NCBI RefSeq assembly: GCF_003315205.1
Contig: NZ_QNRR01000001.1
Location: 186,001 to 250,000, forward strand
DNA length: 64,000 nucleotides
Direction of reading: 5' to 3'
From: Roseimicrobium gellanilyticum
GTDB lineage: Bacteria > Verrucomicrobiota > Verrucomicrobiia > Verrucomicrobiales > Verrucomicrobiaceae
The position numbers and the translations under genes were made by a program. The stretch's first letter is position 1, and each line of letters starts with the position of its first letter. Positions 1 through 64,000 of this stretch are shown here, in pieces. The notes under the pieces were generated by a model. It saw only the letters and a program-made list of their open reading frames with translations. It was not told the DNA's origin and made no database searches.

Positions 1-677
1 AAGTAGGTGTACCACTTCATGAGCATGGAGCTGCCATCCTGCCCGCGCCAGCGGTAGACCTCGCGTTCGCGATTCCGCAGCTCATCTTCCTTCACCACCG
101 TCGCGCAGGCACACACACCGTGCCACGCGTACTTCGCGCCGGATCCGCTCCACAAGGATCCCAGGCCGAAGGGGATGGTCTGATTTTCCAATGCCTGCGC
201 AAAACGGAAGCGCATGTCGTACTGCCTCTCCAGTCTCCCGGGGAAATACATGGAACGCAGTACCGCTTCCGCTGGCGCTCCGCCCCAGGAGCAGACCAAC
301 GGGGTGAGTGGTGTGGTGAGGTTGCCCTCCTTGTGCCGCTGCATGAGTTCAGCAAAGCGGTCGCCCTTCCCTGCGAGGTCGAAGTCGGGCTTCAGGCTGC
401 CATCACGAAACACCTTGAGCCATAGCGAGCCGTCCGTGGTGAACTTGCTCTGGCGTCCCGCCGGTTCCTTCGCGGTGATTTTGATTTGGTCCAGATGATA
501 GCTGAGCATCTTCTGGAAATAGCCGTAGTAGTCCGCTTCGGAGGCGCTCCAGATGAAGTCGGTGTGGTCATCCGGTGCGAGGTAGATCTTTTTTCCAGTC
601 TGCGCCTGAGAAGCGAGGTCTCCTGCCAGCCAGCAGACCGTAGCGAGCAGGAGTGAGAACGTGCAGTGACGACGCAT
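1..677 (-). CDS. GH38-like (alpha-mannosidase N-terminal fold) exported protein, 3'-truncated by window edge
   Basis: The reading frame opens at ATG 677 on the minus strand and runs off the left edge, so only about 225 N-terminal residues are visible. Residues 1-26 form a signal peptide ending near SQA-QT. The mature part begins KKIYLAPDDHTDFIW and continues with a long helix-rich stretch, then TPLVCSWGGAPAEAVLRSMY. This pattern is that of the GH38 N-terminal-domain proteins of planctomycetes and verrucomicrobia, where an early His-x-Asp helps bind the catalytic zinc. The likely role is cleavage of a mannoside-like glycan in the periplasm. It lies 61 bp after the preceding gene on the same strand, so it is probably the last visible member of the operon starting at 5515. 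Substrate is unknown, and the nucleophile region cannot be checked with confidence. Confidence 0.6.
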   Translation of the reverse strand, partial: MRRHCTFSLLLATVCWLAGDLASQAQTGKKIYLAPDDHTDFIWSASEADYYGYFQKMLSYHLDQIKITAKEPAGRQSKFTTDGSLWLKVFRDGSLKPDFDLAGKGDRFAELMQRHKEGNLTTPLTPLVCSWGGAPAEAVLRSMYFPGRLERQYDMRFRFAQALENQTIPFGLGSLWSGSGAKYAWHGVCACATVVKEDELRNREREVYRWRGQDGSSMLMKWYTY

Positions 678-738
678 GAGGGGACCTGGCTCGGAGCTTA
701 CCGTGGCGCCTCACAGGCGGCGAGCACGATTTGCGTGC

Positions 739-1464
739 TCAGGACGTGCGGCGCCTCTGGCGCAGCGCCATCACCACGGAAGCGACCGCTGCGGCCACTG
801 CCAGGGCCAGAAGGATGCCGGGAGGCAGGGCCTTGCCTTTCTCCATCGCGATGGAATCAGCAACGACTTGCCCGGATGGCGCGGTGTCATCCCCTGCACT
901 GCCATCGCTCAATTTTGTCCCGAAGCCGGTTTCGATTTTCAGGTCCTGGGAGGGGGACAGCGACACATGCTGGACCTTCCCATTCGCCTGCGTGACGCCG
1001 AAAAGATAAGTGACGTGCCATGGATGACCTCCGGTGACGGAGAACTCCCGCAGCATGTTCTGCCGCAGAGTCACCTCTGCAGGTTTCAGGTCACCATACA
1101 CGTAGCGGAGCTGGAAGCGGTATTTGGTCTGGCTGGGGGTGCTGAAGGCGGCGGGAGGTGTGTGCTGCAGGACGCGGCCGGTGAGCCGCTCCCCGCCTGC
1201 CATGACCTCAAGGTGCCTGGTGACGTAGTCCCCATGACGTTCCACTGCTGCGGTGATCGCGTCGGCATCGAGCCCGCCCTGGGCCTCGTCTCGCAGCCCA
1301 TGCACCAGCAGAATCTCCCGCAGAGCCACCTCGGTATTCACCAGCATGGCGTCTTCTGTGAAGGTAATCCTCGCCGTGTTCAGGATGCCCGAGTGCGCGG
1401 ACAACACCGGTGCCATGAGGATGCAGGCGGCGGTCACTACGGCAATGGAGAGATGTCTCAGCAC
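739..1464 (-). CDS. Exported protein of unknown function with C-terminal membrane anchor
   Basis: 241 residues. The N-terminus carries a signal peptide (MLRHLSIAVVTAACILMAP, cut near LSAHS). The central part is a beta-rich region without a domain I recognise. The C-terminus has a LPPG motif, a hydrophobic segment of about 20 residues and an RQRRR tail, the layout of a cell-surface sorting signal or simple tail anchor. The start after the signal (AHSGILNTARITF) loosely recalls the ectodomain of HupE/UreJ-type proteins, but the multi-helix part is missing. It sits 63 bp downstream of the DUF1501 gene in the same direction, so co-transcription is likely. Function cannot be assigned. Confidence 0.6.
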   Translation of the reverse strand: MLRHLSIAVVTAACILMAPVLSAHSGILNTARITFTEDAMLVNTEVALREILLVHGLRDEAQGGLDADAITAAVERHGDYVTRHLEVMAGGERLTGRVLQHTPPAAFSTPSQTKYRFQLRYVYGDLKPAEVTLRQNMLREFSVTGGHPWHVTYLFGVTQANGKVQHVSLSPSQDLKIETGFGTKLSDGSAGDDTAPSGQVVADSIAMEKGKALPPGILLALAVAAAVASVVMALRQRRRTS

Positions 1465-1527
1465 GACAAAGAAACGCTCACCGCAGTGGGCAGTGGATGC
1501 AACGCTCTTTTGTGCGATTCAGCTCCG

Positions 1528-2979
1528 TCAGGCCAGCACCTGCTTCACCACATGCCCGTGCACATCCGTGAGCCGGAACTGCCGCCCTTGGAAGCGGAAG
1601 GTGAAGCGCTCGTGGTCGATGCCCAGCAGATGCATCACCGTCGCCTGGAAATCGTGCACGTGAACCTTGTCCGTGACGGCATTGAAGCCGAATTCGTCCG
1701 TGGCGCCATGGCTCATCCCGGGCTTCACACCGCCGCCCGCCATCCAGAGCGTGAAACCATAGGGGTGGTGGTCGCGACCCCATTGAGCCGTCTCGGAAAT
1801 CTTGCCCTGCAGGAAGGGCGTACGCCCAAATTCTCCACCCCAGATCACCAGCGTATCATCCAGCAGTCCCCGCTGCTTCAGGTCTTTCACCAGAGCCGCA
1901 CTCGGGGCATCGGTATCCTGGCACTGGATTTTGAGCTGGGTGTTTAGATTGCGATGTTGGTCCCAACCCGCATGCATGAGCTGGGTGAAGCGCACTCCAC
2001 GTTCCGCAAGACGCCGCGCCATGAGGCAGTTGTACGCATAGCTGCCCTGCTTCATCACATCAGGCCCATACATGTCCAGGATGTGCTTTGGCTCCTTGGA
2101 GAAGTCTGTGAGCTCCGGCACGCTCGCCTGCATGCGGTAGGCCATCTCATATTGCGAAATGCGAGTGGCGATTTCCGGATCGCCGGATTGCGCAAGCTTC
2201 ATCTCATTGAGTTGCGCCAGGTCATCCAGCAGCCCCCGCCGCATCGAGCGGCTCATCCCTTCGGGGTTGCTCAGGTACAGTACCGGATCCCCGCTGCCTC
2301 GGAACTTCACCCCTTGGTACTTGGAAGGCAGGAAGCCGCTGCCCCAGTAGAAGTCATAGAAAATCTGCCCGCAAGACGCCTCCTTGTCGCGTGAAGTCAT
2401 CACCACGAAGGAAGGCAGGTCACTGGAGTCACTGCCGAGTCCGTAGCTCAACCACGAGCCCATGCTGGGGCGTCCTGCCTGCTCGCCCCCGGTGAGGAAG
2501 AAGGTGATGGCGGGTGCGTGGTTTACCGCCTCCGTGTGCATCGACTTGATGAAGCACAGGTCATCCGCAATCGCCGCCGTGTGGGGCATGAAGTCGCTCA
2601 CCCACGCGCCGCTTTGCCCGTGCTGCGCGAAGTTCGTGATGTTGCCCAGTACCGGACGCTCCGTCTGGCTTCCGGTCATGGTGCTGAACCGTCTCCCACC
2701 CACCACTTCATCCGGGATTTGCCTGCCGTGCCATTCCTTGAGCTTCGGCTTGTAGTCGAAGAGCTCCACATGAGCTGGCGCGCCATTCTGCAGGAGGTAG
2801 ATCACCCGTTTCGCCTTTGGTGCGAAATGGGGCAGCACTGGCGCGAGCTTGTCTGGCAGAGTCGCAAACCCATCCCGAGTGAGCAGCGCACCCAAGGCTG
2901 CTGCCCCGAGTCCCTGCGCCGCCCTGCCGAAGAGCGCACGGCGGGTCAGGATCTGTCGATGTGAAGCAAAAGGGTCCAT
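1528..2979 (-). CDS. DUF1501 family protein (Tat-exported, alkaline-phosphatase/sulfatase-like superfamily)
   Basis: 483 residues. The N-terminus has a twin-arginine signal (LTRRALFGRAAQGLGAAALG), so the folded protein is predicted to be exported by Tat. Family landmarks include HFAPKAKRVIYLLQNGAPAH near residue 55, the DQHRNLN segment and IWGGEFGRTPF toward the C-terminus. DUF1501 proteins belong to the alkaline phosphatase/sulfatase-like superfamily; in this phylum they are nearly always encoded beside DUF1549/DUF1553 cytochrome proteins. The gene starts 4 nt after the stop of the upstream PSD1-type gene, so the two are translationally close and presumably act together. The ATG at 2979 is used because it directly precedes the Tat signal. 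Substrate is unknown. Confidence 0.85.
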   Translation of the reverse strand: MDPFASHRQILTRRALFGRAAQGLGAAALGALLTRDGFATLPDKLAPVLPHFAPKAKRVIYLLQNGAPAHVELFDYKPKLKEWHGRQIPDEVVGGRRFSTMTGSQTERPVLGNITNFAQHGQSGAWVSDFMPHTAAIADDLCFIKSMHTEAVNHAPAITFFLTGGEQAGRPSMGSWLSYGLGSDSSDLPSFVVMTSRDKEASCGQIFYDFYWGSGFLPSKYQGVKFRGSGDPVLYLSNPEGMSRSMRRGLLDDLAQLNEMKLAQSGDPEIATRISQYEMAYRMQASVPELTDFSKEPKHILDMYGPDVMKQGSYAYNCLMARRLAERGVRFTQLMHAGWDQHRNLNTQLKIQCQDTDAPSAALVKDLKQRGLLDDTLVIWGGEFGRTPFLQGKISETAQWGRDHHPYGFTLWMAGGGVKPGMSHGATDEFGFNAVTDKVHVHDFQATVMHLLGIDHERFTFRFQGRQFRLTDVHGHVVKQVLA

Positions 2980-2983
2980 GGCT

Positions 2984-5515
2984 CTATTCTTTCGTCAGCG
3001 CCTCATCCAAGTTCAGCACCAACAGGCACACCGAAGTCCACGCCGCGTGTGTGCTTGCCTCCAGTGAGACGTCACGAGGAGACTCACCCACCTTCAAAAG
3101 CTTGTCCGCCTCGGCTTTGTTCTCGCCGAACTGTGTCTTCAGATAGTTCACACGCTGGAGGAGAATGCCCCGCTCATCCGGGCTCGCAGCACGCGAGAGC
3201 ACCAAACGGAAGGCGAGATCCAGACGCTGGGTATCCTCCTTTTCTGCAAGCAACACCCGCTGGGCCAGGGTACGCGCCGCTTCCACATACGTGATGTCAT
3301 TCATCGTGATGAGTGCATGCAGCGGTGTGTTCGTGCGGCTCACATTCACGGAGCAGTACTGTCGTGCGGGATTGTCGAACAACATCGTGGGCCCCACGAT
3401 GCGACGCCAGAAGGTGTAGAGCGTGCGGCGATGCAGGGCGTCGCCGGTATCCGGCTTGTAGGTGATCTTTCCAAAGGTGGCTTCCTCCCAGATGCCTTCG
3501 GGTTGATAGGTCTTCACTGGCGGGCCGCCGAGAGTTTCCTTGAGCAGGCCGGAGGAGAAGAGTGCGGCATCGCGAATCATCCACGAGGGAAGGCGATAGC
3601 GTGGAGCGCGTGCGAGCAGGCGGTTCTCGGGATCCTTCTCGAGCAGGGCAGGGGAGACGTTTGAAGCCTGGCGGTAGGTGGTGCTCATCACCATGAGCTT
3701 GTGCAGTGCTTTCACGTCCCAACCGCTTTCCATGAAAGTTACCGAGAGCCAGTCCAGCAGCGGCTGGTGCACCGGCTTCTCACCCTGCACTCCGAAGTCT
3801 TCTGCGGTCTTCACCAGGCCAATGCCGAAGAGCGCCTGCCAGAAGCGGTTCACGGTCACACGAGCGGTGAGCGGATTATTCCGGTCCACCAGCCATTGCG
3901 CGAGACCGAGGCGGTTGCGTGGCGCGTCTGCTGGCAGTGGCGGTAGGGTTGCAGGAGTGTTCGCGGTGACTTTCTCTGGAGTGGGCTTGTCGTAGAGTCC
4001 TTTGGAGAGAATGAAGGTCTCGCGTGGCTTCGCGATGGTATCCATCACCATCACACGCACGATCTTGTTGTTGATTTCATCACGCCGCTTCACCGCGCCA
4101 CGCAGTGGCTTCAAGACCGCCACGTATTCCGTTTCATCCTTCAGTTCCGTCGTGATGCGATCGATGAGGCCGATGGCCCTCCGTGCCGGGGCTTCCGCGA
4201 TCGAACTCGTCACATTGCTGGAGAGCGACTTTGCCGCCGGCGATTCTGAGGCCGGTCTGCCCTTGGCGCGAGGAAAGCGAGTCTCCTCATACTTCTCCAC
4301 GGCAGCGGCTGCTTCCTTCACCAGCTTCTCCCGTTTCGCGAGTTCATCCAGCTCGTCGGCCCCGGCCACATCGAGCACCGGCGGCACACCGCCCGTGCGG
4401 CCACCTCCTCCACGACCTTCTTCCGTGGTCTGGTTGAAGATGTCGTAGAGGCCGTAGTAGTCTTTCTGAGTCAGCTGGTCGAACTTGTGATCATGGCACT
4501 TGGTGCATGCCATGGTAAGACCCAGCCACACCGTGCCGGTCGTCTCCACGCGGTCGAAGACATTCTCCACCCGTGTCTCTTCTGCGATGCGCCCTCCCTC
4601 GCCGTTGAACATGTGGTTGCGATTGAAACCCGTTGCCAGGCGTTGCTCCATCGTGGCATTGGGCAGCAAGTCACCTGCAATCTGCCAGACCGTGAACTGG
4701 TCATAAGGCATGTTGTTGTTGATGACCTTCACCACCCAATCGCGCCACGGCCACATGGTCCGCGTAGGGTCGCCTTGGTAGCCGTTCGTGTCGGCATACC
4801 GGGCTGCATCCAGCCAGTCCCAGCTCCAGCGCTCGCCGTAGCGTGGTGACTGCAGCAGGCGATCCACCACCTTTTCATAAGCCTGCGGTGAGCCGTCCTT
4901 GAGAAAGGCATCCACTTCCTCCGGAGTGGGCGGCACGCCGGTGAGATCCAGCGTTACTCGTCGAATGAGTGTCTGCTTCGAGGCCTCTACGCCCGGCTGC
5001 AGCTTCTCCTGCGCCAGCTTCGCATGGATGAAGGCATCGATCGGATTCACGGATTTGAGATTTGAAATCTCAAATCTCAAATCCTGTGACGAAGGCACAG
5101 CGGGCTTCTCCACCCGCTCAAAGGCCCAGTGCCTGCCCCACACGGCACCTTCATCAATCCAGCGCTGGAGCGTTTCCTTCTGCGCGGCGGTGAGCTTGCG
5201 ATTGCTCTTCGGAGTCGGCATGACCTCATCCGGATCATGGCTGAGGATGCGCTTGATGATTTCGCTGTCCGCGCTCTTTCCGGCGAGGATGGCGGTCACG
5301 CCGTCCTTGGTTTCCTTGGCGGCCTTTTCCTCGTCCAGCCGCAGTCCCCCTTTGCGCTCCGCCTTGTCAGGCCCGTGGCAGTGGTAGCAGTTCTCGCTGA
5401 GGATGGGCTGGATGTCGCGGTTGAAGTCCAGCTTCCCTGCCGCAGGCGCAACACAAACCAAGCCCACGAGGGTGAACCCCGTGAGCGTGAGGCGCTTTGC
5501 CAGCATCGAATGCAT
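2984..5515 (-). CDS. PSD1-type protein: planctomycete cytochrome c domain plus DUF1549 and DUF1553
   Basis: 843 residues with a signal peptide (cut near APAAG-K). The first domain is a planctomycete cytochrome c module with a CYHCHGPD haem-binding motif near residue 43. DUF1549 follows from roughly residue 155 (NPIDAFIHAKL, then YGERWSWDWLDAARYADTNG), with a second CxxCH (CTKCHDHKFD) near residue 338. The C-terminal DUF1553 contains NPLTARVTVNRFWQ and NTPLHALITMND. Such proteins are thought to be periplasmic or surface c-type cytochromes working with DUF1501 partners. It is the first gene of the minus-strand operon. Around residues 144-154 the peptide DLRFEISNLKS is encoded by a palindromic repeat inserted in frame, described separately. 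Confidence 0.88.
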   Translation of the reverse strand: MHSMLAKRLTLTGFTLVGLVCVAPAAGKLDFNRDIQPILSENCYHCHGPDKAERKGGLRLDEEKAAKETKDGVTAILAGKSADSEIIKRILSHDPDEVMPTPKSNRKLTAAQKETLQRWIDEGAVWGRHWAFERVEKPAVPSSQDLRFEISNLKSVNPIDAFIHAKLAQEKLQPGVEASKQTLIRRVTLDLTGVPPTPEEVDAFLKDGSPQAYEKVVDRLLQSPRYGERWSWDWLDAARYADTNGYQGDPTRTMWPWRDWVVKVINNNMPYDQFTVWQIAGDLLPNATMEQRLATGFNRNHMFNGEGGRIAEETRVENVFDRVETTGTVWLGLTMACTKCHDHKFDQLTQKDYYGLYDIFNQTTEEGRGGGGRTGGVPPVLDVAGADELDELAKREKLVKEAAAAVEKYEETRFPRAKGRPASESPAAKSLSSNVTSSIAEAPARRAIGLIDRITTELKDETEYVAVLKPLRGAVKRRDEINNKIVRVMVMDTIAKPRETFILSKGLYDKPTPEKVTANTPATLPPLPADAPRNRLGLAQWLVDRNNPLTARVTVNRFWQALFGIGLVKTAEDFGVQGEKPVHQPLLDWLSVTFMESGWDVKALHKLMVMSTTYRQASNVSPALLEKDPENRLLARAPRYRLPSWMIRDAALFSSGLLKETLGGPPVKTYQPEGIWEEATFGKITYKPDTGDALHRRTLYTFWRRIVGPTMLFDNPARQYCSVNVSRTNTPLHALITMNDITYVEAARTLAQRVLLAEKEDTQRLDLAFRLVLSRAASPDERGILLQRVNYLKTQFGENKAEADKLLKVGESPRDVSLEASTHAAWTSVCLLVLNLDEALTKE
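5051..5084. repeat. Intragenic palindrome, 15-bp arms with 4-nt loop
   Basis: Bases 5051-5065 (GGATTTGAGATTTGA) are the exact reverse complement of 5070-5084, with AATC between. An alternative pairing, GATTTGAGATTT/AAATCTCAAATC around one central G, is also perfect. The element is AT-rich in a GC-rich gene. It lies in the linker between the cytochrome and DUF1549 domains of the host protein, keeps the reading frame and encodes DLRFEISNLKS. Composition and perfect symmetry indicate an inserted mobile palindromic repeat rather than selected protein sequence. Confidence 0.85.
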
Positions 5516-5574
5516 TCCCCATCATACGCAGCCGCGAAGGGCTTCTACATGGGGAATGCTCTCAAGCGGATGGA

Positions 5575-6105
5575 TCATTTGCCGCCACCTGAAGCAGGAG
5601 CAGGAGCCTCAGCCACACGGCGACCGGCTTCATCGTCGAGGCGCAGGAGTCCGGCGGGGTCATTGCCCACCAGTTCCAGGCGCTCGATCATGAGCAGCAC
5701 CGTGCTTTCTTCCTCCACCTGCTCCTGAAGGAACCAGGCGAGGAACTGTAGTGTGGCGAAGTCCTTTTCCTTCTGGGCCAGCTCATAAAGGTCATTGATT
5801 TGGGCCGTGACGAGCTGCTCGTTGGCGAAGGAGGTCCTGAAGGCATCCAGCGGGTGCGCGTCGTAGGTGGTCTTGGGCGCGTCGAGTGTGGTGAGTTCCA
5901 CCCGGCCATTGCGGTCGGAGAGGAAGTCGTACAGTTTCATCGCGTGGCCGTATTCCTCGGTGGCCTGGAGGCGCATCCACTTGGCAAAGCCTCGGTACGG
6001 CGTGGAGTCAAAGTGGACAGCCATGCCGAGGTAGTTGTAGTGTGCCTGCAGCTCATTCTTGATCTGGGCATTGATGGCAGTTTGGACGGAATTGGGAATG
6101 GGCAT
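5575..6105 (-). CDS. ftn: Bacterial non-haem ferritin
   Basis: 176 residues, close to the family norm. Ferritin stores iron as ferric oxide in a 24-subunit shell in the cytoplasm. Ferroxidase-centre residues are visible: E18 in IKNELQAHYNYL, E51 and H54 in TEEYGHAMKLY, E96 in FANEQ and Q128 in the LQEQVEEE helix. The last 25 residues are a flexible Ala/Pro/Gly-rich tail not needed for the fold. The ATG at 6105 lies 18 nt from a 7-1-7 palindrome resembling a PerR/Fur box, so iron- or peroxide-dependent control is likely. No clear Shine-Dalgarno is seen. The gene stands alone, divergent from the gene at 6159. Confidence 0.95.
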   Translation of the reverse strand: MPIPNSVQTAINAQIKNELQAHYNYLGMAVHFDSTPYRGFAKWMRLQATEEYGHAMKLYDFLSDRNGRVELTTLDAPKTTYDAHPLDAFRTSFANEQLVTAQINDLYELAQKEKDFATLQFLAWFLQEQVEEESTVLLMIERLELVGNDPAGLLRLDDEAGRRVAEAPAPASGGGK

Positions 6106-6123
6106 AGTAGTTTGGAATTAGAG

Positions 6124-6138
6124 TTAGAATGATTCTAA
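6124..6138. promoter_or_regulatory. PerR/Fur-type 7-1-7 operator between ferritin and divergent gene
   Basis: TTAGAATGATTCTAA is a perfect 7-bp inverted repeat around one central G. It differs from the Bacillus PerR box consensus (TTATAATNATTATAA) at two symmetric positions and less well fits the classical Fur box. It begins 18 nt before the ferritin start codon and ends 20 nt before the divergent start at 6159. On the plus strand it overlaps a possible promoter (TTGGAA, 18 bp, TAAACT). A Fur-family repressor controlling both genes is inferred; no such regulator is encoded in this window. Confidence 0.6.
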
Positions 6139-6158
6139 ACTAGAACGTCTCATGCAGA

Positions 6159-7043
6159 ATGCCAGCGGAAATCACAGAAACTCTAGCCTCGCTTTGCATT
6201 TCGTGGCCTGCCGCGGAGTGGCAGCGATGTGAGGCTGCCCACCGCGCTCGCGTGGCGGAGCAGGCGGAGGGGTTCGTACGCCGCCGTGCTTCGGGTGAAA
6301 AGCACCCGGTCTGGGACTTCCTCTTCACGTACTACAGCTTCTCCCCGGGCAAGCTGATGACGTGGTGTCCCGCCATGGAGGAGAGTCAACACAGCGTACA
6401 GCGAGATGCGGATCCGTCCTTTGAGACGACCACCTGGGAGTGGCCCGCACTTTCCGAACGCATCCGTCGCGAAGCAGCATGGATTGCCCAGCTCTGTGGA
6501 AACATCGTGGGCCGGCCCCCGCGCTTCGCCTGCCATGGCCTCCATGAGTGGGCCATGGTGTACAAGCAATCCGCCGAACAGGTGCGTCATGGCGGCTATG
6601 AGCTGCGCATGTCCCCGGACGAACTCGCCACCTTCGTGGAGAGCCAGAACATCTGCTGTACGCACTATGATGCCTTCCGCTTCTACACACCTGAGGCGCG
6701 GCCGATGAATACCTTCAACCCGCGTTTCGAGACCCGTCTGGACATGGAACAAGGCGGCTGCCTCCATGCGAACATGGATCTCTACAAATGGGCCTACAAA
6801 CTCTGGCCTTGGATCGGCAGCGATCTGGTGGCAGATGCCTTTGAGGTCGCTCTCTTCGGCCGTGCCATGGACATGCGTGCGAGCCCCTATGATTTGGAAG
6901 CGCTTGGATTCCCTCCCATTCGCATTGAGGCGGAGGAGGGAAGGGCGGAGTACCGGAGCTGTCAGCAAGAACTGGCAGCCAAAGCGGAACCTGTGCGGCG
7001 CAAGTTGCAGACGGCAGCAGCTTGGCTCGCTGCGTGCAAATGA
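6159..7043 (+). CDS. Conserved protein of the family often labelled 3-methyladenine DNA glycosylase
   Basis: 294 residues, no signal peptide, cytoplasmic. The stretch RRASGEKHPVWDFLFTYYSF is the hallmark of a conserved family found in actinobacteria and other soil bacteria that databases often call 3-methyladenine DNA glycosylase. I see no helix-hairpin-helix or AlkA-like catalytic Asp context, so that label should be treated with caution. Other conserved-looking pieces are CHGLHEWAMVYK and CTHYDAFRFYTP. It diverges from ferritin and shares a PerR/Fur-like operator only 20 nt upstream of its start, which suggests a stress-related role. The start at 6159 is the only suitable ATG before the conserved region; its Shine-Dalgarno is poor. 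Confidence 0.6.
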   Translation: MPAEITETLASLCISWPAAEWQRCEAAHRARVAEQAEGFVRRRASGEKHPVWDFLFTYYSFSPGKLMTWCPAMEESQHSVQRDADPSFETTTWEWPALSERIRREAAWIAQLCGNIVGRPPRFACHGLHEWAMVYKQSAEQVRHGGYELRMSPDELATFVESQNICCTHYDAFRFYTPEARPMNTFNPRFETRLDMEQGGCLHANMDLYKWAYKLWPWIGSDLVADAFEVALFGRAMDMRASPYDLEALGFPPIRIEAEEGRAEYRSCQQELAAKAEPVRRKLQTAAAWLAACK

Positions 7044-7090
7044 ACGAGCGAGGGCGCGCATGCCATGCGCTTGTCCGCCAGTGACGGCGT

Positions 7091-8446
7091 TTACTGCCGG
7101 ACTGCCTCCTGCCGGCCCATGGTTTCAGCCAGCAGACGGATTGCCTGTCGCAGCATCGGGTGGTCTGAGCCAGCACCAAAGGTGACCGCACGCTCCCTCA
7201 GGACAATCACTCCATGATACACCGGCACGCCATTCACCTTGGCCCCGGCTTCCACGGCCATCCGGGCCACGTCTGCCACGTTCCAGACATGCTTGATGAC
7301 GCGGCGGTCGCAGGTGGAAATCAATGTCAGGGAGGTGCGGTCTGCGTGCAGCATCTTGGTCGTGCGCCTGAGACGCCAGCCAAAGGTCAGCGTCGCCAGC
7401 CCGATCAGGAGGAACGTCGATACCCCGGTACACCAGAAGAGGATAAAGCCATTGAAGAGCAAAAAGAAAACCAGGGCACCCTCTTCCCATGGCATCCACA
7501 TGCTGCCTCCTCCCCACAGCATGATGCTGGAGATACAGACGAACGCAGTACCAACGCCCAGCAATGTGTTGCTCAGGGCACGGGACTGCGCCTGCACCAC
7601 GGCGTGCCCCGGACCGTGCTCCATCACCAGCTTGCCTCCGCCAGTTTCATCCGCGTCACGGGAAGGAACTGCCAGGGTATCTGCCAGTGGCTGCTTCAGT
7701 CCTAACACACGTCGCAGATCCTGGCAGAGCCAGGCCTTCTCCTTCGGGGTGAGCAGGCTGCCGAACCGTATTTTCCGGCGGCCCGCCACGATTTCGATGC
7801 CATGAATCGGTTTGTAGTTCTGCTCGTAGAAGACCACGAGCTTCACCGTCTGGATGGAGTCACGGACCAGGGACTTGCGCTTCGCGTGCCCCAGGAAGTG
7901 CCGCGTGTGGACCAGCTCCGATGGGGTCACCTCAATCACGTGATAAGCCCTGGACGCCATCAATCCGAAGTACAGCATGCCAAGTCCCGCTGCACCAAAC
8001 GCACAGCCAAAAAAGATCGCGTTTCCCGGTTCAGATTGCGACACGAAGCCGAAGCACATGAAAACCAGGAAGGCCAGCCACACGAGTGAGAATCCGATGA
8101 GGACATTCCACCCACCCTTGGCCGGAATTTGCCAGCGCCTTCCGGACCCGGTGTCCTCCGCGCGGATCTGAGTGCCGGGCGGTTGCGGCACCACTTCTTC
8201 CAGCTCCGCGAACTGCTCCTCCTCGCTCTTGGGCAGCGGGCTGAGGAACGACGGGAGCGACGCGACGTGACCACACTGCGGGCACTCCACCACCGCTTCC
8301 CACAGCAGATCCGGATGCAACTGGATGGTCGGCGCTGCCGCACGGCATACGGGGCAGTGGGTCCGCGCTGAGGCCCTGCGGACCTGCCTATTGATGAACC
8401 AGGCGAATAACCGGCGTTGCCAGCGCGGTATCAGTTCTACGGACAT
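7091..8446 (-). CDS. Zinc-ribbon membrane protein, tandem paralog 2
   Basis: 451 residues from ATG 8446 (MSVELIPRW). The frame is open further upstream, but the paralog next door begins at the same motif, so the longer start is rejected. An N-terminal zinc-ribbon pair (CPVC, then CPQCG about 28 residues later) is followed by an acidic linker. A first pair of membrane segments lies around residues 120-190, and a second pair after residue 290. The remaining parts look beta-rich, like membrane-associated PH-like modules (WQIPAKGGWN; HVIEVTPSELVHTRHFLGHAKRKS). The product is closely similar throughout to the protein at 8523-9884 and clearly arose by tandem duplication. Function is unknown. Confidence 0.65.
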   Translation of the reverse strand: MSVELIPRWQRRLFAWFINRQVRRASARTHCPVCRAAAPTIQLHPDLLWEAVVECPQCGHVASLPSFLSPLPKSEEEQFAELEEVVPQPPGTQIRAEDTGSGRRWQIPAKGGWNVLIGFSLVWLAFLVFMCFGFVSQSEPGNAIFFGCAFGAAGLGMLYFGLMASRAYHVIEVTPSELVHTRHFLGHAKRKSLVRDSIQTVKLVVFYEQNYKPIHGIEIVAGRRKIRFGSLLTPKEKAWLCQDLRRVLGLKQPLADTLAVPSRDADETGGGKLVMEHGPGHAVVQAQSRALSNTLLGVGTAFVCISSIMLWGGGSMWMPWEEGALVFFLLFNGFILFWCTGVSTFLLIGLATLTFGWRLRRTTKMLHADRTSLTLISTCDRRVIKHVWNVADVARMAVEAGAKVNGVPVYHGVIVLRERAVTFGAGSDHPMLRQAIRLLAETMGRQEAVRQ

Positions 8447-8522
8447 GCGGGGAAAACTTCCGCCATGGAAGCGAGTTTCCCATCCGTTGGCAACTTCCAC
8501 CTCACACGTCCTGCCGATTGTG

Positions 8523-9884
8523 CTAGCCCGCCCTGTGGTCGTTGGGCAAGGCGGCGTGCTCCTGACCCATCGCTGCACTCAACAGAGAAACTGCGCGCTG
8601 CAACTCTGCCCTCGGTGCGCCAAGTCCAAACGTGACCACACGGTCAGGCAGCGTCACCACGGCTTGATACACCTGGGTGCCATTCATCCGCATGAAGATG
8701 ACCACGGACATGCGTCCCACATCCTCCACATTCCAGGTGTGCTGGACCATCCGGCCGCCGCTGGTGGCGATCATGGAGAGTGAGCGTTCATCCGCCTGCA
8801 ACATCTTGATGGTACGCCGTGATATCCAGCCAAACGTCAGCAGCCAGAAGCCCACCAGAATGGCGGCTACCATGCCAAACCACTTCAAGACAAGGAGGCC
8901 ATTGAAGAGGAAGTAAAAAAAGAAATCCAAATCCCAAGGCGCCCACTCGAGTTTTGCACCGAGCAACAGGTAGAGACCCACGCTCACAAAGAAAAGTCCA
9001 CCAGCCAGCACGAACGTCCCCGCCGAGCGCGAGTGCGAGCGCACGAGTCCGTGATCCGGGCCCCGTTCCATTTCCAGACTGCCACCGCGCCAATTGCTGA
9101 GTGACTTCGATGAAGGCGGAGCCTCAGAACCGAGAGCAAATCCCAACGCCTCGCGCACTTGCTGGCACAGCCAGGCCTTTTCCTGGGGGGCCAGCGTACT
9201 GCCAAACCGGATCCTACCAGCCGGAGATTTCACCTCAAGGCCGTACACTGGCTCGCCATCCTGGGCGTAGATACAGGCCAACTGGACGCTCTCGATGGAC
9301 TCGCGCCTCACGGTCCTCCGTTTGGTCATGCCCAGGAAGCGGCGGGTGTACACCAGATGCACGGGATCCACCTCCAGAGTGTGGCGTGCGAGCGACATCC
9401 GCAGGCCTATGTACAGGAATCCCAACCCCAGCACAGGGAACACCAGAGGAGCGAGAGTCGAGAGCCAGTTGTTGGCCTTCAGGAACGTGCCGCCAAACAC
9501 CACCGTAGTGAAGACGAGCCACACCAGGGCAAAGGTCAGCATGAAGTTCCATCCGCCCTTCGCAGGCACCTCCCAGCGGCGGCCACTCCCTGTGTTCTCC
9601 TCAACGATCCGTGTGCTGTCTGGCCTTTCGACAAACTCCTCGGTGTCCGCAAACTTCATCTCCTCCGTCTCCTCGGTCCGCATGAAGCGGGAGGTGAGGG
9701 GCGCGCGGTCTCCGCACGCTGGGCATGGCACGGCTTCCTCCCAGAGCAGGTCCGCACCCACGCGGGAGGGAAGGGTGGCCTGGCATGCCGGACAGTGGAA
9801 CTCCGTTTTGAATTTGCGCAGTTGCCGGTTGGCGAACCAGGCAAAAACGCGTCGCCACCACTGTGGGATGAGTTCTACGGACAT
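8523..9884 (-). CDS. Zinc-ribbon membrane protein, tandem paralog 1
   Basis: 453 residues from ATG 9884 (MSVELIPQWWRR). It has the same order of parts as its neighbour: zinc ribbon (CPAC then CPACG), acidic linker, WEVPAKGGWN, two membrane segments, a beta-rich cytoplasmic part (HTLEVDPVHLVYTRRFLGMTKRRT), two more membrane segments and a C-terminal domain ending in VTLPDRVVTFGLGAPRAELQRA. The 76-bp gap to the second copy and the same transcription direction suggest one transcript. Conservation extends into the 5' flank just upstream of the ATG, so the duplication included the translation start region. No homolog of known function is recognised. Confidence 0.65.
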   Translation of the reverse strand: MSVELIPQWWRRVFAWFANRQLRKFKTEFHCPACQATLPSRVGADLLWEEAVPCPACGDRAPLTSRFMRTEETEEMKFADTEEFVERPDSTRIVEENTGSGRRWEVPAKGGWNFMLTFALVWLVFTTVVFGGTFLKANNWLSTLAPLVFPVLGLGFLYIGLRMSLARHTLEVDPVHLVYTRRFLGMTKRRTVRRESIESVQLACIYAQDGEPVYGLEVKSPAGRIRFGSTLAPQEKAWLCQQVREALGFALGSEAPPSSKSLSNWRGGSLEMERGPDHGLVRSHSRSAGTFVLAGGLFFVSVGLYLLLGAKLEWAPWDLDFFFYFLFNGLLVLKWFGMVAAILVGFWLLTFGWISRRTIKMLQADERSLSMIATSGGRMVQHTWNVEDVGRMSVVIFMRMNGTQVYQAVVTLPDRVVTFGLGAPRAELQRAVSLLSAAMGQEHAALPNDHRAG

Positions 9885-9959
9885 GCGGAAGAAACTTCCT
9901 CCCATGGAAGCGGCATTTCCGCCACATGGCAACAAACGCGATTGTCGCCCAGCTCTGAG

Positions 9960-10295
9960 CTACCCCACCCGGCCGCCCAGGGAGAGAATGCGGGCCTTGC
10001 CCTTGGCATCTTCCGCTTCTGCGATCTGGCCGTTCTTCACGTACATCTGCGAGAGCGCGGTCCACGCCAGCAGGTCATTGGGATTGATGGTTGTGGCCAT
10101 CAGTCCGGCGCCGATGGCCTCCTTGATGCTGCCGGACTTCATCAGCGCCATGCCGAGCGCATGCCAGCCATCGAAAAAGCCCGGGTCGATTTCCACAGTC
10201 TGGCGGTAGAGCTTCACCGCCTCCTCGAGTTCGCCGATGGCCACCAGACCACTGGCTTCATCGTAGAGAGCATCGCGCTGTACCGAGTCACTCAT
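9960..10295 (-). CDS. Small TPR-repeat protein
   Basis: 111 residues from ATG 10295 (MSDSVQRDALYDEAS). The upstream open frame is not coding-like and overlaps a stem-loop. The protein is built from about three tetratricopeptide helices pairs: ELEEAVKLYRQTVEIDP, then FDGWHALGMALMKSGSIKEAI, then LLAWTALSQMYVKNGQIAEAE. It has no signal peptide, so it is probably a cytoplasmic protein-protein interaction adaptor. It follows the PpiD-like gene by 74 bp in the same direction, with a strong intercistronic hairpin between them. The partner is unknown. Confidence 0.75.
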   Translation of the reverse strand: MSDSVQRDALYDEASGLVAIGELEEAVKLYRQTVEIDPGFFDGWHALGMALMKSGSIKEAIGAGLMATTINPNDLLAWTALSQMYVKNGQIAEAEDAKGKARILSLGGRVG

Positions 10296-10321
10296 ACGGC
10301 AAGGTGGAGAGAACTGGAGCA

Positions 10322-10353
10322 GCCGTTGCGAGACGGAGAGGTTTCGCAACGGC
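10322..10353 (-). other. Intercistronic stem-loop, 10-bp perfect arms
   Basis: GCCGTTGCGA (10322-10331) pairs exactly with TCGCAACGGC (10344-10353) across a 12-nt loop. It lies between the stop of the PpiD-like gene and the start of the TPR gene. No T-run follows in the direction of transcription, so an mRNA processing or stability element is more likely than a full terminator. Confidence 0.55.
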
Positions 10354-10369
10354 CAGGTGGCAACGTGTG

Positions 10370-11944
10370 TTACCGTTCGTTGCTCAGGGCCACGTTCAGC
10401 AGTATGCTGGCGTTCACCTTGGCATTCTTGTACTGTTCTTCAAACCAGGCGCGGAAGATGTCCTGCTGCGCCATGCGGTCGAGCGAAGTGGAGATCATGT
10501 TCTTCGAGGCGGCGCTTTCGGGGCTCTTGCGCAGTTCCTTGGAAAGGACAAAGAGCAGCAGCACGCCGTTTTCGGAGTTCAGGATTTCCTTCGCAAAGCT
10601 GCCTGGCGCGGTGGATTGCGCTTCCTGGGCGATGCGATAGCCGATGCTCAGATTCATGGGCGGATTGGCAGTGGAGAATTCAGCCAGCACTTGCGGCGTG
10701 AGTCCGGCTTCTTTCGCTGCATCGGCAAAGGACTTGCCACCCTTGATGGCGGCTTCCAGCTTGGTGCGCGCTTCGTTGGCCGCCTTGGTCATCGCCTCAG
10801 TGGCCTTCTGGCTCACCAGTGCCTCACGAATCTTTTCCTTCACATCCTTTAGCTCCTGGGTTTTGGGTGCTTCCACCGCAGTCACCTGGAAGAAGGCATA
10901 ACCCTTCGCTACCTTCACCGGGTCGCTGATGGGAGCGAGCTTCTGATCGTTCGTGAAGATGGCATTCACCAGCGCGAGTTCATTCTTGAGTTCCTCGGGC
11001 GGGGCAGTGTCAGCGAAGGCGGCGATCTGGCGCACCTCAGCCTTGGCTTCGGTGGCTTCGGCAGCCAGGTTGATCTTCGAATCGAGCACCTTCTCGGCGA
11101 ACTTCTGCACCTTCTCCTCGTACTCGCGCTGTGCCTTCACCGTGTTCTCGGCGTTCAGGGTGGCGGTATCAGGCTTCGGCAGCACCACCAGGGTCACCGC
11201 GCGTTTCTCTTCCGTCTTGTAGCCTTCCTTGTTCTCCTCGAAGTACTTGCTGATCTCCTCGTCCTTCACCTCGACCTTCTTTTTGAAGTCGTCCAGGGGG
11301 AAGGGGATGGTGGCTGCCTTGATGGTGCTGAAGCTGGCGGCGTAGAAACGATCCGTGATGCCAGGTGCGGAGACCATATTGCCAGCCACGATCTGCTGCA
11401 GGCGCTGGAGGCCGAGGGAGTCGCGAATCGTGTCGTACATCTGCTCTTGCGAGACACCTCTCTCCCGGATCCACTGCTCAAAACCACGGGCGAGTTCAGG
11501 ATTGTACTGGCCGTTCGTGAAGAAGGTCGGAAGCTTGCGATACGCATCCTGCACTTCCTTGTCCGAGGCGCGAATGCCGAAGCGCTTCAGCGCGTCTCTC
11601 AGCACCAGCACGTTGATGCCGTAGTCGAAGGGAGCGCTTTCATAGACGAGGGGGCGGCCGGTCTTCTGGCTGGCGTGCTGGAAGTGGATGCCCACCATGT
11701 CCGAGGCATACGAGGGGCCCACGCCGGGGAGGCCAGCCTGCTGGGCGAAGACGAAGGCATGCTGGAGGCGGCCTACTTCAAGGAAGGAATAATCCCGGCC
11801 ATTCACGGAGAGGGAGGTGGCTTCAGCGCTGTACCCGCCCCTCCCCGGCTGCGTCATTCCGCTCCAGAAGGTGAAGGCGATGATGATGATCGCGGCGACC
11901 GCGATCATGATGGGCTTGGACTGGCGGCGGAGAAATTCGAGCAT
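10370..11944 (-). CDS. PpiD/SurA-type periplasmic peptidyl-prolyl isomerase/chaperone
   Basis: 524 residues. One N-terminal membrane anchor (residues about 10-29, PIMIAVAAIIIIAFTFW) places the body in the periplasm. A SurA_N-like chaperone region follows (LSVNGRDYSFLEVGRLQ, then DALKRFGIRASDKEVQDAYR), then a charged helical section with DEEISKYFEENKEGYKTEE. The parvulin-like part is poorly conserved (KVAKGYAFFQVTAVEAPK), so isomerase activity is uncertain; a chaperone role for outer-membrane proteins fits the architecture. The gene lies 88 bp after the coiled-coil TPR gene, with a GC hairpin in the gap. Length is somewhat below E. coli PpiD (623 aa). Confidence 0.8.
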   Translation of the reverse strand: MLEFLRRQSKPIMIAVAAIIIIAFTFWSGMTQPGRGGYSAEATSLSVNGRDYSFLEVGRLQHAFVFAQQAGLPGVGPSYASDMVGIHFQHASQKTGRPLVYESAPFDYGINVLVLRDALKRFGIRASDKEVQDAYRKLPTFFTNGQYNPELARGFEQWIRERGVSQEQMYDTIRDSLGLQRLQQIVAGNMVSAPGITDRFYAASFSTIKAATIPFPLDDFKKKVEVKDEEISKYFEENKEGYKTEEKRAVTLVVLPKPDTATLNAENTVKAQREYEEKVQKFAEKVLDSKINLAAEATEAKAEVRQIAAFADTAPPEELKNELALVNAIFTNDQKLAPISDPVKVAKGYAFFQVTAVEAPKTQELKDVKEKIREALVSQKATEAMTKAANEARTKLEAAIKGGKSFADAAKEAGLTPQVLAEFSTANPPMNLSIGYRIAQEAQSTAPGSFAKEILNSENGVLLLFVLSKELRKSPESAASKNMISTSLDRMAQQDIFRAWFEEQYKNAKVNASILLNVALSNER

Positions 11945-11966
11945 GGTCGTGGAAAGGAGGAAACGA

Positions 11967-11988
11967 GGGCGGCGAAGAAATGCCGCCC
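11967..11988 (-). other. Intercistronic GC stem-loop
   Basis: GGGCGGC (11967-11973) pairs exactly with GCCGCCC (11982-11988) around an 8-nt A-rich loop. It lies between the stop of the coiled-coil TPR gene and the ATG of the PpiD-like gene. It is followed by a pyrimidine-rich stretch rather than a clean T-run, so it may only partly terminate transcription. Confidence 0.45.
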
Positions 11989-12032
11989 GACGCCGGGGGT
12001 CAATCGTTTTTTGCAGGTTCCTCGGGGCCGGA

Positions 12033-14129
12033 CTATTGGGCCGAGGCTGTGGCGCTCTTGGTCTGGACGTTGGGGCTGCCGGGAGCGTTCAGGAGGCGCT
12101 CCAGGGCCGTATCCGGCTTGATGCCGCGATCCAGCGCATTTTGGTAGTGCTGGCGGGCCTTTTCATAGTTGGGGGGATTGCTGGTCACATAGAGCACCGC
12201 GAGATTGAAGTGGGCGTCCCCGTAGTTCGGGTCGATGGCCAGGGCGCTCTTGAACTCGGCTTCCGCACGGCTGCGGTTGCTCATGTTGCTGGCGATGATG
12301 CCCAGGTAGTGGTGCGCCTTCGAATTGTTCCGGTCATTGGTCACGGCCTTTTCGAAGGAGTTGAGCGCATCGCTGAGCTTGTTCTGGCGGAAGTAGCAGA
12401 CGCCCAGGCTGTAGTGGGCCACGCCGTTCTCAGGGGAGTACACCAGACACTTCTGGAAGAGTACCTCTGCCTCTTCATACTTCTTTTGACGCAGCTTGAT
12501 TCCGGCGAGGCTGGTCAGGGCGAAGGAGTTCTTCGGATTGATGCGCAGCGCGTCCTGAAGACTCTGCTCAGCGGCCACATAGTCACTGCGCAAAATCGCG
12601 GAGTCGGCGGCGGCCATCAGGGTTTCTTCGGAGGAGCCATTGTCATTGGTGCTGGCGCTGGCGCTGGCCGGAGCGGGTGGCGACATGGGCTTGGCGCTTT
12701 CGCTGCTTGCCTCAGGTGTCGGGGCTCCGGGAGGAGTGGCCATGCCAGAGCGGGCTTCGAGGGTCGCGGTCACGCCGCTGGCGGCGAGGATTTCCTTGAG
12801 CTCAGGCTCAGTGAAGAGCGACTCTTCAGCCACGGAGATGTAGATCTTGCCCGAAGTGAGGTCCTCCAGATTCTCCATGAGTGTCTGGGAGGTGTTTTCC
12901 AGCTTCTTCATGTCGGCGATCACCAGTTCCTTGGCCTGGCGGGCGCGCTCCTGCTGGCGGAGTTGACGCATGATGATGGCTCGCAGGGCCTTGTTTTCTT
13001 CCGCAGCCTTGGTGTCTTCCGGGGTGGCGTTCTTCCCGGGCTTGCTGGCACTGGCGAGCTCCTTGCTCATCTCCTTGTACTTCATCGTCAGCTCAGCCAC
13101 CTGGGTCTGGTAGGCGGTGTTTTCCTGACGGAGCTTGGCCAGCTCGGACTGGATGCCGGTGATCTGGGTCTTGAGGGCCCCAATTTCCTGATCTTTCTTC
13201 TCACCCTCGGACCTCAGCTTTTCCACCTGGGCCTTGGCGGTCTCCAGCTCCTTCTTGATCCGGGTATTCTCCGCAATGAGCTTGGTCATCTCCTCGGGCT
13301 TGGCATTGTCCTTCTTCGCCTTTTCGATTTCCTCGGTGAGCTTCTTCTGGTTTTCGACCAGGGTATCCTTCTCCTTCTTGAGGGATTCGAACTCCTGATT
13401 CTTCGTCGAAAGCAGGTCATTCACGATCTTCGCCTCGCTGCGCAGGCGCTGAAGTTCCTGCTGGGTGGCCACGTCGTTGTTGGTGGCGGCCTTGTTCATG
13501 CCTTCCATGCGCTTTTCCAGGTCAGCCAGCCGGATCTTGAGTTGGTCGCGTTCGCCGGAAGCGCCCATGTAACCGCGCGAATAGGCGTCCAGATCCTGCA
13601 GGAGTTTGGCATTGCCTCGCTCCAGTTCCTGAATGCGCAGTTGTTGTTGCTGGAATTGCGTATTCAGCACGTCCACCGGGGTGGCGCCGGGACCGTACGC
13701 GGTGGCGGGCGCAGGAACCTGCGGCGCAACTGCATAGGCTCCGGGCTGGACCGCGGGAGGCACGGGAAGGGGGGGCGCGGTAGCCTGCATGGGAGGCATT
13801 TGCTGCACCGGAGCCGGAGCTGTCGCCGTCAGGCCAGCGACGTTGTATCCCAGGCGCTGCAGGCCGGCGACCACAATGCGGAGGCGGTATCCCACCACGT
13901 CCGGCTGCCATTCGGGATAGTTCTGCGAGACCGAGCTGATGATGCGATAGGCATCCAGGTAGGCGCGGATCGCCGAATCCTTCTTGCCTTCCTGCTCGAG
14001 CTTTTCGCCCTGCTTCCAGAGCTGGTAGCCATCAAAGAAGACATCACCGCCGACACTGCCGGACTGGGCCGGAGCCAGTGCGAGGCTGCAAAGGAGCCAG
14101 CCGAGGACGAGAAGAGGGAGTCTGGGCAT
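12033..14129 (-). CDS. Exported coiled-coil protein with C-terminal TPR array
   Basis: 698 residues from ATG 14129 (MPRLPLLVLGWLLCSLALAP, a clear signal peptide); the frame extends upstream but only from the signal peptide does it look like protein. After an N-terminal region (FFDGYQLWKQGEKLEQEGKK) and a Pro/Ala-rich linker comes a heptad coiled coil of roughly 250 residues, rich in Glu, Lys and Leu. Another Ala/Pro linker leads to four to five TPR units (SALRSDYVAAEQSL-type, YEEAEVLFQKCLVYSPENG, KLSDALNSFEKA, SRAEAEFKSALAIDPNYGD). The layout suggests a periplasmic scaffold. It is the upstream neighbour of the PpiD-like gene, hinting at a shared envelope role. Confidence 0.75.
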   Translation of the reverse strand: MPRLPLLVLGWLLCSLALAPAQSGSVGGDVFFDGYQLWKQGEKLEQEGKKDSAIRAYLDAYRIISSVSQNYPEWQPDVVGYRLRIVVAGLQRLGYNVAGLTATAPAPVQQMPPMQATAPPLPVPPAVQPGAYAVAPQVPAPATAYGPGATPVDVLNTQFQQQQLRIQELERGNAKLLQDLDAYSRGYMGASGERDQLKIRLADLEKRMEGMNKAATNNDVATQQELQRLRSEAKIVNDLLSTKNQEFESLKKEKDTLVENQKKLTEEIEKAKKDNAKPEEMTKLIAENTRIKKELETAKAQVEKLRSEGEKKDQEIGALKTQITGIQSELAKLRQENTAYQTQVAELTMKYKEMSKELASASKPGKNATPEDTKAAEENKALRAIIMRQLRQQERARQAKELVIADMKKLENTSQTLMENLEDLTSGKIYISVAEESLFTEPELKEILAASGVTATLEARSGMATPPGAPTPEASSESAKPMSPPAPASASASTNDNGSSEETLMAAADSAILRSDYVAAEQSLQDALRINPKNSFALTSLAGIKLRQKKYEEAEVLFQKCLVYSPENGVAHYSLGVCYFRQNKLSDALNSFEKAVTNDRNNSKAHHYLGIIASNMSNRSRAEAEFKSALAIDPNYGDAHFNLAVLYVTSNPPNYEKARQHYQNALDRGIKPDTALERLLNAPGSPNVQTKSATASAQ

Positions 14130-14387
14130 AGAGTTCAGGTAAATAAAAGCACATAAAGTAACCTCTGCGGAGGCACTTGTCCATGCCCACGAGTGGCCCC
14201 GGGACCCTTGGAACGCAGAGGGCCAGGAGCGTGGGTCGGAGCAAAAGGTACCACTGCACCCTGTAAAAGGCGCGTAGAGAGTCAATTAGGGGTGAAAAAC
14301 CGCGAGGAGTGCGGCAGTACACCAGAGCTGGCCCCTTGCGAAATGCCCTGCTCCACATTCCGCAACACGCCCCCTTCGAAAAAGACA

Positions 14388-15431
14388 TCACCCCCTCTTG
14401 AGGTCGTAGGCCACCATGAAATAGGTCACCGGACTCGCGCTGCTGCGAAGCACAATGCCCAAGGCGTGATGCGGTGTCGCGAAGCGATAGGTGATCACAT
14501 CGTTGGAATATTCTTGAATCGTTGGCTCGCCATAACGCGCCACGAAATCCTCGAACCGGCTTCCCACTCCGAGACCTTCCGTGGTCCGGACGGTTCCCGA
14601 GCTCACTTCCAGCTGCGCAAATGCGCCGGTGTACGGATTGAAACGGATGACGGCGCCCGGTACCCCAGGGACGGGGACGGCCAGACTCTCCTTCTTGCGC
14701 GGCGGTTTCATGAACTCACCAAAGGTGCGCAGTGCAGTATTCCTCAGGTTTGCATCAGGAAAGGAAAGGGCCTCAATGACCTTTGCTCCGTCTTCCTTGA
14801 ATTTGATGCCAGCAAACGTTGCTGCGCGTGTGTCGAGTACCGGACCGGCGGATGAATGCAACTGCTGAAGGAGCACCAGGCTGGGATCGAAATTCGCACC
14901 TGTGACATCGGGCCTCTCGAAGGCAAAGGCGGCCAGCTCTTCTCCTTTGCGGGCTTGGACTTGAAGATGAGTGGCATCAGCGCCCCCGGTCCTGCCCAAA
15001 ATGGTCCCTACGTCGACCCGATTTCCCTGCTGGAGTGAGCATCCGAGGAGATGGCGAACAATGAAAAACTCATCGGTGGCGCCTTCAATCTTGATGGTCA
15101 GTCGACCCACTTGATTGCCGGAGCGGTCCATGGATGCCACGGTTCCCGCGACGGGAGAATAAACGGGCGTCTCTGCAGAAACCTTGTAGGCGATACCGGG
15201 GTGATAACCCGGTCGGCTGTCACCTTCGCGAGAATTGGCCTGTCCATCAGTCCCCTGGGTCTGTGCCGGAGGATGGTAAGAAGCCCGGTATCCGAGATGG
15301 ATGCCCAAGTATTTGTCCTTGAGCAGGGCCCGGCCCAGATCTTCATCCGACGCTCCTTGAATATTGGCCGACAGAAGGAAGGCGGCTGCAGTCGCGAGTA
15401 CAGGTGACAGGATATGGATGGACTTCTTCAT
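14388..15431 (-). CDS. Exported M23/LytM-like protein, catalytic residues apparently degenerate
   Basis: 347 residues from ATG 15431 (MKKSIHILSPVLATAAAFLL, signal peptide ending near IQGAS). The central region aligns with the LytM/M23 lysostaphin-like fold: YHPGIAYKVSAETPVYSPVAG, then an exposed beta stretch, then DVGTILGRTGGADATHLQVQ. In active enzymes the first motif is H-x-G-x-D and the last H-x-H. Here the Asp is replaced (HPGIAY) and the second His is Gln (HLQ). It may therefore be a non-catalytic activator of amidases, like EnvC or NlpD, rather than an endopeptidase. The C-terminal 150 residues form an additional domain I do not recognise. Confidence 0.7.
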   Translation of the reverse strand: MKKSIHILSPVLATAAAFLLSANIQGASDEDLGRALLKDKYLGIHLGYRASYHPPAQTQGTDGQANSREGDSRPGYHPGIAYKVSAETPVYSPVAGTVASMDRSGNQVGRLTIKIEGATDEFFIVRHLLGCSLQQGNRVDVGTILGRTGGADATHLQVQARKGEELAAFAFERPDVTGANFDPSLVLLQQLHSSAGPVLDTRAATFAGIKFKEDGAKVIEALSFPDANLRNTALRTFGEFMKPPRKKESLAVPVPGVPGAVIRFNPYTGAFAQLEVSSGTVRTTEGLGVGSRFEDFVARYGEPTIQEYSNDVITYRFATPHHALGIVLRSSASPVTYFMVAYDLKRG

Positions 15432-15546
15432 GACCGAAAAGCGGCGGGTGGCGGGAAACAGTCCTTTGTTTTTCCATGTGAGTGTAGTGAAACGCGCCTG
15501 CAAAGCAAGCCGCACTTTGGGCTATACTGTTTTCTTCCCAGCCGTT

Positions 15547-17274
15547 TCAGGCATACGTCCGGAGCACGTCGTGCACTCCTTCCACTGCCATGCCGCCTTC
15601 TCCCACGGCGGCAGCGCAACGCTTTACGGAACCGGAACGCACATCTCCTGCGGCGAAGATGCCGGGGATGCTCGTCTCGAGAGCACCGGGTGAGCGCCCG
15701 GCATCCTTCCATGCAGGCGCATTGGCCACCGCAGGACCGGTCTTGATGAAGCCGCGCTCGTCGCGCTCGATTTCGGGAGGCAGCCAGTCCGTGCAGGGTT
15801 TGGCGCCAATCATGGAGAAGACCGCGCGTGCCGGGATGGTACGGCGCTCGCTGCTGGTGGTATTCTCCACCTCCACGGCTTCGAGCACCTTGCCTCCTGT
15901 CATCTTCCGAATCACGGTATGGCGCAGCATTTCGATGTTCTCCTTGGCCTCCACACGTCGGGAGAGGTAGCTCGACATGCTGCTGGAGAGTCCTGCTCCG
16001 CGAATCACGAGCACCACCTTTTCCACACAGCCGGAGAGAAACATGGCGGCCTGCCCGGCGGAATTCCCGGCACCAGCAACCACGACGGTGGCTCCCTGGC
16101 AGAGGCGAGCCTCGCGAGCAGTGGCGGCGTAGAAGACACCATTGCCTTCGAAATCCTCCCGCCCCTCGGCATCGAGCCGATGGTAGTCCGCGCCGGTGGC
16201 GATGATGACGCACTTGGCTCGAAGGATGGCGTGGCAGCCATCCGATTGCAGGCTGGCGCGATATTCTCCTTCATGAAACGCCATAGTCAGCGCGCGGGAT
16301 GGCATGGAAAAACTGGCGCCAAACCGGTGGGCCTGGAGCTGCGCACTGTAGGTCAGCTCACCGCCGCCGATACCCGTGGGAAAGCCGAAGAAATTCTCAA
16401 TCAAGGAGGAGGACCCTGCCTGTCCACCAGGCGCGTAGCTCTCCAGCACCACCGTCTTCAGTCCCTCAGAGGCGGCATACACGGCCGCGCCCAAGCCCGC
16501 AGGTCCAGCACCCACGATGACCAGGTCGCAGAAGACTTCCGTTTCATCTTCGCCTACCGGAGCGCGGAGCAATCCGGCCACACGAGCGACTTCTCGCAAC
16601 GAGGGGCGGCGCAGCGGCATGCCTGCGGCCGTGATGAGTGCGGGCAGGTCGTGGGTCGCCAGGTGAAGCTTGGCGCACAGTTGTTTCCCCTGCTCGGACT
16701 CAAACGTGATCATCCGGTGGGGGATGTGGTTCTTGTCCAGGAAGTCATCCAGCTGCCGCCCTTCCCGAGAGCTTTCGTGCGAGAGAATGCGCAGCCCGGC
16801 GAATTCCTTGTCCCGCTCAAGCCGCCGCCGGCGCATGATGAACGCGCGCACGATCATCTCACTCACGCCGGGCAGTTCGGCCAGCGCCTGCCGCAGGGCG
16901 GTGGCGGGGACTTGCAGCACCTCGGCTTCTTCAGACTTGCCGCGAATGCTGGCAAGCGAGGCCGTGCCGGTGAGCATGCCTACCTCGCCCATGAATTCGC
17001 GGGCCTCTGCCACACCGAGGACGAGTTCTTCGCCATCGCGTGGTTCAAACGCTTCTACTTCGCCTTTGAGCACGATGGTCAGGGGCACGTCCCTTTGACC
17101 CGCTTTCACCAGCATCTCACCGCGCTTCACTTTCCGGCGTGTGCCCAGCGGTTCCAGCATCGCGAGGTGATGATCCTGCAGCATCGGGTGGGCCACGCTT
17201 TCCGTGTCCCGGTAGAACTGCTCATCACTTTCGTCGTCGCTACTACTCATAGGGTGCAGAACTGGATCCTGCAT
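15547..17274 (-). CDS. cNMP-binding / thioredoxin-fold / thioredoxin-reductase-like flavoprotein fusion
   Basis: 575 residues. Residues about 35-150 form a cyclic-nucleotide-binding domain (GEVGMLTGTASLASIRGKSE). Residues 160-235 look like a thioredoxin fold without CxxC (HDLPALITAAGMPLRRPS). From residue 250 comes a two-Rossmann flavin reductase: VIVGAGPAGLGAAVYAASEG binds FAD, and VVVAGAGNSAGQAAMFLSG (about 397) binds NAD(P)H. The redox CxxC of true thioredoxin reductases is replaced by YAAT (382-385), so it cannot act by the classical disulfide relay. Start 17274 is supported by GGAG five bases upstream. The cytoplasmic enzyme could couple a nucleotide or membrane signal to NAD(P)H oxidation; substrate unknown. 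Confidence 0.82.
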   Translation of the reverse strand: MQDPVLHPMSSSDDESDEQFYRDTESVAHPMLQDHHLAMLEPLGTRRKVKRGEMLVKAGQRDVPLTIVLKGEVEAFEPRDGEELVLGVAEAREFMGEVGMLTGTASLASIRGKSEEAEVLQVPATALRQALAELPGVSEMIVRAFIMRRRRLERDKEFAGLRILSHESSREGRQLDDFLDKNHIPHRMITFESEQGKQLCAKLHLATHDLPALITAAGMPLRRPSLREVARVAGLLRAPVGEDETEVFCDLVIVGAGPAGLGAAVYAASEGLKTVVLESYAPGGQAGSSSLIENFFGFPTGIGGGELTYSAQLQAHRFGASFSMPSRALTMAFHEGEYRASLQSDGCHAILRAKCVIIATGADYHRLDAEGREDFEGNGVFYAATAREARLCQGATVVVAGAGNSAGQAAMFLSGCVEKVVLVIRGAGLSSSMSSYLSRRVEAKENIEMLRHTVIRKMTGGKVLEAVEVENTTSSERRTIPARAVFSMIGAKPCTDWLPPEIERDERGFIKTGPAVANAPAWKDAGRSPGALETSIPGIFAAGDVRSGSVKRCAAAVGEGGMAVEGVHDVLRTYA

Positions 17275-17361
17275 CTCTTCTCCGACTCACCATGCACCGT
17301 GTCAAGGCTGCTCACGGCAAGTGATACCAAAGGAGGATGGAGAGCACCCAGTTCGTCTGCC

Positions 17362-18606
17362 TTACTTGTTCCCGATGCAGTAGAGGAATTTGTTCGACCG
17401 CACGAGGAGACGGTTGTTGTGGATGGCGGGACTCGCGTTGAAAACACCGCGGCCGCCTTCCAGCTTTGCGCTGCCGAGCACTTCGAACTTCGGCCCCGCT
17501 GCGATGATCACGGCCTGACCGCCTCGCCCAAGGTAGTACACCTTTCCTCCCGCCAGCACAGGAGACGCGTAGATCTGACCGGGGTTGGGCGTGAGCGGTT
17601 CGGAGTACACGAACTCGCCCGTCTTCATGTCCACACAGCAGGCTGTGCCGTTGTTCTCATGCGCAAAGTGCAGATGCCCCTGGTGCATGACGGGGGAGGG
17701 GACATTGGTGCCCTTGTCCAGAGTCCAGATCTTGTGCGTATCCGTCACATTGCCACTGCCTCCGGTGCGCACGGCCACGCCGCCGACACCACTGCGGCCC
17801 CCGACGGCATAGAGCACTGCTTCGTGAAGAAGGGGCTGGGGGCACATGTACCAGAGGATGCCGGTGCTACATTGCCAGAGTGGCTTGCCGGAGTCTGCGT
17901 CAAAGGAATGGATCTCACGTGCCTGCGCGGTAACCACCTCGGTGCTTCCGCCTGAGCTTGCGGGTGCGAGGACCGGAGCATGCCAGCATTCCTTGATGCC
18001 TCGCGCTTCCCATACCTTCGCTCCGGTGGCTTGATCCAGGGCGACCAGCGATTCGCTTTCCACACTCGCATTCACCAGCACGAGATTCTTGTAGAGCGTC
18101 GGGGACGCGGCCGAACCCCAGTTGTTCAGGCGGGATCCTACCTTCGTATTCCACATCTGCTTTCCGGCGTGGTCGAAGCAGAACACTCCGGACTTCCCAA
18201 AGAAGACGAACACATGTGTGCCATTCGCCACCGGGGTGGCGGAGGTGTAGCCATGATTCTCGCGGATGGTCGGCTGCTCCGGCAGTTCGGACTCCACCGT
18301 CTTGTCCCACAAGACTTTCCCAGTGGTCGCGTCCAGGCACATCACGTGCCGCACCAAATCCGACGCCGTCCCAACGCCGGCGGTGAGGAAGATCTTGTTC
18401 CCCACCACAATGGGACTGGAGGCGCCTTCGCCGGGCAGCGGTGTCTTCCACACGATGTTTTCCGTGTCACTCCAACTCAGGGGTAGGTCAGCCTCTGCGG
18501 CACCTTTTCCCTCAGGTCCATGAAACTGGGGCCAGTCCGCCGCAGGGGCGGGGAAGCTCCAGCCAAGTACAGCAAGCACCACCAACGAGCAGGCATGCGA
18601 ATGCAT
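17362..18606 (-). CDS. Exported PQQ-like beta-propeller protein
   Basis: 414 residues from ATG 18606 (MHSHACSLVVLAVLGWSFPA, signal peptide cut after PAPAA). The mature protein begins DWPQFHGPEGKG, the usual opening of the outer-membrane-assembly BamB-like and quinoprotein beta-propellers of this phylum. Propeller blades carry repeated GxxxALDxxTGKxxW-like strips, for example CLDATTGKVLWDK, ALDQATGAKVWEA and SFDADSGKPLWQC. No calcium/PQQ catalytic Asp-Glu set can be confirmed, so the protein may be structural or binding rather than a dehydrogenase. It follows the MFS gene by 75 bp on the same strand. Location is periplasmic. Confidence 0.78.
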   Translation of the reverse strand: MHSHACSLVVLAVLGWSFPAPAADWPQFHGPEGKGAAEADLPLSWSDTENIVWKTPLPGEGASSPIVVGNKIFLTAGVGTASDLVRHVMCLDATTGKVLWDKTVESELPEQPTIRENHGYTSATPVANGTHVFVFFGKSGVFCFDHAGKQMWNTKVGSRLNNWGSAASPTLYKNLVLVNASVESESLVALDQATGAKVWEARGIKECWHAPVLAPASSGGSTEVVTAQAREIHSFDADSGKPLWQCSTGILWYMCPQPLLHEAVLYAVGGRSGVGGVAVRTGGSGNVTDTHKIWTLDKGTNVPSPVMHQGHLHFAHENNGTACCVDMKTGEFVYSEPLTPNPGQIYASPVLAGGKVYYLGRGGQAVIIAAGPKFEVLGSAKLEGGRGVFNASPAIHNNRLLVRSNKFLYCIGNK

Positions 18607-18681
18607 AATGGCGATACCATAACAAAACCTGCGGCTTGCTGGCAAGGCTTTGCAGAGGACCCGAGCCAGCCCTTGTGTTTG

Positions 18682-19959
18682 CTAGGCTTCGCTACCCACC
18701 GCAACGGCCACCGGCTGCTTCATGCACAGCCTGCGGTGGCTGTAGAGGAGCAAGCCGGCGCTGAGCCCAAATAGAAGGCTGCCCCCGGCCATGGCTACGC
18801 GCAGACCGACAAGGTCGGCAATCTCCGATACCGCCAGCCCGGAAAAGGGCAGCACACCAAAGAAGCTGAGTCCCAGGATGGCGGACACCCTCCCCCGGAT
18901 GGCATCCGGGGCGCGCTCTTGCACAATCGTATTGGCCAGGCCGAACATGGTGGAAGTGCCGAGCGTCAGGATGCTCATCGCGGTGATTGCCTGCCACAGG
19001 TGTTGTGCAAGGGCGAGGCTCAGCATGCACACGCAGACGACGGCTGCTCCCAAGCGCAGGTACATGGCACGGCGGTCCGATTTGATCGTCATCAGCCAGA
19101 GCGAACCGAGGAAGGCGCCGATGCCAGAAGAGGCCATGAGGAAGCCGTGCGACTGCGCATCAATCTGCAGCACGTGCCGCGAGTAAAGCGGCATGGTGAT
19201 CATGAAGAAGGGGGAGATGCACGTGGTGAGCGTGGCCAGCAGCCAGATCATGGCCAGCGTGGGCTTGTCCCTCCGCACATAGTGGAAGCCCTCCTTCATT
19301 CCCGTCTTGCGCATGGCTTCCTCTTCATCCGTCCCGCGCGGGCGCGGGTGCAGCGAAATCATGGCCACGATGAGTGCCACGAAGCTCAGTGCATTTGCAT
19401 AAAACGCGGAGGCTGTGCCCAGCTGTGCAATCAGCCAGCCGCCAAGGGCTGGTCCCGCGAGACGCGTGGCGTGGAAAGTGGAGCGATCCACCGCGATGGC
19501 CGCCTTGAGCTGGGAACGCTCCACGAGTTCCGGCACGAGCGCCGCCGCTGCGGGCATCTCAAAAGCAGTGCTGATGCCGAGCAGCACACCGGCGACCACC
19601 ACATGCCAGACGGCGATCTGACCGCTGCCGACCAACCAGCCAATCGAAATGGCCAGCACGATCTGGACGACCTGCGTGATGATGAGGATGCGACGCTTGT
19701 CATACCGGTCCGCTGCAAGGCCACCGTGCATGGTCAGCAGCAGCATGGGGATGCCGGAGCAGAAATGTATCAAGCCCAGCGTGAACGCGCTCGACGTCAG
19801 CCCAGCCACTACCCACCCTTGGGCCGTCTGCTGCATCCATGTGCCCAGCATGGAGATCGTCTCGCCGGTCATGTACCGGCGGAAGGGGGCATGGCGCAGG
19901 ACGTGCCAAGCCGGACCGGATGGGGAAGGGGAGTGCTCGCTCACAGAAGGGGTCGGCAA
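18682..19959 (-). CDS. MFS exporter (EntS-like)
   Basis: 425 residues with about ten to twelve hydrophobic segments and the typical MFS loop LAADRYDKRRILI between helices 2 and 3. The opening WHVLRHAPFRRYMTGETIS and the segment GTWMQQTAQGWVV match the EntS/transmembrane secretion effector subgroup, which exports siderophores or drugs by proton antiport. The N-terminal 20 residues are Ser/Pro-rich and cytoplasmic. Its substrate is not known and no siderophore biosynthesis genes are adjacent. It lies between the nitroreductase and PQQ-propeller genes, all on the same strand. Confidence 0.85.
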   Translation of the reverse strand: MPTPSVSEHSPSPSGPAWHVLRHAPFRRYMTGETISMLGTWMQQTAQGWVVAGLTSSAFTLGLIHFCSGIPMLLLTMHGGLAADRYDKRRILIITQVVQIVLAISIGWLVGSGQIAVWHVVVAGVLLGISTAFEMPAAAALVPELVERSQLKAAIAVDRSTFHATRLAGPALGGWLIAQLGTASAFYANALSFVALIVAMISLHPRPRGTDEEEAMRKTGMKEGFHYVRRDKPTLAMIWLLATLTTCISPFFMITMPLYSRHVLQIDAQSHGFLMASSGIGAFLGSLWLMTIKSDRRAMYLRLGAAVVCVCMLSLALAQHLWQAITAMSILTLGTSTMFGLANTIVQERAPDAIRGRVSAILGLSFFGVLPFSGLAVSEIADLVGLRVAMAGGSLLFGLSAGLLLYSHRRLCMKQPVAVAVGSEA

Positions 19960-20036
19960 TCTTGCGCAGAGTTCGCCGGATCAGGGATACGGCGTCCGAG
20001 CTGGGGCAGGCTGGACGAAGTCCAGGTTCACCACGT

Positions 20037-20690
20037 CTATTCGTGACGATGAATCATGTGCTCTGCGGCGAAGCGCACCTTGGGCAGGGTGGCGTAGCGG
20101 TCGCTTTCAGAGCGGTAGCCCGCGGGACACAGCACGGCGGCGGTGTATCCCTCCGCGGCGAGCCCGAGTTCTTCGTCATACTTGTGAGGCATGAAGCCCT
20201 CCATGGGGCAGGAGTCCACTCCCAGCACCGCACACGAGGCGATGAACTGGCCAAGCGCGATGTAGGCCTGGCGGATGGCCCACTCCGTCACCATTTGGCT
20301 CCGTGATCCCGTCACAATGTCCCCGAGAATCCCTTTGCGCATTTTCGCCAGGGAATCCGCCGTGCCACCGCGAAGCTGGATGATGCGCTCAAGAAATCGA
20401 TCCACATGGGCCTCATCCATGGTCTTCTTCACACACATCACGACCAGATGGGAGGCGTCCGCCACCTGACGTTGCCGGTAGGTGAAGGGGACCAATCTCT
20501 CCCGCAGTTCCGGGTCCGTCACGACTACAAATTTCCACGGCTGCAACCCATACGACGAAGGCGTGAGGATCAGGGATGCCTCCAACGCCGCCCAGGTTTC
20601 CGCAGGGATCTTCTTCGTAGGATCAAAGACCTGCGTGGCATAGCGCCACTCAAGCGCCTCGACGAGCTGGTTGGGCGGGATGGGAGTCAT
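20037..20690 (-). CDS. NAD(P)H-dependent nitroreductase-family oxidoreductase
   Basis: 217 residues from ATG 20690 (MTPIPPNQLVEALEWRYATQ). The reading frame extends 24 codons upstream, but the family begins at this helix. FMN-binding features are visible: EWRYATQVFDPTKKIP, then LTPSSYGLQPWKFVVVTDP near residue 50, and a C-terminal CPAGYRSESDRYATLPKVR. These are the marks of the NfsB/YfkO-type group, homodimeric flavoproteins that reduce quinones, nitro compounds or similar acceptors in the cytoplasm. A hairpin (20011-20025) lies 12 nt beyond its stop but has no T-run. It follows citrate synthase by 86 bp. Confidence 0.85.
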   Translation of the reverse strand: MTPIPPNQLVEALEWRYATQVFDPTKKIPAETWAALEASLILTPSSYGLQPWKFVVVTDPELRERLVPFTYRQRQVADASHLVVMCVKKTMDEAHVDRFLERIIQLRGGTADSLAKMRKGILGDIVTGSRSQMVTEWAIRQAYIALGQFIASCAVLGVDSCPMEGFMPHKYDEELGLAAEGYTAAVLCPAGYRSESDRYATLPKVRFAAEHMIHRHE

Positions 20691-20776
20691 GGAAAAGCAG
20701 AAGCCGGTTTGCCTTGTGCTGGTTTGCAATGCCTGAGCACGGGATTGACCATGCTCACGCACCCGGCCATCCGCTG

Positions 20777-21901
20777 TTAGCGCTCATCCACCGGCACCAC
20801 CTTCTGGCCATACGCCTTTCCGACGTATTCGGAAAGCGGGCGGAAGAGGCGGTTGTCGCTCCACTGCTCCAGCACGTGGGCGGTCCAGCCGCTCATGCGG
20901 GAGATGGCGAAGATCGGGGTGAAGAGATCCGTCGGGATGTTGAGGCTGTGGTAAACCGTGGCGCTGTAGAAGTCCACGTTCGCGTTCAGGCCCTTCTGCT
21001 CGCGCATGATGGTGGCAATGCGCTCGGACATCTGGATCCACTTGGGCTCGCCCAGCTGCTCGGTGAGCTTGATGGCCATCTTTTGGAGGTGCGGCGCGCG
21101 GGGGTCGAGCACCTTGTACACGCGGTGGCCGATGCCCATGATCTTCTTCTTCTGCGCGAGCGCGTCCGCGACCCAGGAGTCCACCTTGTCGGGGCTGCCG
21201 ATTTCCTCAAGCATGTGGATGACGCCTTCGTTGGCGCCACCGTGCAGCGGTCCTTTGAGTGCGCCGATGGCGGCGCTGATGGAGGAATACATGTCGCTCA
21301 GGGTGCTGGCGACCACGCGGGCGGTGAAGGTGCTCGCATTGAAGCCGTGCTCGGCATGCAGCACGTAGGCCACGTCCAGTGTCTGTTCAGCCTCTTTGCT
21401 CGGGACCTCTCCGCTCATGAGGTAGAGGAAGTGGGCGGCTTCGCTCAGGTCCTTGCGGATGGGCGGCAGGCTGAGACCCTGGCGGGCGCGATGGAAATAA
21501 GCGGCAATGATACCGATCTGCGAGACGAGCTTGATGGCCGTGGCCCGGTGCTCACCCATGTTCAGGTCATGACGCAGGGTGTCGTAACAGCCGAGCATCG
21601 ACACCGCCGTACGCATGACGTCGATGGGTTTGGCGCTCTTTGGGGCGCTGGTGAGGAAGTCAATCACACCCTGCGGCAGTTCGCGCTCGGCACGCAAGGC
21701 GGTGGTCAGGGCGTCCAGTTCGGCGCGATTCGGCAGATGCTGGTGGAAAAGCAGGTAGACCACTTCCTCATAGCTCACATGGCCAGCCAGTTCGTTGATG
21801 TCATAGCCGCAGTAGAACAGGATGCCCTCCGCGCCTTTCACTTCACCGAGGCGCGTTTCCGCTGCCACCACGCCTTCGAGACCTTTGCTGACCAGTGCCA
21901 T
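20777..21901 (-). CDS. gltA: Citrate synthase (citrate/2-methylcitrate synthase family)
   Basis: 374 residues, the size of the short type II-independent class seen in Bacillus and archaea. It condenses oxaloacetate with acetyl-CoA in the first step of the TCA cycle. Catalytic segments are present: PLHGGANEGVIHML with the first active His, GIGHRVYKVLDPRAPHL with the second, and NVDFYSATVYHSLNIP with the active Asp. The N-terminus (GVVAAETRLGEVKGAEGILF) is that of the family, so the ATG at 21901 is right. Specificity for acetyl-CoA over propionyl-CoA cannot be told from sequence; no methylcitrate-cycle genes are nearby. Confidence 0.92.
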   Translation of the reverse strand: MALVSKGLEGVVAAETRLGEVKGAEGILFYCGYDINELAGHVSYEEVVYLLFHQHLPNRAELDALTTALRAERELPQGVIDFLTSAPKSAKPIDVMRTAVSMLGCYDTLRHDLNMGEHRATAIKLVSQIGIIAAYFHRARQGLSLPPIRKDLSEAAHFLYLMSGEVPSKEAEQTLDVAYVLHAEHGFNASTFTARVVASTLSDMYSSISAAIGALKGPLHGGANEGVIHMLEEIGSPDKVDSWVADALAQKKKIMGIGHRVYKVLDPRAPHLQKMAIKLTEQLGEPKWIQMSERIATIMREQKGLNANVDFYSATVYHSLNIPTDLFTPIFAISRMSGWTAHVLEQWSDNRLFRPLSEYVGKAYGQKVVPVDER

Positions 21902-22094
21902 GTCGAGATTAGGTAATTAATTGAAAAAAGAAGTACACGACGTCGCGCCCGAGCCGCTCGCGCAGTCCCATCTGCCGCCGCTTGCTGGGCTTGTTAACGT
22001 CTAGGTCTGACGGGCTCAAGCGAAATTGCAGACTTCGCGCCAAGTGGAGTTGCTGAAATGAAACTACGATTTTTGCGTAATCGGAAAATAGGTC

Positions 22095-23756
22095 ATGCCT
22101 GCCCGCCCGGCTTCCTCGACCCGCCGCCTCTGGACGGTGCTGGCAGGATTCGCCCTTGCCACAGGCGTTGGAGCGGAGGAACTCCCGCTGCACCAGCGCA
22201 TTGACGCCTTGGTCGCGGCGACATGGGGCGAGGCGAGGCCCTCTCCACAGGCGGACGATGCCGAACTCCTCCGCCGCCTCTGGCTGGATTTCGATGGTGG
22301 CATTCCTTCGGCAGAGCAGACCCGGGCATTCCTGGCAGATACTTCCCCCGGCAAGCGCGCCGCCTTGGTGGAGAAGCTCCTGTCATCTCCACGCTTTGCC
22401 ACGCGCATGGCAGATGCCTTTGACGTGATGCTCATGGAGCGGCGCGGGGAGAATGCCGCCTGGCGTGAGTGGTTGACCGCCAGCTTCCAGGCGAACAAGC
22501 CGTGGGACGCGATGGTCCGCGAGATCCTGGCCCCGGACTTCCAAGACGAGAAACTTCGCGGGGCAGGGTGGTTCATCACCCGCCGCTTGGAGAAGGTGGG
22601 CCAGCAGGACACGGACTACCCCGGACTCACGCGGGATGTGGGGCGCATGTTCATGGGTGTGGATCTCCAGTGCTGCCAGTGCCACCGCCATCTGACCGTG
22701 GATGATTACAAGCAGGCGGACTTCAATGGCCTCTTCACCGTCTACCAGAACCTGAAGCTCCAGCCTGCGGATGCGAAAATCAAAGTGCCTTGGGTGAGCG
22801 AGGGTGTCGTGGCCGCGCGCTATGAGTTCGCCTCGGTGCTGACCGGTGCCAAAGGGCAGACCGGACCCCGCGTGCCCTTTACCACGGAGGTTGCCATCCC
22901 GGCTTACACGGGGGACGAGGCCTGGCTGGTGAAACCGGACCGGAAGACCAAGGAGCTGGGGAAGCCAAAGTTCAGTCCGCTGCAGGAAATCGCCCAGCGT
23001 CTGCCCGCTCCGGAGAATGCCTTCTTTGCCCGCAATGCCGTGAACCGGGTGTGGTTTCTCATGATGGGAAGCGGACTGGTGGAGCCGCTCGACTTCATCC
23101 ACAGCGAGAATCCCGCCAGCCATCCGGAGTTGCTTGACCTGCTCGCGAAAGAGTTTGCCGCCCACCGTTTTGACCTTCGCTGGCTCATCCGGGAGCTGGC
23201 CCTCACGGAGGTGTATGCCCGCTCCAGTGCCCTCCCGAGGGAGGCTGCGCCCAAGGCCGGTGCCGAGCGCACTTACACCACGGCACGAGAGCGGCATCTC
23301 ACAGCTGCACAGATGACGCGCACCTTTTTGCTGGCTACAGGGGAGCTGGAGCGTGTCAGCACCGTTACCAAAGCCGAGCCGGAGAAGGATGAGAAGAAGT
23401 ACACGCTGGCAGATTTTGAGAAAGCCTTTGTAGCCGCCCTCGCCAATGCTCCCAAGGAACCCGAGCTGCAGGTGAATCCCACCCTGCGCTCCTCGCTTTT
23501 CCTGCGGAATGGCGATCACGTGCTGTGGGCGGTGAAGCCGCGTGCAGGCAACCTCGTGGACCGCGTGCTGAAGCTGCCCACGCCCGAGGCCATGGCAGAG
23601 GAGCTTTACCTCAGCATCCTCACACGCATGCCGGATACGGACGAGAAGGCCCTCTTCGCCGAATGGATGGAGAGGCCTGGCGTGGAAAAGTCACTCGCAG
23701 TGGGAGACTTCGTCTGGGCTTTGTTGAGTTCCACCGAATGGTTTGTAAACCACTGA
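22095..23756 (+). CDS. DUF1549/DUF1553 protein with one CxxCH motif
   Basis: 553 residues. A signal peptide (RRLWTVLAGFALATGVGA) leads into DUF1549: HQRIDALVAATWGE, then LLRRLWLDFDGGIPSAEQTR. A single haem-type CxxCH is found in LQCCQCHRHLTVDDY near residue 195. DUF1553 features follow: NAVNRVWFLMMGSGLVEPLD and ASHPELLDLLAKEF. The protein lacks the N-terminal planctomycete cytochrome domain present in the protein at 2984-5515, and is about 290 residues shorter. It opens a plus-strand run with the genes at 23760, 24378 and 25646. Like other family members it is probably periplasmic and works with the DUF1501 protein. Confidence 0.85.
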   Translation: MPARPASSTRRLWTVLAGFALATGVGAEELPLHQRIDALVAATWGEARPSPQADDAELLRRLWLDFDGGIPSAEQTRAFLADTSPGKRAALVEKLLSSPRFATRMADAFDVMLMERRGENAAWREWLTASFQANKPWDAMVREILAPDFQDEKLRGAGWFITRRLEKVGQQDTDYPGLTRDVGRMFMGVDLQCCQCHRHLTVDDYKQADFNGLFTVYQNLKLQPADAKIKVPWVSEGVVAARYEFASVLTGAKGQTGPRVPFTTEVAIPAYTGDEAWLVKPDRKTKELGKPKFSPLQEIAQRLPAPENAFFARNAVNRVWFLMMGSGLVEPLDFIHSENPASHPELLDLLAKEFAAHRFDLRWLIRELALTEVYARSSALPREAAPKAGAERTYTTARERHLTAAQMTRTFLLATGELERVSTVTKAEPEKDEKKYTLADFEKAFVAALANAPKEPELQVNPTLRSSLFLRNGDHVLWAVKPRAGNLVDRVLKLPTPEAMAEELYLSILTRMPDTDEKALFAEWMERPGVEKSLAVGDFVWALLSSTEWFVNH

Positions 23757-23759
23757 GCG

Positions 23760-24359
23760 ATGAATGCTTCCCTCACACTTCTGGTTCTGTGGTTGATGAT
23801 AAGTCCACTCGCGCGGGGCAGTGAGGCTTTGGTGGTCGGTGGGCTGTCACCTGACCAAACAATGAAGGTGATGATCCGTGCCACCGGCGATTTGCCGGCT
23901 GGCGAAATTCGGGCAGCGGACAAAAAGGAGCCTCTCTTCGAATTCGATGCCGGTGGGTACGCTTCTTTTGAGGCTGCCAAGGACAAAGCGTCCACGGCCG
24001 CACTGTGGCGTCCTGACAGCCGCGCCGTCGCCGTGATGACCAGGACGACGAAGCGCTCGACGGACGTGAAATTGTTCACCATCGCCGGATCGAAAGTCAC
24101 CAAAGTTCAGATGCCGGATTTCTTTGCGGGCATCCTCAAGGACTTCGGTGTTACCGAGGTGTGGCGCTGTGCTTTTGAGCGCCCGCTGCGCTGGCTGGAG
24201 AATGGCGATCTGGTACTGCATGTTTCCGGTGACTGTGTCATCAACTCAGGACCGCAGGAGGAGAGGACAAAGTGGTTCGAATACGAAATCACCGTCTCCC
24301 CGGCTTCCGGAAAGATTGTCGATTCGAAGCAAACATTGGTTCGCTTGAAAAACGGATAA
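23760..24359 (+). CDS. Exported protein of unknown function
   Basis: 199 residues with a signal peptide (MNASLTLLVLWLMISPLARG). The mature part is beta-rich and contains RPDSRAVAVMTRTTKRSTDVKLF and WLENGDLVLHVSGDCVINSG, reminiscent of a two-blade propeller fragment, but no family is recognised. It begins 3 nt after the DUF1549 stop and ends 18 nt before the DUF1501 start, so it is embedded in the same operon. Its position suggests an accessory function in that surface system. Confidence 0.65.
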   Translation: MNASLTLLVLWLMISPLARGSEALVVGGLSPDQTMKVMIRATGDLPAGEIRAADKKEPLFEFDAGGYASFEAAKDKASTAALWRPDSRAVAVMTRTTKRSTDVKLFTIAGSKVTKVQMPDFFAGILKDFGVTEVWRCAFERPLRWLENGDLVLHVSGDCVINSGPQEERTKWFEYEITVSPASGKIVDSKQTLVRLKNG

Positions 24360-24377
24360 GAAGCCCGCTCCACCATC

Positions 24378-25649
24378 ATGTCCTCACACCCACTTTGCAC
24401 ACCTCGTGACCACGCGTTCTCGCGGCGCGCCTTCCTGGGCACGGCGATGGGAGCGCTGGGTGGCCTGGCTTCACCCATCTTTGCTGCGGCCATGCGGCAG
24501 AAGGAGAAGCAGGTGCTTTTTGTGTGGCTGGATGGCGGCATCAGTCAGTTGGAGAGCTGGGACCCGAAGCCCTGTACAGAGTTCGGCGGTCCCTTCCGCA
24601 CGATTCCCACTTCCGTGCCGGGCATTCACTTCAGCGAGCTCATGCCCCGCACCGCGAAACAGATGCACCGCCTGTGTGTGGTGCGCAGCATGTGCACGAA
24701 GGACAATGCCCACTCCTCCGGCGTGGAGCGCATCCAACGCGGCGACCCGGCGAATCGCGGCGTGGCCTATCCCTACTTTGGCAGTGGTGTGGCGAAGCTC
24801 ATGGGACCCACGTCTACGAAGCTGCCTCCCTACGTGTGGATCAAGCCGGGGAGTGGTGGCTTCAAGCCAGAAGACGCCGGCTTCCTCGGCCCGAAGTATG
24901 GGGCGCTCGCCTTCGGCGATGGCAAGCCTCCCGAGAATCTCCTGCGTCATGCGGCCATCTCGGAAGATCAGGACATCGCTCGCAACGAACTGCGTAACCA
25001 GCTGGATCGGAAATACGCCGCGCGACGTGCGCCCCGCAGTGTGGAGGCGAATGCCAGCGTCTTTGACATGGCGACGGAGCTCATGAAGCGCGCGGATATC
25101 TTCGATACCTCCAAGCTGCCTGCGCGTGATGTGGAGCGGTATGGCAGGCACGACTTTGGCCAGCACATGCTCGTTGCTCGCCGCATGTTGGAGTCGGGTG
25201 TTCGCTTTGTGAAGGTCACCAGCTACGGTTGGGATACGCACGGAGACAACTTCAATGCCCATGCTGGCATGGTGCCGAAGTTTGACCAGGCCTTCGGTGC
25301 CATGCTGGAGGACCTCGCTGCCACAGGCTTGTTGGATCACGTGCTGGTGATTTGCCTGAGCGAGTTTGGCCGCACTCCGCGCATCAATGGGCATGTGGGG
25401 CGCGATCACTGGCCTGAGGCGTGGAGCCTCGCCATGAGTGGCTGTGGCATCCAGAAAGGAGCTGTGATTGGCGAAACCAATGACAAAGGCACCTTCGTGA
25501 AGTCGCAGGGACAGGACATCGGCGCGCTTGTGCACACCTGGTATCGTGCGCTGGGCATCGACTCGCAACGGGTGGAGTTCGACAACGCCGGCCAGCCTCT
25601 GCCCATCGCGCATGGCGAAATGGTCGCCATCAAGGAGGCTCTGCTATGA
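24378..25649 (+). CDS. DUF1501 family protein (Tat signal)
   Basis: 423 residues. The N-terminus has a twin-arginine-like signal (FSRRAFLGTAMGALGGLASP). Family signatures follow: KQVLFVWLDGGISQLESWDP, then HTDNF-like GWDTHGDNFNAHAGMVPKFD and LSEFGRTPRINGHVGRDHWP. DUF1501 proteins share the alkaline phosphatase/sulfatase-like fold. This copy is shorter than the one at 1528-2979 and only distantly similar, so the two loci are not a recent duplication. It overlaps the WD40 gene by 4 nt (ATGA), which implies translational coupling. Confidence 0.85.
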   Translation: MSSHPLCTPRDHAFSRRAFLGTAMGALGGLASPIFAAAMRQKEKQVLFVWLDGGISQLESWDPKPCTEFGGPFRTIPTSVPGIHFSELMPRTAKQMHRLCVVRSMCTKDNAHSSGVERIQRGDPANRGVAYPYFGSGVAKLMGPTSTKLPPYVWIKPGSGGFKPEDAGFLGPKYGALAFGDGKPPENLLRHAAISEDQDIARNELRNQLDRKYAARRAPRSVEANASVFDMATELMKRADIFDTSKLPARDVERYGRHDFGQHMLVARRMLESGVRFVKVTSYGWDTHGDNFNAHAGMVPKFDQAFGAMLEDLAATGLLDHVLVICLSEFGRTPRINGHVGRDHWPEAWSLAMSGCGIQKGAVIGETNDKGTFVKSQGQDIGALVHTWYRALGIDSQRVEFDNAGQPLPIAHGEMVAIKEALL

Positions 25650-26716
25650 GTGACGCGACGGACAAACCCAAAGCTGCGGGCATCGAGCCGAAGCAGATCG
25701 CCGAGGTGAGAACCACGCGCCAGATCACCGCGTCGCGCTTCAGCGCGGATGGCACCGTGCTCGCTGCGGTGGGCTTTGACTCCGCCGTCTGGCGCTGGCG
25801 GATGAACGGCAGCGAACTGGCTCCCATGCCCTCACTCACCGGCCATCAAGGCTGGGCCACCGCGCTGGCATTTCATCCCACGCAGCCACAACTCTTCACC
25901 GTGGATTCATGGGGCAGCCTGCAGGCGCATGACTCGCACGAAGATACGCCCAAGCTCCTGTGGAAGAATGACAAGGGGCATGATGGATGGGTCCGGCAGA
26001 TCGCCATTTCACCGGATGGCACCCGCCTCGCGACTTGTGGACGCGATTGCTTTGCTCGTGTGTGGGAGGCGGCGACTGGCAAGCTCGTCGCGGAGTACAA
26101 GGCACCCGGGGACCTCTTCGCCGTGGCATTCCAGCCGGATGGCACGGCGATTGTGTTCGGTGACATGCGCGGGCGATTTGAAATGTGGGACTTTGCCGCA
26201 AAGAAGACCGTGCGCACCTTCGAGGCTCCGGTGCTTTATCGGCTTGATCGCATCCAGGACATTCCCGGCCTGCGCAATCTGATGTTCCTCGATGGTGGCA
26301 AGACCCTCGTTGCCAGTGGCACCAAACCGCAAAATGGTGCGACGCCCCAGAGTTTCCCTCTCGTGCTCTTCTTCGATTACGAAAGCGGAGAGCTGAAGCA
26401 GACCTTCATCCATGGCACGAACAAGGAAGGCTATGTCCATGACCTCGTGCCTCATCCGCAAGGATATCTCATGGCGGTCACCTCCGGTTCACCCGGCAGC
26501 GGCATGCTTTTTCTCTTCCGCGCCGGGGAGAAGGAACCCTTCCATGTGAACACCAAGATGCCCAACTGCCATTCCCTGGCCCTGCATCCGGACGGCAAAC
26601 GCTTCATTGTGACGTCGACGAATCGCGACAGCAATGGCAACGGTCGCAAGCTTGGCAAAGATGGCGAATACGCCACAAACACCTCGCCCCTGCATTTGTT
26701 CGAACTGCCGGGCTGA
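25646..26716 (+). CDS. WD40-repeat beta-propeller protein
   Basis: 356 residues, no signal peptide, so unlike its operon partners it is probably cytoplasmic or co-exported. Blades contain the usual WD40 features: ASRFSADGTVLAAVGFDSAV, GWATALAFHPTQPQLFTVDS, WVRQIAISPDGTRLATCGRD and LFAVAFQPDGTAIVFGD. Six to seven blades are likely. The start codon overlaps the DUF1501 stop (ATGA). In this phylum WD40 proteins regularly accompany DUF1549/DUF1501 pairs, where they may assemble or report on the surface complex; the exact role is unknown. Confidence 0.85.
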   Translation: MSDATDKPKAAGIEPKQIAEVRTTRQITASRFSADGTVLAAVGFDSAVWRWRMNGSELAPMPSLTGHQGWATALAFHPTQPQLFTVDSWGSLQAHDSHEDTPKLLWKNDKGHDGWVRQIAISPDGTRLATCGRDCFARVWEAATGKLVAEYKAPGDLFAVAFQPDGTAIVFGDMRGRFEMWDFAAKKTVRTFEAPVLYRLDRIQDIPGLRNLMFLDGGKTLVASGTKPQNGATPQSFPLVLFFDYESGELKQTFIHGTNKEGYVHDLVPHPQGYLMAVTSGSPGSGMLFLFRAGEKEPFHVNTKMPNCHSLALHPDGKRFIVTSTNRDSNGNGRKLGKDGEYATNTSPLHLFELPG

Positions 26717-26757
26717 TCTTTGCTTGCAAGGAGAAAAACTTGCCTGCATGAGTGAGC

Positions 26758-27234
26758 ATGCTCGCATGGAATAAATTCGCCATTGGCATGGTCTGCTTTC
26801 TGGCTGCCTTTTCACTGCTGACCACCTCCGCAGGAGCGCAGCAACAGGTGACGGTGACCCTCCAGGCATACGAAGTCGCGCGGGACGATGCGGCGGCATT
26901 GCTAATCGCGCAGCCCGAGAAGCTCGATCCGGCGACCATGGTGCAAACCCTCTCCGCCATGAGTGCGAAGCAGGCCTCCAAGATTCTCAAACTGGGCTCT
27001 GTCTCTGGCCCATCTGGAGGTCGCTCGAAAGGCTCGGGGCCGGATGGCAGCTTCGAGGCATCCGCCACGTTGTCAGCAGACGGTCAGATCTTGGAACTTA
27101 TCGTATCAGCTACCGCTGTTGATTTGAAGCTTGCGGCCGCCCTGATGATGCCCGGCAAGGGGTTTGCTTTTATGGGAGCCCTTGATCAGGGTGATTCTGG
27201 AAAAGTAGTCATGTTCTTTGTCCGCTCCTCATAG
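26758..27234 (+). CDS. Small exported protein, paralog A
   Basis: 158 residues from ATG 26758; a GTG six bases upstream is also possible. The signal peptide is MLAWNKFAIGMVCFLAAFSL, cut near AGAQQ. The mature part has VTVTLQAYEVARDDAAALL, a Gly/Ser-rich middle, and a C-terminal GFAFMGALDQGDSGKVVMFF. The last part resembles the GGL-type beta hairpin near the end of secretin-like domains, but the protein is too short to be a secretin. It has the same layout as the next gene. Function unknown. Confidence 0.55.
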   Translation: MLAWNKFAIGMVCFLAAFSLLTTSAGAQQQVTVTLQAYEVARDDAAALLIAQPEKLDPATMVQTLSAMSAKQASKILKLGSVSGPSGGRSKGSGPDGSFEASATLSADGQILELIVSATAVDLKLAAALMMPGKGFAFMGALDQGDSGKVVMFFVRSS

Positions 27235-27252
27235 ATTTCCGTTTTTCATCTC

Positions 27253-27750
27253 ATGAAATCATGTCCTTTGCTCTTGTGGACTGGGCTCACCCTGGTTGCC
27301 CTTCTGCCCACGGTCTCGCTGAGTCAGCAGCCGGCCGTGCGGCCTCGCGCCTCGCTAACCCTCACGCTGCTGATGTACAAAATGGACAAGCAGACGGCAG
27401 ACCAAGTGCTGGGCGGCCAGCAATCAGGCAGTGACGTATCCGAGTCGCATGGCAAGATGAGGGCTCTTGTTTCCTCAAAGAAGGCGACCCTCACTTCCAT
27501 GACGTCTGTGTCAACGCGCAGCGGTAACCGCGCGTCGGGCAGGTCAGCCCAGGTCACCTTGTCGGTGGATCCCGTGATAGGCCCGGATGGCGTGCGGGTG
27601 AGCATGGCTGGCACCGTCACGGCTGGCACTCAAAAGCTGACCTTGCCGCTCACCATTCTCTCCATGGGCGACACGGCGATGGTAGGTCGCCTGGATGACC
27701 CTGCCACCGGAGTTTCGGAGGTCGCGTTTCTTCGCCTGCAATCCCAGTAG
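27253..27750 (+). CDS. Small exported protein, paralog B
   Basis: 165 residues with a signal peptide (MKSCPLLLWTGLTLVALLPT). The order of elements matches the preceding gene: LTLTLLMYKMDKQTADQVL, a Ser-rich middle with SAQVTLSVDPVIGPDGVRVS, and the ending TAMVGRLDDPATGVSEVAFL. The two genes are 18 bp apart and likely arose by an old tandem duplication, though sequence identity is low. It converges with the gene at 27756. No function can be assigned. Confidence 0.6.
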   Translation: MKSCPLLLWTGLTLVALLPTVSLSQQPAVRPRASLTLTLLMYKMDKQTADQVLGGQQSGSDVSESHGKMRALVSSKKATLTSMTSVSTRSGNRASGRSAQVTLSVDPVIGPDGVRVSMAGTVTAGTQKLTLPLTILSMGDTAMVGRLDDPATGVSEVAFLRLQSQ

Positions 27751-27755
27751 CGGCA

Positions 27756-28205
27756 TCACCCCGCCCAAGGCTGCGGCTCCCAATCTTTCTTGCCAGCGCC
27801 GGCACCCACCAGTTCACCAGCCTCTTCCTCCTCCTCGATTTCCTCGAGCGGAGCAAAACGTTCCGAGCGGAAGCCCAGCTCCTGCTTCACGCTGGAGTGG
27901 GGATCGTCGGGATTGATGAGTTCCTTGAGCAGGAGCATCAAATCAAACTCGGCGCCGGTCAGCTTGATTTCCGCATCCTCATTCACCTCAAACTTCGGGT
28001 TGGAACGTCCCACGCCCACGGCGCGCACGGTATAGATCTTGCCCTTCTTCGGGAGTGCCCGGTACAGGTCATAGACCCACGGAGCGAAGTCGTCGTTGAT
28101 GCACACCACCTTCTGGCCGGTCTGGAACATGGGAGATTCGTAGAGAAAAGGAAATTGGGGCGGTCCCTTTAGCACATCCGGGGCAAACGGGAAGTCTTGT
28201 TTCAT
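27756..28205 (-). CDS. Conserved hypothetical cytoplasmic protein
   Basis: 149 residues from ATG 28205; a start at 28130 (MFQTGQKVVCINDDF) would remove 25 residues and match the core better, but has no Shine-Dalgarno. The core VVCINDDFAPWVYDLYRALP-KKGKIYTVR is a small module I know from several verrucomicrobial hypothetical proteins. The C-terminal half contains an acidic Glu run (EEIEEEEEAGEL). It is likely a small soluble protein; function unknown. It is convergent with the gene at 27253 and divergent from the gene at 28256. Confidence 0.6.
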   Translation of the reverse strand: MKQDFPFAPDVLKGPPQFPFLYESPMFQTGQKVVCINDDFAPWVYDLYRALPKKGKIYTVRAVGVGRSNPKFEVNEDAEIKLTGAEFDLMLLLKELINPDDPHSSVKQELGFRSERFAPLEEIEEEEEAGELVGAGAGKKDWEPQPWAG

Positions 28206-28255
28206 TTTACATGCTCTTTACGACGCGCGCGCGTGCATTCCGGTAGACTGGCCCT

Positions 28256-29512
28256 ATGAAAGCGAAGCTCTGGTCGATGATTCTAGGCGCTCTTGCCGCT
28301 TCCGCGGGTGCCCTGTGCGCGGAGGACCCCAAGCTCGAAGTGCACGAGTGGGGCACCTTCACCGTGTTGAGCGGCTCTGACGGCACCGCCCTGCAATGGT
28401 ACCAGCCAGGCCAGGACCTGGATGTGCTTCCGGAGTTTGTCGGTGGCGGAATTGGTCCGTTTTCGAAAGGTGCGCACATCACATCCTTCGTGCGCATGGA
28501 GACTCCGGTTCTCTATTTCTATCCGGAAAAGAAGATGTCGGTCACCGCGGAAGTCTCCTTCGCCGGCGGCAGGATCACGGATTGGTTCCCTGCTCCCAAT
28601 GTGCCCACAGGAGCCTCACACGTGTGGAAGGGCGAGCTCTTTCCGCCCGACGATGCGAACGCTCTCAAGCGCATCCCGGAAGTAAAAAGCCGTGGAGAAC
28701 ACTACCGCCATGCGCGCGAAGTGCCCGCTGCCTGGATCTTCAAGGGGCGTGCCTCTATGTACGAGAATCTCCCGGACGTGGATATGGACAAGGATTCCGA
28801 CAAGTTCATCTTCTATCGCGGTACAGGCGATGCCCTGCCGCCCTACTCGGTGCGTGTGGATGACAAGGGCGTGTTTGAAATGAGACACACGACGGATGGA
28901 GATGCCATCGAGGTCGCCTTTGCGTTGTCCGTGGAGGGCAACCAGGCACGCTGGGCCCGCCTTCCCAAGCTGCCAGCCACGAACCGCGAAGACATGACCT
29001 CCTTTTCCGCGTTAAGTTACGTAGCTTTGGAAAAACCTGCGGTGGCACTGGACAAAGCCGAGGCCGAACTCCGCACCGCCATGGTGGAGGAAATGGATCG
29101 TGCCGGACTTACCCCTGAGGAGGCAAAGGCCATGGTGGCCACCTGGCAGGGGCATTGGTTCCAGGAACCGGGCGCGCGCGTGCTGGCCATCCTTCCGCGG
29201 AAGTATGTGGACGGGGTGCTGCCCCTGAAGATCACCCCCAAACCTCAAAAATTGGAGAGAGTCTTCGTGGCACGTTTTGAAACCCTGGCTCCCGCGAAAG
29301 AGGAAGCACTGCTGACGTTACTGAACCGGGATCTCACCGTGAAGCCTGATGCCAAGGAAGTCTCGACCTTCGCCAAACTGCAATTGGGCCGCTTCGGCAA
29401 TGGTGCTCTCACACGAGTGCAAACTTTGGAGAGTTCCCGCCTCATGAGCCGGTACTGGGAGTTGAAGCGTTCCGCACTCGCCACCGAAGGCAGTGCCACG
29501 GCATCGCGATAG
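28256..29512 (+). CDS. Exported protein of the VHEWGTFT family, function unknown
   Basis: 418 residues with a signal peptide (MKAKLWSMILGALAASAGAL, cut near LCAED). The mature N-terminus contains LEVHEWGTFTVLSGSDG and LQWYQPGQDLDVLPEFV. These recur in a conserved but uncharacterised family of acidobacteria, planctomycetes and verrucomicrobia, often named hypothetical. No catalytic motif is recognised; the many aromatic residues and the METPVLYFYP segment suggest a beta-sandwich. It is monocistronic by position, with 92 bp to the next start. Confidence 0.65.
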   Translation: MKAKLWSMILGALAASAGALCAEDPKLEVHEWGTFTVLSGSDGTALQWYQPGQDLDVLPEFVGGGIGPFSKGAHITSFVRMETPVLYFYPEKKMSVTAEVSFAGGRITDWFPAPNVPTGASHVWKGELFPPDDANALKRIPEVKSRGEHYRHAREVPAAWIFKGRASMYENLPDVDMDKDSDKFIFYRGTGDALPPYSVRVDDKGVFEMRHTTDGDAIEVAFALSVEGNQARWARLPKLPATNREDMTSFSALSYVALEKPAVALDKAEAELRTAMVEEMDRAGLTPEEAKAMVATWQGHWFQEPGARVLAILPRKYVDGVLPLKITPKPQKLERVFVARFETLAPAKEEALLTLLNRDLTVKPDAKEVSTFAKLQLGRFGNGALTRVQTLESSRLMSRYWELKRSALATEGSATASR

Positions 29513-29604
29513 TCATGCGTGGGTGCGTGCCGCCACGCGGATGATGGCTCGCGTATTGGATGTTGCTGGAGTACATCGCTCCAGCACCTCCAACCGCACG
29601 AACC

Positions 29605-30042
29605 ATGAGCACCGACTCCGCCAGACATCCCGCGCCGCCCAGCGCCATCCTGGAAACCTGTCTCAGTGTCTCGGATCTCACGCAATCCCGTGCGTTCTTC
29701 GAGGATGTCTTTGGCTATGCTGCCATGGTGGCCGATGAGCGCCTTTGTGCCTTCAATGTCGGTGGCGCCCAGGTGCTGATTCTTTTCAGCAGGGAAGAGG
29801 TGACCCAGCCGGTGCATCTCCCCTTTGGCACCATCCCTTCCCATGGGTCCCAAGGTGAATCGCACATCGGCTTCCGCATTCCCGCTGAAAGCCTTGATGA
29901 GTGGCGCGCGAGGCTGGAAGAAAGGGGCATCCCCATCGAAAGCACCGTTACCTGGCCCCTCGGTGGCACCAGCATCTACTTCCGCGATCCGGATGGTCAT
30001 CTGCTGGAACTGCTGACACCGGGCGTGTGGCCAATCTATTGA
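29605..30042 (+). CDS. VOC/glyoxalase-family protein
   Basis: 145 residues from ATG 29605 (MSTDSARHPAPPSAILETCL). A vicinal-oxygen-chelate fold is shown by LSVSDLTQSRAFFEDVFGY, the central HIGFRIPAESLDEWRARLEE and the ending TSIYFRDPDGHLLELLTPG. Metal ligand candidates are the His in SHIGF and the Glu in LLELLTP, typical of the glyoxalase and dioxygenase groups. Substrate is not predictable. It is followed after 59 bp by the creatininase-family gene. Confidence 0.85.
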   Translation: MSTDSARHPAPPSAILETCLSVSDLTQSRAFFEDVFGYAAMVADERLCAFNVGGAQVLILFSREEVTQPVHLPFGTIPSHGSQGESHIGFRIPAESLDEWRARLEERGIPIESTVTWPLGGTSIYFRDPDGHLLELLTPGVWPIY

Positions 30043-30101
30043 GTGAGAACTTGGATGCGATTGCATTGAGATCCGGTCCGGCTGCATCGTACACTCCGGT
30101 C

Positions 30102-30881
30102 ATGTCCTCCTCGCCACGTCCCTGGGTCATCGCTGAAACGAACTGGAAGCAGGTGAAAGCCACCCGGTATGAGGTGGCGGTGCTGCCCATGGGTGCAACG
30201 GAGGCGCATAACTGGCACCTTCCGTATGGCACGGATAGTTATCAAAATGATGCCATGTGCGCGGAGGCCGGGCGTATCGCGTGGGAGCAGGGAGCGAAGG
30301 TGGGCATCCTGCCAAACATCCCTTTCGGCGTGCAGACGGGTCAGCTCGACATCCCGTTTTGCATCAACATGAATCCCAGCACGCAACTGATGGTCATCAA
30401 TGACGTCATTGCGTCACTGGTGGGCGTGGGCATTCCGAAGCTGGTGGTGCTCAACGGCCATGGAGGCAATGACTTCAAGCAGATGCTCCGCGAGTTGCAG
30501 GCGAAGTGGCCGCAGATTTTCCTGAGCACCGTCTTCTGGCCGAATGTGCATGATGGCACGGGCATCATCGACATCCTTGGCGATCATGCGGATGAGCGGG
30601 AGACGGCACTCATGATGCACCTGCATCCCGACCTGGTGTTGCCGAAGTCGGAGTGGGGGAGTGGCGAAGCCAACCCATGGAAACTGAAGGCCATGCGTGA
30701 GAAGTGGGCCTGGGCACAGCGTGCGTGGACGCAGGCTACGAATGACACCGGCAGTGGCGATCCCCAGCATGCTACGGCGGAGAAGGGGAAGGCGTATTTC
30801 GAAGCCATCACCACCAAGCTCGCCACCTACTTCGTGGAACTCGCTGCGGCGGATGTCAGCGCCCTCTATCAACGGGGGTAG
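30102..30881 (+). CDS. Creatininase-family amidohydrolase
   Basis: 259 residues from ATG 30102 (MSSSPRPWVIAETNWKQVKA). Metal-binding residues of the creatininase fold are visible: PMGATEAHNWHLPYGTDSY provides Glu, His and Asp, VVLNGHGGNDFKQ the central His, and DHADERETALMM the last Glu. Family members hydrolyse creatinine, mycofactocin precursors (MftE) or formamidopyrimidines. No mycofactocin or creatine-degradation genes are nearby, so the substrate is open. A longer open frame upstream was rejected because it overlaps the VOC gene in another frame. Confidence 0.85.
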   Translation: MSSSPRPWVIAETNWKQVKATRYEVAVLPMGATEAHNWHLPYGTDSYQNDAMCAEAGRIAWEQGAKVGILPNIPFGVQTGQLDIPFCINMNPSTQLMVINDVIASLVGVGIPKLVVLNGHGGNDFKQMLRELQAKWPQIFLSTVFWPNVHDGTGIIDILGDHADERETALMMHLHPDLVLPKSEWGSGEANPWKLKAMREKWAWAQRAWTQATNDTGSGDPQHATAEKGKAYFEAITTKLATYFVELAAADVSALYQRG

Positions 30882-30950
30882 TTGCCGTTGTTGTCCCGGC
30901 TATATTTTCACTTGTGGCGGGACGTTTGCTGACGGACACCCGTCTTCCCC

Positions 30951-31490
30951 ATGGTGGATTCCTTCCAGTGCCGCCCTTGTCGAAAAACGTACTCTGCCTC
31001 TGAAGTGCAGGGGCGACGCTCATGTCCTGTATGCAAGGGACCCCTCATCAGCCAGCAGCAACTCGAGAACTATCGTGCCGCCACCCAGGCCAGTCTCGAT
31101 CGTTTGAAGAACCAGTCCGCGCTGACGCTCGCTGGCGGCGCCCTTCTGGCCATGGCAGTTCAGATCGGGATCGATTTGTATGAGCACGATTCGGACTTCC
31201 GGGCGCTGACTTGGCTGGTCTTCGCTGGAAGCATTGCCAGCCTGGTGGCGGCAGGTCTGTGGTGGAAGACGGGAAAGCGGCCGATGATGCTCGCAGCGTC
31301 CGCAGTTTTCCAGGCTTCTGCCATGGTCTACGCCTTTTCCGTGTTCGCGTCCATGGGCCCCTTGCTTGAGCAATTGGGTGACTCTCGAAGGATCACCACG
31401 GGATTTCTCATACTGGCGTTTTCTCCTCTCGGATTGTCGCTGCTGGCCTGGCATCAGTACCGCAGCTACCTCAAGGTTTTGAAGGCTTGA
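30951..31490 (+). CDS. Zinc-ribbon membrane protein
   Basis: 179 residues. The N-terminus has a zinc ribbon (CRPC then CPVC, QCRPCRKTYSASEVQGRR). A short linker with coiled-coil character is followed by four membrane segments, roughly residues 58-76, 86-104, 112-134 and 146-168. A similar ribbon-plus-helices plan is seen in the two larger proteins at 7091-9884, but sequences do not align. The downstream hairpin at 31535-31562 may terminate it on this side as well. Function unknown. Confidence 0.65.
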   Translation: MVDSFQCRPCRKTYSASEVQGRRSCPVCKGPLISQQQLENYRAATQASLDRLKNQSALTLAGGALLAMAVQIGIDLYEHDSDFRALTWLVFAGSIASLVAAGLWWKTGKRPMMLAASAVFQASAMVYAFSVFASMGPLLEQLGDSRRITTGFLILAFSPLGLSLLAWHQYRSYLKVLKA

Positions 31491-31534
31491 TGGTCGCTGC
31501 CGCTGCCGCTGCCGGATTCCTTTCTCCAAGCAAC

Positions 31535-31562
31535 AAAAAAAGCCGCCACATGCCGTGGCGGC
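31535..31562 (-). terminator. Intrinsic terminator, probably for the azurin-like gene
   Basis: GCCGCCAC (31542-31549) pairs exactly with GTGGCGGC (31555-31562) around a 5-nt loop. On the minus strand the hairpin is followed by seven Ts (complement of 31535-31541), a good rho-independent terminator 36 bp past the stop at 31598. On the plus strand only a weak T stretch follows. Confidence 0.85.
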
Positions 31563-31597
31563 TTCCTTGAAAAAGCTGGATTTGAAATTGGAGAGCC

Positions 31598-32230
31598 TTA
31601 CTCCGCCTTCAGCGTGCCCTGCATGATGAGGGCATGGCCGGGGAAGGTACAGATGTAAGGATACTCACCTGCTTCCGCGGGAAGAGTGAACTCGATGGTC
31701 TCAGACTGGCCGGGGTTCAGCAGCTTGGTATGCGCAAGCACATCAGTCGACTCGGGGATGAATCCAGCCGCCATCCACTTTGCCATGTCGCTCATCATGC
31801 CGTTGGAAGCGTCGATGAGGCGCTGCTTGGAGCCGATCTTGCCGAGGATGAAATTGTGCTGCAGCGGGGCGGTGGCATGTTGATTTTCGAAGGTCAGCTT
31901 CACTTTCTGCCCGGCCTTGGCGGTGATCGTAGTGGTTTCCCAGCTCATGGGATTGAGCGAGCCGGGGCGCAGGGTGACCACGAGAACGTCACCGGATGTG
32001 GCAACTGCGGGAGCGGCAGACGCAGGCGCTGCTGCCGGTGCGGGCGCAGCTGAGGATGCCGCAGCGGCCTCAGGATCCGCCTTGCCCTTCCAGCCTTGAC
32101 CCAGTCCGCCGAAGAAAAGCGCACCGCCTGCGAGCAAGGCGCAAAAGGCAAAACCGCCGCCGATGAAGATGTTCGCGCAGCCCCAGAAGCCGCTGCTTTC
32201 GTGCTGGTGTTTGTCGTGTGGAGTAGCCAT
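31598..32230 (-). CDS. Membrane-anchored azurin-like blue copper protein
   Basis: 210 residues from ATG 32230 (MATPHDKHQHESSGFWGCAN). One N-terminal membrane segment (about 20-45) and an Ala/Pro linker (51-78) tether a cupredoxin domain to the periplasmic face. All type I copper ligands are visible: H125 in PLQHNFIL, then C194, H199 and M203 in YICTFPGHALIMQ, with azurin spacing. The domain is an electron shuttle between c-type cytochromes and a reductase or oxidase; partners are not adjacent. A strong terminator follows. The Ala/Pro-rich linker is typical of anchored cupredoxins, where it gives the domain reach. Confidence 0.88.
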   Translation of the reverse strand: MATPHDKHQHESSGFWGCANIFIGGGFAFCALLAGGALFFGGLGQGWKGKADPEAAAASSAAPAPAAAPASAAPAVATSGDVLVVTLRPGSLNPMSWETTTITAKAGQKVKLTFENQHATAPLQHNFILGKIGSKQRLIDASNGMMSDMAKWMAAGFIPESTDVLAHTKLLNPGQSETIEFTLPAEAGEYPYICTFPGHALIMQGTLKAE

Positions 32231-32335
32231 GAGATGATGAGGGCGCGCAAAGAAGCACACCCCACCCGCAGGTCAATCAGGAATGCCCCCTGGTGGTCCG
32301 CACACTCCGTGAGCGGTCAGTCGACAGCACACAGG

Positions 32336-33052
32336 TCAGCCGGGCTGCACTTTTGCCGCCAGGGCTTCTGCCTCTGCGTGCCACAGCCGGGCCAGATCCT
32401 CGTGGGCGGGAAGGTGTTTACGAAGCCAGTCCGCCTGTTCGCGGGCTGTGGCTGAAAGAAGGGCTGTCTGATTGGCAAACCGCGCGGCGGTTGCCGCCAG
32501 CAGCTCACGTGCTTGCACGGTGTCCAGATTGGAGGCCAGCACACGCACCCGTAGAGCGGAGGTGGCCACGTCGTCCGGCAAGTCTTGCTGGGCCTGAAAC
32601 TCCCGGCGAGCCTCCACGGCCATGCCGAGTTCCAGATATCCCTCCACCATGGAGCGTTCAGCCAGGGCCTCATCCAGCGGCTCGGGCTTATCCTTGAGCA
32701 CTGTGCCCTGGAGGCGTTGGGTGATGGCTTTGGGCAAGGGCGTGCCGCCTTTTTCCTCTGGATCCGGCACCATCATGTAGACCCAGCCATCGCCTTCCTT
32801 GTCCAGACGGTGCTTGTTGATGGCCAGAACGATGAACAAAGCCAGTAGCGCTACCGTGGACTCCAGCAGGAAGGGCGTGGTGACGATGCCAAACAAGCTC
32901 CGCATCGTGGTGAAGGCGACCTCACGGGCGGCTTCGCTGAAAACGAGGACCGCTGCCAGCGCACCGACTCCTATGCCAGCCGCAATCACCCAGAGATGCT
33001 GGTGGGAAGCCTTGGGCGCGGATGGTTCGGAGAGAGCTGTCTCGGGGGGCAT
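32336..33052 (-). CDS. Membrane protein with helical-repeat C-terminal domain
   Basis: 238 residues from ATG 33052; a GTG nine bases upstream is possible and would sit closer to the upstream stop. Two membrane segments (LWVIAAGIGVGALAAVLVF, LLESTVALLALFIVLAI) precede a soluble part of about 140 residues with TPR-like helices (LAERSMVEGYLELGMAVEAR, LRVRVLASNLDTVQARELLA). The start lies 12 nt after the stop of the rodZ-like gene, so co-transcription with it is likely. Function unknown; its position suggests an envelope or division role. Confidence 0.55.
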   Translation of the reverse strand: MPPETALSEPSAPKASHQHLWVIAAGIGVGALAAVLVFSEAAREVAFTTMRSLFGIVTTPFLLESTVALLALFIVLAINKHRLDKEGDGWVYMMVPDPEEKGGTPLPKAITQRLQGTVLKDKPEPLDEALAERSMVEGYLELGMAVEARREFQAQQDLPDDVATSALRVRVLASNLDTVQARELLAATAARFANQTALLSATAREQADWLRKHLPAHEDLARLWHAEAEALAAKVQPG

Positions 33053-33064
33053 ATCAAACACAGC

Positions 33065-33739
33065 TTACTCTACAAGCTGTGCTTTGGGTACCTCGGAAAC
33101 TTTGCGGCGTGAGGAAGTGACTTCGTCCGTGACGGGCAGGGCCTTCGGGGGAGTCACACTGGAGGGGCTGGCGGCGCGAACTTCTTCTGCGGCTTCCACT
33201 TCCAGATTCGCTCCGTACAGGGAGAACTCAGGCTCTTCCTTGCCAGTCGGTTCTTCGATTACGGTGGGATTGGTCACGATGGCTCCGGCAGCCGGGGTCG
33301 GCTGGGGCTCCTGCTGTGCGAGGAAGGCGTTTCCCAGCAGGACTCCGCCCACGAGCAGCACACAAAAGGCGCTGACGGTGGCGGTGATCATGGGGGATTT
33401 GTTGGACGCTACCGTAGTGCGGTCCTGCACCGGGTGCTCAGACTGACTCACGGCCTTCAGAGAGCCATAACTCTCCACCAGATAGCGGTAGTTCCTCACG
33501 CCACCGAGAGGGGGTGTCTTCAATTGCTCCAGCACCTCATCCGCCTCTACGCCAAGCAGATCCGCATAAGCCTTGAGGTGGCCTTTTGCGTAGGTGACGC
33601 TGCCGAGGGCGTTGTAGTTGTCCTCCTCCAGTTCGCGCAGCCGCTGCACCGGGATGCGTGTCCGGTGGGCTACGTCCGGAAGGGAGAGACCTCGCTGTTC
33701 ACGCATCTGCTGGAGGCGTTGGCCGAGGGAGGGAGACAT
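33065..33739 (-). CDS. rodZ: RodZ-like cytoskeletal adaptor
   Basis: 224 residues. Residues 1-75 form an Xre-type helix-turn-helix of the RodZ family (SLGQRLQQMREQRGLSLPDV, then YAKGHLKAYADLLGVEADEV), which in known RodZ binds MreB rather than DNA. A single membrane helix follows around residues 125-145 (TATVSAFCVLLVGGVLLGNA). The periplasmic C-terminus is a Pro/Glu-rich low-complexity tail, and the beta-domain seen at the C-terminus of E. coli RodZ is absent. It therefore looks like a short form. It starts an operon with the membrane protein at 32336 and lies 176 bp downstream of ftsK. Confidence 0.85.
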   Translation of the reverse strand: MSPSLGQRLQQMREQRGLSLPDVAHRTRIPVQRLRELEEDNYNALGSVTYAKGHLKAYADLLGVEADEVLEQLKTPPLGGVRNYRYLVESYGSLKAVSQSEHPVQDRTTVASNKSPMITATVSAFCVLLVGGVLLGNAFLAQQEPQPTPAAGAIVTNPTVIEEPTGKEEPEFSLYGANLEVEAAEEVRAASPSSVTPPKALPVTDEVTSSRRKVSEVPKAQLVE

Positions 33740-33850
33740 GGTGGGTTGAGGGGTTGGCGTTGACGATAACTTTCTGGAAGGAGCGTCGCAAGTTGGTATC
33801 GAATGCGGGGACCCTTAAGGCGGTAGGGGGTATACGATTAAGCTTCCGAA

Positions 33851-33880
33851 CGGGACTCGAAATCCCGCCTTGGGCGCACC
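33851..33880 (+). other. tRNA-like T-arm remnant between ftsK and rodZ
   Basis: CGGGA (33851-33855) and TCCCG (33863-33867) form a 5-bp stem with the 7-nt loop CTCGAAA, close to a T-loop. Three bases later comes TGGGCGCACC, which is the 3' end of many bacterial tRNA-Arg genes. The spacing is three bases too long, and no 5' half (GCGCCCA) or anticodon arm is found upstream. It is not a functional tRNA; either a decayed fragment, an old attachment site or coincidence. Confidence 0.3.
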
Positions 33881-33915
33881 CTACACCCAAGTCCAAGTGT
33901 TCAAAAGCTCAAATA

Positions 33916-36513
33916 TTACAACTCAACCAAAATTTCCCGCGGTTTGGCTCCGTCCGCCGGGCCGATGATGCCGCGCTGCTCAAGGATATCCATCATGCGG
34001 GCCGCGCGGGTGTACCCCAAACGCAGTCGTCGCTGGATATGACTGGTACTGGCCTTCTTCTCCGAGCGCAGCACCTCGAGCACCTTCTCCAAAATTGCTT
34101 CATCTTCGGGCGTGATGGCTTCGCTTTCGCCTTCATCACCCATTTCATCCGGGTCAGCCAGAACCGCTTCGAAGGACGGTGTGCCTTGATTGCAGGCATG
34201 GTCCACGAGGTTCTGCAGTTCGTCGTCCGTCACCATGGTGCCCTGGGCTCGCATGAGCTGGCTGGTACCCGGTGGGAGATAGAGCATGTCACCCTTGCCC
34301 ACGAGCTTATCCGCGCCCTTGCGGTCGAGGATCACGCGGCTGTCGAGGGCACTGTTCACCTGGAAGGCGATGCGGCAGGGCACGTTCGCCTTGATGATAC
34401 CGGTCACGACTTCGGCGCGTGGCGTCTGCGTGGCCAGAATGAGGTGGATGCCAGCGGCACGGGCCTTCTGGGCGATGCGGGCGATGGCGGATTCGATATC
34501 CGCCGGGGCTGTCTGCATGAGGTCCGCCAGCTCGTCTACGATCACAACGATGTAGGGGAGAGAATCCGGGATCTCCAGCTCGGGTTCCTTGTGGGGAGGC
34601 GGCTCGCTGTTGCCATCCCAGAGCGAACCCTTCGGCACGTAGTAGCCGTCTTCCTCGTCGAGCGCGTCCAGGCCATCCTTGTCCTCGATGGAATCCGGGT
34701 GAGGGTCACGCAGACTCTTCTTGGGCGAAGGTGCAGAGCGCGGGGCAGAGGGGGCACTGGCCTGCAGGGCCTCTTCCATGGTGGCGCCACCACCCACGCG
34801 CGAGGTGACCTTGCCAAAGCTCTTGCCGGGTCCGCGGCCGTTGAAACCGTCGAAGTTACGCACGCCCACCTTGGCGAAGATCTGGTAGCGCTTCTCCATC
34901 TCATTCACCACCCAGCGGAGGGCCAGGATGGATTGTTTGGGATCCGTCACGACCGGCAGGGCGAGGTGGGGCAGGTCCTTGTAGCCCTGCATTTCCACCA
35001 CCTTCGGGTCGATCATGATGAAGCGCAGCTCGTCCGGCGCGAAGCGGCAGAGCAGGCTGGTGATGATGCTGTTGATGCAGACAGATTTCCCTGAGCCCGT
35101 GGTGCCGGCCACCAGCAGGTGCGGCATGGTGGCCAGGTCAGCGATGACCGCCTTCCCATACACGTCCTTGCCGAGGGCGAGGGGCAGCTTGGCCTTGCCG
35201 TTCTGGAAAGTGTCGTCCTCCAGCAGCTCGCGAATGGGCACCACGATCTTGTCGCGGTTCGGCAGCTCGATGCCTACGGTATCGCGGCCGGGGATGGGAG
35301 CGAGAATGTTGATGCGCTCTGCCTTGGTCGCGCGGGCAATGTCAGGCTCCAGGTTGGCAATGCGATTCACACGCAGACCTTTGCTGGGATATACCTCGTA
35401 GCGCGTGATGGCAGGTCCCTTCGTGATGTCTCCGGCAGTCACCTGGATGTCGAAGGTGGCCAGTGTCTCGATGATGATCTCCTGCATGTCGCGCAGGGGG
35501 GCTTCATCCGTGGGCATGCGGCTGGCTGCATCCGGGTAGTGGAGCAGGTCCATGGGGGGCACGGTGTAGTCCTTGTACCGCGCGGTGAGGCTTGTGGGCT
35601 TGGCAAAGGCAATGCGCTCTTCCTTCTGCTCCTGACGCTTCTTCCACACTTCGGCCAGTTGTGGCTTGGGTTTGGGGGGCTTCGGCGCGGAGGCATCGAT
35701 GATCTTTGGCAGATTCTGAACGGAAGGCAGCTCAAGCTGGGTGTTCGCGTTGATCTCATCCGAGACCTCAGGCAGGGGCGACTTCTTTTTCCTGGAGGGC
35801 TTGCCAGCATCCGGTGGCGGTACAGTGAAGGGCAGCGTGGCCCGCTCTTCGGCAAGGCGGCGGCGCTCGGCGCGGCCTTCCCACCAATTGACCGCGGACT
35901 GCACCATCATGTCCTTGCCCTGGATGATGACCTGGATGGGATGCATCCCCGTGGCGAAGATCATGCCCACGAGGTAGGTGGTGCCCAGCAGCAGCAGCGA
36001 GCCGACCTCGCCAAAGATGTCCAGCATCAGCATGCCGCCCACCACATAGCCCAGGCCGCCGCCCGCTCCGTAGGGGGTCACATTCTTGTCATCCCACTGC
36101 CAGAAGGCCTGCAGATAGAAGATGGCCGAGGCGCTGATGACCATCAGGGCAAAGCCAATCCACGAGCGCAGGGTGATGGCTGCTGGTGAGGCAAACTTGC
36201 ACACGCCGAACCAGGTGAGGCACACCGGGATGACATAGTTCGCTGCGCCGAACATCCAGAAGGTATAGCCCGCGAGCACCGCACCGAGCTGGCCGATGAG
36301 GTTATGCGTGGTGGCGGGAGCCGTGTCCGAAATGGCGAGGTGGGTCCAGGCAGGAAGATCCGCCGGCTCATGGGAAATCAGTGCCAGCAGGTAGAAGAGT
36401 GCGCCTCCCAAGAAGGCCAATCCCAAGGCGGCGTGCATGGCACGATTGTCCGCCACCGGCTCCGTGGTCCGGGGGTGCTGCTTGCGCGTGAGCGCGGCTG
36501 AGCGGGAGGACAT
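33916..36513 (-). CDS. ftsK: FtsK/SpoIIIE-type DNA translocase
   Basis: 865 residues from ATG 36513 (MSSRSAALTRKQH); the upstream frame begins with TTG and is not used. Four membrane helices occupy residues about 28-185. A basic linker (PSRKKKSPLPEV) leads to the alpha-beta motor from about residue 340 (LLHYPDAASRMP). Walker A is GTTGSGKSVCINSI and Walker B YIVVIVDELADLM. The gamma winged helix ends the protein (KKASTSHIQRRLRLGYTRAA), which recognises KOPS-like sequences. A Pro/Ser and acidic insertion of about 60 extra residues lies between Walker A and B. It pumps chromosomes at the septum, and is transcribed alone from a candidate promoter at 36575-36603. Confidence 0.93.
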   Translation of the reverse strand: MSSRSAALTRKQHPRTTEPVADNRAMHAALGLAFLGGALFYLLALISHEPADLPAWTHLAISDTAPATTHNLIGQLGAVLAGYTFWMFGAANYVIPVCLTWFGVCKFASPAAITLRSWIGFALMVISASAIFYLQAFWQWDDKNVTPYGAGGGLGYVVGGMLMLDIFGEVGSLLLLGTTYLVGMIFATGMHPIQVIIQGKDMMVQSAVNWWEGRAERRRLAEERATLPFTVPPPDAGKPSRKKKSPLPEVSDEINANTQLELPSVQNLPKIIDASAPKPPKPKPQLAEVWKKRQEQKEERIAFAKPTSLTARYKDYTVPPMDLLHYPDAASRMPTDEAPLRDMQEIIIETLATFDIQVTAGDITKGPAITRYEVYPSKGLRVNRIANLEPDIARATKAERINILAPIPGRDTVGIELPNRDKIVVPIRELLEDDTFQNGKAKLPLALGKDVYGKAVIADLATMPHLLVAGTTGSGKSVCINSIITSLLCRFAPDELRFIMIDPKVVEMQGYKDLPHLALPVVTDPKQSILALRWVVNEMEKRYQIFAKVGVRNFDGFNGRGPGKSFGKVTSRVGGGATMEEALQASAPSAPRSAPSPKKSLRDPHPDSIEDKDGLDALDEEDGYYVPKGSLWDGNSEPPPHKEPELEIPDSLPYIVVIVDELADLMQTAPADIESAIARIAQKARAAGIHLILATQTPRAEVVTGIIKANVPCRIAFQVNSALDSRVILDRKGADKLVGKGDMLYLPPGTSQLMRAQGTMVTDDELQNLVDHACNQGTPSFEAVLADPDEMGDEGESEAITPEDEAILEKVLEVLRSEKKASTSHIQRRLRLGYTRAARMMDILEQRGIIGPADGAKPREILVEL

Positions 36514-36574
36514 GGGAGTCTTTCGGCTGCTCTTTTCCGGGGTTGAGGGAATAGTTGAGACTGGCAAACGTTCG

Positions 36575-36603
36575 ACTTTACCTGATTTTTTTGAAAAACT
36601 CAA
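36575..36603 (-). promoter_or_regulatory. Candidate sigma70-type promoter for ftsK
   Basis: On the minus strand TTGAGT (36603-36598) and TAAAGT (36580-36575) are separated by 17 bp. The region is AT-rich with a run of seven A, unlike the GC-rich surroundings. The implied transcript start is about 55 nt before the ATG at 36513. Only a match to consensus; not otherwise supported. Confidence 0.4.
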
Positions 36604-36760
36604 CAATCTGTCGATTCGACGCCTTCATCGGGTGCGGCAATGCGCTTGGATGTGAGGAGGTCGCGGTGCGAGATTCACTAGCCTCACATTGCTTTCGCTT
36701 GACCCCGGTTGCGATTTTCGCCACGTTCTGATCCTCACTGAAAATTCAACCCGAACGCCC

Positions 36761-37207
36761 ATGAAAAAGCCATTCATGCTCACGATGGCCGCCGCTTCGC
36801 TCGGCGGGTTCGCCCTTTTTTCCCCGACCTCTGCGTCCGCTGACGACAAGGTGGACTTTGCCAAGCAGATCCTGCCCATTTTCGAGGCCAAATGCATGAA
36901 GTGCCACGAAACGGAACACACCGACGATACGGGCCGCATCAAGAAGCCCAAGAGCGGGCTGGTGATGGACACCGCCGAAGGCCTCAAGAAGGGTGGCAAG
37001 GAGCACAAGGAAAAGACCCTTGTGGCTGGCAAGGCGGCAGACAGCGCCCTCTACACCATGACCACTCTGCCTATCACGGACGAAATGGTGATGCCTCCCG
37101 AAGGCAAAGCCGACCCGCTTACCGACGCGGAAAAGGAACTGCTGAAGAAGTGGATCGATCAGGGTGCTGACTTTGGCACCTGGACGAAATGGGAAAAGAA
37201 GAAGTAG
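36761..37207 (+). CDS. Small periplasmic planctomycete-type cytochrome c
   Basis: 148 residues from ATG 36761 (MKKPFMLTMAAASLGGFALF, signal peptide cut near ASADD). The mature protein has a single haem motif CMKCHETEH, then SGLVMDTAEGLKKGGK and DEMVMPPEGKADPLTDAEKE, the pattern of the planctomycete cytochrome C domain found at the N-terminus of PSD1 proteins. Here it stands alone. The distal Met ligand candidate is in MPPEGK. It is monocistronic, ending 30 bp before a strong terminator, and diverges from ftsK. Confidence 0.85.
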   Translation: MKKPFMLTMAAASLGGFALFSPTSASADDKVDFAKQILPIFEAKCMKCHETEHTDDTGRIKKPKSGLVMDTAEGLKKGGKEHKEKTLVAGKAADSALYTMTTLPITDEMVMPPEGKADPLTDAEKELLKKWIDQGADFGTWTKWEKKK

Positions 37208-37237
37208 TCCCGAATTCAGCAGACAGCTTTTCACCCA

Positions 37238-37290
37238 CCCGGAACGCCCTTCCCACCGACATGGAAGGAGGGGCTTCCGGGTTTCTTTTT
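37238..37290 (+). terminator. Strong intrinsic terminator after the cytochrome gene
   Basis: CCCGGAA (37238-37244) pairs with TTCCGGG (37275-37281), and the stem continues inward with interruptions through GCCC/GGGGC and TTCC/GGAA. It is followed directly by TTTCTTTTT (37282-37290). This insulates the small basic protein gene from upstream transcription. Confidence 0.85.
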
Positions 37291-37331
37291 GCCTTCAGCC
37301 GAAACATGAGGACACCACGGTGAAAAAGACC

Positions 37332-37359
37332 TTGCGAATTATTCCCGCTCCGCTACTCT
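37332..37359 (+). promoter_or_regulatory. Candidate promoter of the small basic protein gene
   Basis: TTGCGA (37332-37337) and TACTCT (37354-37359) are 16 bp apart, each matching sigma70 consensus at four of six positions. A promoter is required here because a terminator lies 42 bp upstream. The ATG at 37396 is preceded by GAAGG at suitable distance. Assignment is tentative. Confidence 0.35.
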
Positions 37360-37395
37360 CTGCGCCCCTATCTCCAACCCTCCGAAGGTCATACC

Positions 37396-37554
37396 ATGTC
37401 CCAGCATCGCAGTCTCAAGTCCAAAGGCGGTTCCGTCGGAACCAAGCGCAGCGTCCTCAAGCGTGGTGAGCGCGTGAAGCTTATGAAGGCTCGCGGTCAG
37501 TGGAAGGAAGGTCGCAGCCCCTACAACCTGCCCAAGACCAAGCCTGAGGCCTGA
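37396..37554 (+). CDS. PVC small basic protein (52 aa)
   Basis: The frame runs ATG 37396 to TGA 37554 and encodes 52 residues beginning MSQHRSLKSKGG and ending NLPKTKPEA; it is very rich in Lys and Arg. The segment KRSVLKRGERVKLMKARGQW followed by LPKTK is diagnostic of the small basic protein family conserved across Verrucomicrobia, Chlamydiae and relatives. Its function is unestablished; size, charge and conservation suggest an RNA- or ribosome-associated role. It has its own terminators on both sides and a candidate promoter, so it is a monocistronic unit. The next gene encodes an rRNA-modifying enzyme, consistent with a translation link. Confidence 0.88.
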   Translation: MSQHRSLKSKGGSVGTKRSVLKRGERVKLMKARGQWKEGRSPYNLPKTKPEA

Positions 37555-37602
37555 TGGTGCCGGGCCTTGCCGCCCAACCTCATCACCACTTCTGATTTCA
37601 GC

Positions 37603-37631
37603 AGCCGCGGTGTTTCCCATCGCGGCTTTTT
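37603..37631 (+). terminator. Intrinsic terminator after the small basic protein gene
   Basis: AGCCGCGGTG (37603-37612) pairs with CATCGCGGCT (37618-37627), ten base pairs with one G-T, around a 5-nt loop, and runs into TTTTT (37627-37631). It ends 30 bp before the next start codon, so the pseudouridine synthase needs its own promoter or read-through. Confidence 0.88.
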
Positions 37632-37661
37632 CTTCACCATCACCCTGACCTGACCACGCTC

Positions 37662-38552
37662 ATGCGCCTGAACAAATTCCTCAGCAGTTGCGGCTTGGGA
37701 TCGCGGCGAGGTGTGGAGGCCCTCATCCTCGAAGGCCGCGTCCGCATCAACGGCCAGGTCTGCACCGAACTCGGCACCCAGGTGGAATCCACCGATGAGG
37801 TGGTGGTGGACACCAAGAAGGTGCGACCGAACAAACCGGTCGTCATCGCCCTGCACAAGCCCAAGGGCTACGTGTGCACTCGCGATGACGAGCACGCACG
37901 TCACACGATCTATGACCTGCTTCCCGGCAAGCTGCGTTCCCTGGCGCACGTGGGTCGCCTGGACATGGATAGTGAGGGGCTCCTCCTCCTGACAAACCAG
38001 GGTGATCTGTCCCACCAACTTGCGCATCCTACGCACGGCCTCGAAAAGGAATACGAGGTGCAGTTGGAGAAGCCCTTCGATCCGGCGCTGCTGGAGAAGC
38101 TGACCCACGGGTTGCATATCGAAGAAGGTTTCGCCAAGGCAGAGCGCGCATGGATCATCGGTCACTACAAGCTGGGCCTCGTGCTGAAGCAGGGCCTCAA
38201 GCGCCAGATCCGCCACATGCTCTACCGTGTGGGCTATGAAGTGAAACGTCTCGTGCGCGTGCGTATCGGCAATCTTCCCCTTACCGGCATTCCAGAAGGC
38301 GGCTTTCGCGAGCTCAAGCCGGACGAGGTGGATCGCCTGCTGGTGCATCCCAAGGCCAAGGAACGTCCCACGCTCAGCAAGTCGCGCACGGCCTCTGCAC
38401 GCAAGGCGATGACCGAGCGTGTGGAAAAAGAAAAGGAGATCGAGCGCAAAACCAAGGCGGCCGAAGCTGCCGGAAAGGCTGCTCCAGCCCGCGGCCGTAA
38501 CCGCCCCGCCCGCAAGACCTCGCGTCGCGGGGGTGCACGTGGTGGGTATTGA
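37662..38552 (+). CDS. rRNA pseudouridine synthase (RsuA/RluB family)
   Basis: 296 residues. An N-terminal S4 RNA-binding domain (MRLNKFLSSCGLGSRRGVEA, residues 1-60) precedes the RsuA-type catalytic domain. Motif II with the catalytic Asp is VGRLDMDSEGLLLLTN; the later KQGLKRQIRHMLYRVGYEVK is also conserved. The enzyme isomerises a specific uridine in 16S or 23S rRNA; RluB-like rather than RsuA is favoured by GLKRQIRHML, but the target is unproven. The last 50 residues are a Lys/Arg/Ala-rich tail ending GARGGY, likely for RNA contact and absent from short homologs. Confidence 0.9.
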   Translation: MRLNKFLSSCGLGSRRGVEALILEGRVRINGQVCTELGTQVESTDEVVVDTKKVRPNKPVVIALHKPKGYVCTRDDEHARHTIYDLLPGKLRSLAHVGRLDMDSEGLLLLTNQGDLSHQLAHPTHGLEKEYEVQLEKPFDPALLEKLTHGLHIEEGFAKAERAWIIGHYKLGLVLKQGLKRQIRHMLYRVGYEVKRLVRVRIGNLPLTGIPEGGFRELKPDEVDRLLVHPKAKERPTLSKSRTASARKAMTERVEKEKEIERKTKAAEAAGKAAPARGRNRPARKTSRRGGARGGY

Positions 38553-38562
38553 GCCTGTGCAT

Positions 38563-38605
38563 GGCGGGTAGGAAAACCCGCCGGGCGCTGTCCGGTCTGG
38601 AGACC
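38563..38605. repeat. Two-hairpin intergenic repeat, copy 1
   Basis: GGCGGGT (38563-38569) pairs with ACCCGCC (38576-38582) over a 6-nt loop, and GGTCT (38594-38598) pairs with AGACC (38601-38605). It is followed by CCAACTTCC. The same order and much of the sequence recur at 46234-46285. It lies between the pseudouridine synthase and the oxidoreductase genes. Confidence 0.65.
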
Positions 38606-38731
38606 CAACTTCCTCCCTGAGGCAAACCCCTTGTGCCTTTTGCGTCTTTTTGCGGCGAACTCTTCCTCCTTTGAGCGCTCCATCCAAGGCAGCGCCACTT
38701 TCCAGAAAGCCCCTCCACCCCTTTGGCGTTC

Positions 38732-40114
38732 ATGCACTCCATCATGAACCGCCGTCGCTTTCTCCAGCAGTCCGCAGCTGCCACTGCCTCTGCATCCGCT
38801 CTCGGATTTCCTGCCATCCTGCGCAGTGCCTCACCGAACTCGATGCTGCAGGTGGCCTGCATCGGGGTGGCCCGCATGGGTGGAAACACCATGCGCAGTG
38901 TGGCCACGCATCCGAAGGTGAAGATTGTTTCCATCTGCGACGTCGATGCGAACCATCTTAAGGAAGCTGCCACGGGCAAAGGCTCGGCACGCGCCGGCGG
39001 GGTGGGTTTCCCCGATGCCTCGCAGCACACGGACTGGCGGCAGATGCTGCGTGATCACAGCGATAAGTTTGATGCCGTCACGGTGGGTACTCCAGACCAC
39101 ATGCATGCTCCCATGGCGGTGCAGTCCATGCGCCTGAAGAAGCATGTGTATCTTCAGAAGCCCATGGCGCCGACCATTCACGAGTGCCGCGTCATCCAGC
39201 AGGAGGCGGTGAAAGCGGGCGTGGTCACCCAGCTCGGCAATCAGGGCCGTAGTGGCATCGAGGCGCGCATGACGGTGGACCTGCTTCGCAATGGTGCCAT
39301 CGGCAAGATTAAGGAGGCATGGTTCTGGGAAGGCAAGCCGCTGAGCTGGTGGCCGAAGAATGAAGAACTCCGCACGCAAGGCGACAACGTTCCCGCGGAA
39401 CTCGATTGGGATGCGTGGATCGGCGTGCGCGAGCCGCGGCCCTATCTTCTGGACACCTACCATCCACAAACCTGGCGCGCATGGCGTGACTTCGGCGTGG
39501 GTGAACTGGGCGATATGGGGGTGCACTTCTTCGACGGTGTCTTTGATGCGCTGAAGCTGCGCGCGCCCAAGCGTGTGAAGCAGACTGAGACGGGCGCGAT
39601 TGGCACCGGGTTGTGGGCGAAGAGCCGTACGGTGGAGTTTGAGTTTCCTGGAAACGAACTCATCGCGGGAGACACCTTCAAACTCACGTGGTGCGACGGA
39701 GACTCCGCCCGTCCCAGCCGCGAAATCCCGATGCCTGCCGCGCTCAAGAACTTCCCCAAGAGCGGTCATCTCTGGGTGGGTGAGACCGGCATGATCTTCA
39801 AACCCTACGGCCAGCGTCCTTGGGTGCTGCCGGAAGATTCGTTCCCGGCAGAGAAGTATCCTCGCGACTATGGCAAGCAGGACCACTACCACGATTGGGT
39901 GGATGCCATCCTGAACGGCAAGAAGAGCTGCGCGGATTTTTCACATGGCGGACCTCTCACGGAAACCGTTTTGATGGGCACACTGGCGGAGAACTATCCG
40001 AACCAGTGGCTCGAGTGGGATCGTGATGCCATGCGCATCACCAATATCGCCGAGGCCAACAAGCTGCTGAAGCGCGAGTATCGCGACGGCTGGAAGGTCG
40101 AGGGATTGGGCTGA
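38732..40114 (+). CDS. Tat-exported Gfo/Idh/MocA-family oxidoreductase
   Basis: 460 residues from ATG 38732; ATG 38744 (MNRRRFLQQS) is equally possible. A twin-arginine signal (NRRRFLQQSAAATASASALG) precedes the NAD(P)-binding Rossmann fold (VACIGVARMGGNTMRSVATH). The catalytic-type Lys-Pro is HVYLQKPMAPTIHE, the family version of EKP. The C-terminal half is the beta-sheet substrate domain (PKRVKQTETGAIGTG). Cofactor probably loads in the cytoplasm before export. The subfamily is expanded in this phylum, where members act on sugars or inositols outside the cytoplasm; substrate unknown. Monocistronic. Confidence 0.87.
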   Translation: MHSIMNRRRFLQQSAAATASASALGFPAILRSASPNSMLQVACIGVARMGGNTMRSVATHPKVKIVSICDVDANHLKEAATGKGSARAGGVGFPDASQHTDWRQMLRDHSDKFDAVTVGTPDHMHAPMAVQSMRLKKHVYLQKPMAPTIHECRVIQQEAVKAGVVTQLGNQGRSGIEARMTVDLLRNGAIGKIKEAWFWEGKPLSWWPKNEELRTQGDNVPAELDWDAWIGVREPRPYLLDTYHPQTWRAWRDFGVGELGDMGVHFFDGVFDALKLRAPKRVKQTETGAIGTGLWAKSRTVEFEFPGNELIAGDTFKLTWCDGDSARPSREIPMPAALKNFPKSGHLWVGETGMIFKPYGQRPWVLPEDSFPAEKYPRDYGKQDHYHDWVDAILNGKKSCADFSHGGPLTETVLMGTLAENYPNQWLEWDRDAMRITNIAEANKLLKREYRDGWKVEGLG

Positions 40115-40136
40115 GTGGTCCCTCCATTCAAAGAAG

Positions 40137-40169
40137 CCACCGGAACCGCGATCACCGCTGTTCCGGTGG
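40137..40169. terminator. Stem-loop after the oxidoreductase gene
   Basis: CCACCGGAAC (40137-40146) pairs exactly with GTTCCGGTGG (40160-40169), a 10-bp stem with a 13-nt loop, starting 23 bp after the stop. No T-run follows, so it may be a weak or factor-assisted terminator, or protect the 3' end. Confidence 0.5.
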
Positions 40170-40342
40170 GGATGATATCGCGTCGATCCTGCTGATCACA
40201 GCCGAGATTCTGGCTGCTGAAGTGGAGCCCAGGCGTGCATTTGGGTACCTAAGCACACTCATTATTATAGTTTAGCTGTGCATTTACTTTCTGCTTGCCA
40301 ACCGCCTCAATTTCCAGCGATAGTCAGAAGTACTGGAATTTC

Positions 40343-42658
40343 ATGGCTGACCTCGACCGCATACGAGTGCTAATCGTTGAGAATGAAGGTCTCGTTGGGT
40401 GCGATCTAGCCGCCACTCTCGAGAGGCTCGGCTACATGGTCGCTGGTCTCTGCCGCACGGGTGAAGAGGTTCTGAACACCGTGGAAGACCTTCGCCCTGA
40501 TGTGGTGCTCATGGATGTGCAGCTCGGCGGGAAGATTGACGGCATCGAAACAGCCCGGGTTCTGAACAAGCGTTTCCCTGTTGCGGTGATTTATTTAACC
40601 GCGTGTGCCGATGCTGAGACGGTGGCGCGTGCGAGGGAGACGCATCCCTCCGGGTATCTGCTCAAGCCCTACAACGAGACCGAGCTCAGTGCCTCGTTGG
40701 AAATGGCAGCGGCTCGCAATCGCGAGGAGCAGCGGCGCAAGCGCTACGAGGAAAGCTTTTTCCATGCGTTCCAAAGTCTCGCCGATGGTGTCATTGGCGC
40801 CGATGTGGCGGGACGCATCCTCTTTGTGAATCCTGCCGCGGAACGCGTGCTCGGGTGGAAGGCCACAGAGGCCTCCGGTCGCATGCTGGCGGAGGTATAT
40901 GCCATTCACAATGTCGAAGGCGAGATGATGCTCGTCCTTCCCGCCGACGACAAGGAGGACACTACGCCGCGCCAGCTTCTGCTCACCACGAAGGCAGGCG
41001 AGCGCGTACTCATCGAGGATCGGGTGACGTCCGTGCATGATGAACACGGCAGCGTGGTTGGGCTCGTGATTCTTTTCCGTCCGCTCTCTCCCGTGGAGAA
41101 GCAGCCTGCTGCCACACCACCTCCACCGCCGCAGGCGAATGGCTCCAACACGGCGCCCCTGGTGGATATCGTGGAGAGCATCTCCGATCCGCTCGTGGCG
41201 CTCGATGGTCAGTGGCGATTCACGTATGCGAATGCGAGCGCGACCAAACTGTTCCGGCGCGACAAGCGTGCGCTTCTTGGCCAGTCCCTGTGGGATGTGC
41301 TGCCGCCGAGCGTTCGTTTGAGCCACTATGAAGCGCTCGCCCGCGCCCTGCTGCATCGCGAACCGGTGACACGCGAGATCTATCTGGAGGAAGCGGCCGC
41401 GTGGCACGAGGCCCGCACCTATCCCTTCGCGAATGGGTTGCTCCTTCTCATCAAGGACATCACCACGCGGAAGCTGGAGGCGGAGCGCAACAATCGTCTG
41501 GATCGTCTGGAGTCACTCGGTCTGCTCGCACGTGGATTCGCCCACGATTTCAACAACCTGCTCACCGTGCTGCTGGGCAATCTCGCTCTCGCCGAGATGC
41601 GCTATGCCAATGCTGCCGACAAGCCGCCCGAACTCACCACGGCCAAGCAGGCCACGCTGCAGGCGCAGAATCTCGTGCAGCAGCTCCTGACATTTGCGCG
41701 CGGTGGTGCTCCCATCAAACGGCAGATTTCGCTCTCGGAACTGGTGAAGACCTTCTTCGAGCATCACGCCCGTGTGCCGCATGTGCACTACTTTGTGGAG
41801 GTGCAGGAAGATCTCCCTGAAGTGGCGGTGGACCCGAATCAGATCCGCCGCCTGCTGGGCAACCTGATCCGCAATGCGGAACAGGCCACCGTGCGCGGGG
41901 GCGACATCCATGTGCGCTGCGAAGTGGCGACGGAGGAGGAGATGTTCCCCCATGAGACACTTTCCGAGTCACCTGGCGAGTTTGCCGGAGTGACCTTGGA
42001 AGTGCGCGACGGCGGCGAAGGCATCGTTCCGGAGCATCTCTCCCGGATCTTCGAACCCTACTTCTCCACGCGTAAAGCGGAGAACGCGACCGGCCTCGGC
42101 CTCACGGTGTGTGAGTCGATTGCGAAGTCGCACGGAGGTACCATTTCGGTCAATTCCCACAAGGGCCAGGGCACCCGGGTGCGCTTCTTCATCCCCGTGG
42201 ATGGAGATGCGGAGGAGGCGGATGCACTGGCACTGGGCGCCACCTTCACCTCACCCTCCATGAACTCCCGCATCCTCGTGCTGGAAGATGATCATCTCGT
42301 GCGCGCGCTCATCGTGCGCGGTCTGCAGACGCAGAGCTACGAGGTGGTGGAGACGGTGGATGGCAATGACACGGTGCGCCTCTACCAGCAGGCCATGCAG
42401 GATGGACGTCCCTTTGACCTCGTGGTGCTGGACCTCAGCATTCCGAATGGCATGGGCGGTCTGCGGACCATGGAAAAACTTCGTGCACTGGATCCGAACG
42501 TCCTCGCGATCGTGAGCAGCGGCTACTCCGATGATCCGGTGATGGCCCAGCCCGCCGCGTATGGCTTCACTGCGGTGCTGCCCAAGCCGTATGAGCCGGT
42601 GGAATTGATCCGCCTGGTGAAGAGCGTGCTGGTCTCGCGGATGCGGCCGGAGGTGTGA
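40343..42658 (+). CDS. Hybrid histidine kinase: REC-PAS-PAS-HisKA-HATPase-REC
   Basis: 771 residues from ATG 40343 (MADLDRIRVLIVENEG). Domains in order: a receiver with phospho-Asp D58 (DVVLMDVQLGG); a PAS domain from about 140 (FQSLADGVIGADVAGRILFV); a second PAS from about 285 (VESISDPLVALDGQWRFTYA); a HisKA box with the phospho-His in RGFAHDFNNLLTV; the ATPase domain with N box LGNLIRNAEQA and G boxes VRDGGEG and ATGLGLTVC; and a C-terminal receiver with DLVVLDLSIPNG. There is no membrane segment, so sensing is cytoplasmic. No separate response regulator or DNA-binding output is adjacent, so output must pass to a distant partner. Confidence 0.92.
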   Translation: MADLDRIRVLIVENEGLVGCDLAATLERLGYMVAGLCRTGEEVLNTVEDLRPDVVLMDVQLGGKIDGIETARVLNKRFPVAVIYLTACADAETVARARETHPSGYLLKPYNETELSASLEMAAARNREEQRRKRYEESFFHAFQSLADGVIGADVAGRILFVNPAAERVLGWKATEASGRMLAEVYAIHNVEGEMMLVLPADDKEDTTPRQLLLTTKAGERVLIEDRVTSVHDEHGSVVGLVILFRPLSPVEKQPAATPPPPPQANGSNTAPLVDIVESISDPLVALDGQWRFTYANASATKLFRRDKRALLGQSLWDVLPPSVRLSHYEALARALLHREPVTREIYLEEAAAWHEARTYPFANGLLLLIKDITTRKLEAERNNRLDRLESLGLLARGFAHDFNNLLTVLLGNLALAEMRYANAADKPPELTTAKQATLQAQNLVQQLLTFARGGAPIKRQISLSELVKTFFEHHARVPHVHYFVEVQEDLPEVAVDPNQIRRLLGNLIRNAEQATVRGGDIHVRCEVATEEEMFPHETLSESPGEFAGVTLEVRDGGEGIVPEHLSRIFEPYFSTRKAENATGLGLTVCESIAKSHGGTISVNSHKGQGTRVRFFIPVDGDAEEADALALGATFTSPSMNSRILVLEDDHLVRALIVRGLQTQSYEVVETVDGNDTVRLYQQAMQDGRPFDLVVLDLSIPNGMGGLRTMEKLRALDPNVLAIVSSGYSDDPVMAQPAAYGFTAVLPKPYEPVELIRLVKSVLVSRMRPEV

Positions 42659-42668
42659 GTTGGAGAAT

Positions 42669-42839
42669 GAATGTAGAAGGCTTCTCCAGAAGCCTTTCAT
42701 TCAGACGCGCAACTCCTGCTTTCCCACCTTGGTGATTCTTGGATGTTCCTACTGCCGCGCCGTCTGTTGCTCTGTGGATGAAAAATGGATTGTGGGCACC
42801 GGCGGGCGTGAAAGGCTTCTGGAGAAGCCTTCTACATTC
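42669..42839. repeat. Inverted pair of a 31-bp palindromic repeat
   Basis: Bases 42669-42699 (starting GAATGTAGAAGG) are the exact reverse complement of 42809-42839. Each copy is itself a hairpin, AGGCTTCT-CC-AGAAGCCT. The two copies are separated by 109 bp without coding potential and lie between the convergent kinase and esterase genes. Layout is that of a REP/BIME element; the spacer has no recognisable feature of its own. Confidence 0.8.
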
Positions 42840-42856
42840 AGAGCTGCCGCTCTGTT

Positions 42857-44230
42857 CTACTTATTCTCCTTCACATGCTTTCTTACCGCCTCCACCATGG
42901 CAGCTGAGGCTTGCGGTGAGTTGGCATGCCCGCTGGGGATGTCGTCGTAGATCGCCTTCGAGATGGGCAAGGCATTGTAGGCGGCGTACACGCCCGTGGG
43001 AGGGCAGGTGGTATCGATGAATCCCACGGTGAGGTAGGCGCCTTTCGCCTTGGTCTTCGCGGCGAAGTTCACGTTGTCGAAGTAGCGCGAGGCTTCGAGC
43101 ACCTTGGGATCGGGTTTGCCGTCGGGAAGATTCGGCACGATCTTGGGCCAGCCGTTCACGCGATTCACGATCACGCCGGTGTGGTCGCAGCCTGCGGGCA
43201 CGCCGGCGGCGAGGAAGGTCACGCGCGGATCGATTGCCGAGATGGCAAAGCCCTGGAAGCCACCCTGGCTGCTGCCATACACCACGACGGTCTTGCCATC
43301 CCATTCGGGTTGTGAGCAGAGGAAGTCGAGGGCACGCACTTCGCGCAGGAACATGCCGAGGAAGTAGCAGGTCTCACGCGAGTCGCGGCCCACATTGCGG
43401 TAGTCCTTCAGTTCTGACTGCGCGAGTCCCGTGTAGTACTCCGGAGCTTTGCCATTGGGAATGCCGTGTGCATTCATGTTGAAGGCGAGCATGCCGTTCT
43501 CCGCCCATGATGCTGCGGCGGCGAGGCTGGAGGAAGAAACGCCCGCGCCATGCACCATGAGCACGATGGGCAGGCTCTTCGGCTTTGCATTGAGCGGACG
43601 GGCGAGATAACCGGACACGGGAGCGCCGAGAGCATCCACCTTCACATCGAAGGTCTCTGCTTTCTTGATGGTGGCGGGGGGCGGCACCGGCGTCATGGTG
43701 GCCTTCACCGGAACTGCGGCGAGTTTCTTCTTCTGGGCGTCCCAGAAGGCATCGAAGTCATCCGGCACGGGCAGGCTGGGTTTGATGAGTAGTGGATCCA
43801 CGGCCGCGCCACCGAGTGAGCTGTGAACCTTGCCATCCTGATTCCAACTAACGCGGCAGAGCAAGAAGCCGGGTTCGTTCAGAGATGCCGTCGCCACGGC
43901 CTTGCCATCCACGAGCTTCCCCTTGCCATTGATGATTGGGGGCACGCCATCTTTGGAAATGCTCCAGGTGATCTCGGCCTCGCGCGGAGCGGGGGAGTCC
44001 TTCGCGAGCGCGATGGTGAAGTTCACTGGTTCGCCCGTCTTGTAGGTGGCGTTCTCCTTGTCTGCGCGCACTACGAAGGGGTTGAGAGGTTTCGCGGGCG
44101 CTACCGCAGCAGGGGTGACGGCTGCCGGCTTCGGCGCGGGTGTGGCTGGTGCTGCCGATGGCGCTGCTGCGTGAGCTGCAAGGGAGGTCAGGGCCAGGCT
44201 GGCTGCGAGGAGGGGAAGTCGATGGGACAT
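42857..44230 (-). CDS. Exported AXE1-type acetyl esterase (alpha/beta hydrolase)
   Basis: 457 residues from ATG 44230 (MSHRLPLLAASLALTSLAAH, signal peptide). An Ala/Pro linker leads to an Ig-like domain (VRADKENATYKTGEPVNFTI) of about 100 residues. The alpha/beta hydrolase follows: GYLARPLNAKPKSLPIVLMV, oxyanion region, nucleophile Ser in VVYGSSQGGFQG, Asp in VGFIDTTCPP and His in IPSGHANSP. This combination is typical of the acetyl xylan esterase family, which removes acetyl groups from xylo-oligosaccharides or cephalosporins. Periplasmic location fits glycan processing by the neighbouring sulfatase region, though it is transcribed alone here. Confidence 0.87.
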   Translation of the reverse strand: MSHRLPLLAASLALTSLAAHAAAPSAAPATPAPKPAAVTPAAVAPAKPLNPFVVRADKENATYKTGEPVNFTIALAKDSPAPREAEITWSISKDGVPPIINGKGKLVDGKAVATASLNEPGFLLCRVSWNQDGKVHSSLGGAAVDPLLIKPSLPVPDDFDAFWDAQKKKLAAVPVKATMTPVPPPATIKKAETFDVKVDALGAPVSGYLARPLNAKPKSLPIVLMVHGAGVSSSSLAAAASWAENGMLAFNMNAHGIPNGKAPEYYTGLAQSELKDYRNVGRDSRETCYFLGMFLREVRALDFLCSQPEWDGKTVVVYGSSQGGFQGFAISAIDPRVTFLAAGVPAGCDHTGVIVNRVNGWPKIVPNLPDGKPDPKVLEASRYFDNVNFAAKTKAKGAYLTVGFIDTTCPPTGVYAAYNALPISKAIYDDIPSGHANSPQASAAMVEAVRKHVKENK

Positions 44231-44349
44231 GGTGCTGATGCCGGAGAAGTGGGAGTCGAAGGGAACGCATGCATGGCGTGTCTTCTTCACGAAGCCAAAG
44301 AAAATGATGCTGGGCTTTGGGGATGACGCAGGTGCGATTACCTTGATGC

Positions 44350-45354
44350 ATGACGAGTGACCAGCCCCTGCGCGTGGAATTGAAGACTCTGCACCTTACG
44401 GAGCCCTTCCGCATCGCACACGGAGTCTCCACGGAGCGGCAGGTGTTGCGTTTGCATTGGGGGGATGCGGTGGGCGAGGCCCCTTTTGTTCCCTACTATG
44501 GGGAGAATCCGCAGGAGACGCTACGCTGGGTGCAAGGACTGGCATGGAGTGGAAGTCCCGTGCCGGAAGCGGGGCCGCGTGCCGGGCGACTTGCGCTGGA
44601 TGTGCTGTGGCATGATGCGGTAGGGAAGCAACGGGGGCTTCCCCTCTGGAAGCTGTGGGAGTTGGATGCGACGAAGCTGCCGCCCGCGTGTCGCTCCTTC
44701 AGTATTCCCACGGACTTGGAAGCGTTTGCCGAGAAGGTGCGGGAGACACATCGTCAATTTCGTGTTCTCAAGCTGAAGCTTGGCAGTGGGAATGCGGAGT
44801 TCGATGAAGCCATTGCTGCCAAGGCGCGCGAAGCGGCGCCACAGGCGACCATCTTTGCGGATGCGAATGGAGGCTGGAGTGTGGAGGTGGCGGCTGCGAT
44901 CATTCCGAAGCTGGCGCGGTATGGGCTTGCCTTTGTGGAGCAGCCGTTGCATCACTCCGGCGGTGTGGCGGCGTGGCGTGAGCTGCGACAGGTGATGCCA
45001 CACTCACCATTGCCTATCTATGCGGATGAGAGCGCGCAGAGCTCGAATGACGCGCACGCGCTCTCCGGTTTGGTCGATGGCGTGAATGTGAAACTGCTGA
45101 AGAGCGGCAGCCTCAAAGAAGCGAGAGAGATGATCCACACGGCACGCGTGCTGAAGATGCGTGTGCTGCTGGGCTGCATGATCGAGAGCAGCATCGGTGT
45201 CACTGCCGCGGCGCATCTCGCTCCTTTGGCGGACCTGGTGGATCTCGATGGCCATCTCTATGTGGCCGATGATGACTACTGCGGTGTGAAATTCGGCAGT
45301 GCCGGAGAGGTGGTCCTGCCGGAAGGGCCGGGGCTTGGAGTTGCGGAGTCTTGA
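44350..45354 (+). CDS. Dipeptide epimerase (enolase superfamily)
   Basis: 334 residues. The enolase-superfamily barrel is complete: catalytic Lys pair K141/K143 in VLKLKLG, metal ligands D171 (FADANGGW), E197 (FVEQPL) and D226 (YADES), and the opposing Lys K248 in NVKLLKSGSL. The DES and KxK pattern fits the L-Ala-D/L-Glu epimerase group, which recycles cell-wall peptides, rather than muconate cycloisomerase. Specificity needs assay. The gene is divergent from the esterase and convergent with the K+ channel, so it is probably monocistronic. Confidence 0.88.
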   Translation: MTSDQPLRVELKTLHLTEPFRIAHGVSTERQVLRLHWGDAVGEAPFVPYYGENPQETLRWVQGLAWSGSPVPEAGPRAGRLALDVLWHDAVGKQRGLPLWKLWELDATKLPPACRSFSIPTDLEAFAEKVRETHRQFRVLKLKLGSGNAEFDEAIAAKAREAAPQATIFADANGGWSVEVAAAIIPKLARYGLAFVEQPLHHSGGVAAWRELRQVMPHSPLPIYADESAQSSNDAHALSGLVDGVNVKLLKSGSLKEAREMIHTARVLKMRVLLGCMIESSIGVTAAAHLAPLADLVDLDGHLYVADDDYCGVKFGSAGEVVLPEGPGLGVAES

Positions 45355-45378
45355 AGGCTCTTTTTGATGCGACAGGGA

Positions 45379-46146
45379 TCACTGCTTCCTCTGATCCTGC
45401 AGCAGCTTCTCAAGGCGCTCCACGGACTTTTGCAGGGCTTCGAGCCTGTTTTCCACGGAGTGCAGTTTGTAGGCTTCGTACCTGGTGGATGGTCCCGTGA
45501 ACATGCTGGCGACGTAGCCTGCCATCGTGCCAAACATTCCCACACCAAGCGTCATGAGCGCCACGGCAGTGACTCGCCCTTCGGTGGTGACGGGGTAGTA
45601 GTCTCCATAGCCCACCGTGGTGACAGTGCAGAACGCCCACCAGATGGCATCGGAAGGGTGACTGATTCTGGAAGAGGAATCCCGCTCAAACTCCATCACA
45701 ATGATGGCGGCGAGAACGGTGCCGACGAACGTGGTGGTCGCGACGACCGCAAAGGCATTCTGTGCCCGGCGGCGATACAGTATCCGGGCGATGTTGCGCG
45801 ATGATCGGACGACACGCAGAAGGCGCAGCACACGAATGAGGCGGTAGAGGCGGCCTGCACGGAAGGCTTCGATGACGGGAATGCAGGCCAGCAGATCCAG
45901 CCAGCCCCACTTCATGAACTCCAGCTTCGAGGATGCACGGATGAAGCGGCGGCTGAAGTCGAGGAAGAACACGCCGCACACGATCCAGTCTGCGTAGGCG
46001 AGGATGGTACGGGTGTCCTCAGAGAGTTTCAGGAGGTACTCCGCCAGCAGGGCGATCATCACATACACCGACAGCCAGAAGGTGACGATGTCCAGAAAGG
46101 TGAGTGCCTCCTGAGGTGTGTCAGATTTGGCTGTGGGCGGGGACAT
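45379..46146 (-). CDS. Voltage-gated K+ channel-like ion transporter
   Basis: 255 residues with six membrane segments. S4 carries repeated Arg (FRAGRLYRLIRVLRLLRVVR, about residues 95-114). The selectivity filter TVGYGD is at residues 177-182, followed by S6. The C-terminus is a short coiled coil (VENRLEALQKSVERLEKLL, about 229-249), likely for tetramer assembly. These features define a KvAP/Kch-type potassium channel in the inner membrane. It follows metG by 177 bp on the same strand, with a two-hairpin repeat in between. Confidence 0.93.
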   Translation of the reverse strand: MSPPTAKSDTPQEALTFLDIVTFWLSVYVMIALLAEYLLKLSEDTRTILAYADWIVCGVFFLDFSRRFIRASSKLEFMKWGWLDLLACIPVIEAFRAGRLYRLIRVLRLLRVVRSSRNIARILYRRRAQNAFAVVATTTFVGTVLAAIIVMEFERDSSSRISHPSDAIWWAFCTVTTVGYGDYYPVTTEGRVTAVALMTLGVGMFGTMAGYVASMFTGPSTRYEAYKLHSVENRLEALQKSVERLEKLLQDQRKQ

Positions 46147-46233
46147 GGAGCGGCGGGGCAGCCCGTCGTCCTTTTAGTGGAACGCGTGGAAGAACACAAG
46201 GGAGAAGGAAGGAGAGCGCGGTGGCAAATGAAA

Positions 46234-46285
46234 GGCGGGTTGGGAAACCCGCCATCCACGGTCCGACCGGGAGGTCCGACTTCCT
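46234..46285. repeat. Two-hairpin intergenic repeat, copy 2
   Basis: GGCGGGTT (46234-46241) pairs exactly with AACCCGCC (46246-46253) around GGGA. After six bases comes a second part, GGTCCGACCGGGAGGTCCGA (46260-46279), then CTTCC. The same order appears at 38563-38605 (GTCCGGTCTGGAGACC, ACTTCC). It lies between metG and the channel gene. Confidence 0.65.
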
Positions 46286-46323
46286 TGTTGGCCGCTTGGG
46301 GCTCGAAGCTGGGGAGGGAGGAG

Positions 46324-47940
46324 CTACTTCTTTTCAGCACCCAGTTCCACGCGAGGGAACACGGGTACTGGAGGATTGAGCTGGTGACCCACCGGCAGCA
46401 GGCCCCATTTCAAGTCACCCACGGTGAAGCCCTCAGGCAGGTGCCATCCGAGTTGCTCGCGAATCTTGGCGCACGCTTCAGGCATCACCGGGCTGAGAAG
46501 CACACTCACATGAACGAGCGACTCGGCCAGATGATGGAGCACGCTGTCTCGACGTTCCGCCAGCGCAGGGTCCTTCATCTTGAAGGGCTGCGTATGGTCG
46601 ATGAAGAAGTTGGCGTGGTCGACGATCTTCCACGCCTCAGCAATGCCTTCGTGGATCGCCCAAGCGTTCATCTTTTCAGCGTAGCGGGCAGGAGCATCAG
46701 CCACCACCCTGCGGAAGGTCTGGTTCACCTCATCGTCATACGAGCTGGCGGTGATCACTCCTTTGGAGGCGTTCTGAAGCATCTTGAGCGTGCGATTGAG
46801 CAGATTGCCCAGGCCGCCTGCGAGCTCCTTGTTGTACGCGATCTCCATGCGCTCCTCGCTCAGGTCGGCATCATAGCCAGTAGCCATGTCCTTCATGAGG
46901 TAGTAGCGCAACCCATCCACGGAGAAGATGCCGGCCAGCGCGGCGGGATCCACCACATTGCCGAGGCTCTTGCTCATCTTCTCGCCCTTGATGTTCCACC
47001 AGCCGTGCACAATCAGGCGGGGGATCTGTTCATCGCTGAAGCCGAGGGCGTGAAGCATGATGGGCCAGTAGATGGCATGAGCGGGCACCAGGATGTCCTT
47101 GCCGATCACATGCGCGTCGGCGGGCCAGAGCTTGGCGAAGTCGGGCATGCCTTCGTTGCCCACCTCATCCGCGAGGTAGCCGGCGAAGCTGATGTAGTTC
47201 GTGAGGGCGTCGAACCAGACGTAGTTCACGAAACGCTCATCGAAGGGCAGGGGGATGCCCCAACTCAGACGCTCAATGGGGCGCGAGATGCAGAGGTCCT
47301 GGCCGCTTTCAAGGGCGTTCAGCACATCATTGGCGCGGAACGCAGGAAAGATGAAATCGGGATGACTCTTGATGTAGCTGCTAAGCCACTCGACGTGCTC
47401 GCTGAGTCGGAAGTACCAGTTCTCCTCCTCGGTTTCCACCACTTCACCCCACCACTCAGTGCCAAAATTGCCATCGGGACCGCGGTCCTTGTCCGTAAGG
47501 AACTGTTCTTGGCGCACGCTGTAGAAGCCCTTGTAACTCTGCTTGTAGAGCTGGCCGCAGTCATGCAGCTTCTGAAGCATCGCTTGCACGACCTTCTTGT
47601 GCTTCGGATCGATCGTCTGGGCGTAGTGGTCGTAGCGAACGTTCAACTTGTCCCACAACGCGATGAATTTCGCCGTGATGTCATCCACGAACTGAGCCGG
47701 GCTCACGCCGGCCTTTTCCGCGCTCTTCTGCACCTTCTGACCGTGCTGGTCGGCACCGGTGAGGAAGTAGGCCTCACGTCCCGCCAGGCGCTGGAAGCGC
47801 ACCATCACATCCGCCAGGATCTTCTCGTAGGCATGGCCGATATGCGGGGGCGCATTCGTGTAATCAATGGCGGTGGTGAGGTAGTACGGTTTCACGGGGG
47901 GAGCAGGGTTGCCGGAGACCGCGCTGCGGTCAACTGGCAA
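46324..47940 (-). CDS. metG: Methionyl-tRNA synthetase
   Basis: 538 residues with both class I signatures: PHIGHAYEKILADVM (HIGH) near residue 32 and GEKMSKSLGNVVDP (KMSKS) near 330. The short form lacks the four-Cys zinc knuckle and the C-terminal EMAP-like tRNA-binding domain of E. coli MetRS. It charges tRNA-Met for initiation and elongation. No ATG is available before the conserved core (YYLTTAIDYTNAPPHIGH); the frame opens with TTG 47940, preceded by AGGAG only three bases away, or GTG 47895 without Shine-Dalgarno. TTG is preferred, so initiation is non-standard. Confidence 0.95.
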   Translation of the reverse strand: MPVDRSAVSGNPAPPVKPYYLTTAIDYTNAPPHIGHAYEKILADVMVRFQRLAGREAYFLTGADQHGQKVQKSAEKAGVSPAQFVDDITAKFIALWDKLNVRYDHYAQTIDPKHKKVVQAMLQKLHDCGQLYKQSYKGFYSVRQEQFLTDKDRGPDGNFGTEWWGEVVETEEENWYFRLSEHVEWLSSYIKSHPDFIFPAFRANDVLNALESGQDLCISRPIERLSWGIPLPFDERFVNYVWFDALTNYISFAGYLADEVGNEGMPDFAKLWPADAHVIGKDILVPAHAIYWPIMLHALGFSDEQIPRLIVHGWWNIKGEKMSKSLGNVVDPAALAGIFSVDGLRYYLMKDMATGYDADLSEERMEIAYNKELAGGLGNLLNRTLKMLQNASKGVITASSYDDEVNQTFRRVVADAPARYAEKMNAWAIHEGIAEAWKIVDHANFFIDHTQPFKMKDPALAERRDSVLHHLAESLVHVSVLLSPVMPEACAKIREQLGWHLPEGFTVGDLKWGLLPVGHQLNPPVPVFPRVELGAEKK

Positions 47941-47972
47941 TCGCTCCTCAGTCGCGCCCGTGGGGCAAGGAT

Positions 47973-49355
47973 TTACGGCTTCTCCTTCGGCTTCCGCGCT
48001 TCCTCCGTATCCCCGCCCTTGTCACCCTGTTCTTCCATCCACTGGTCCAGCTCGGCGCGGAGTTCGAGGAGGGCATCTTTGGCCTTGGGATCCTTGGCGA
48101 GATTGTTCAGCTCATCTGGATCTTCCACCAGATCGTAGAGCTCCTCCATGGGGCGGGTGTGGTAACGTTTCACCGTGGCGGCTGCCTTGGGTTCCTGTTT
48201 GGCGGCGGCTGCCCATGAGTCCCAGTAGCTGCGGCCGTCGCCTCCCTGGGCCTTGTCCACATGCGAGTGAAACTCGGCGTTCGGATTGAGATTGCGAATG
48301 TACTTCCAGAAACGCGTGCGCACGGAGCGCATGGGGTACTCATTCATCTTCCCATCGCCACTGTGGGTGGTGAAAATGTGCTCGCGCAGCCGGACATGAT
48401 TTCCCTGGAGGATGGGCACGATGGACTGCCCGCTGAAGGTGCCGTCGGGGGGCAAGGTGGCTCCCGCGGCATCCAGGCAGGTGGGCAGAATGTCCACCCA
48501 ACTCACCATGGCGTCCGACTTGGAGCCTGGCGCCACTTTTCCCGGCCAGACGGCGACGAAGGGCGTGCGGATGCCGGCGTCATAGCAGTTCCATTTGCCG
48601 AAGGGAAATTGGGAACCGTGATCCGCGGTGAAGATGAAGAGGGTATTTTCCCCCAGCAGCTTACGCGCAGCGTCATACACCAGGCCGAGATCACGATCGG
48701 CATTGCTCACGGCTTCCGCGTATCTCGCACGGGCCTGGCGGGTCTCGGGAGTGTCGACTTGCGATGCGGGAAGGGCCGCTTCTCCCGGCTGATAGCTGGT
48801 CTTCTCGGGCCAGGGCACGTGCGGCCAGTTCGTGCCGACTATGAGACACAGCGGTTTTTCAGAGGTGCTCTTTTCCTTCTGCCGATTCTCCAGCCAGGAG
48901 ACGGCAGCCGTGATGCAGTTGTCTTCGTGGTACTTGAAGTGGCTGGCGTGGTCAAAGCCGTACTCCTTCACCTGCGCATAGTGTGCGGTTTTTCCGATGG
49001 CGGCAGTTTCGTAACCGGCTTCCTTGAACCATACGGGCCACTTCTTGTGCTCCGGGTCGGGACGCTGGTGATTGAACATGGAGCCATTCCGCGCCGGATA
49101 CAGACCTGTGAGCAGCGCGGCACGGCTCGGTGCGCAAGAAGGAGACGCGACAAACGCGAGGTCGAAGGTCATGCCATCCTTCGCGAGTCGCTCCATGTTT
49201 GACGTGCGGATGCCGCTCTTCGCATTGTAGATGGAGCAGTCACCCCAGCTCAGGTCATCTGCGAGGAAGACGACGATGTTGGGCTTCGCTGCTCCAGCGG
49301 TGGTGAAGCTGGAGACCAGACACAGCAGGACAAGCAGAAAGCGGCGCGTCATCAT
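47973..49355 (-). CDS. Exported arylsulfatase-type sulfatase
   Basis: 460 residues with a signal peptide (MMTRRFLLVLLCLVSSFTTA, cut near AGAAK). The mature protein begins PNIVVFLADDLSWGD with the metal-binding Asp pair. The formylglycine site is C74 in SPSCAPSRAALLTG (CxPSR), so a Cys-type sulfatase needing an FGE maturase, not seen here. HGSQ and other metal residues follow in FTADHGSQFPFGKWNCYD. The C-terminus is Lys/Glu-rich. It starts 2 nt after the DUF1080 stop (TGA GC ATG), so the two are coupled and probably act on one sulfated glycan. Confidence 0.92.
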   Translation of the reverse strand: MMTRRFLLVLLCLVSSFTTAGAAKPNIVVFLADDLSWGDCSIYNAKSGIRTSNMERLAKDGMTFDLAFVASPSCAPSRAALLTGLYPARNGSMFNHQRPDPEHKKWPVWFKEAGYETAAIGKTAHYAQVKEYGFDHASHFKYHEDNCITAAVSWLENRQKEKSTSEKPLCLIVGTNWPHVPWPEKTSYQPGEAALPASQVDTPETRQARARYAEAVSNADRDLGLVYDAARKLLGENTLFIFTADHGSQFPFGKWNCYDAGIRTPFVAVWPGKVAPGSKSDAMVSWVDILPTCLDAAGATLPPDGTFSGQSIVPILQGNHVRLREHIFTTHSGDGKMNEYPMRSVRTRFWKYIRNLNPNAEFHSHVDKAQGGDGRSYWDSWAAAAKQEPKAAATVKRYHTRPMEELYDLVEDPDELNNLAKDPKAKDALLELRAELDQWMEEQGDKGGDTEEARKPKEKP

Positions 49356-49357
49356 GC

Positions 49358-50203
49358 TCAGGATTTTGGCTCCTCATTCCTCAGTGGCAAGACCCAGATG
49401 TTCCGATAGCGCACGGGGTTCAGGTGGTCCTGCAGGCTGATTTGTCCTTCCATGGTGCGGGTGTCGAGCTCCACCTTGTCATGCACGACCACGCCATTGT
49501 GCTTCACCGTGATGCGGGCTTTGCGCACGACCTTGCCATTTTCTACCTTGGCGCGCTCGGCGATGATGTCATAGCTCTGCCACTCGCCGGGTTTCCTGGA
49601 GGCATTCACGGTGGGAGGATAGTGACCGTACAGAGAAGCCGCCTGACCGTCCGCGTACGTTTCGTTTTGATAGGAATCCAGCACCTGAACTTCCGGGTAG
49701 CCACCGAGGTACACGCCGCTGTTCCCACGGCCCTGCCCGTTGCCGACCACTTCCGCTGGGGTGGCCCACTCGATGTGCAAGTGAACGTCTCCCTTGATGG
49801 TGTCCTTCGATTTCAGTGAACCGGAGCGTCCCACGATTTCCATGTAGCCATCCTGAAGCTTCCACTTGGGTTCCGCGCTTTGGTCCGGAGAATCTTTTCG
49901 CGGCGAACTGCTCCATTTGGAAAGGTCCTTGCCGCCAAAAAGCACCAGGGCCCCTGCGGGTGCAGGCACCGGTTGACCGTCGTACTTGGGCTCTACCACT
50001 GGCGGCTTTGGCCGCGTCATGCTGTGCACCTCCCACTTGCCATCCGGGGTCATGCGCTTTTCTTTTTTCTCCTGCGGCTTCTTCTCCTCCTTCGTGGCCG
50101 GGGTGGGAGACTGTGCGAAAGCGTTTCCCAGCAGAAGTCCTGAGCACGCGATGCCCATGATGCTGGCCTGAAAGTGAAATGCCGAAGCTGCGAACCTGTT
50201 CAT
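49358..50203 (-). CDS. DUF1080 (3-keto-disaccharide hydrolase-like) exported protein
   Basis: 281 residues with an N-terminal signal (ASIMGIACSGLLLGNAFAQS). A Lys/Glu-rich linker precedes a concanavalin-like DUF1080 domain: GALVLFGGKDLSKWSS, then GDVHLHIEWATPAE, GRGNSGVYLGGYPEVQVLDS and the closing EGQISLQDHLNPVRYRNIWV. This family includes 3-keto-disaccharide hydrolases and is frequent beside sulfatases and oxidoreductases in PVC bacteria. It lies directly upstream of the sulfatase in the same operon, so a common substrate is likely. Enzymatic activity is inferred. Confidence 0.85.
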   Translation of the reverse strand: MNRFAASAFHFQASIMGIACSGLLLGNAFAQSPTPATKEEKKPQEKKEKRMTPDGKWEVHSMTRPKPPVVEPKYDGQPVPAPAGALVLFGGKDLSKWSSSPRKDSPDQSAEPKWKLQDGYMEIVGRSGSLKSKDTIKGDVHLHIEWATPAEVVGNGQGRGNSGVYLGGYPEVQVLDSYQNETYADGQAASLYGHYPPTVNASRKPGEWQSYDIIAERAKVENGKVVRKARITVKHNGVVVHDKVELDTRTMEGQISLQDHLNPVRYRNIWVLPLRNEEPKS

Positions 50204-50239
50204 AGCGGCTCATTCAACGCCGCGGCACTCGCGAAAAAA

Positions 50240-51364
50240 TCACGGACCTGCCTTCTCGAACCGTACGGAGAAGACTGGAGGCAGTTCCGCGCTGAGGCGC
50301 GTCCAGGACTCGCCGCCGTCCTCGCTGAGCCATACCGAACCAGTGGTGGAGCCCATGGCGAGTGTGCGTCCATCCGGAGTCACATCAAGGCAATGGCGGT
50401 AGATGAGGTGATAGGCATGCTCCTGTGGCAGTCCCTTGCGCAGCGGTTCGAAGGTCTTGCCATCATCTTGCGTGCGCATCACGCACAGGGCGCCATTTAC
50501 GGGCACACGCATGTCATCCTTCACACCGGGAACGAACCATGCCGTCTCCGGCTTCTGCGGATGCACAGCCACGGCGAAGCCGAAGACAGCGGGGTTCCCA
50601 TTTTCAAAACGCTGCCAGGTGCGTCCACCATCCTTGGAGCGGAAGATGCCGCAGTGATGCTGCATCCACACGGTGTCCGGATCAGACACGCAGGCATCGA
50701 TGCGGTGAGGATCCTGCCCATCCAGATCCTCCTCCTCGCCCGGAGGCATGAAGTCCGCGAAGAGACCCTTGCCATAGCGGTCCCAGGTTTCGCCACCATC
50801 GAGCGTCTCCCACACGCCGCCGCAGGAGATGGCGAGCACCACTCGCTTGCTGTTGCGTGGGTCCACGCAGATGGAATGAATGCCCGGCCAGTCGTAGCCA
50901 CCGCCAAACCACTTCGCGCGCTCGGGCCGGTTCCACAAGCTCTCCACGAGATTCCAGGTGGCGCCACCGTCGGTGGACTTGAAGAGGCCGCCGGGAATGG
51001 TCCCACACCATAATACACCCGGTTCATCCGCGCCGCCCGCTTCCAGCGACCAGATCTTTTCCAGATTCCACGGGATGGGCGTCTGGCGCATGGGACAGAG
51101 AATGTCCGGTGTTCCTTCAGGCTTGGATGGATAGGCGGGGCAGGCGCGTTCTTCCCACGTGGCGCCGCCATCGGAGGACACATGCATTTTGGTGCCGAAG
51201 TGGCCGTGCTCCACCGCGGCGTACAGCTTATTGTCACGGGCATCCGGCAGCAGCATGGGAACTTGCACGCCGAGGAAGGAACTGCGGGCCACGCGCCAGC
51301 CACTCCCATTCTTCTCGATGGCGAAGTGTCCTTTGCGTGTGCCGAGGTGAAGCGTTGTGCTCAT
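50240..51364 (-). CDS. Asp-box (BNR/sialidase-like) beta-propeller protein
   Basis: 374 residues, no signal peptide. Five Asp-box repeats are visible: SSDGGATWEE, STDGGATWNL, TLDGGETWDR, SKDGGRTWQR and SEDGGESWTR, marking a sialidase-type propeller. The catalytic Arg triad and Tyr of true sialidases are not evident, so it is more likely a non-catalytic WD40/YVTN-like propeller. It follows the MoaD-like gene by 18 bp on the same strand. From memory this pairing recurs in actinobacteria and acidobacteria, which suggests that the two proteins work together; function unknown. Confidence 0.82.
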   Translation of the reverse strand: MSTTLHLGTRKGHFAIEKNGSGWRVARSSFLGVQVPMLLPDARDNKLYAAVEHGHFGTKMHVSSDGGATWEERACPAYPSKPEGTPDILCPMRQTPIPWNLEKIWSLEAGGADEPGVLWCGTIPGGLFKSTDGGATWNLVESLWNRPERAKWFGGGYDWPGIHSICVDPRNSKRVVLAISCGGVWETLDGGETWDRYGKGLFADFMPPGEEEDLDGQDPHRIDACVSDPDTVWMQHHCGIFRSKDGGRTWQRFENGNPAVFGFAVAVHPQKPETAWFVPGVKDDMRVPVNGALCVMRTQDDGKTFEPLRKGLPQEHAYHLIYRHCLDVTPDGRTLAMGSTTGSVWLSEDGGESWTRLSAELPPVFSVRFEKAGP

Positions 51365-51382
51365 GATATTGGCTGGGGGAAT

Positions 51383-51652
51383 TCAACCGCCCGAGAGAGC
51401 TTGCATGATGAAAATTTCCGAGTCTGCCCTCACGGCATCGGAGAGTGTCCGGCGATCCTTCACGGCCGTGCCATCCACGAATACCACCACGTGATGCCGT
51501 ACGGCGCCTTGATCATCCAGCACATAACTGCGCAACCCCGGTTGCTTTGCGAAAACGGCTTGCAGAGATTCTCCCACGGTAGAGCCCTCCACCCGGCATG
51601 CTTCCGCCGAGGTCTGACGTGCGAGATTCGGAGTGAACTCCACGAGGGGCAT
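51383..51652 (-). CDS. MoaD/ThiS-family sulfur-carrier or ubiquitin-like protein
   Basis: 89 residues from ATG 51652 (MPLVEFTPNLARQTSAEACR). The ubiquitin-like fold ends in IMQALSGG, so the di-Gly C-terminus needed for adenylation and thiocarboxylate formation is intact. Members carry sulfur for molybdopterin or thiazole synthesis, or modify proteins. No moaE, thiF/moeB or other cofactor genes are adjacent, so its activating enzyme must be elsewhere. The gene is paired with the Asp-box propeller, and follows the PPTase gene by 72 bp. Confidence 0.85.
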   Translation of the reverse strand: MPLVEFTPNLARQTSAEACRVEGSTVGESLQAVFAKQPGLRSYVLDDQGAVRHHVVVFVDGTAVKDRRTLSDAVRADSEIFIMQALSGG

Positions 51653-51724
51653 TGGACGTGAGCGTATCGAATGTCTTCGCGCGGCACAAGGCCGCAGGTG
51701 GGAACATTTCGACAAGGGGGATGT

Positions 51725-52501
51725 CTAGGCCCTTGCTATCATCTGCAGAGGTGGTTCCGCATTGCGATCGCCTGCGAGTGGCACGAACCATCGTGGCGTG
51801 ACAGAGGCTGGTGTGCCGCCACTTTTGCGTGTGACCAGCGCCACATGATGCTCTGGCTGCGCTTGCATGAGATGAAATTCCCAATCGCGTGGCTTGTCTT
51901 CCACCTCCGCAGGGCATCCGAAGTGAATCGAGGAGCCATTGACGAAGAAATTCAGCTTTTCCACGGGCAAGTTGAGCCCCAGTCCACGTGCTTTGGTGAA
52001 TGCCTCCTTCAGCGTCCAGAGCGAGAGGAATTGCTTCCGTTGCATTGCCGATGATGTCGATTGAAAGCGTGCCAGCTCCGCTGGGGACATGATGCGTGGC
52101 GCCAGGATGGCCGTGTCGAGCTTTCGACTTTCTGCCTCCGTATCGACCCCAATGTCTGCGGATGACGTGATGGCGCAGACCGCGAGCCCGTGTGTGTGGG
52201 AAAGGCTGAAGCGCAGATCGTGGATGCCATTTTCCGGCACCACTTCGGGACGTCCATAGGCATTGGATCTGAAGACCCATGCTACGGGAGGGACCTCTGC
52301 AGATGTGAAATCAGACAGAGCTGTCCGCACCAGGGCGTGTGAGATCAGAAACAGCCGGGCGTCCCGCTCGAACCTGAAGCGCGCGTGGCGGGTTTTCTCT
52401 TCGTCATCCAGCAGGTCATGACAGCGCGCCAGATGATCGGCATCGGTGACCCAATGGGGACGGCACAGGTACAGGTGAATGCGATCGCCGCTCTCGCTCA
52501 T
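51725..52501 (-). CDS. 4'-phosphopantetheinyl transferase (Sfp type)
   Basis: 258 residues. Sfp-family motifs are clear: RFSLSHTHGLAVCAI, the Mg-binding GVDTEAE, and WTLKEAFTKARGLGL (WxxKEA). The enzyme transfers phosphopantetheine from CoA to carrier proteins of fatty-acid, polyketide or peptide synthases in the cytoplasm. No carrier protein or synthase gene is in the window, so it may serve the whole cell. Its ATG overlaps the stop of the upstream exported protein (ATGA). Length is slightly above the usual 220-240. Confidence 0.9.
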   Translation of the reverse strand: MSESGDRIHLYLCRPHWVTDADHLARCHDLLDDEEKTRHARFRFERDARLFLISHALVRTALSDFTSAEVPPVAWVFRSNAYGRPEVVPENGIHDLRFSLSHTHGLAVCAITSSADIGVDTEAESRKLDTAILAPRIMSPAELARFQSTSSAMQRKQFLSLWTLKEAFTKARGLGLNLPVEKLNFFVNGSSIHFGCPAEVEDKPRDWEFHLMQAQPEHHVALVTRKSGGTPASVTPRWFVPLAGDRNAEPPLQMIARA

Positions 52502-53208
52502 CGGCGGCTCTCGGCCTGCACTTTTTCGAATTCCCTGCGGGCAAAGGACTTGAGTTGATCCTCGGACACATTCGGATTCTGCTCGCGGTACTGGCGTACC
52601 GTGTCGCGGAACTTATCCCGCGCGCCGTCAGGGAGTGAGTAGTACTTCTCGCGGCCGTCATCGCCCAACAGGGAGGACGTGCGGAAGCGGGGATCAAAAC
52701 CTCCGGGAGGAGGCCCGCCTGGTCCTCCGGGACCGACTCCTTGTGGGGGGCCGGGTTTCTTCGCGCCGGGCGTGAGTTGAGCCTCGCCGTAGCGCACGGT
52801 CACGATCTCGGCGCCGGCCATGATCTTCACCTCAGCGCGTTGCAGATTCTTGCTGGCGTTGGTTTCTGCAAGCTTCCAGCCTTGGGCGTTGGGCTCCTCA
52901 GAGACGACGAAGCTCTGCTTGGTCTCGCGATTCAAGATAGTGGCCACGGGCTTGCCTTCCACATAAGCCATGCCAGTGAGAGCGAGCGAGTCCGAAAGAT
53001 TCAGCGCGCGGGTGAATGGCGGATTCGTCACGAGGGACTGAACTTCCTGCGCGTCCAGGGGTTGGGGCAGATCCGGGTCTGCTTTTGCGACAGTGGGCGT
53101 GGCAGTTGTGGGAGCGGGAGCGGGAGCCGCAGGTGTTTCGCCCAAGACAGAGAAGGGGGCACCCAGAGAGAATATCAGGGCTGCAATGGTGTGTCGCGGA
53201 TCAGGCAT
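52498..53208 (-). CDS. Exported Pro/Gly-rich protein of unknown function
   Basis: 236 residues from ATG 53208 (MPDPRHTIAALIFSLGAPFS); GGAGG lies seven bases upstream, which decides this start over the longer frame from 53301. After the signal come an Ala/Pro/Thr linker, a beta-rich core (LALTGMAYVEGKPVATILNR; VVSEEPNAQGWKLAETNASK), a Gly/Pro-rich region and a helical tail (FRDTVRQYREQNPNVSEDQL). No family is recognised. The core resembles the pilus-associated PilP-like folds only in composition. Coupled by ATGA to the PPTase gene. Confidence 0.65.
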   Translation of the reverse strand: MPDPRHTIAALIFSLGAPFSVLGETPAAPAPAPTTATPTVAKADPDLPQPLDAQEVQSLVTNPPFTRALNLSDSLALTGMAYVEGKPVATILNRETKQSFVVSEEPNAQGWKLAETNASKNLQRAEVKIMAGAEIVTVRYGEAQLTPGAKKPGPPQGVGPGGPGGPPPGGFDPRFRTSSLLGDDGREKYYSLPDGARDKFRDTVRQYREQNPNVSEDQLKSFARREFEKVQAESRR

Positions 53209-53301
53209 TCCGGAACCTCCAGAGGAAATTGAGAACGGAACCATCATGAGGCTTTGCACCAGTGCTGTAAAGCACAATGGCAGCACAGGGAGCACCCGCA
53301 T

Positions 53302-54039
53302 TTACCGGTAGCGCGTGAGCGCCTCCAGGAACTCCTTCGCTGTGGCATGGGCGGGCGAGGCGAAGAAGCCGCCGGCAGGCGCGGATTCCACGACCTTTCC
53401 CTGCTCCAGGAACAGCACCCAGTCCGCCACCTGTTTCGCGAAGGAAATCTCGTGGGTCGAGAGCACAATGCGCTGTCCACCCTCGGCGAGTTCGCGGATG
53501 AGATCCAACACGTCCTGCGTCATCACCGGATCGAGCGCGGAAGTGGGCTCATCCAGCAGCAGAAGTTTCGGGCCGGGGGCGATGGCGCGTGCCAGGGCCA
53601 CGCGCTGCTGCTGGCCGCCGCTGAGTTCGGCAGGACGCTTGTCCACGTGCGTGGCGAGCCCGAAGCGTTTCAGCACTTCGAGGGCGGTCGCACGGGCGGC
53701 ATCGGGTGACTTGTCATGCACTTCACGCAATGGGAGCGCGACATTTTCCAGCGCGGTGAGGTGCGGGAAAAGGTTGTACCCCTGGAATACGAATCCGTTC
53801 GTGCGACGCTGGCGAAGTGTGGCTTGCTCCGTCCATTCCAGTGCGCGATCCTGCACCAGCACCTGTCCAGAGTCTGGAGTCAACAGTGAGCCCAGCACGC
53901 GCAGCAGGGTGCTCTTTCCACTGCCGGAGGCGCCGATCATCACCAGACATCGTGTGTCGGCCGGCACCGTGAAGCTCGCGCCATCCAGCGCCGAGTGCAC
54001 GCCGTAGCGTTTCACGAGGGAGCGGGCTTCGAGTTTCAT
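53302..54039 (-). CDS. Polar amino-acid ABC transporter ATPase
   Basis: 245 residues with every ABC motif: Walker A GASGSGKSTLLR, Q-loop NGFVFQGYNLFPHLTALENV, signature LSGGQQQRVALARA, Walker B LLLLDEPTSALDP and the H-switch STHEI. The FQ-YNLFPHLT and PTSALDP sequences place it in the GlnQ/HisP group for polar amino acids. It follows the permease gene by 161 bp, the gap holding a 19-bp inverted repeat. No periplasmic binding protein gene is adjacent, so the ligand cannot be guessed. Inner-membrane complex, cytoplasmic face. Confidence 0.93.
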   Translation of the reverse strand: MKLEARSLVKRYGVHSALDGASFTVPADTRCLVMIGASGSGKSTLLRVLGSLLTPDSGQVLVQDRALEWTEQATLRQRRTNGFVFQGYNLFPHLTALENVALPLREVHDKSPDAARATALEVLKRFGLATHVDKRPAELSGGQQQRVALARAIAPGPKLLLLDEPTSALDPVMTQDVLDLIRELAEGGQRIVLSTHEISFAKQVADWVLFLEQGKVVESAPAGGFFASPAHATAKEFLEALTRYR

Positions 54040-54062
54040 GGGTGGGAAAAGAGCAATCGGTG

Positions 54063-54182
54063 TTCAGTAACCAGTGGTCAGCAGGTAGTAGTCCGTAAAT
54101 GGTAAGTGGTGATGGGGCTCTGGCACGAATGGGATGTGCTGGTGTCTACTGACTCATTACTTACTGACCACTGGTTACTGAA
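54063..54182. repeat. 19-bp perfect inverted repeat between ABC permease and ATPase
   Basis: TTCAGTAACCAGTGGTCAG (54063-54081) is the exact reverse complement of 54164-54182, with an 82-bp spacer that also shows partial complementarity. The unit belongs to the CAGTAACCAGTGG-type repeats I have seen scattered in PVC genomes. It sits inside the operon and would form a long hairpin in the transcript between permease and ATPase. Confidence 0.8.
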
Positions 54183-54200
54183 TACTGGGCACTTTTGCCC

Positions 54201-54965
54201 TCAAGTCTCATACTTGTACCGTTCCTCCAATCTCCGTGCCCACCAGGAAATGGGCAGTGTGAGGACAAGATAGAGGAGGGCGAGCGGCACATAACCTTCC
54301 AGTGCGGTGTAGGCCTGGGCATTGGCGGAGCGGACCGCCTGCGTGAGTTCCTGCACGCCGATGACAGAAAGCAGGGATGAATCCTTCACCAGTGACACGA
54401 GCTGACCCGCGGTGCCCGGCAGCGCACGGCGCAGTGCCTGCGGGAAGATGACGAAGCGCCAGGTCTGGTAACGATCAAATCCCACAGCACGCGCTGCCTC
54501 GATCTGGGAGGCGCCGATGGATTCCCAGGCCCCACGGAAGATCTCCGCGAGGTACGCGCCCTGAAACAGGGCCAGCAGCACCACGGCCACGGGAAGCGCC
54601 TGATGAATGCGGAAGGCGTTGGCCACACCGTAGTAGCCCAGCAGCAGGAGCACCAGAAGAGGCATGCCGCGTATCAGTTCCACCACAGCACGGGAGAATT
54701 GCCTCACGGGGATGAACGGACTGCGCTGTCCCAGCATCAATGCCATGCCAATGAGAATGCTGGCCACCATCCCAATGATCGAGATGAGCACGGTCGTGCC
54801 CCAACCCTTCAAGATGAGGACACGCCTCAGCCAGATGGCATCCCACTGCCAGCGGTACTGGATGATGGCAAATACACCATACACCACCAAGATGCAGGCC
54901 GCGCTCAGCATCAGCGCCCACGCCACCTCGCGCAGGAGCGGGCGATTGGCGGTGGCTGGATTCAT
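54201..54965 (-). CDS. Polar amino-acid ABC transporter permease
   Basis: 254 residues with about five membrane helices and an N-terminal cytoplasmic start (MNPATANRPLLREVAWALML). The EAA loop is EAARAVGFDRYQTWRFVIFP with the conserved Gly, as in HisM/GlnP-type permeases. RGMPLLVLLLLGYY and VKDSSLLSVIGVQELT are also typical of the family. It forms the inner-membrane channel with the ATPase encoded next. It begins 35 bp after the amidase stop. No binding protein is nearby, so a fused or distant one must supply substrate. Confidence 0.93.
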   Translation of the reverse strand: MNPATANRPLLREVAWALMLSAACILVVYGVFAIIQYRWQWDAIWLRRVLILKGWGTTVLISIIGMVASILIGMALMLGQRSPFIPVRQFSRAVVELIRGMPLLVLLLLGYYGVANAFRIHQALPVAVVLLALFQGAYLAEIFRGAWESIGASQIEAARAVGFDRYQTWRFVIFPQALRRALPGTAGQLVSLVKDSSLLSVIGVQELTQAVRSANAQAYTALEGYVPLALLYLVLTLPISWWARRLEERYKYET

Positions 54966-55000
54966 GCGTGGTGTATTGCCCGACCGCGTGCTGAGGTCAA

Positions 55001-55834
55001 TCAGGGATTGCCATCCTCCAGCGCGGGTCCGGGCATGGCAACGGCCAGGGCGTTGCGCTCGATGCCGCGCCGTGGATTCATGCGCGAGGCCAGCAGGAAT
55101 CTGCGCAGGCCGTCGGTGATCGCGGCGGCTATCTTTTCCTGATACGCCTCATCCTCCAGGCGGCGGGCTTCGGCGGTGTTCGTGAGGTAACCGCACTCAA
55201 TGAGCACCGCAGGGCACTCGGTATTCATGACCACGAGGTAGTTGCTGTCACGCGTGCCGCGGTTTTCCGCACCGGTGGTCGCTTGGATTCCCTTGTGCAA
55301 GATGTCCGCCAGCCATTCGCTACGCCGGTCGCGAATGGCTTCATCCTTGGGCAGGTCCAGCCGTTCACGCAGGCGCATCATGTCGCCCAGACGCTTGCGG
55401 GAGCAGTAGTAGGTCTCCAGTCCCGAAGTGTTTCCGGTGGTGGCGTCCGCGTTCAAGTGGATGCTCACAAAGGCATCCGGCTGGTGGCGGTTCGAAAAAT
55501 CCGCCCGCTTCTCCAGCGCCACGTAGGTGTCATCCCGGCGGGTCATCAGCGTGCGTATGCCCGCGGCGGCGAGATGCTTTTCCACGCGGCGGGTGATGGC
55601 GAGGGAGAGGTTCTTCTCCAGGATGCCTTCCCCCTGGGTGCCTCCATCGATTCCGCCGTGGCCTGCGTCCAACACTACGGTGAATTCCTGCATCACCAGC
55701 GTCACATCGGAAGGCTGGTAGGCAAGTGAGGCGGCTTGCTTTGCCCAGATGCCCGGCACTTGGGTCAGGCACAGCAGCGCGCCTGCACTGGCGGCATAGG
55801 AGACTGCATAGCGGATGGCCGTGACGGGGCTCAT
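55001..55834 (-). CDS. N-acetylmuramoyl-L-alanine amidase (AmiC/CwlM-like Amidase_3)
   Basis: 277 residues from ATG 55834 (MSPVTAIRYAVSYAASAGAL, signal peptide or anchor). The Amidase_3 zinc site is intact: VLDAGHGGIDGG with the first His, EKNLSLAITRRVE with the Glu, and VSIHLNADATT with the second His. The catalytic Glu is in VLIECGYLTN. The enzyme cuts the lactyl-amide bond between glycan and stem peptide during cell separation. No regulatory helix of the type seen in AmiC is obvious between the sites. It diverges from the LysM lipoprotein gene across an 89-bp region. Confidence 0.92.
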   Translation of the reverse strand: MSPVTAIRYAVSYAASAGALLCLTQVPGIWAKQAASLAYQPSDVTLVMQEFTVVLDAGHGGIDGGTQGEGILEKNLSLAITRRVEKHLAAAGIRTLMTRRDDTYVALEKRADFSNRHQPDAFVSIHLNADATTGNTSGLETYYCSRKRLGDMMRLRERLDLPKDEAIRDRRSEWLADILHKGIQATTGAENRGTRDSNYLVVMNTECPAVLIECGYLTNTAEARRLEDEAYQEKIAAAITDGLRRFLLASRMNPRRGIERNALAVAMPGPALEDGNP

Positions 55835-55861
55835 GTCTCTACTCTGTGAGGAGAAACCAAG

Positions 55862-55877
55862 CAATGCTCAGGCATTG
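55862..55877. promoter_or_regulatory. Palindrome in the amidase/LysM divergent promoter region
   Basis: CAATGC (55862-55867) and GCATTG (55872-55877) form a perfect inverted repeat with the loop TCAG. It lies 28 bp from the amidase start and 46 bp from the LysM start, beside an AT-rich stretch (55887-55916) that probably holds the LysM promoter. A shared operator is possible; no known consensus is matched. Confidence 0.4.
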
Positions 55878-55923
55878 TGAAATTTCCAGTAGATTTAATG
55901 ATAAATATTTGTAAATTGCGGGC

Positions 55924-57150
55924 ATGCGCACGCTTTTCGAGAAGAGCGGGGGCGGCATTGCCCTCATGAGAGTCCTGCTGGGTGGTTTGTTGCTTGCGGC
56001 GTGCAGCGCCACGCCCTTGTTCGCTGCGGCTGCGACTCCCACCTCGAAGGGGAAACCCCAGAAGCCGTCGCCTGCCTACGTCGAGCACAAGGTCACCCGT
56101 GGCGAGACGCTCTGGCGAGTCGCGCAGAAGCACAAGACCAGCGTGGGTGCCATCATGGACTACAACCGCATGTCTGACCAGACGGTGCGCGAGGGCATGA
56201 CGCTGCGCATTCCCACGCCCCAGCCCCAGGATGCCAAAGCGGCACCCCGCCAGAATATCCACATGGTGAAGAGCGGCGAAACGTTCTGGAGCATCGCGGA
56301 AGACTTTGGCATTTCTCCCAGGTCACTTGCCCAGGCGAATCCCAACGTGAATCCCAACAAGATTCACGAAGACATGGAGCTGGTGATTCCTGCCGAAGAG
56401 CGTCCTGAAGTACCTGCTGCCAGTGCAGGCAGCGGTGCTTCCAGCACTCCTGCCGCACCCACGCAACCGGGCATGCTGGCGCACAAGGTAGAAGACAACC
56501 AGACCTACTACTCCATCGCCAAGCAGTATGGCGTGACCATGGAGGCGATGGTGGCGGCCAATCCCCAGGTGAAGCCCGAGCGCTTGCGCCCCGGCATGAC
56601 GGTGCAGGTGCCCATGAAGACCACGCGCCCATCTCCTCCGCAGGAAAGTCCCAAGCCGGCAGCGCCCAGTGGCGCCACCGTGGCTGGTGGCACCGGGCGC
56701 ACGTACAAAATTCGACCTGGGGATACGATGGAAGCCATCGCGAAGAAGCACGGGGTGTCTCAGGAGGCCCTGCTCAAGGAGAACAAACTCTCCGCGAGTG
56801 ATCCATTCTACGTCGACGATGTCCTGAAGATCCCCGCGGGTGGCCAGAACACAACTCCGCGCTCAACCTCCGGGAGCAAGTCCGTGGTGCAGCCTGGTGA
56901 AAAACCCGGCAGCACTCCCACGCCTCCGCGCCAGCAGCCATCACAGCAACAGGAGTCTGAGCCTCCCTCAGGCAGCAGGGCAAACAAGGGCTCCGTTCCC
57001 GGCTACATTGTCAGTGCCGGAGAGGACATTGGCACCATCTGCGATGCGTTCGGCATCACGCGGCAGCAGCTTTTGGAATACAATCGACTGCCGTCGAATG
57101 CTCGCCTGAAGACGGGGGATCACATCATGATTCCGAAGATGGGAGAGTGA
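55924..57150 (+). CDS. LysM-repeat lipoprotein (five LysM domains)
   Basis: 408 residues. The lipobox LAAC (Cys 27) follows a hydrophobic segment, so the protein is probably an outer-membrane lipoprotein; ATG 55966 (MRVLLGGLLL) gives a more typical signal and is an alternative start. Five LysM domains occur at about 54-97, 112-156, 187-230, 260-304 and 361-405, joined by Pro/Ser linkers. LysM domains bind peptidoglycan GlcNAc. There is no enzymatic domain, so it is a wall-anchoring or targeting protein. It diverges from the amidase gene, which supports a common role in cell-wall turnover. Confidence 0.9.
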   Translation: MRTLFEKSGGGIALMRVLLGGLLLAACSATPLFAAAATPTSKGKPQKPSPAYVEHKVTRGETLWRVAQKHKTSVGAIMDYNRMSDQTVREGMTLRIPTPQPQDAKAAPRQNIHMVKSGETFWSIAEDFGISPRSLAQANPNVNPNKIHEDMELVIPAEERPEVPAASAGSGASSTPAAPTQPGMLAHKVEDNQTYYSIAKQYGVTMEAMVAANPQVKPERLRPGMTVQVPMKTTRPSPPQESPKPAAPSGATVAGGTGRTYKIRPGDTMEAIAKKHGVSQEALLKENKLSASDPFYVDDVLKIPAGGQNTTPRSTSGSKSVVQPGEKPGSTPTPPRQQPSQQQESEPPSGSRANKGSVPGYIVSAGEDIGTICDAFGITRQQLLEYNRLPSNARLKTGDHIMIPKMGE

Positions 57151-57228
57151 TCGTGGTGCATGAGGAGCAGGGTCCGAGGCAGGGCCTCACCTCGGGAGGC
57201 AGTTGACAGCGCCGCCTCGTCACACCGC

Positions 57229-58392
57229 TCACTGCCGCGCTGCTCCCGGTACCACGCGTAGCCAGGTCTTGTCGGTCCAGAAGTCGCCATTCCACAAAGC
57301 CAGTGGCTGGATTCGCGTGTAGAAGGCGTCCCGGTCAAAGAGGATCTCTGGCACGTACCGGGAACCGACTTCGGAGAGCAGGGGGGCCTTTCTAGCGCCG
57401 GTGGTGCCTTCGGTGGATTCCAGGAGATACTCCTCGCCTTCCAGTCGCACGATCACCCAGGCGTGGCCGCCGCGCTCGGCGTAGCGCCCCAATGCCACAC
57501 GAGCCTCGAAGCCACGGGCCAGCAGCCAATCCGCCAGCAGGATGGCGGAGTCCTCACAGTCACCGCGGCCCAGCGCCTGGGTTTCGCGGGCGGTTTGCCA
57601 GGCATCGTTGTCGTCCGTGCCTGTGTCCTGGGTGTACTGACAGCCTGCCGAGACCGCACGCCAGATGGTCATGAGTTCCGCCAGGCGCGGCTGATTTTCC
57701 GGGTACATCGCGGGAGGTTCGTAGCCTTCGAGGAACTCATTCACGTAGCGGTATTGCCCGTTTGAGCCGGAGGCCACCATCGCGTACATCCGCCGGCATC
57801 CACCACACTCCAGGGAGAGACTGCGGGTGTGGCGGGGGATTTGGCAGGCTTGCTTCCTGCCGCAGAGGGTGCACTCGCTGTAGAAGAGGGACTGCCTGGA
57901 AGCATTCAGTGCTTCCGGGGTGAAAGCTGGAAGCCGCTGGCCGACCACCAGGCAGCCGTGCCATCCCAAGCCTCCCCACGAGGGGCGGACTGTCAGTGCG
58001 AGGTGGCTGTAGCTCTCCCCGCCGATCTCGGGCCACGTCTGCAGATTCGTGGCGAGTTCCTTCTCGGTGGCGCGCCAGGTCTGAAGTGCGGCCATTTGCT
58101 GATACTCGGGGAAAACATTCTGCGCGTCGTGGATGAGCGCATTCATGTCCTGGGTTTCATGTTCCATCCGCTGCCCGAGCCATTGTTGGAGCCTGGCGTC
58201 AGGCTGAATGTCGCCCACCCGCATCTGCTGCCGTGTCTGCTGAAGGCGTGTGACGAGGTCCTGCTCCAGCTCCGCAGTTTTCCGGGCGTCTGCGCCCCGC
58301 TGCTGCCACCAGGTGCCTACGCTGCCCGCCAGATTTGCGCGCCACCCCAGTCCCAGCAAGGCGAGAAGAAGGACGAGGATCAGGAGCCGCAT
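57229..58392 (-). CDS. Transglutaminase-like protein with internal zinc ribbon
   Basis: 387 residues. One N-terminal membrane segment (MRLLILVLLLALLGLGW) exposes the rest to the periplasm. A helical region (LQQTRQQMRVGDIQPDARLQ) leads to a beta-rich part, then a Cys4 ribbon (CTLCGRKQ, later CGGC). The transglutaminase-like core has the catalytic Cys in GRGDCEDSAILLADWLLARG and the His in GGHAWVIVRLEG; the third residue may be the Glu in LLESTEG. Such domains act as cysteine proteases or amidases. The gene is convergent with the LysM gene 78 bp away. The ribbon inside an exported protein is unusual. Confidence 0.75.
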   Translation of the reverse strand: MRLLILVLLLALLGLGWRANLAGSVGTWWQQRGADARKTAELEQDLVTRLQQTRQQMRVGDIQPDARLQQWLGQRMEHETQDMNALIHDAQNVFPEYQQMAALQTWRATEKELATNLQTWPEIGGESYSHLALTVRPSWGGLGWHGCLVVGQRLPAFTPEALNASRQSLFYSECTLCGRKQACQIPRHTRSLSLECGGCRRMYAMVASGSNGQYRYVNEFLEGYEPPAMYPENQPRLAELMTIWRAVSAGCQYTQDTGTDDNDAWQTARETQALGRGDCEDSAILLADWLLARGFEARVALGRYAERGGHAWVIVRLEGEEYLLESTEGTTGARKAPLLSEVGSRYVPEILFDRDAFYTRIQPLALWNGDFWTDKTWLRVVPGAARQ

Positions 58393-58627
58393 TATTATGG
58401 AAATTAACGACAGGCGATGCAGCTCCGCAACTCCAGGGATGGACTCGGAATTGGCTCCCAGCGAGGAACCTGCATCCCGTTGCCAAAAAAAGCGCTGCCC
58501 TAAATATTTTTTTGCAACGCGCTCAATCCCTTGGTGTTCAAACCAAGCGTCCGTCGCCGCTTCAACCGCTGGCCGTGAAGCGTGCGTTCCTCCTCAGGGC
58601 CCGCTCAACCTCAAGCATTTGCACGCC

Positions 58628-58918
58628 ATGCCGCAGGTTGCTTCGCCATTGTTGTCCGTCCTTCTCGAGGCCAGAGAACTCCTGGCCCGCCCAGGAAATG
58701 AATTTGCCTGGTCCAAGTGGAAATCGATGGAGGAAGCCTTGGGTGAGATGGATCGACACATCGCCATTGTGGATCAGGGGCAGCCACTGGAAAAATTCCG
58801 GCTGAACCTCCTTTTTGCCCCCACGGGCAGCATTCAGGAGGTGAGCATGAGCAGCGGGTGGAGCCGGCAGTTCATGGACCTGGCCACCCGCTTTGATGAT
58901 GTGATGGGGCGCGGCTGA
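58628..58918 (+). CDS. Small conserved hypothetical protein
   Basis: 96 residues from ATG 58628 (MPQVASPLLSVLLEARELLA). The frame is open from 58250, but the upstream part overlaps the 5' end of the divergent transglutaminase gene and has a non-protein composition. The product is helical at the start (EFAWSKWKSMEEALGEMDRH) and has a C-terminal stretch (FAPTGSIQEVSMSSGWSRQF). No signal peptide or motif is seen. The 235 bp upstream contains an AT-rich patch (58501-58515) that may hold its promoter. It converges with the DUF4139 gene. Confidence 0.55.
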   Translation: MPQVASPLLSVLLEARELLARPGNEFAWSKWKSMEEALGEMDRHIAIVDQGQPLEKFRLNLLFAPTGSIQEVSMSSGWSRQFMDLATRFDDVMGRG

Positions 58919-58939
58919 GTCTGCCCTGTCCACGCTGCT

Positions 58940-60484
58940 CTACCAAGTGTAGTGCACCGTGTAGGTGAGGGTCTTTTCCTCGTCCGGCTTCAAGGGGACG
59001 CGGTACTCGATGGTCTGGGCGTCCTTCTTGGTGAAGGGAATCGAGGGCTGGCGGATTTCCCAATTCACCCAGCGGAAGAGGTGCTCCACTACGCGGATCT
59101 CCACAGGCTCCTTCTTGTGGTTACGCACCTTGATCTCAAAGGTTTCGTCCAGCCAGTGGTTCGAACTGTCGACCTTGAAGTCGGTGCGGCGGCGCTCTCC
59201 CACGAGGTCGAAGGCATTGCCTGTGTTCACGCGGATGAATTCATCCTTGGGTGTGTGGTCGATGAGGTCTTCACCGACAAACTGGAGACGACCATTGTCA
59301 TCGTCGCGACGGTAGAAGCGCACCCTGCCACGGGGGAGGGCCATGCCCAGCTTGTTTTGCTCGGAGTTCTTGAACTCGCGCATCACCCAGACCTTGGTGT
59401 TGCTCTCGTTGCCGAAGTCCTCTCGCGTGCGCAGGTAGGTCAGGCTCTGGCCGCGCCATTGGTTGGGATCGATGTACAGGCCGTCGTACACATAGATGCG
59501 CTTGGACTTCACCTCGGAGGCGCGGACGAACTCCACCTGCTTCGTTTCGCGATCATGGAGCGTGGTGGCGAGGGGGAGTGTATAGAGGTGATATTCGTCG
59601 AAGGACTTTTCCGTGACCTGAGGAGGCATGGGTGCGTTGGCCTTCATGGCACCCAGCATGGATTTGTTCGCAACATGCATATTTCCATCCATCCTGGGGT
59701 CGACGATCTTCGCCACGTCTCCTGCGACTAGCTGGATCTTTGCGTCGCGAAACTCCTTGCCGCTCTGATTGTCCATGGTGACCCAGCCGGTGAGATCCAG
59801 TTCATCGCTTTTTTCCGGGGAGATCACGTTGTAGCTCGCATCCCAGCTCATGCCGCCAGTCACGTAGGAGAGTTCGGCATCGAGTTTGCCTGCCTGGTCT
59901 GAATGCAAGCGCCAGTCGAGTGTGGGTTTCAAAATGGTATCATCGGCCAGGGCAGGGAAGCGGGGCAGTCCGGGCAGGCTGAACTGAAGCTGGCCGTCCA
60001 CTTCGATGATGGGCTGGTTGGCGCCGCCACCGCCATAGGCCATGGCCATCTGGTTTTGATAGTAGATCTGCCCGTAGCGTTGCATGGCCTGCGCATTGTG
60101 CGGCACGTAGCCACTGCGGATGATCTTCCCCTTCACGATGCGATCCGGCTTGTTCTGCTCACGCACGAAGAACTCGATTTCCTTGCCCTCATGGAGGGAC
60201 AGCAACCGGGCTTCGCTGATGGGGTCGGCGCGGTAATTTTGCTCCAGGATGGTAAGCTTGGTCTTTCCACTGGGGTCACGCAGAATCACGGAGTCAGGTT
60301 CTGCGTGCGCGGTGGTGTCCGTGAAGCGCAGACGATTCTCGCCTTGCTGAAGGTCGAGCGGAACGGTGTCGCGCACGACACCGAAGTTCTGGTTGTAGAT
60401 GGTGAGCGAGGTGTCGGCGAAGATGGAGACGGCGGAGAAATGGAGCAGCGCCGCGTACCGGAGGGAGCGTGAGAGCGGGTTCAT
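58940..60484 (-). CDS. DUF4139-type exported protein
   Basis: 514 residues from ATG 60484 (MNPLSRSLRYAALLHFSAVS, signal peptide). The mature start SLTIYNQNFGVVRDTVPLDL and the core ASYNVISPEKSDELDLTGWV match the DUF4139/DUF4140 mucoidy-inhibitor-like family, which has unknown biochemical function. Later conserved parts are AKIQLVAGDVAKIVDPRM and KRIYVYDGLY; the end is EEKTLTYTVHYTW. It is beta-rich and probably periplasmic. It diverges from the GNAT gene and converges with the small gene at 58628. Confidence 0.75.
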   Translation of the reverse strand: MNPLSRSLRYAALLHFSAVSIFADTSLTIYNQNFGVVRDTVPLDLQQGENRLRFTDTTAHAEPDSVILRDPSGKTKLTILEQNYRADPISEARLLSLHEGKEIEFFVREQNKPDRIVKGKIIRSGYVPHNAQAMQRYGQIYYQNQMAMAYGGGGANQPIIEVDGQLQFSLPGLPRFPALADDTILKPTLDWRLHSDQAGKLDAELSYVTGGMSWDASYNVISPEKSDELDLTGWVTMDNQSGKEFRDAKIQLVAGDVAKIVDPRMDGNMHVANKSMLGAMKANAPMPPQVTEKSFDEYHLYTLPLATTLHDRETKQVEFVRASEVKSKRIYVYDGLYIDPNQWRGQSLTYLRTREDFGNESNTKVWVMREFKNSEQNKLGMALPRGRVRFYRRDDDNGRLQFVGEDLIDHTPKDEFIRVNTGNAFDLVGERRRTDFKVDSSNHWLDETFEIKVRNHKKEPVEIRVVEHLFRWVNWEIRQPSIPFTKKDAQTIEYRVPLKPDEEKTLTYTVHYTW

Positions 60485-60571
60485 GAAGCAAGCATAGGGG
60501 ACGCTGCGCCATGAGATTGTAAATTGAGTGCAAAGAAGCATCTTATCTCAGGGGCTCAGCCTTGCCCGTCC

Positions 60572-61009
60572 ATGAACATCACCTTTCGTCTCGCCACCCC
60601 TGATGATGGTTCGTTGCTTGCCGGGATGAACCACCAACTCATCCAGGACGAAGGGCACCGGAATTCGATGACCCTGCTCGAGCTCGAAGAGAGAATGAAA
60701 GGCTGGCTTTCGGGGGAGTATCGGGCAGTAATTTTTGAAGAGGGAAATGAGCTGGTGGCCTACGTACTTTTCCGTGAGCAATCGGAGAGCATCTATCTGA
60801 GGCAGCTCTTCGTCGCTCGCGACCAGCGCCGGCGGGGCATTGGGCGACATGCCGTGGAGATATTGCGTTCGCAGGTGTGGTCGGAAACCAAGCGGCTCAC
60901 CGTTGAAGTGCTCGTGGCGAATGCACCAGCAGTCGCCTTTTGGAGGTCGGTCGGCTACACGGACTACAGTCTCACGCTCGAGATCCTGCCGGGTAAATCC
61001 AGCCCATGA
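60572..61009 (+). CDS. GNAT-family N-acetyltransferase
   Basis: 145 residues from ATG 60572 (MNITFRLATPDDGSLLAGMN). The GNAT fold is indicated by YLRQLFVARDQRRRGIGRHA, where QRRRGIGRHA is the acetyl-CoA pyrophosphate loop (Q/RxxGxG/A). The C-terminal VLVANAPAVAFWRSVGYTDY is the usual motif B. It acetylates an amine of unknown identity in the cytoplasm. Its stop lies 11 nt from the convergent phosphoesterase gene. Confidence 0.88.
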   Translation: MNITFRLATPDDGSLLAGMNHQLIQDEGHRNSMTLLELEERMKGWLSGEYRAVIFEEGNELVAYVLFREQSESIYLRQLFVARDQRRRGIGRHAVEILRSQVWSETKRLTVEVLVANAPAVAFWRSVGYTDYSLTLEILPGKSSP

Positions 61010-61020
61010 AGGATGGTTTG

Positions 61021-61764
61021 CTAGTCGCTGCGTACCGGCGCGTCCGTCACCCGCATGATGCGCGTGCGATGCACCGCGTAGAGCTGTGTGCCGTCATTCG
61101 TCTTGGGAATGCGCGCACCGCTGGCCCAGGGAGAGAAGGCGGGGAGTACCCAGCATTCCGGTGAGGTCTCAGCCCCATCACCGGGGAAATCAAAGCGTGC
61201 CTGCATGAAGGCGGGCATCTTCAGGCGCAGGCCGGCGCCGTCTGAGAAAATATGGGCGGGATGCAGATGTCCCGTGATGTGGATGCAGTGCCGCTCTTCC
61301 GGGGCCAGCCAGCCGTACATCTCGGCCATACGGTGGCCGTGGTGGAAGTAGAACCCCTCCTCCATGTGGCTCTCCACGAAGCCGGACTTCCGGCGCAGGA
61401 CGGGGGCGTCATGGTTGCCCATGATGCAGATGAGTTCGCACATCTGGGAGAGGCGCTCCACAAGGGTGAGCGTCTCGTCCACAGAGCCGCTGCCGTCCAT
61501 GACGTCCCCTACTAAAATGACCCGGGCGGGCTGGTAGTGGGTGATGAGCTCGCGCATGCGGTGCTCCACGGTATCCATGCCCCAGAGGGGGTAGAGGCCG
61601 CCGTGACGGTTGCGGTTCAGCTCGTAGCCAAAATGCAGGTCGGAGACGGCCAGCCACCGCTGGGACTCGTGCCAGAGGGCGAGCCGACTGTCGAGCCAGA
61701 CCTCCGAAGCCACCTTTACAGTGGCAAATGAGGTAGTACTGGCTACAGATGCGATCCCGCTCAC
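61021..61764 (-). CDS. Calcineurin-like metallophosphoesterase (PdeM-like)
   Basis: 247 residues by the GTG at 61764, but the true start is unsure: homologs begin nearer VASEVWLDSRLALW, and an internal GTG at about residue 18 has AAAGG upstream. All phosphoesterase motifs are present: VSDLHFGYE, VGDVMDGSG, CIMGNHDAP, FHHGHRM and ITGHLHPAH. The closest group is the PdeM/ligase-associated DNA-damage response endonuclease or phosphodiesterase. No ligD-type genes are nearby, so the DNA-repair link is only inferred. It diverges from lysS with only 23 bp between the starts. Confidence 0.82.
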   Translation of the reverse strand: MSGIASVASTTSFATVKVASEVWLDSRLALWHESQRWLAVSDLHFGYELNRNRHGGLYPLWGMDTVEHRMRELITHYQPARVILVGDVMDGSGSVDETLTLVERLSQMCELICIMGNHDAPVLRRKSGFVESHMEEGFYFHHGHRMAEMYGWLAPEERHCIHITGHLHPAHIFSDGAGLRLKMPAFMQARFDFPGDGAETSPECWVLPAFSPWASGARIPKTNDGTQLYAVHRTRIMRVTDAPVRSD

Positions 61765-61787
61765 GCGGGCATATTTGAATAATACCC

Positions 61788-63251
61788 ATGCAAGGACAAG
61801 AACAATCCGAAAGCGAACTGCTCCAAAACCGCCGCGAAAAGCTCGAAGCTCTTCGCGCCAAGGGCATTGATCCCTTTGGCGCCCGGTTTGAAACGACCCA
61901 CCAGCCCGGAGCGCTTCGAAAAGAGTTCGTGCCGGACCTTCCCGTGCAGATTGCAGGCCGCATCACGGCCCGCCGTACCATGGGCAAGGCGGTGTTCTTT
62001 GACCTTTCCGACTTCACGGGACGCATCCAGTGCTACATCAACAAGAAGGAAGTGGGCGACGATGTCTTCGTGCTCATCACCGAGCTGCTCGACATTGGCG
62101 ACTGGCTGGGCGTGACGGGCAAGACCTTCGTGACGAAGACGGGAGAGCCCAGTGTGCAGGTGGAAACCATGAGCGTGCAGGGCAAGTCACTGCGCCCGCT
62201 GCCGGACAAGTACCACGGTGTGCAAGATCGTGAGATCAAGTACCGCCAGCGCTACCTCGATCTCATTTCAAATCCCCGCAGCCGTGACACGTTTGTGACC
62301 CGCAGCCTCATCATTGCGGAAATGCGCCGCTGGATGCAGGATCGTGGTTTCCTGGAAGTGGAGACGCCCATGATGCAGGACGTGCCGGGCGGCGCGGCTG
62401 CGAAGCCGTTTGAGACCTTCTTCCATGCGCTGAACCAGCCCATGTATCTGCGTATTGCACCGGAACTCTTCCTGAAGCGCCTGCTCGTGGGCGGCTTTAC
62501 AAAGATTTTCGAAATGAACCGGAACTTCCGCAATGAAGGTCTGAGCCGCCGGCACAACCCGGAGTTCACCATGCTGGAGGCCTACTGGGCATTCTCCGAC
62601 TTCGAGCAGATGGCGGACCTCGTGGAGAGCCTCGTATGCCACCTTGCGGAGAAGTTCTGCGGCACGCTTCTCATCGAGCACAAGGATGATGAGGGCAATG
62701 TGACCCGCACCATCAATCTCGCCCGTCCGTGGAAGCGCACGCCTTTCCGCGATTTGATCCGCGGTGTGGCAGGTGACAACTGGTTCGACCTCACCACGGA
62801 TGAGAAGAAGGCCCGCTGTGCCGAACTCGGTGTGGAAGTGAGCCCGCACATGGAGGACTACGAGGTCAGCCAGCAGGTGTTTGAAAAGCTGATTGAAGAG
62901 AAGAGCTTCGATCCGCTCTTCGTCACGCATGTGCCGAAGGAACTCGTGCCTCTCGCGAAGCAGAACACCTCCGACGACAGCGTGGTGGATGTGTATGAAC
63001 TCGTGATCAACGGTGTGGAAATCTCACCCGGCTATAGCGAGCTGAATGATCCCATCGTGCAGCGCGATCGCTTGGAGCATCAGGCTGGTGAAGAAACACA
63101 GAAGCTGGATGAAGAGTTCCTCCTCGCCTTGGAATACGGCATGCCCTCCGCTGGCGGCATCGGGATTGGTATTGACCGTCTCGTGATGATGCTCACCGGA
63201 GCGGAGAGCATTCGTGACGTGGTGTTGTTCCCGCAATTGAAGAGGAAGTAA
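61788..63251 (+). CDS. lysS: Lysyl-tRNA synthetase, class II
   Basis: 487 residues, the usual length. An OB-fold anticodon domain (residues about 55-150, IAGRITARRTMGKAVFFDLS) precedes the class II core. Motif 2 is FEMNRNFRNEGLSRRHNPEF and motif 3 GGIGIGIDRLVMMLTGAESI. It attaches lysine to tRNA-Lys. The ATG at 61788 has no clear Shine-Dalgarno; a CCCGC/GCGGG hairpin lies at 61756-61769. A good terminator follows 26 bp after the stop, so it is monocistronic. Confidence 0.96.
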   Translation: MQGQEQSESELLQNRREKLEALRAKGIDPFGARFETTHQPGALRKEFVPDLPVQIAGRITARRTMGKAVFFDLSDFTGRIQCYINKKEVGDDVFVLITELLDIGDWLGVTGKTFVTKTGEPSVQVETMSVQGKSLRPLPDKYHGVQDREIKYRQRYLDLISNPRSRDTFVTRSLIIAEMRRWMQDRGFLEVETPMMQDVPGGAAAKPFETFFHALNQPMYLRIAPELFLKRLLVGGFTKIFEMNRNFRNEGLSRRHNPEFTMLEAYWAFSDFEQMADLVESLVCHLAEKFCGTLLIEHKDDEGNVTRTINLARPWKRTPFRDLIRGVAGDNWFDLTTDEKKARCAELGVEVSPHMEDYEVSQQVFEKLIEEKSFDPLFVTHVPKELVPLAKQNTSDDSVVDVYELVINGVEISPGYSELNDPIVQRDRLEHQAGEETQKLDEEFLLALEYGMPSAGGIGIGIDRLVMMLTGAESIRDVVLFPQLKRK

Positions 63252-63277
63252 TCGACGCGAAACTTTTTCGACAAATA

Positions 63278-63309
63278 AAGGGCGGTCTTCGGAAGGAGAT
63301 CGCCCTTTC
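63278..63309 (+). terminator. Intrinsic terminator after lysS
   Basis: AAGGGCGGTCT (63278-63288) pairs with AGATCGCCCTT (63297-63307), eleven base pairs with one G-T wobble, around an 8-nt loop, ending in TTTC. A fairly strong rho-independent terminator 26 bp beyond the stop. Confidence 0.82.
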
Positions 63310-63326
63310 GTATGTTAGGCACATGT

Positions 63327-63388
63327 GAGCCCTGGCCTCTGGCCGGCGTGTGTTGTGCAGCGAAGCAGCCGGCCAGGGGCCGGCGCTC
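63327..63388. repeat. GC-rich 21-bp imperfect inverted repeat
   Basis: GAGCCCTGGCCTCTGGCCGG begins at 63327; the 21-bp unit 63327-63347 matches the reverse complement of 63368-63388 at 18 of 21 positions, with a 20-nt loop. It is the GGCCGGCGCTCC-type repeat. Together with the lysS terminator it occupies most of the 338-bp gap 63252-63589; the remainder, 63389-63589, shows no other feature beyond AT-poor sequence before the next start. Confidence 0.65.
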
Positions 63389-63589
63389 CCAGGACCGAAA
63401 GGGCGCGGTTGCGTGTCGTCATCATTTCGTCACGCAGAAATCATCCAAGAAGGATCATATGTCCCCGTAGTGCCCATGAGCGCGGTTTTCCAGTACTTGC
63501 CAAAAACCGCGTGATCCTGATAGCCTTCCCAGAATTTACGGTCGGTTTACACAACGGGCCGGGTGTTTCCGCTACGCTTCCCCCACGCT

Positions 63590-64000
63590 ATGATTCGCCG
63601 TCGCCTTTTCGTCATTGTAGCATCCCTGTTGAGTTTTGCTCTTGCGGTTCAATCGCAGACTGCTGCTCCCGCCACGCCGGCACCGGTGCCTGTCCCAGCC
63701 GTGCCAGCCTCCCCTCCGGTACCGACGGTAGTCGCTCCAGATGCGCCGCCTCCTTCCGTGCCGCCGGTGACGGTGCCTGAACGTCCTCGTATCAGTCCTC
63801 CTCCCGTGGACACGCCACCGGTACCAGTTCCGGTGCCTGTGAGGCCATCCAGTTCCCCTCCGGGGCGTCGGCTGAATACCGCGCCACCTTTGTCAACACC
63901 GCCCGCAAGTGCTCCCACCTCTCCCATGCCCGTGGTGCGTGAACGCGAGCGTACCATCTATGTGCCCTATGAGGAGCTGGAAAAGGTTTTCACCGATGAC
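63590..64000 (+). CDS. Exported Pro-rich protein, 3'-truncated by window edge
   Basis: The frame opens at ATG 63590 and continues past the right edge; 137 residues are visible. Residues 1-23 form a signal peptide (MIRRRLFVIVASLLSFALAV). About 95 residues of Pro/Val/Ala/Ser-rich linker follow, with many PVPVP-like repeats. The visible end (RERERTIYVPYEELEKVF) is a motif I know from large uncharacterised membrane proteins of planctomycetes and verrucomicrobia, where it recurs and precedes a long beta-rich part. No Shine-Dalgarno is obvious. Function unknown. Confidence 0.65.
   Translation, partial: MIRRRLFVIVASLLSFALAVQSQTAAPATPAPVPVPAVPASPPVPTVVAPDAPPPSVPPVTVPERPRISPPPVDTPPVPVPVPVRPSSSPPGRRLNTAPPLSTPPASAPTSPMPVVRERERTIYVPYEELEKVFTDD

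Follow-up and report, generated by a model that had tools for sequence, protein, structure and literature searches.

Dedicated sulfur carriers mark the pathways to thiamine, molybdopterin, cysteine and thiosugars, and to our knowledge a protein with the propeller fold has never been seen as the partner of such a carrier. In MoaX of M. tuberculosis the carrier and its partner enzyme are joined in a MoaD-MoaE fusion, which according to the available part of the report is cut between Gly82 and Ser83. The same text describes the cut as required for activity, the protein being inactive when the cut is blocked (PMC4326299). Activation can moreover be shared between systems: MoeZR is presented, in the accessible portion of PMC3227635, as one E1 enzyme that sulfurates both MoaD and CysO.

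The analyzed window (64,000 nucleotides; C1:186001-250000 of its genome) holds on its minus strand a gene for a carrier of this kind, which precedes a gene for a beta-propeller. The first-pass annotation had proposed a pair formed by a ubiquitin-like protein with a di-Gly end and a propeller, and both open frames were recovered with the ends it had given. The carrier is a beta-grasp protein of the MoaD/ThiS/CysO type (51383..51652, minus strand; 89 aa from an ATG start; open frame, Pfam and model), which ends in MQALSGG with its C-terminal Gly-Gly at 51386..51391. The propeller gene (50240..51364, minus strand) specifies 374 aa, likewise from an ATG start, and its product is assigned by open frame, Pfam and model as a seven-bladed Asp-box beta-propeller. 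The gap between the two is 51365..51382, and the spacing of 18 bp was thus correctly given. A phosphopantetheinyl transferase gene (51725-52501) lies upstream of the carrier in the same direction, and a gene of the 3-keto-disaccharide hydrolase family (49358-50203) starts 36 bp downstream of the propeller.

The carrier is a member of the ThiS/MoaD/CysO beta-grasp superfamily. It matches Pfam ThiS with 27.5 bits (cut-off 22.5), whereas its best curated match, the NCBIfam family SAMP1 (NF041918), stays at 49 bits below the cut-off of 60. The AlphaFold2 model (pLDDT 92.6; 32-row alignment) has the predicted beta-grasp fold, and SAMP1 (3po0) is its closest neighbour in a fold search (TM 0.82), followed by CysO, a Thermus MoaD-related protein, the BexX-bound CysO and then MoaD. 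The fold matches include 3dwg and 4n6e, and matches to the CysO type were also found by sequence. Gly-Gly is present in all of the 161 carriers collected, fusions included (100/100 aligned and 61/61 further), a figure to be read with the fact that the carrier profiles used for detection themselves include Gly-Gly; in some of these proteins it precedes a tail or a propeller rather than a stop codon.

The propeller scores above the cut-offs of both Pfam BNR/Asp-box (46.5 bits, cut-off 27) and Pfam Sortilin-Vps10 (56.1 bits, cut-off 33). That it carries Asp-boxes was rightly noted earlier, yet the count of five was too low: the pattern [ST]x[DN]xGx[ST][WF] occurs six times, starting at residues 63, 130, 187, 243, 298 and 347, five times with Trp and once with Phe. 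According to the model (pLDDT 93.6, pTM 0.92; 39-row alignment) the protein would form a single seven-bladed propeller, the first strand of which is predicted to begin at residue 4 and should therefore leave no space for a signal peptide. The nearest solved structure is 3b7f (Z 48.8, rmsd 1.8 over 350), which shares 29-31% identity and is found by profile search with E 9.3e-79. By pattern, model and fold search, the repeats and the fold are those of an Asp-box beta-propeller. Thiocyanate dehydrogenase also appeared in the fold search (Z 24) and was left unused, since it has, as far as could be judged, the propeller shape alone in common. A role as defence system was dismissed as well: neither protein matched any family of PADLOC-DB at E 0.01, and a search of 50,697 phage records gave no propeller match at E 1e-5.

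The first-pass annotation placed the same pair in other phyla too and named a lack of conservation as grounds for refutation; a survey of gene neighbourhoods shows that the pairing is conserved. With the propeller of the window as seed, one genome per species was scanned and 41 loci were chosen by their likeness to this seed; their titles place them in the Verrucomicrobiota, Myxococcota, Acidobacteriota, Actinomycetota, Planctomycetota and Pseudomonadota. A carrier with the motif QAL[ST]GG lies just upstream on the same strand in 41/41 loci. Among these, L031 and L032 are duplicates of each other from a single assembly, and L017 has an in-frame stop near the start of the carrier. Gly-Gly forms the C-terminal end in 38/41 carriers, and the three others, all acidobacterial, extend 9 to 11 residues beyond it. 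The gap between the genes, measured in 38/41 loci, has a median of 6.5 bp (range -4 to 259), six loci having an overlap of -4. Clustering of all frames in the 41 loci revealed no third gene that different genera conserve at a constant position. The remaining clusters in common either belonged to a single lineage or represented shadow frames of the two genes, except for a widespread cluster of short-chain dehydrogenases at varying places in seven of the loci.

A similar association was found in PLSDB (72,556 records), where any match to the carrier of the window is confined to ten records, and these are the ten that rank highest for the propeller (52-54% identity, query coverage of at least 98%); the genes are side by side in 10/10. 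Six further records (H11-H16; propellers of 31-37% identity, at least 97% covered) had no match to the carrier, for which the query was the single sequence of the window and would miss distant carriers. Among 387 genomes of the Verrucomicrobiota, the full form of the propeller (>570 bits) occurs in five, and it is in the same five that a high-scoring carrier (>100 bits, the next being 54) is found, side by side with the propeller.

For a wider survey, profile searches were performed on these 387 genomes and on 198 of the Actinomycetota, 299 of the Pseudomonadota and 199 of the Acidobacteriota. Propeller places above 150 bits were kept and weaker matches excluded, which yielded 153 places (10, 57, 15 and 71 in Verrucomicrobiota, Actinomycetota, Pseudomonadota and Acidobacteriota, respectively). 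All of them were read together with approximately 1.5 kb of flanking DNA either way, or less near contig ends, and a carrier was sought by profile. In 133/153 places a carrier was found on the same strand at a distance of no more than 1 kb, with 9/10, 46/57, 13/15 and 65/71 in the four phyla in the same order. The carrier is upstream in 54 of the 133, downstream in 70 and fused to the propeller in one open frame in 9; in L144 and L148 it lies 0.8-0.9 kb away, and in the remaining 131 it is within about 170 bp or fused. The carrier profile also overturned an earlier impression that the distant propellers (30-37% identity) are unpaired, as most of them proved to be paired.

A tree of 120 propellers, rooted at midpoint, separates clade I (65 rows, support 100, including the window) from clade II (55 rows), and 68 places that were read later were assigned to clade II by score (<290 bits). 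In clade I the pairing is complete (30/30) and the carrier is always upstream, whereas in clade II 103/123 places are paired, with the carrier upstream in 24, downstream in 70 and fused in 9. The pair has thus outlasted changes in gene order, which argues that a function is retained and not a neighbourhood inherited by descent. The carrier profile found no carrier within about 1.5 kb of 20/153 propellers. Seven of the 20 form a clade from actinomycetes with large genomes (7.1-9.9 Mb), and at two places (L195, L221) little flank was left. Since carrier-less propellers belong to the set that keeps the residues described below, an adjacent carrier is not always required.

Within one genus of the phylum of the window, genome G289 has the pair, whereas G223 and G310, which share part of its flank, lack a propeller match (E 0.018 at best over 7 kb) and retain only a decayed carrier. 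The latter two are 94% alike over 7 kb and therefore count as one event. Decayed carrier genes without a propeller were seen in two near-identical genomes at L065:3381-3593 and L066:3356-3565, beside a flank common to the intact relative. A P. aeruginosa plasmid record holds the pair (L080:11711-13107) inside a stretch that looks chromosomal by its gene order from pagP to PmpM, judged against the order that we take to be that of the P. aeruginosa chromosome. The species thus probably carries the pair on its chromosome, and from this gene order and the PAO1 numbering the two genes are presumably PA1355 and PA1356. PLSDB records label such propellers as exo-alpha-sialidase, sialidase family protein or hypothetical protein. 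PA1356 is said, in the part of PMC11538994 that was available, to promote adhesion and biofilm, a role that we suspect was derived from the sialidase name.

The nine fusions are single open frames in which no stop separates the carrier from the propeller. Eight come from the Actinomycetota sample (L089, L092, L093, L095, L099, L107, L109 and L163), and L145 from the Acidobacteriota is the sole one outside it. Pfam ThiS scored over its cut-off in 7/7 fusions scanned, which also have Asp-box or Vps10-type repeats, and start codons were checked for seven. Gly-Gly is retained in 9/9, while linker length and letters vary. In the tree the fused rows are scattered among split ones, which takes four changes, but a topology with all fusions in one clade is not rejected (p-AU 0.135), and the retention of Gly-Gly may therefore reflect few events. 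In 8/10 split relatives of the same subclade, one to three residues follow Gly-Gly. A motif TA(C/G)ACT, which resembles a -10 box, was noticed 7 to 10 bases before the start of L093, L095, L099, L107 and L109; this is the position expected for leaderless transcripts and, if they are such, the fused start would be the true start. The clade I acidobacterial carriers L016, L018, L023 and L128 have 7 to 11 residues beyond Gly-Gly, and these would need trimming too. Another acidobacterial carrier, located downstream of its propeller (L150:1068-1334, minus strand), has no stop after Gly-Gly and reads into RDDIRNIAIIAHVDHGKTT, which resembles the start of a TypA/BipA-type GTPase, so that in-frame fusions after Gly-Gly would be of two kinds.

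Over 186 propellers of both clades, eight polar positions are near-invariant. More specifically (all coordinates on the minus strand), K11 in the first top-face loop, within TRKG (51332..51334), is Lys in 185/186; H163 (50876..50878) and S180 (50825..50827) are His and Ser, respectively, in 185/186; H220 (50705..50707) and R323 (50396..50398) are kept in 186/186, as are Q235 and H237 of the triplet Q235-H236-H237 (50654..50662), of which position 236 is variable. Position 218 (50711..50713; Asp in the window) is solely Cys (117) or Asp (69) in the alignment; clade I and a few further propellers have Asp there, and most of clade II has Cys. All eight positions are placed by strand order at the top ends of strands or in top loops, where the order was taken from the model, with strand D3 assigned by hand. 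In addition, invariant positions in clade I are more frequent in the top loops (B-C and D-A; 36/138) than in the bottom loops (A-B and C-D; 6/77), with a Fisher p of 0.001 that is a guide only, the rows being related. The available text of PMC2716378 describes the top face as the functional face of Asp-box propellers and usually as the variable one, which makes its conservation here noteworthy. We infer from the model that the eight residues may form one pocket, and the set of three His plus Cys/Asp218 suggests a putative metal site.

The module itself contains no E1, rhodanese or cysteine desulfurase gene, and a MoaE partner is absent from the locus of the pair, the propeller being the only neighbour conserved across genera. 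As had been noted, there are no cofactor genes nearby, in so far as the families sought are concerned: all other ThiS-family, MoaE and ThiF matches of the genome are outside the window. The genome has one full-length E1 (ThiF; C1:759295-760005, E 9.9e-83), a MoaE match on C6, with the pair on C1, and at least two other ThiS-family carriers elsewhere (L072, ending in PPVQGG, and L073, ending in ITAGG), the counts being lower bounds as the genome-wide Pfam ThiS search missed the carrier of the window (27.5 bits when scored directly). As one E1 can serve several carriers, a module without an E1 gene raises no objection. A ThiF match was found in 11/12 other genomes with a clade I pair and not in G397 (locus L040), and in 30/30 actinomycete genomes tested, although in pieces in G536 and G515. 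JAMM-protease matches were likewise found in 30/30 sampled actinomycete genomes. The presence of both in all of these genomes shows just that the machinery is at hand. In 12/30 actinomycete genomes, including 6/7 of the fused ones tested, a JAMM and an E1 match are separated by about 200 bp or less.

Two features of a carrier with a dedicated acceptor are seen here, the conserved pair (133/153) and the fusions that keep Gly-Gly (9/9). We consider a conserved two-gene chemistry, in which sulfur is handed to a molecule, the most likely role of the pair, and give about even odds (a probability of roughly 0.5) to a module of carrier and dedicated acceptor enzyme in which the propeller would be the acceptor and sulfur would be transferred at its top face. 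A shared E1 of the MoeB/MoeZ-type, a ThiF protein encoded elsewhere, would adenylate the Gly-Gly end and convert it to a thiocarboxylate. On docking, the carrier would bring its tail to the conserved top face of the propeller. There K11/R323 and the His-Gln-Ser cluster would hold the substrate that receives the sulfur, and a metal might be bound by H163/H220/H237 and D/C218. In tailed or fused carriers a protease would have to cut after Gly-Gly first, as for MoaX. A bolder version is conceivable but doubtful: a widespread class of metallo-propeller synthases, present in six or more phyla, in which H163/H220/H237 and Cys-or-Asp218 would bind a mononuclear metal and the thiocarboxylate would build a new sulfur metabolite or cofactor, and which some lineages would make as a polyprotein cut after Gly-Gly.

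Several other explanations start from the same pair, and since the acceptor reading, conjugation and a mere complex all share it, only chemistry can separate them. Protein conjugation, although unlikely in our view, deserves most attention among them: the carrier could be a SAMP1-like modifier and the propeller its main target, a ligase-like adaptor or a remover, with K11 as a possible acceptor lysine. SAMP1 is indeed the best match of the carrier both among curated families and by fold, K11 is Lys in all but one of the propellers, and JAMM-type proteases are at hand in the sampled actinomycetes. Nevertheless, the SAMP1 score is under its cut-off, and JAMM is weakened as specific support by its presence in all 30 genomes, all of which come from a propeller-bearing sample. 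Moreover, a single invariant Lys amid invariant His, Gln and Arg looks more like a pocket than like a tagging site, and a mere target would not require such conservation of one face. The top-face residues, the dedicated pair and the fusions with Gly-Gly are together a better fit for an acceptor enzyme than for a passive target.

We regard it as quite improbable that the two proteins form a non-covalent complex, in which the carrier would be a structural or regulatory subunit that is never activated and the Gly-Gly tail would plug into the propeller. This would agree with the fusions, where Gly-Gly is not a free end unless cut, and with the occurrence of carriers with tails beyond it. However, by strand order the N-terminus of the propeller is on the bottom face and the conserved residues are on the top, so that in L109 and L163, where Gly-Gly precedes the first strand by some five residues, an uncut Gly-Gly is unlikely to extend as far as the top of the propeller in the same chain, and the presence of Gly-Gly in every carrier is what activation by E1 requires.

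Far less probable is that the propeller is a sialidase or another glycosidase and the pairing incidental. The Asp-box repeats, the public name exo-alpha-sialidase and the GH74 enzymes as nearest larger enzymes by fold would speak for it. Sialidases have a catalytic set formed by an arginine triad, a Tyr/Glu pair and an Asp. The curated cut-offs are not reached, neither that of Pfam BNR_2 (27.7 bits, cut-off 31.4) nor that of the NCBIfam F510_1955 glycosylhydrolase (78.8, cut-off 175), and they leave the sialidase name unsupported for the propeller of the window. The strand predicted at residue 4 leaves no room for a signal peptide, and the domain count is wrong for GH74, the tandem of two seven-bladed propellers (a GH74 trait in the text available from PMC2716378) being absent from these 374 aa, which hold one.

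Least of all do we expect that the carrier serves the usual molybdopterin or thiamine pathway and is next to a propeller gene by coincidence, because ThiS-family membership and a full-length E1 in the genome, which would suit it, are outweighed by the separate MoaD-like, ThiS-like and MoaE genes elsewhere (L072 and L073 among them), by the retention of the pair in 133/153 places and by the decayed carrier in G223 and G310, where the propeller match is missing and the relative G289 has the pair, so that ordinary molybdopterin synthesis, which the first-pass annotation had considered as refuting its proposal, is unlikely to be the job of this carrier.

A description of the carrier-propeller pair was not found in the open-access literature to the extent that it was available, which does not prove that none exists. 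The terms propeller, sialidase, BNR and neuraminidase do not occur in the available text of two studies on the genomics of prokaryotic ubiquitin-like proteins (PMC1779556, PMC2948915). A conserved carrier with a propeller-fold partner is present in diverse bacteria, under the database name exo-alpha-sialidase. If the sulfur reading is true, both the sulfur chemistry and its product would be new, and carrier processing can be tested directly on the fusions, in which Gly-Gly is conserved. If the pair serves conjugation instead, bacteria would have a ubiquitin-like system tied to a propeller as its fixed partner, an equally surprising outcome.

The comparison with known systems can be made for both proteins. 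The GH74 xyloglucanases are seven-bladed Asp-box propellers too (Z about 28), and have two of these in tandem (PMC2716378, as far as available) versus one here. Closer is 3b7f (Reut_B4987 of Ralstonia eutropha JMP134), which belongs to the same propeller family (about 30% identity) and has counterparts of K11, H163, S180, D218, H220, Q235, H237 and R323 in a profile alignment; its function is listed as 'Not known' in the accessible part of PMC2716378.

With respect to the carrier, SAMP1 of Haloferax volcanii is nearest in curated family and fold, although the carrier scores under the cut-off of that family. We know of no pairing of SAMP1 with a propeller. The CysO-CysM-Mec and BexX/CysO (PDB 4n6e) systems have a CysO-type carrier in common with the present one, judged by fold and sequence matches, whereas the acceptor is CysM or BexX there and would be the propeller here. 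The folds of CysM and BexX differ from that of a propeller, and frame clustering revealed no cysM- or mec-like conserved neighbour in the 41 loci. The CysO system shares its E1, according to the available part of PMC3227635, and a JAMM-type protease is present in the sampled actinomycete genomes. MoaD-MoaE and MoaX provide the nearest likeness in organization, as they also consist of a small dedicated Gly-Gly carrier that adjoins or is fused to its partner enzyme, with the seven-bladed propeller here in place of MoaE. The MoaE fold is unlike a seven-bladed propeller. In MoaX, Gly-Gly lies inside the fusion, which is cut after it according to the text at hand (PMC4326299), and in the propeller fusions Gly-Gly is also retained and a corresponding cleavage is predicted.
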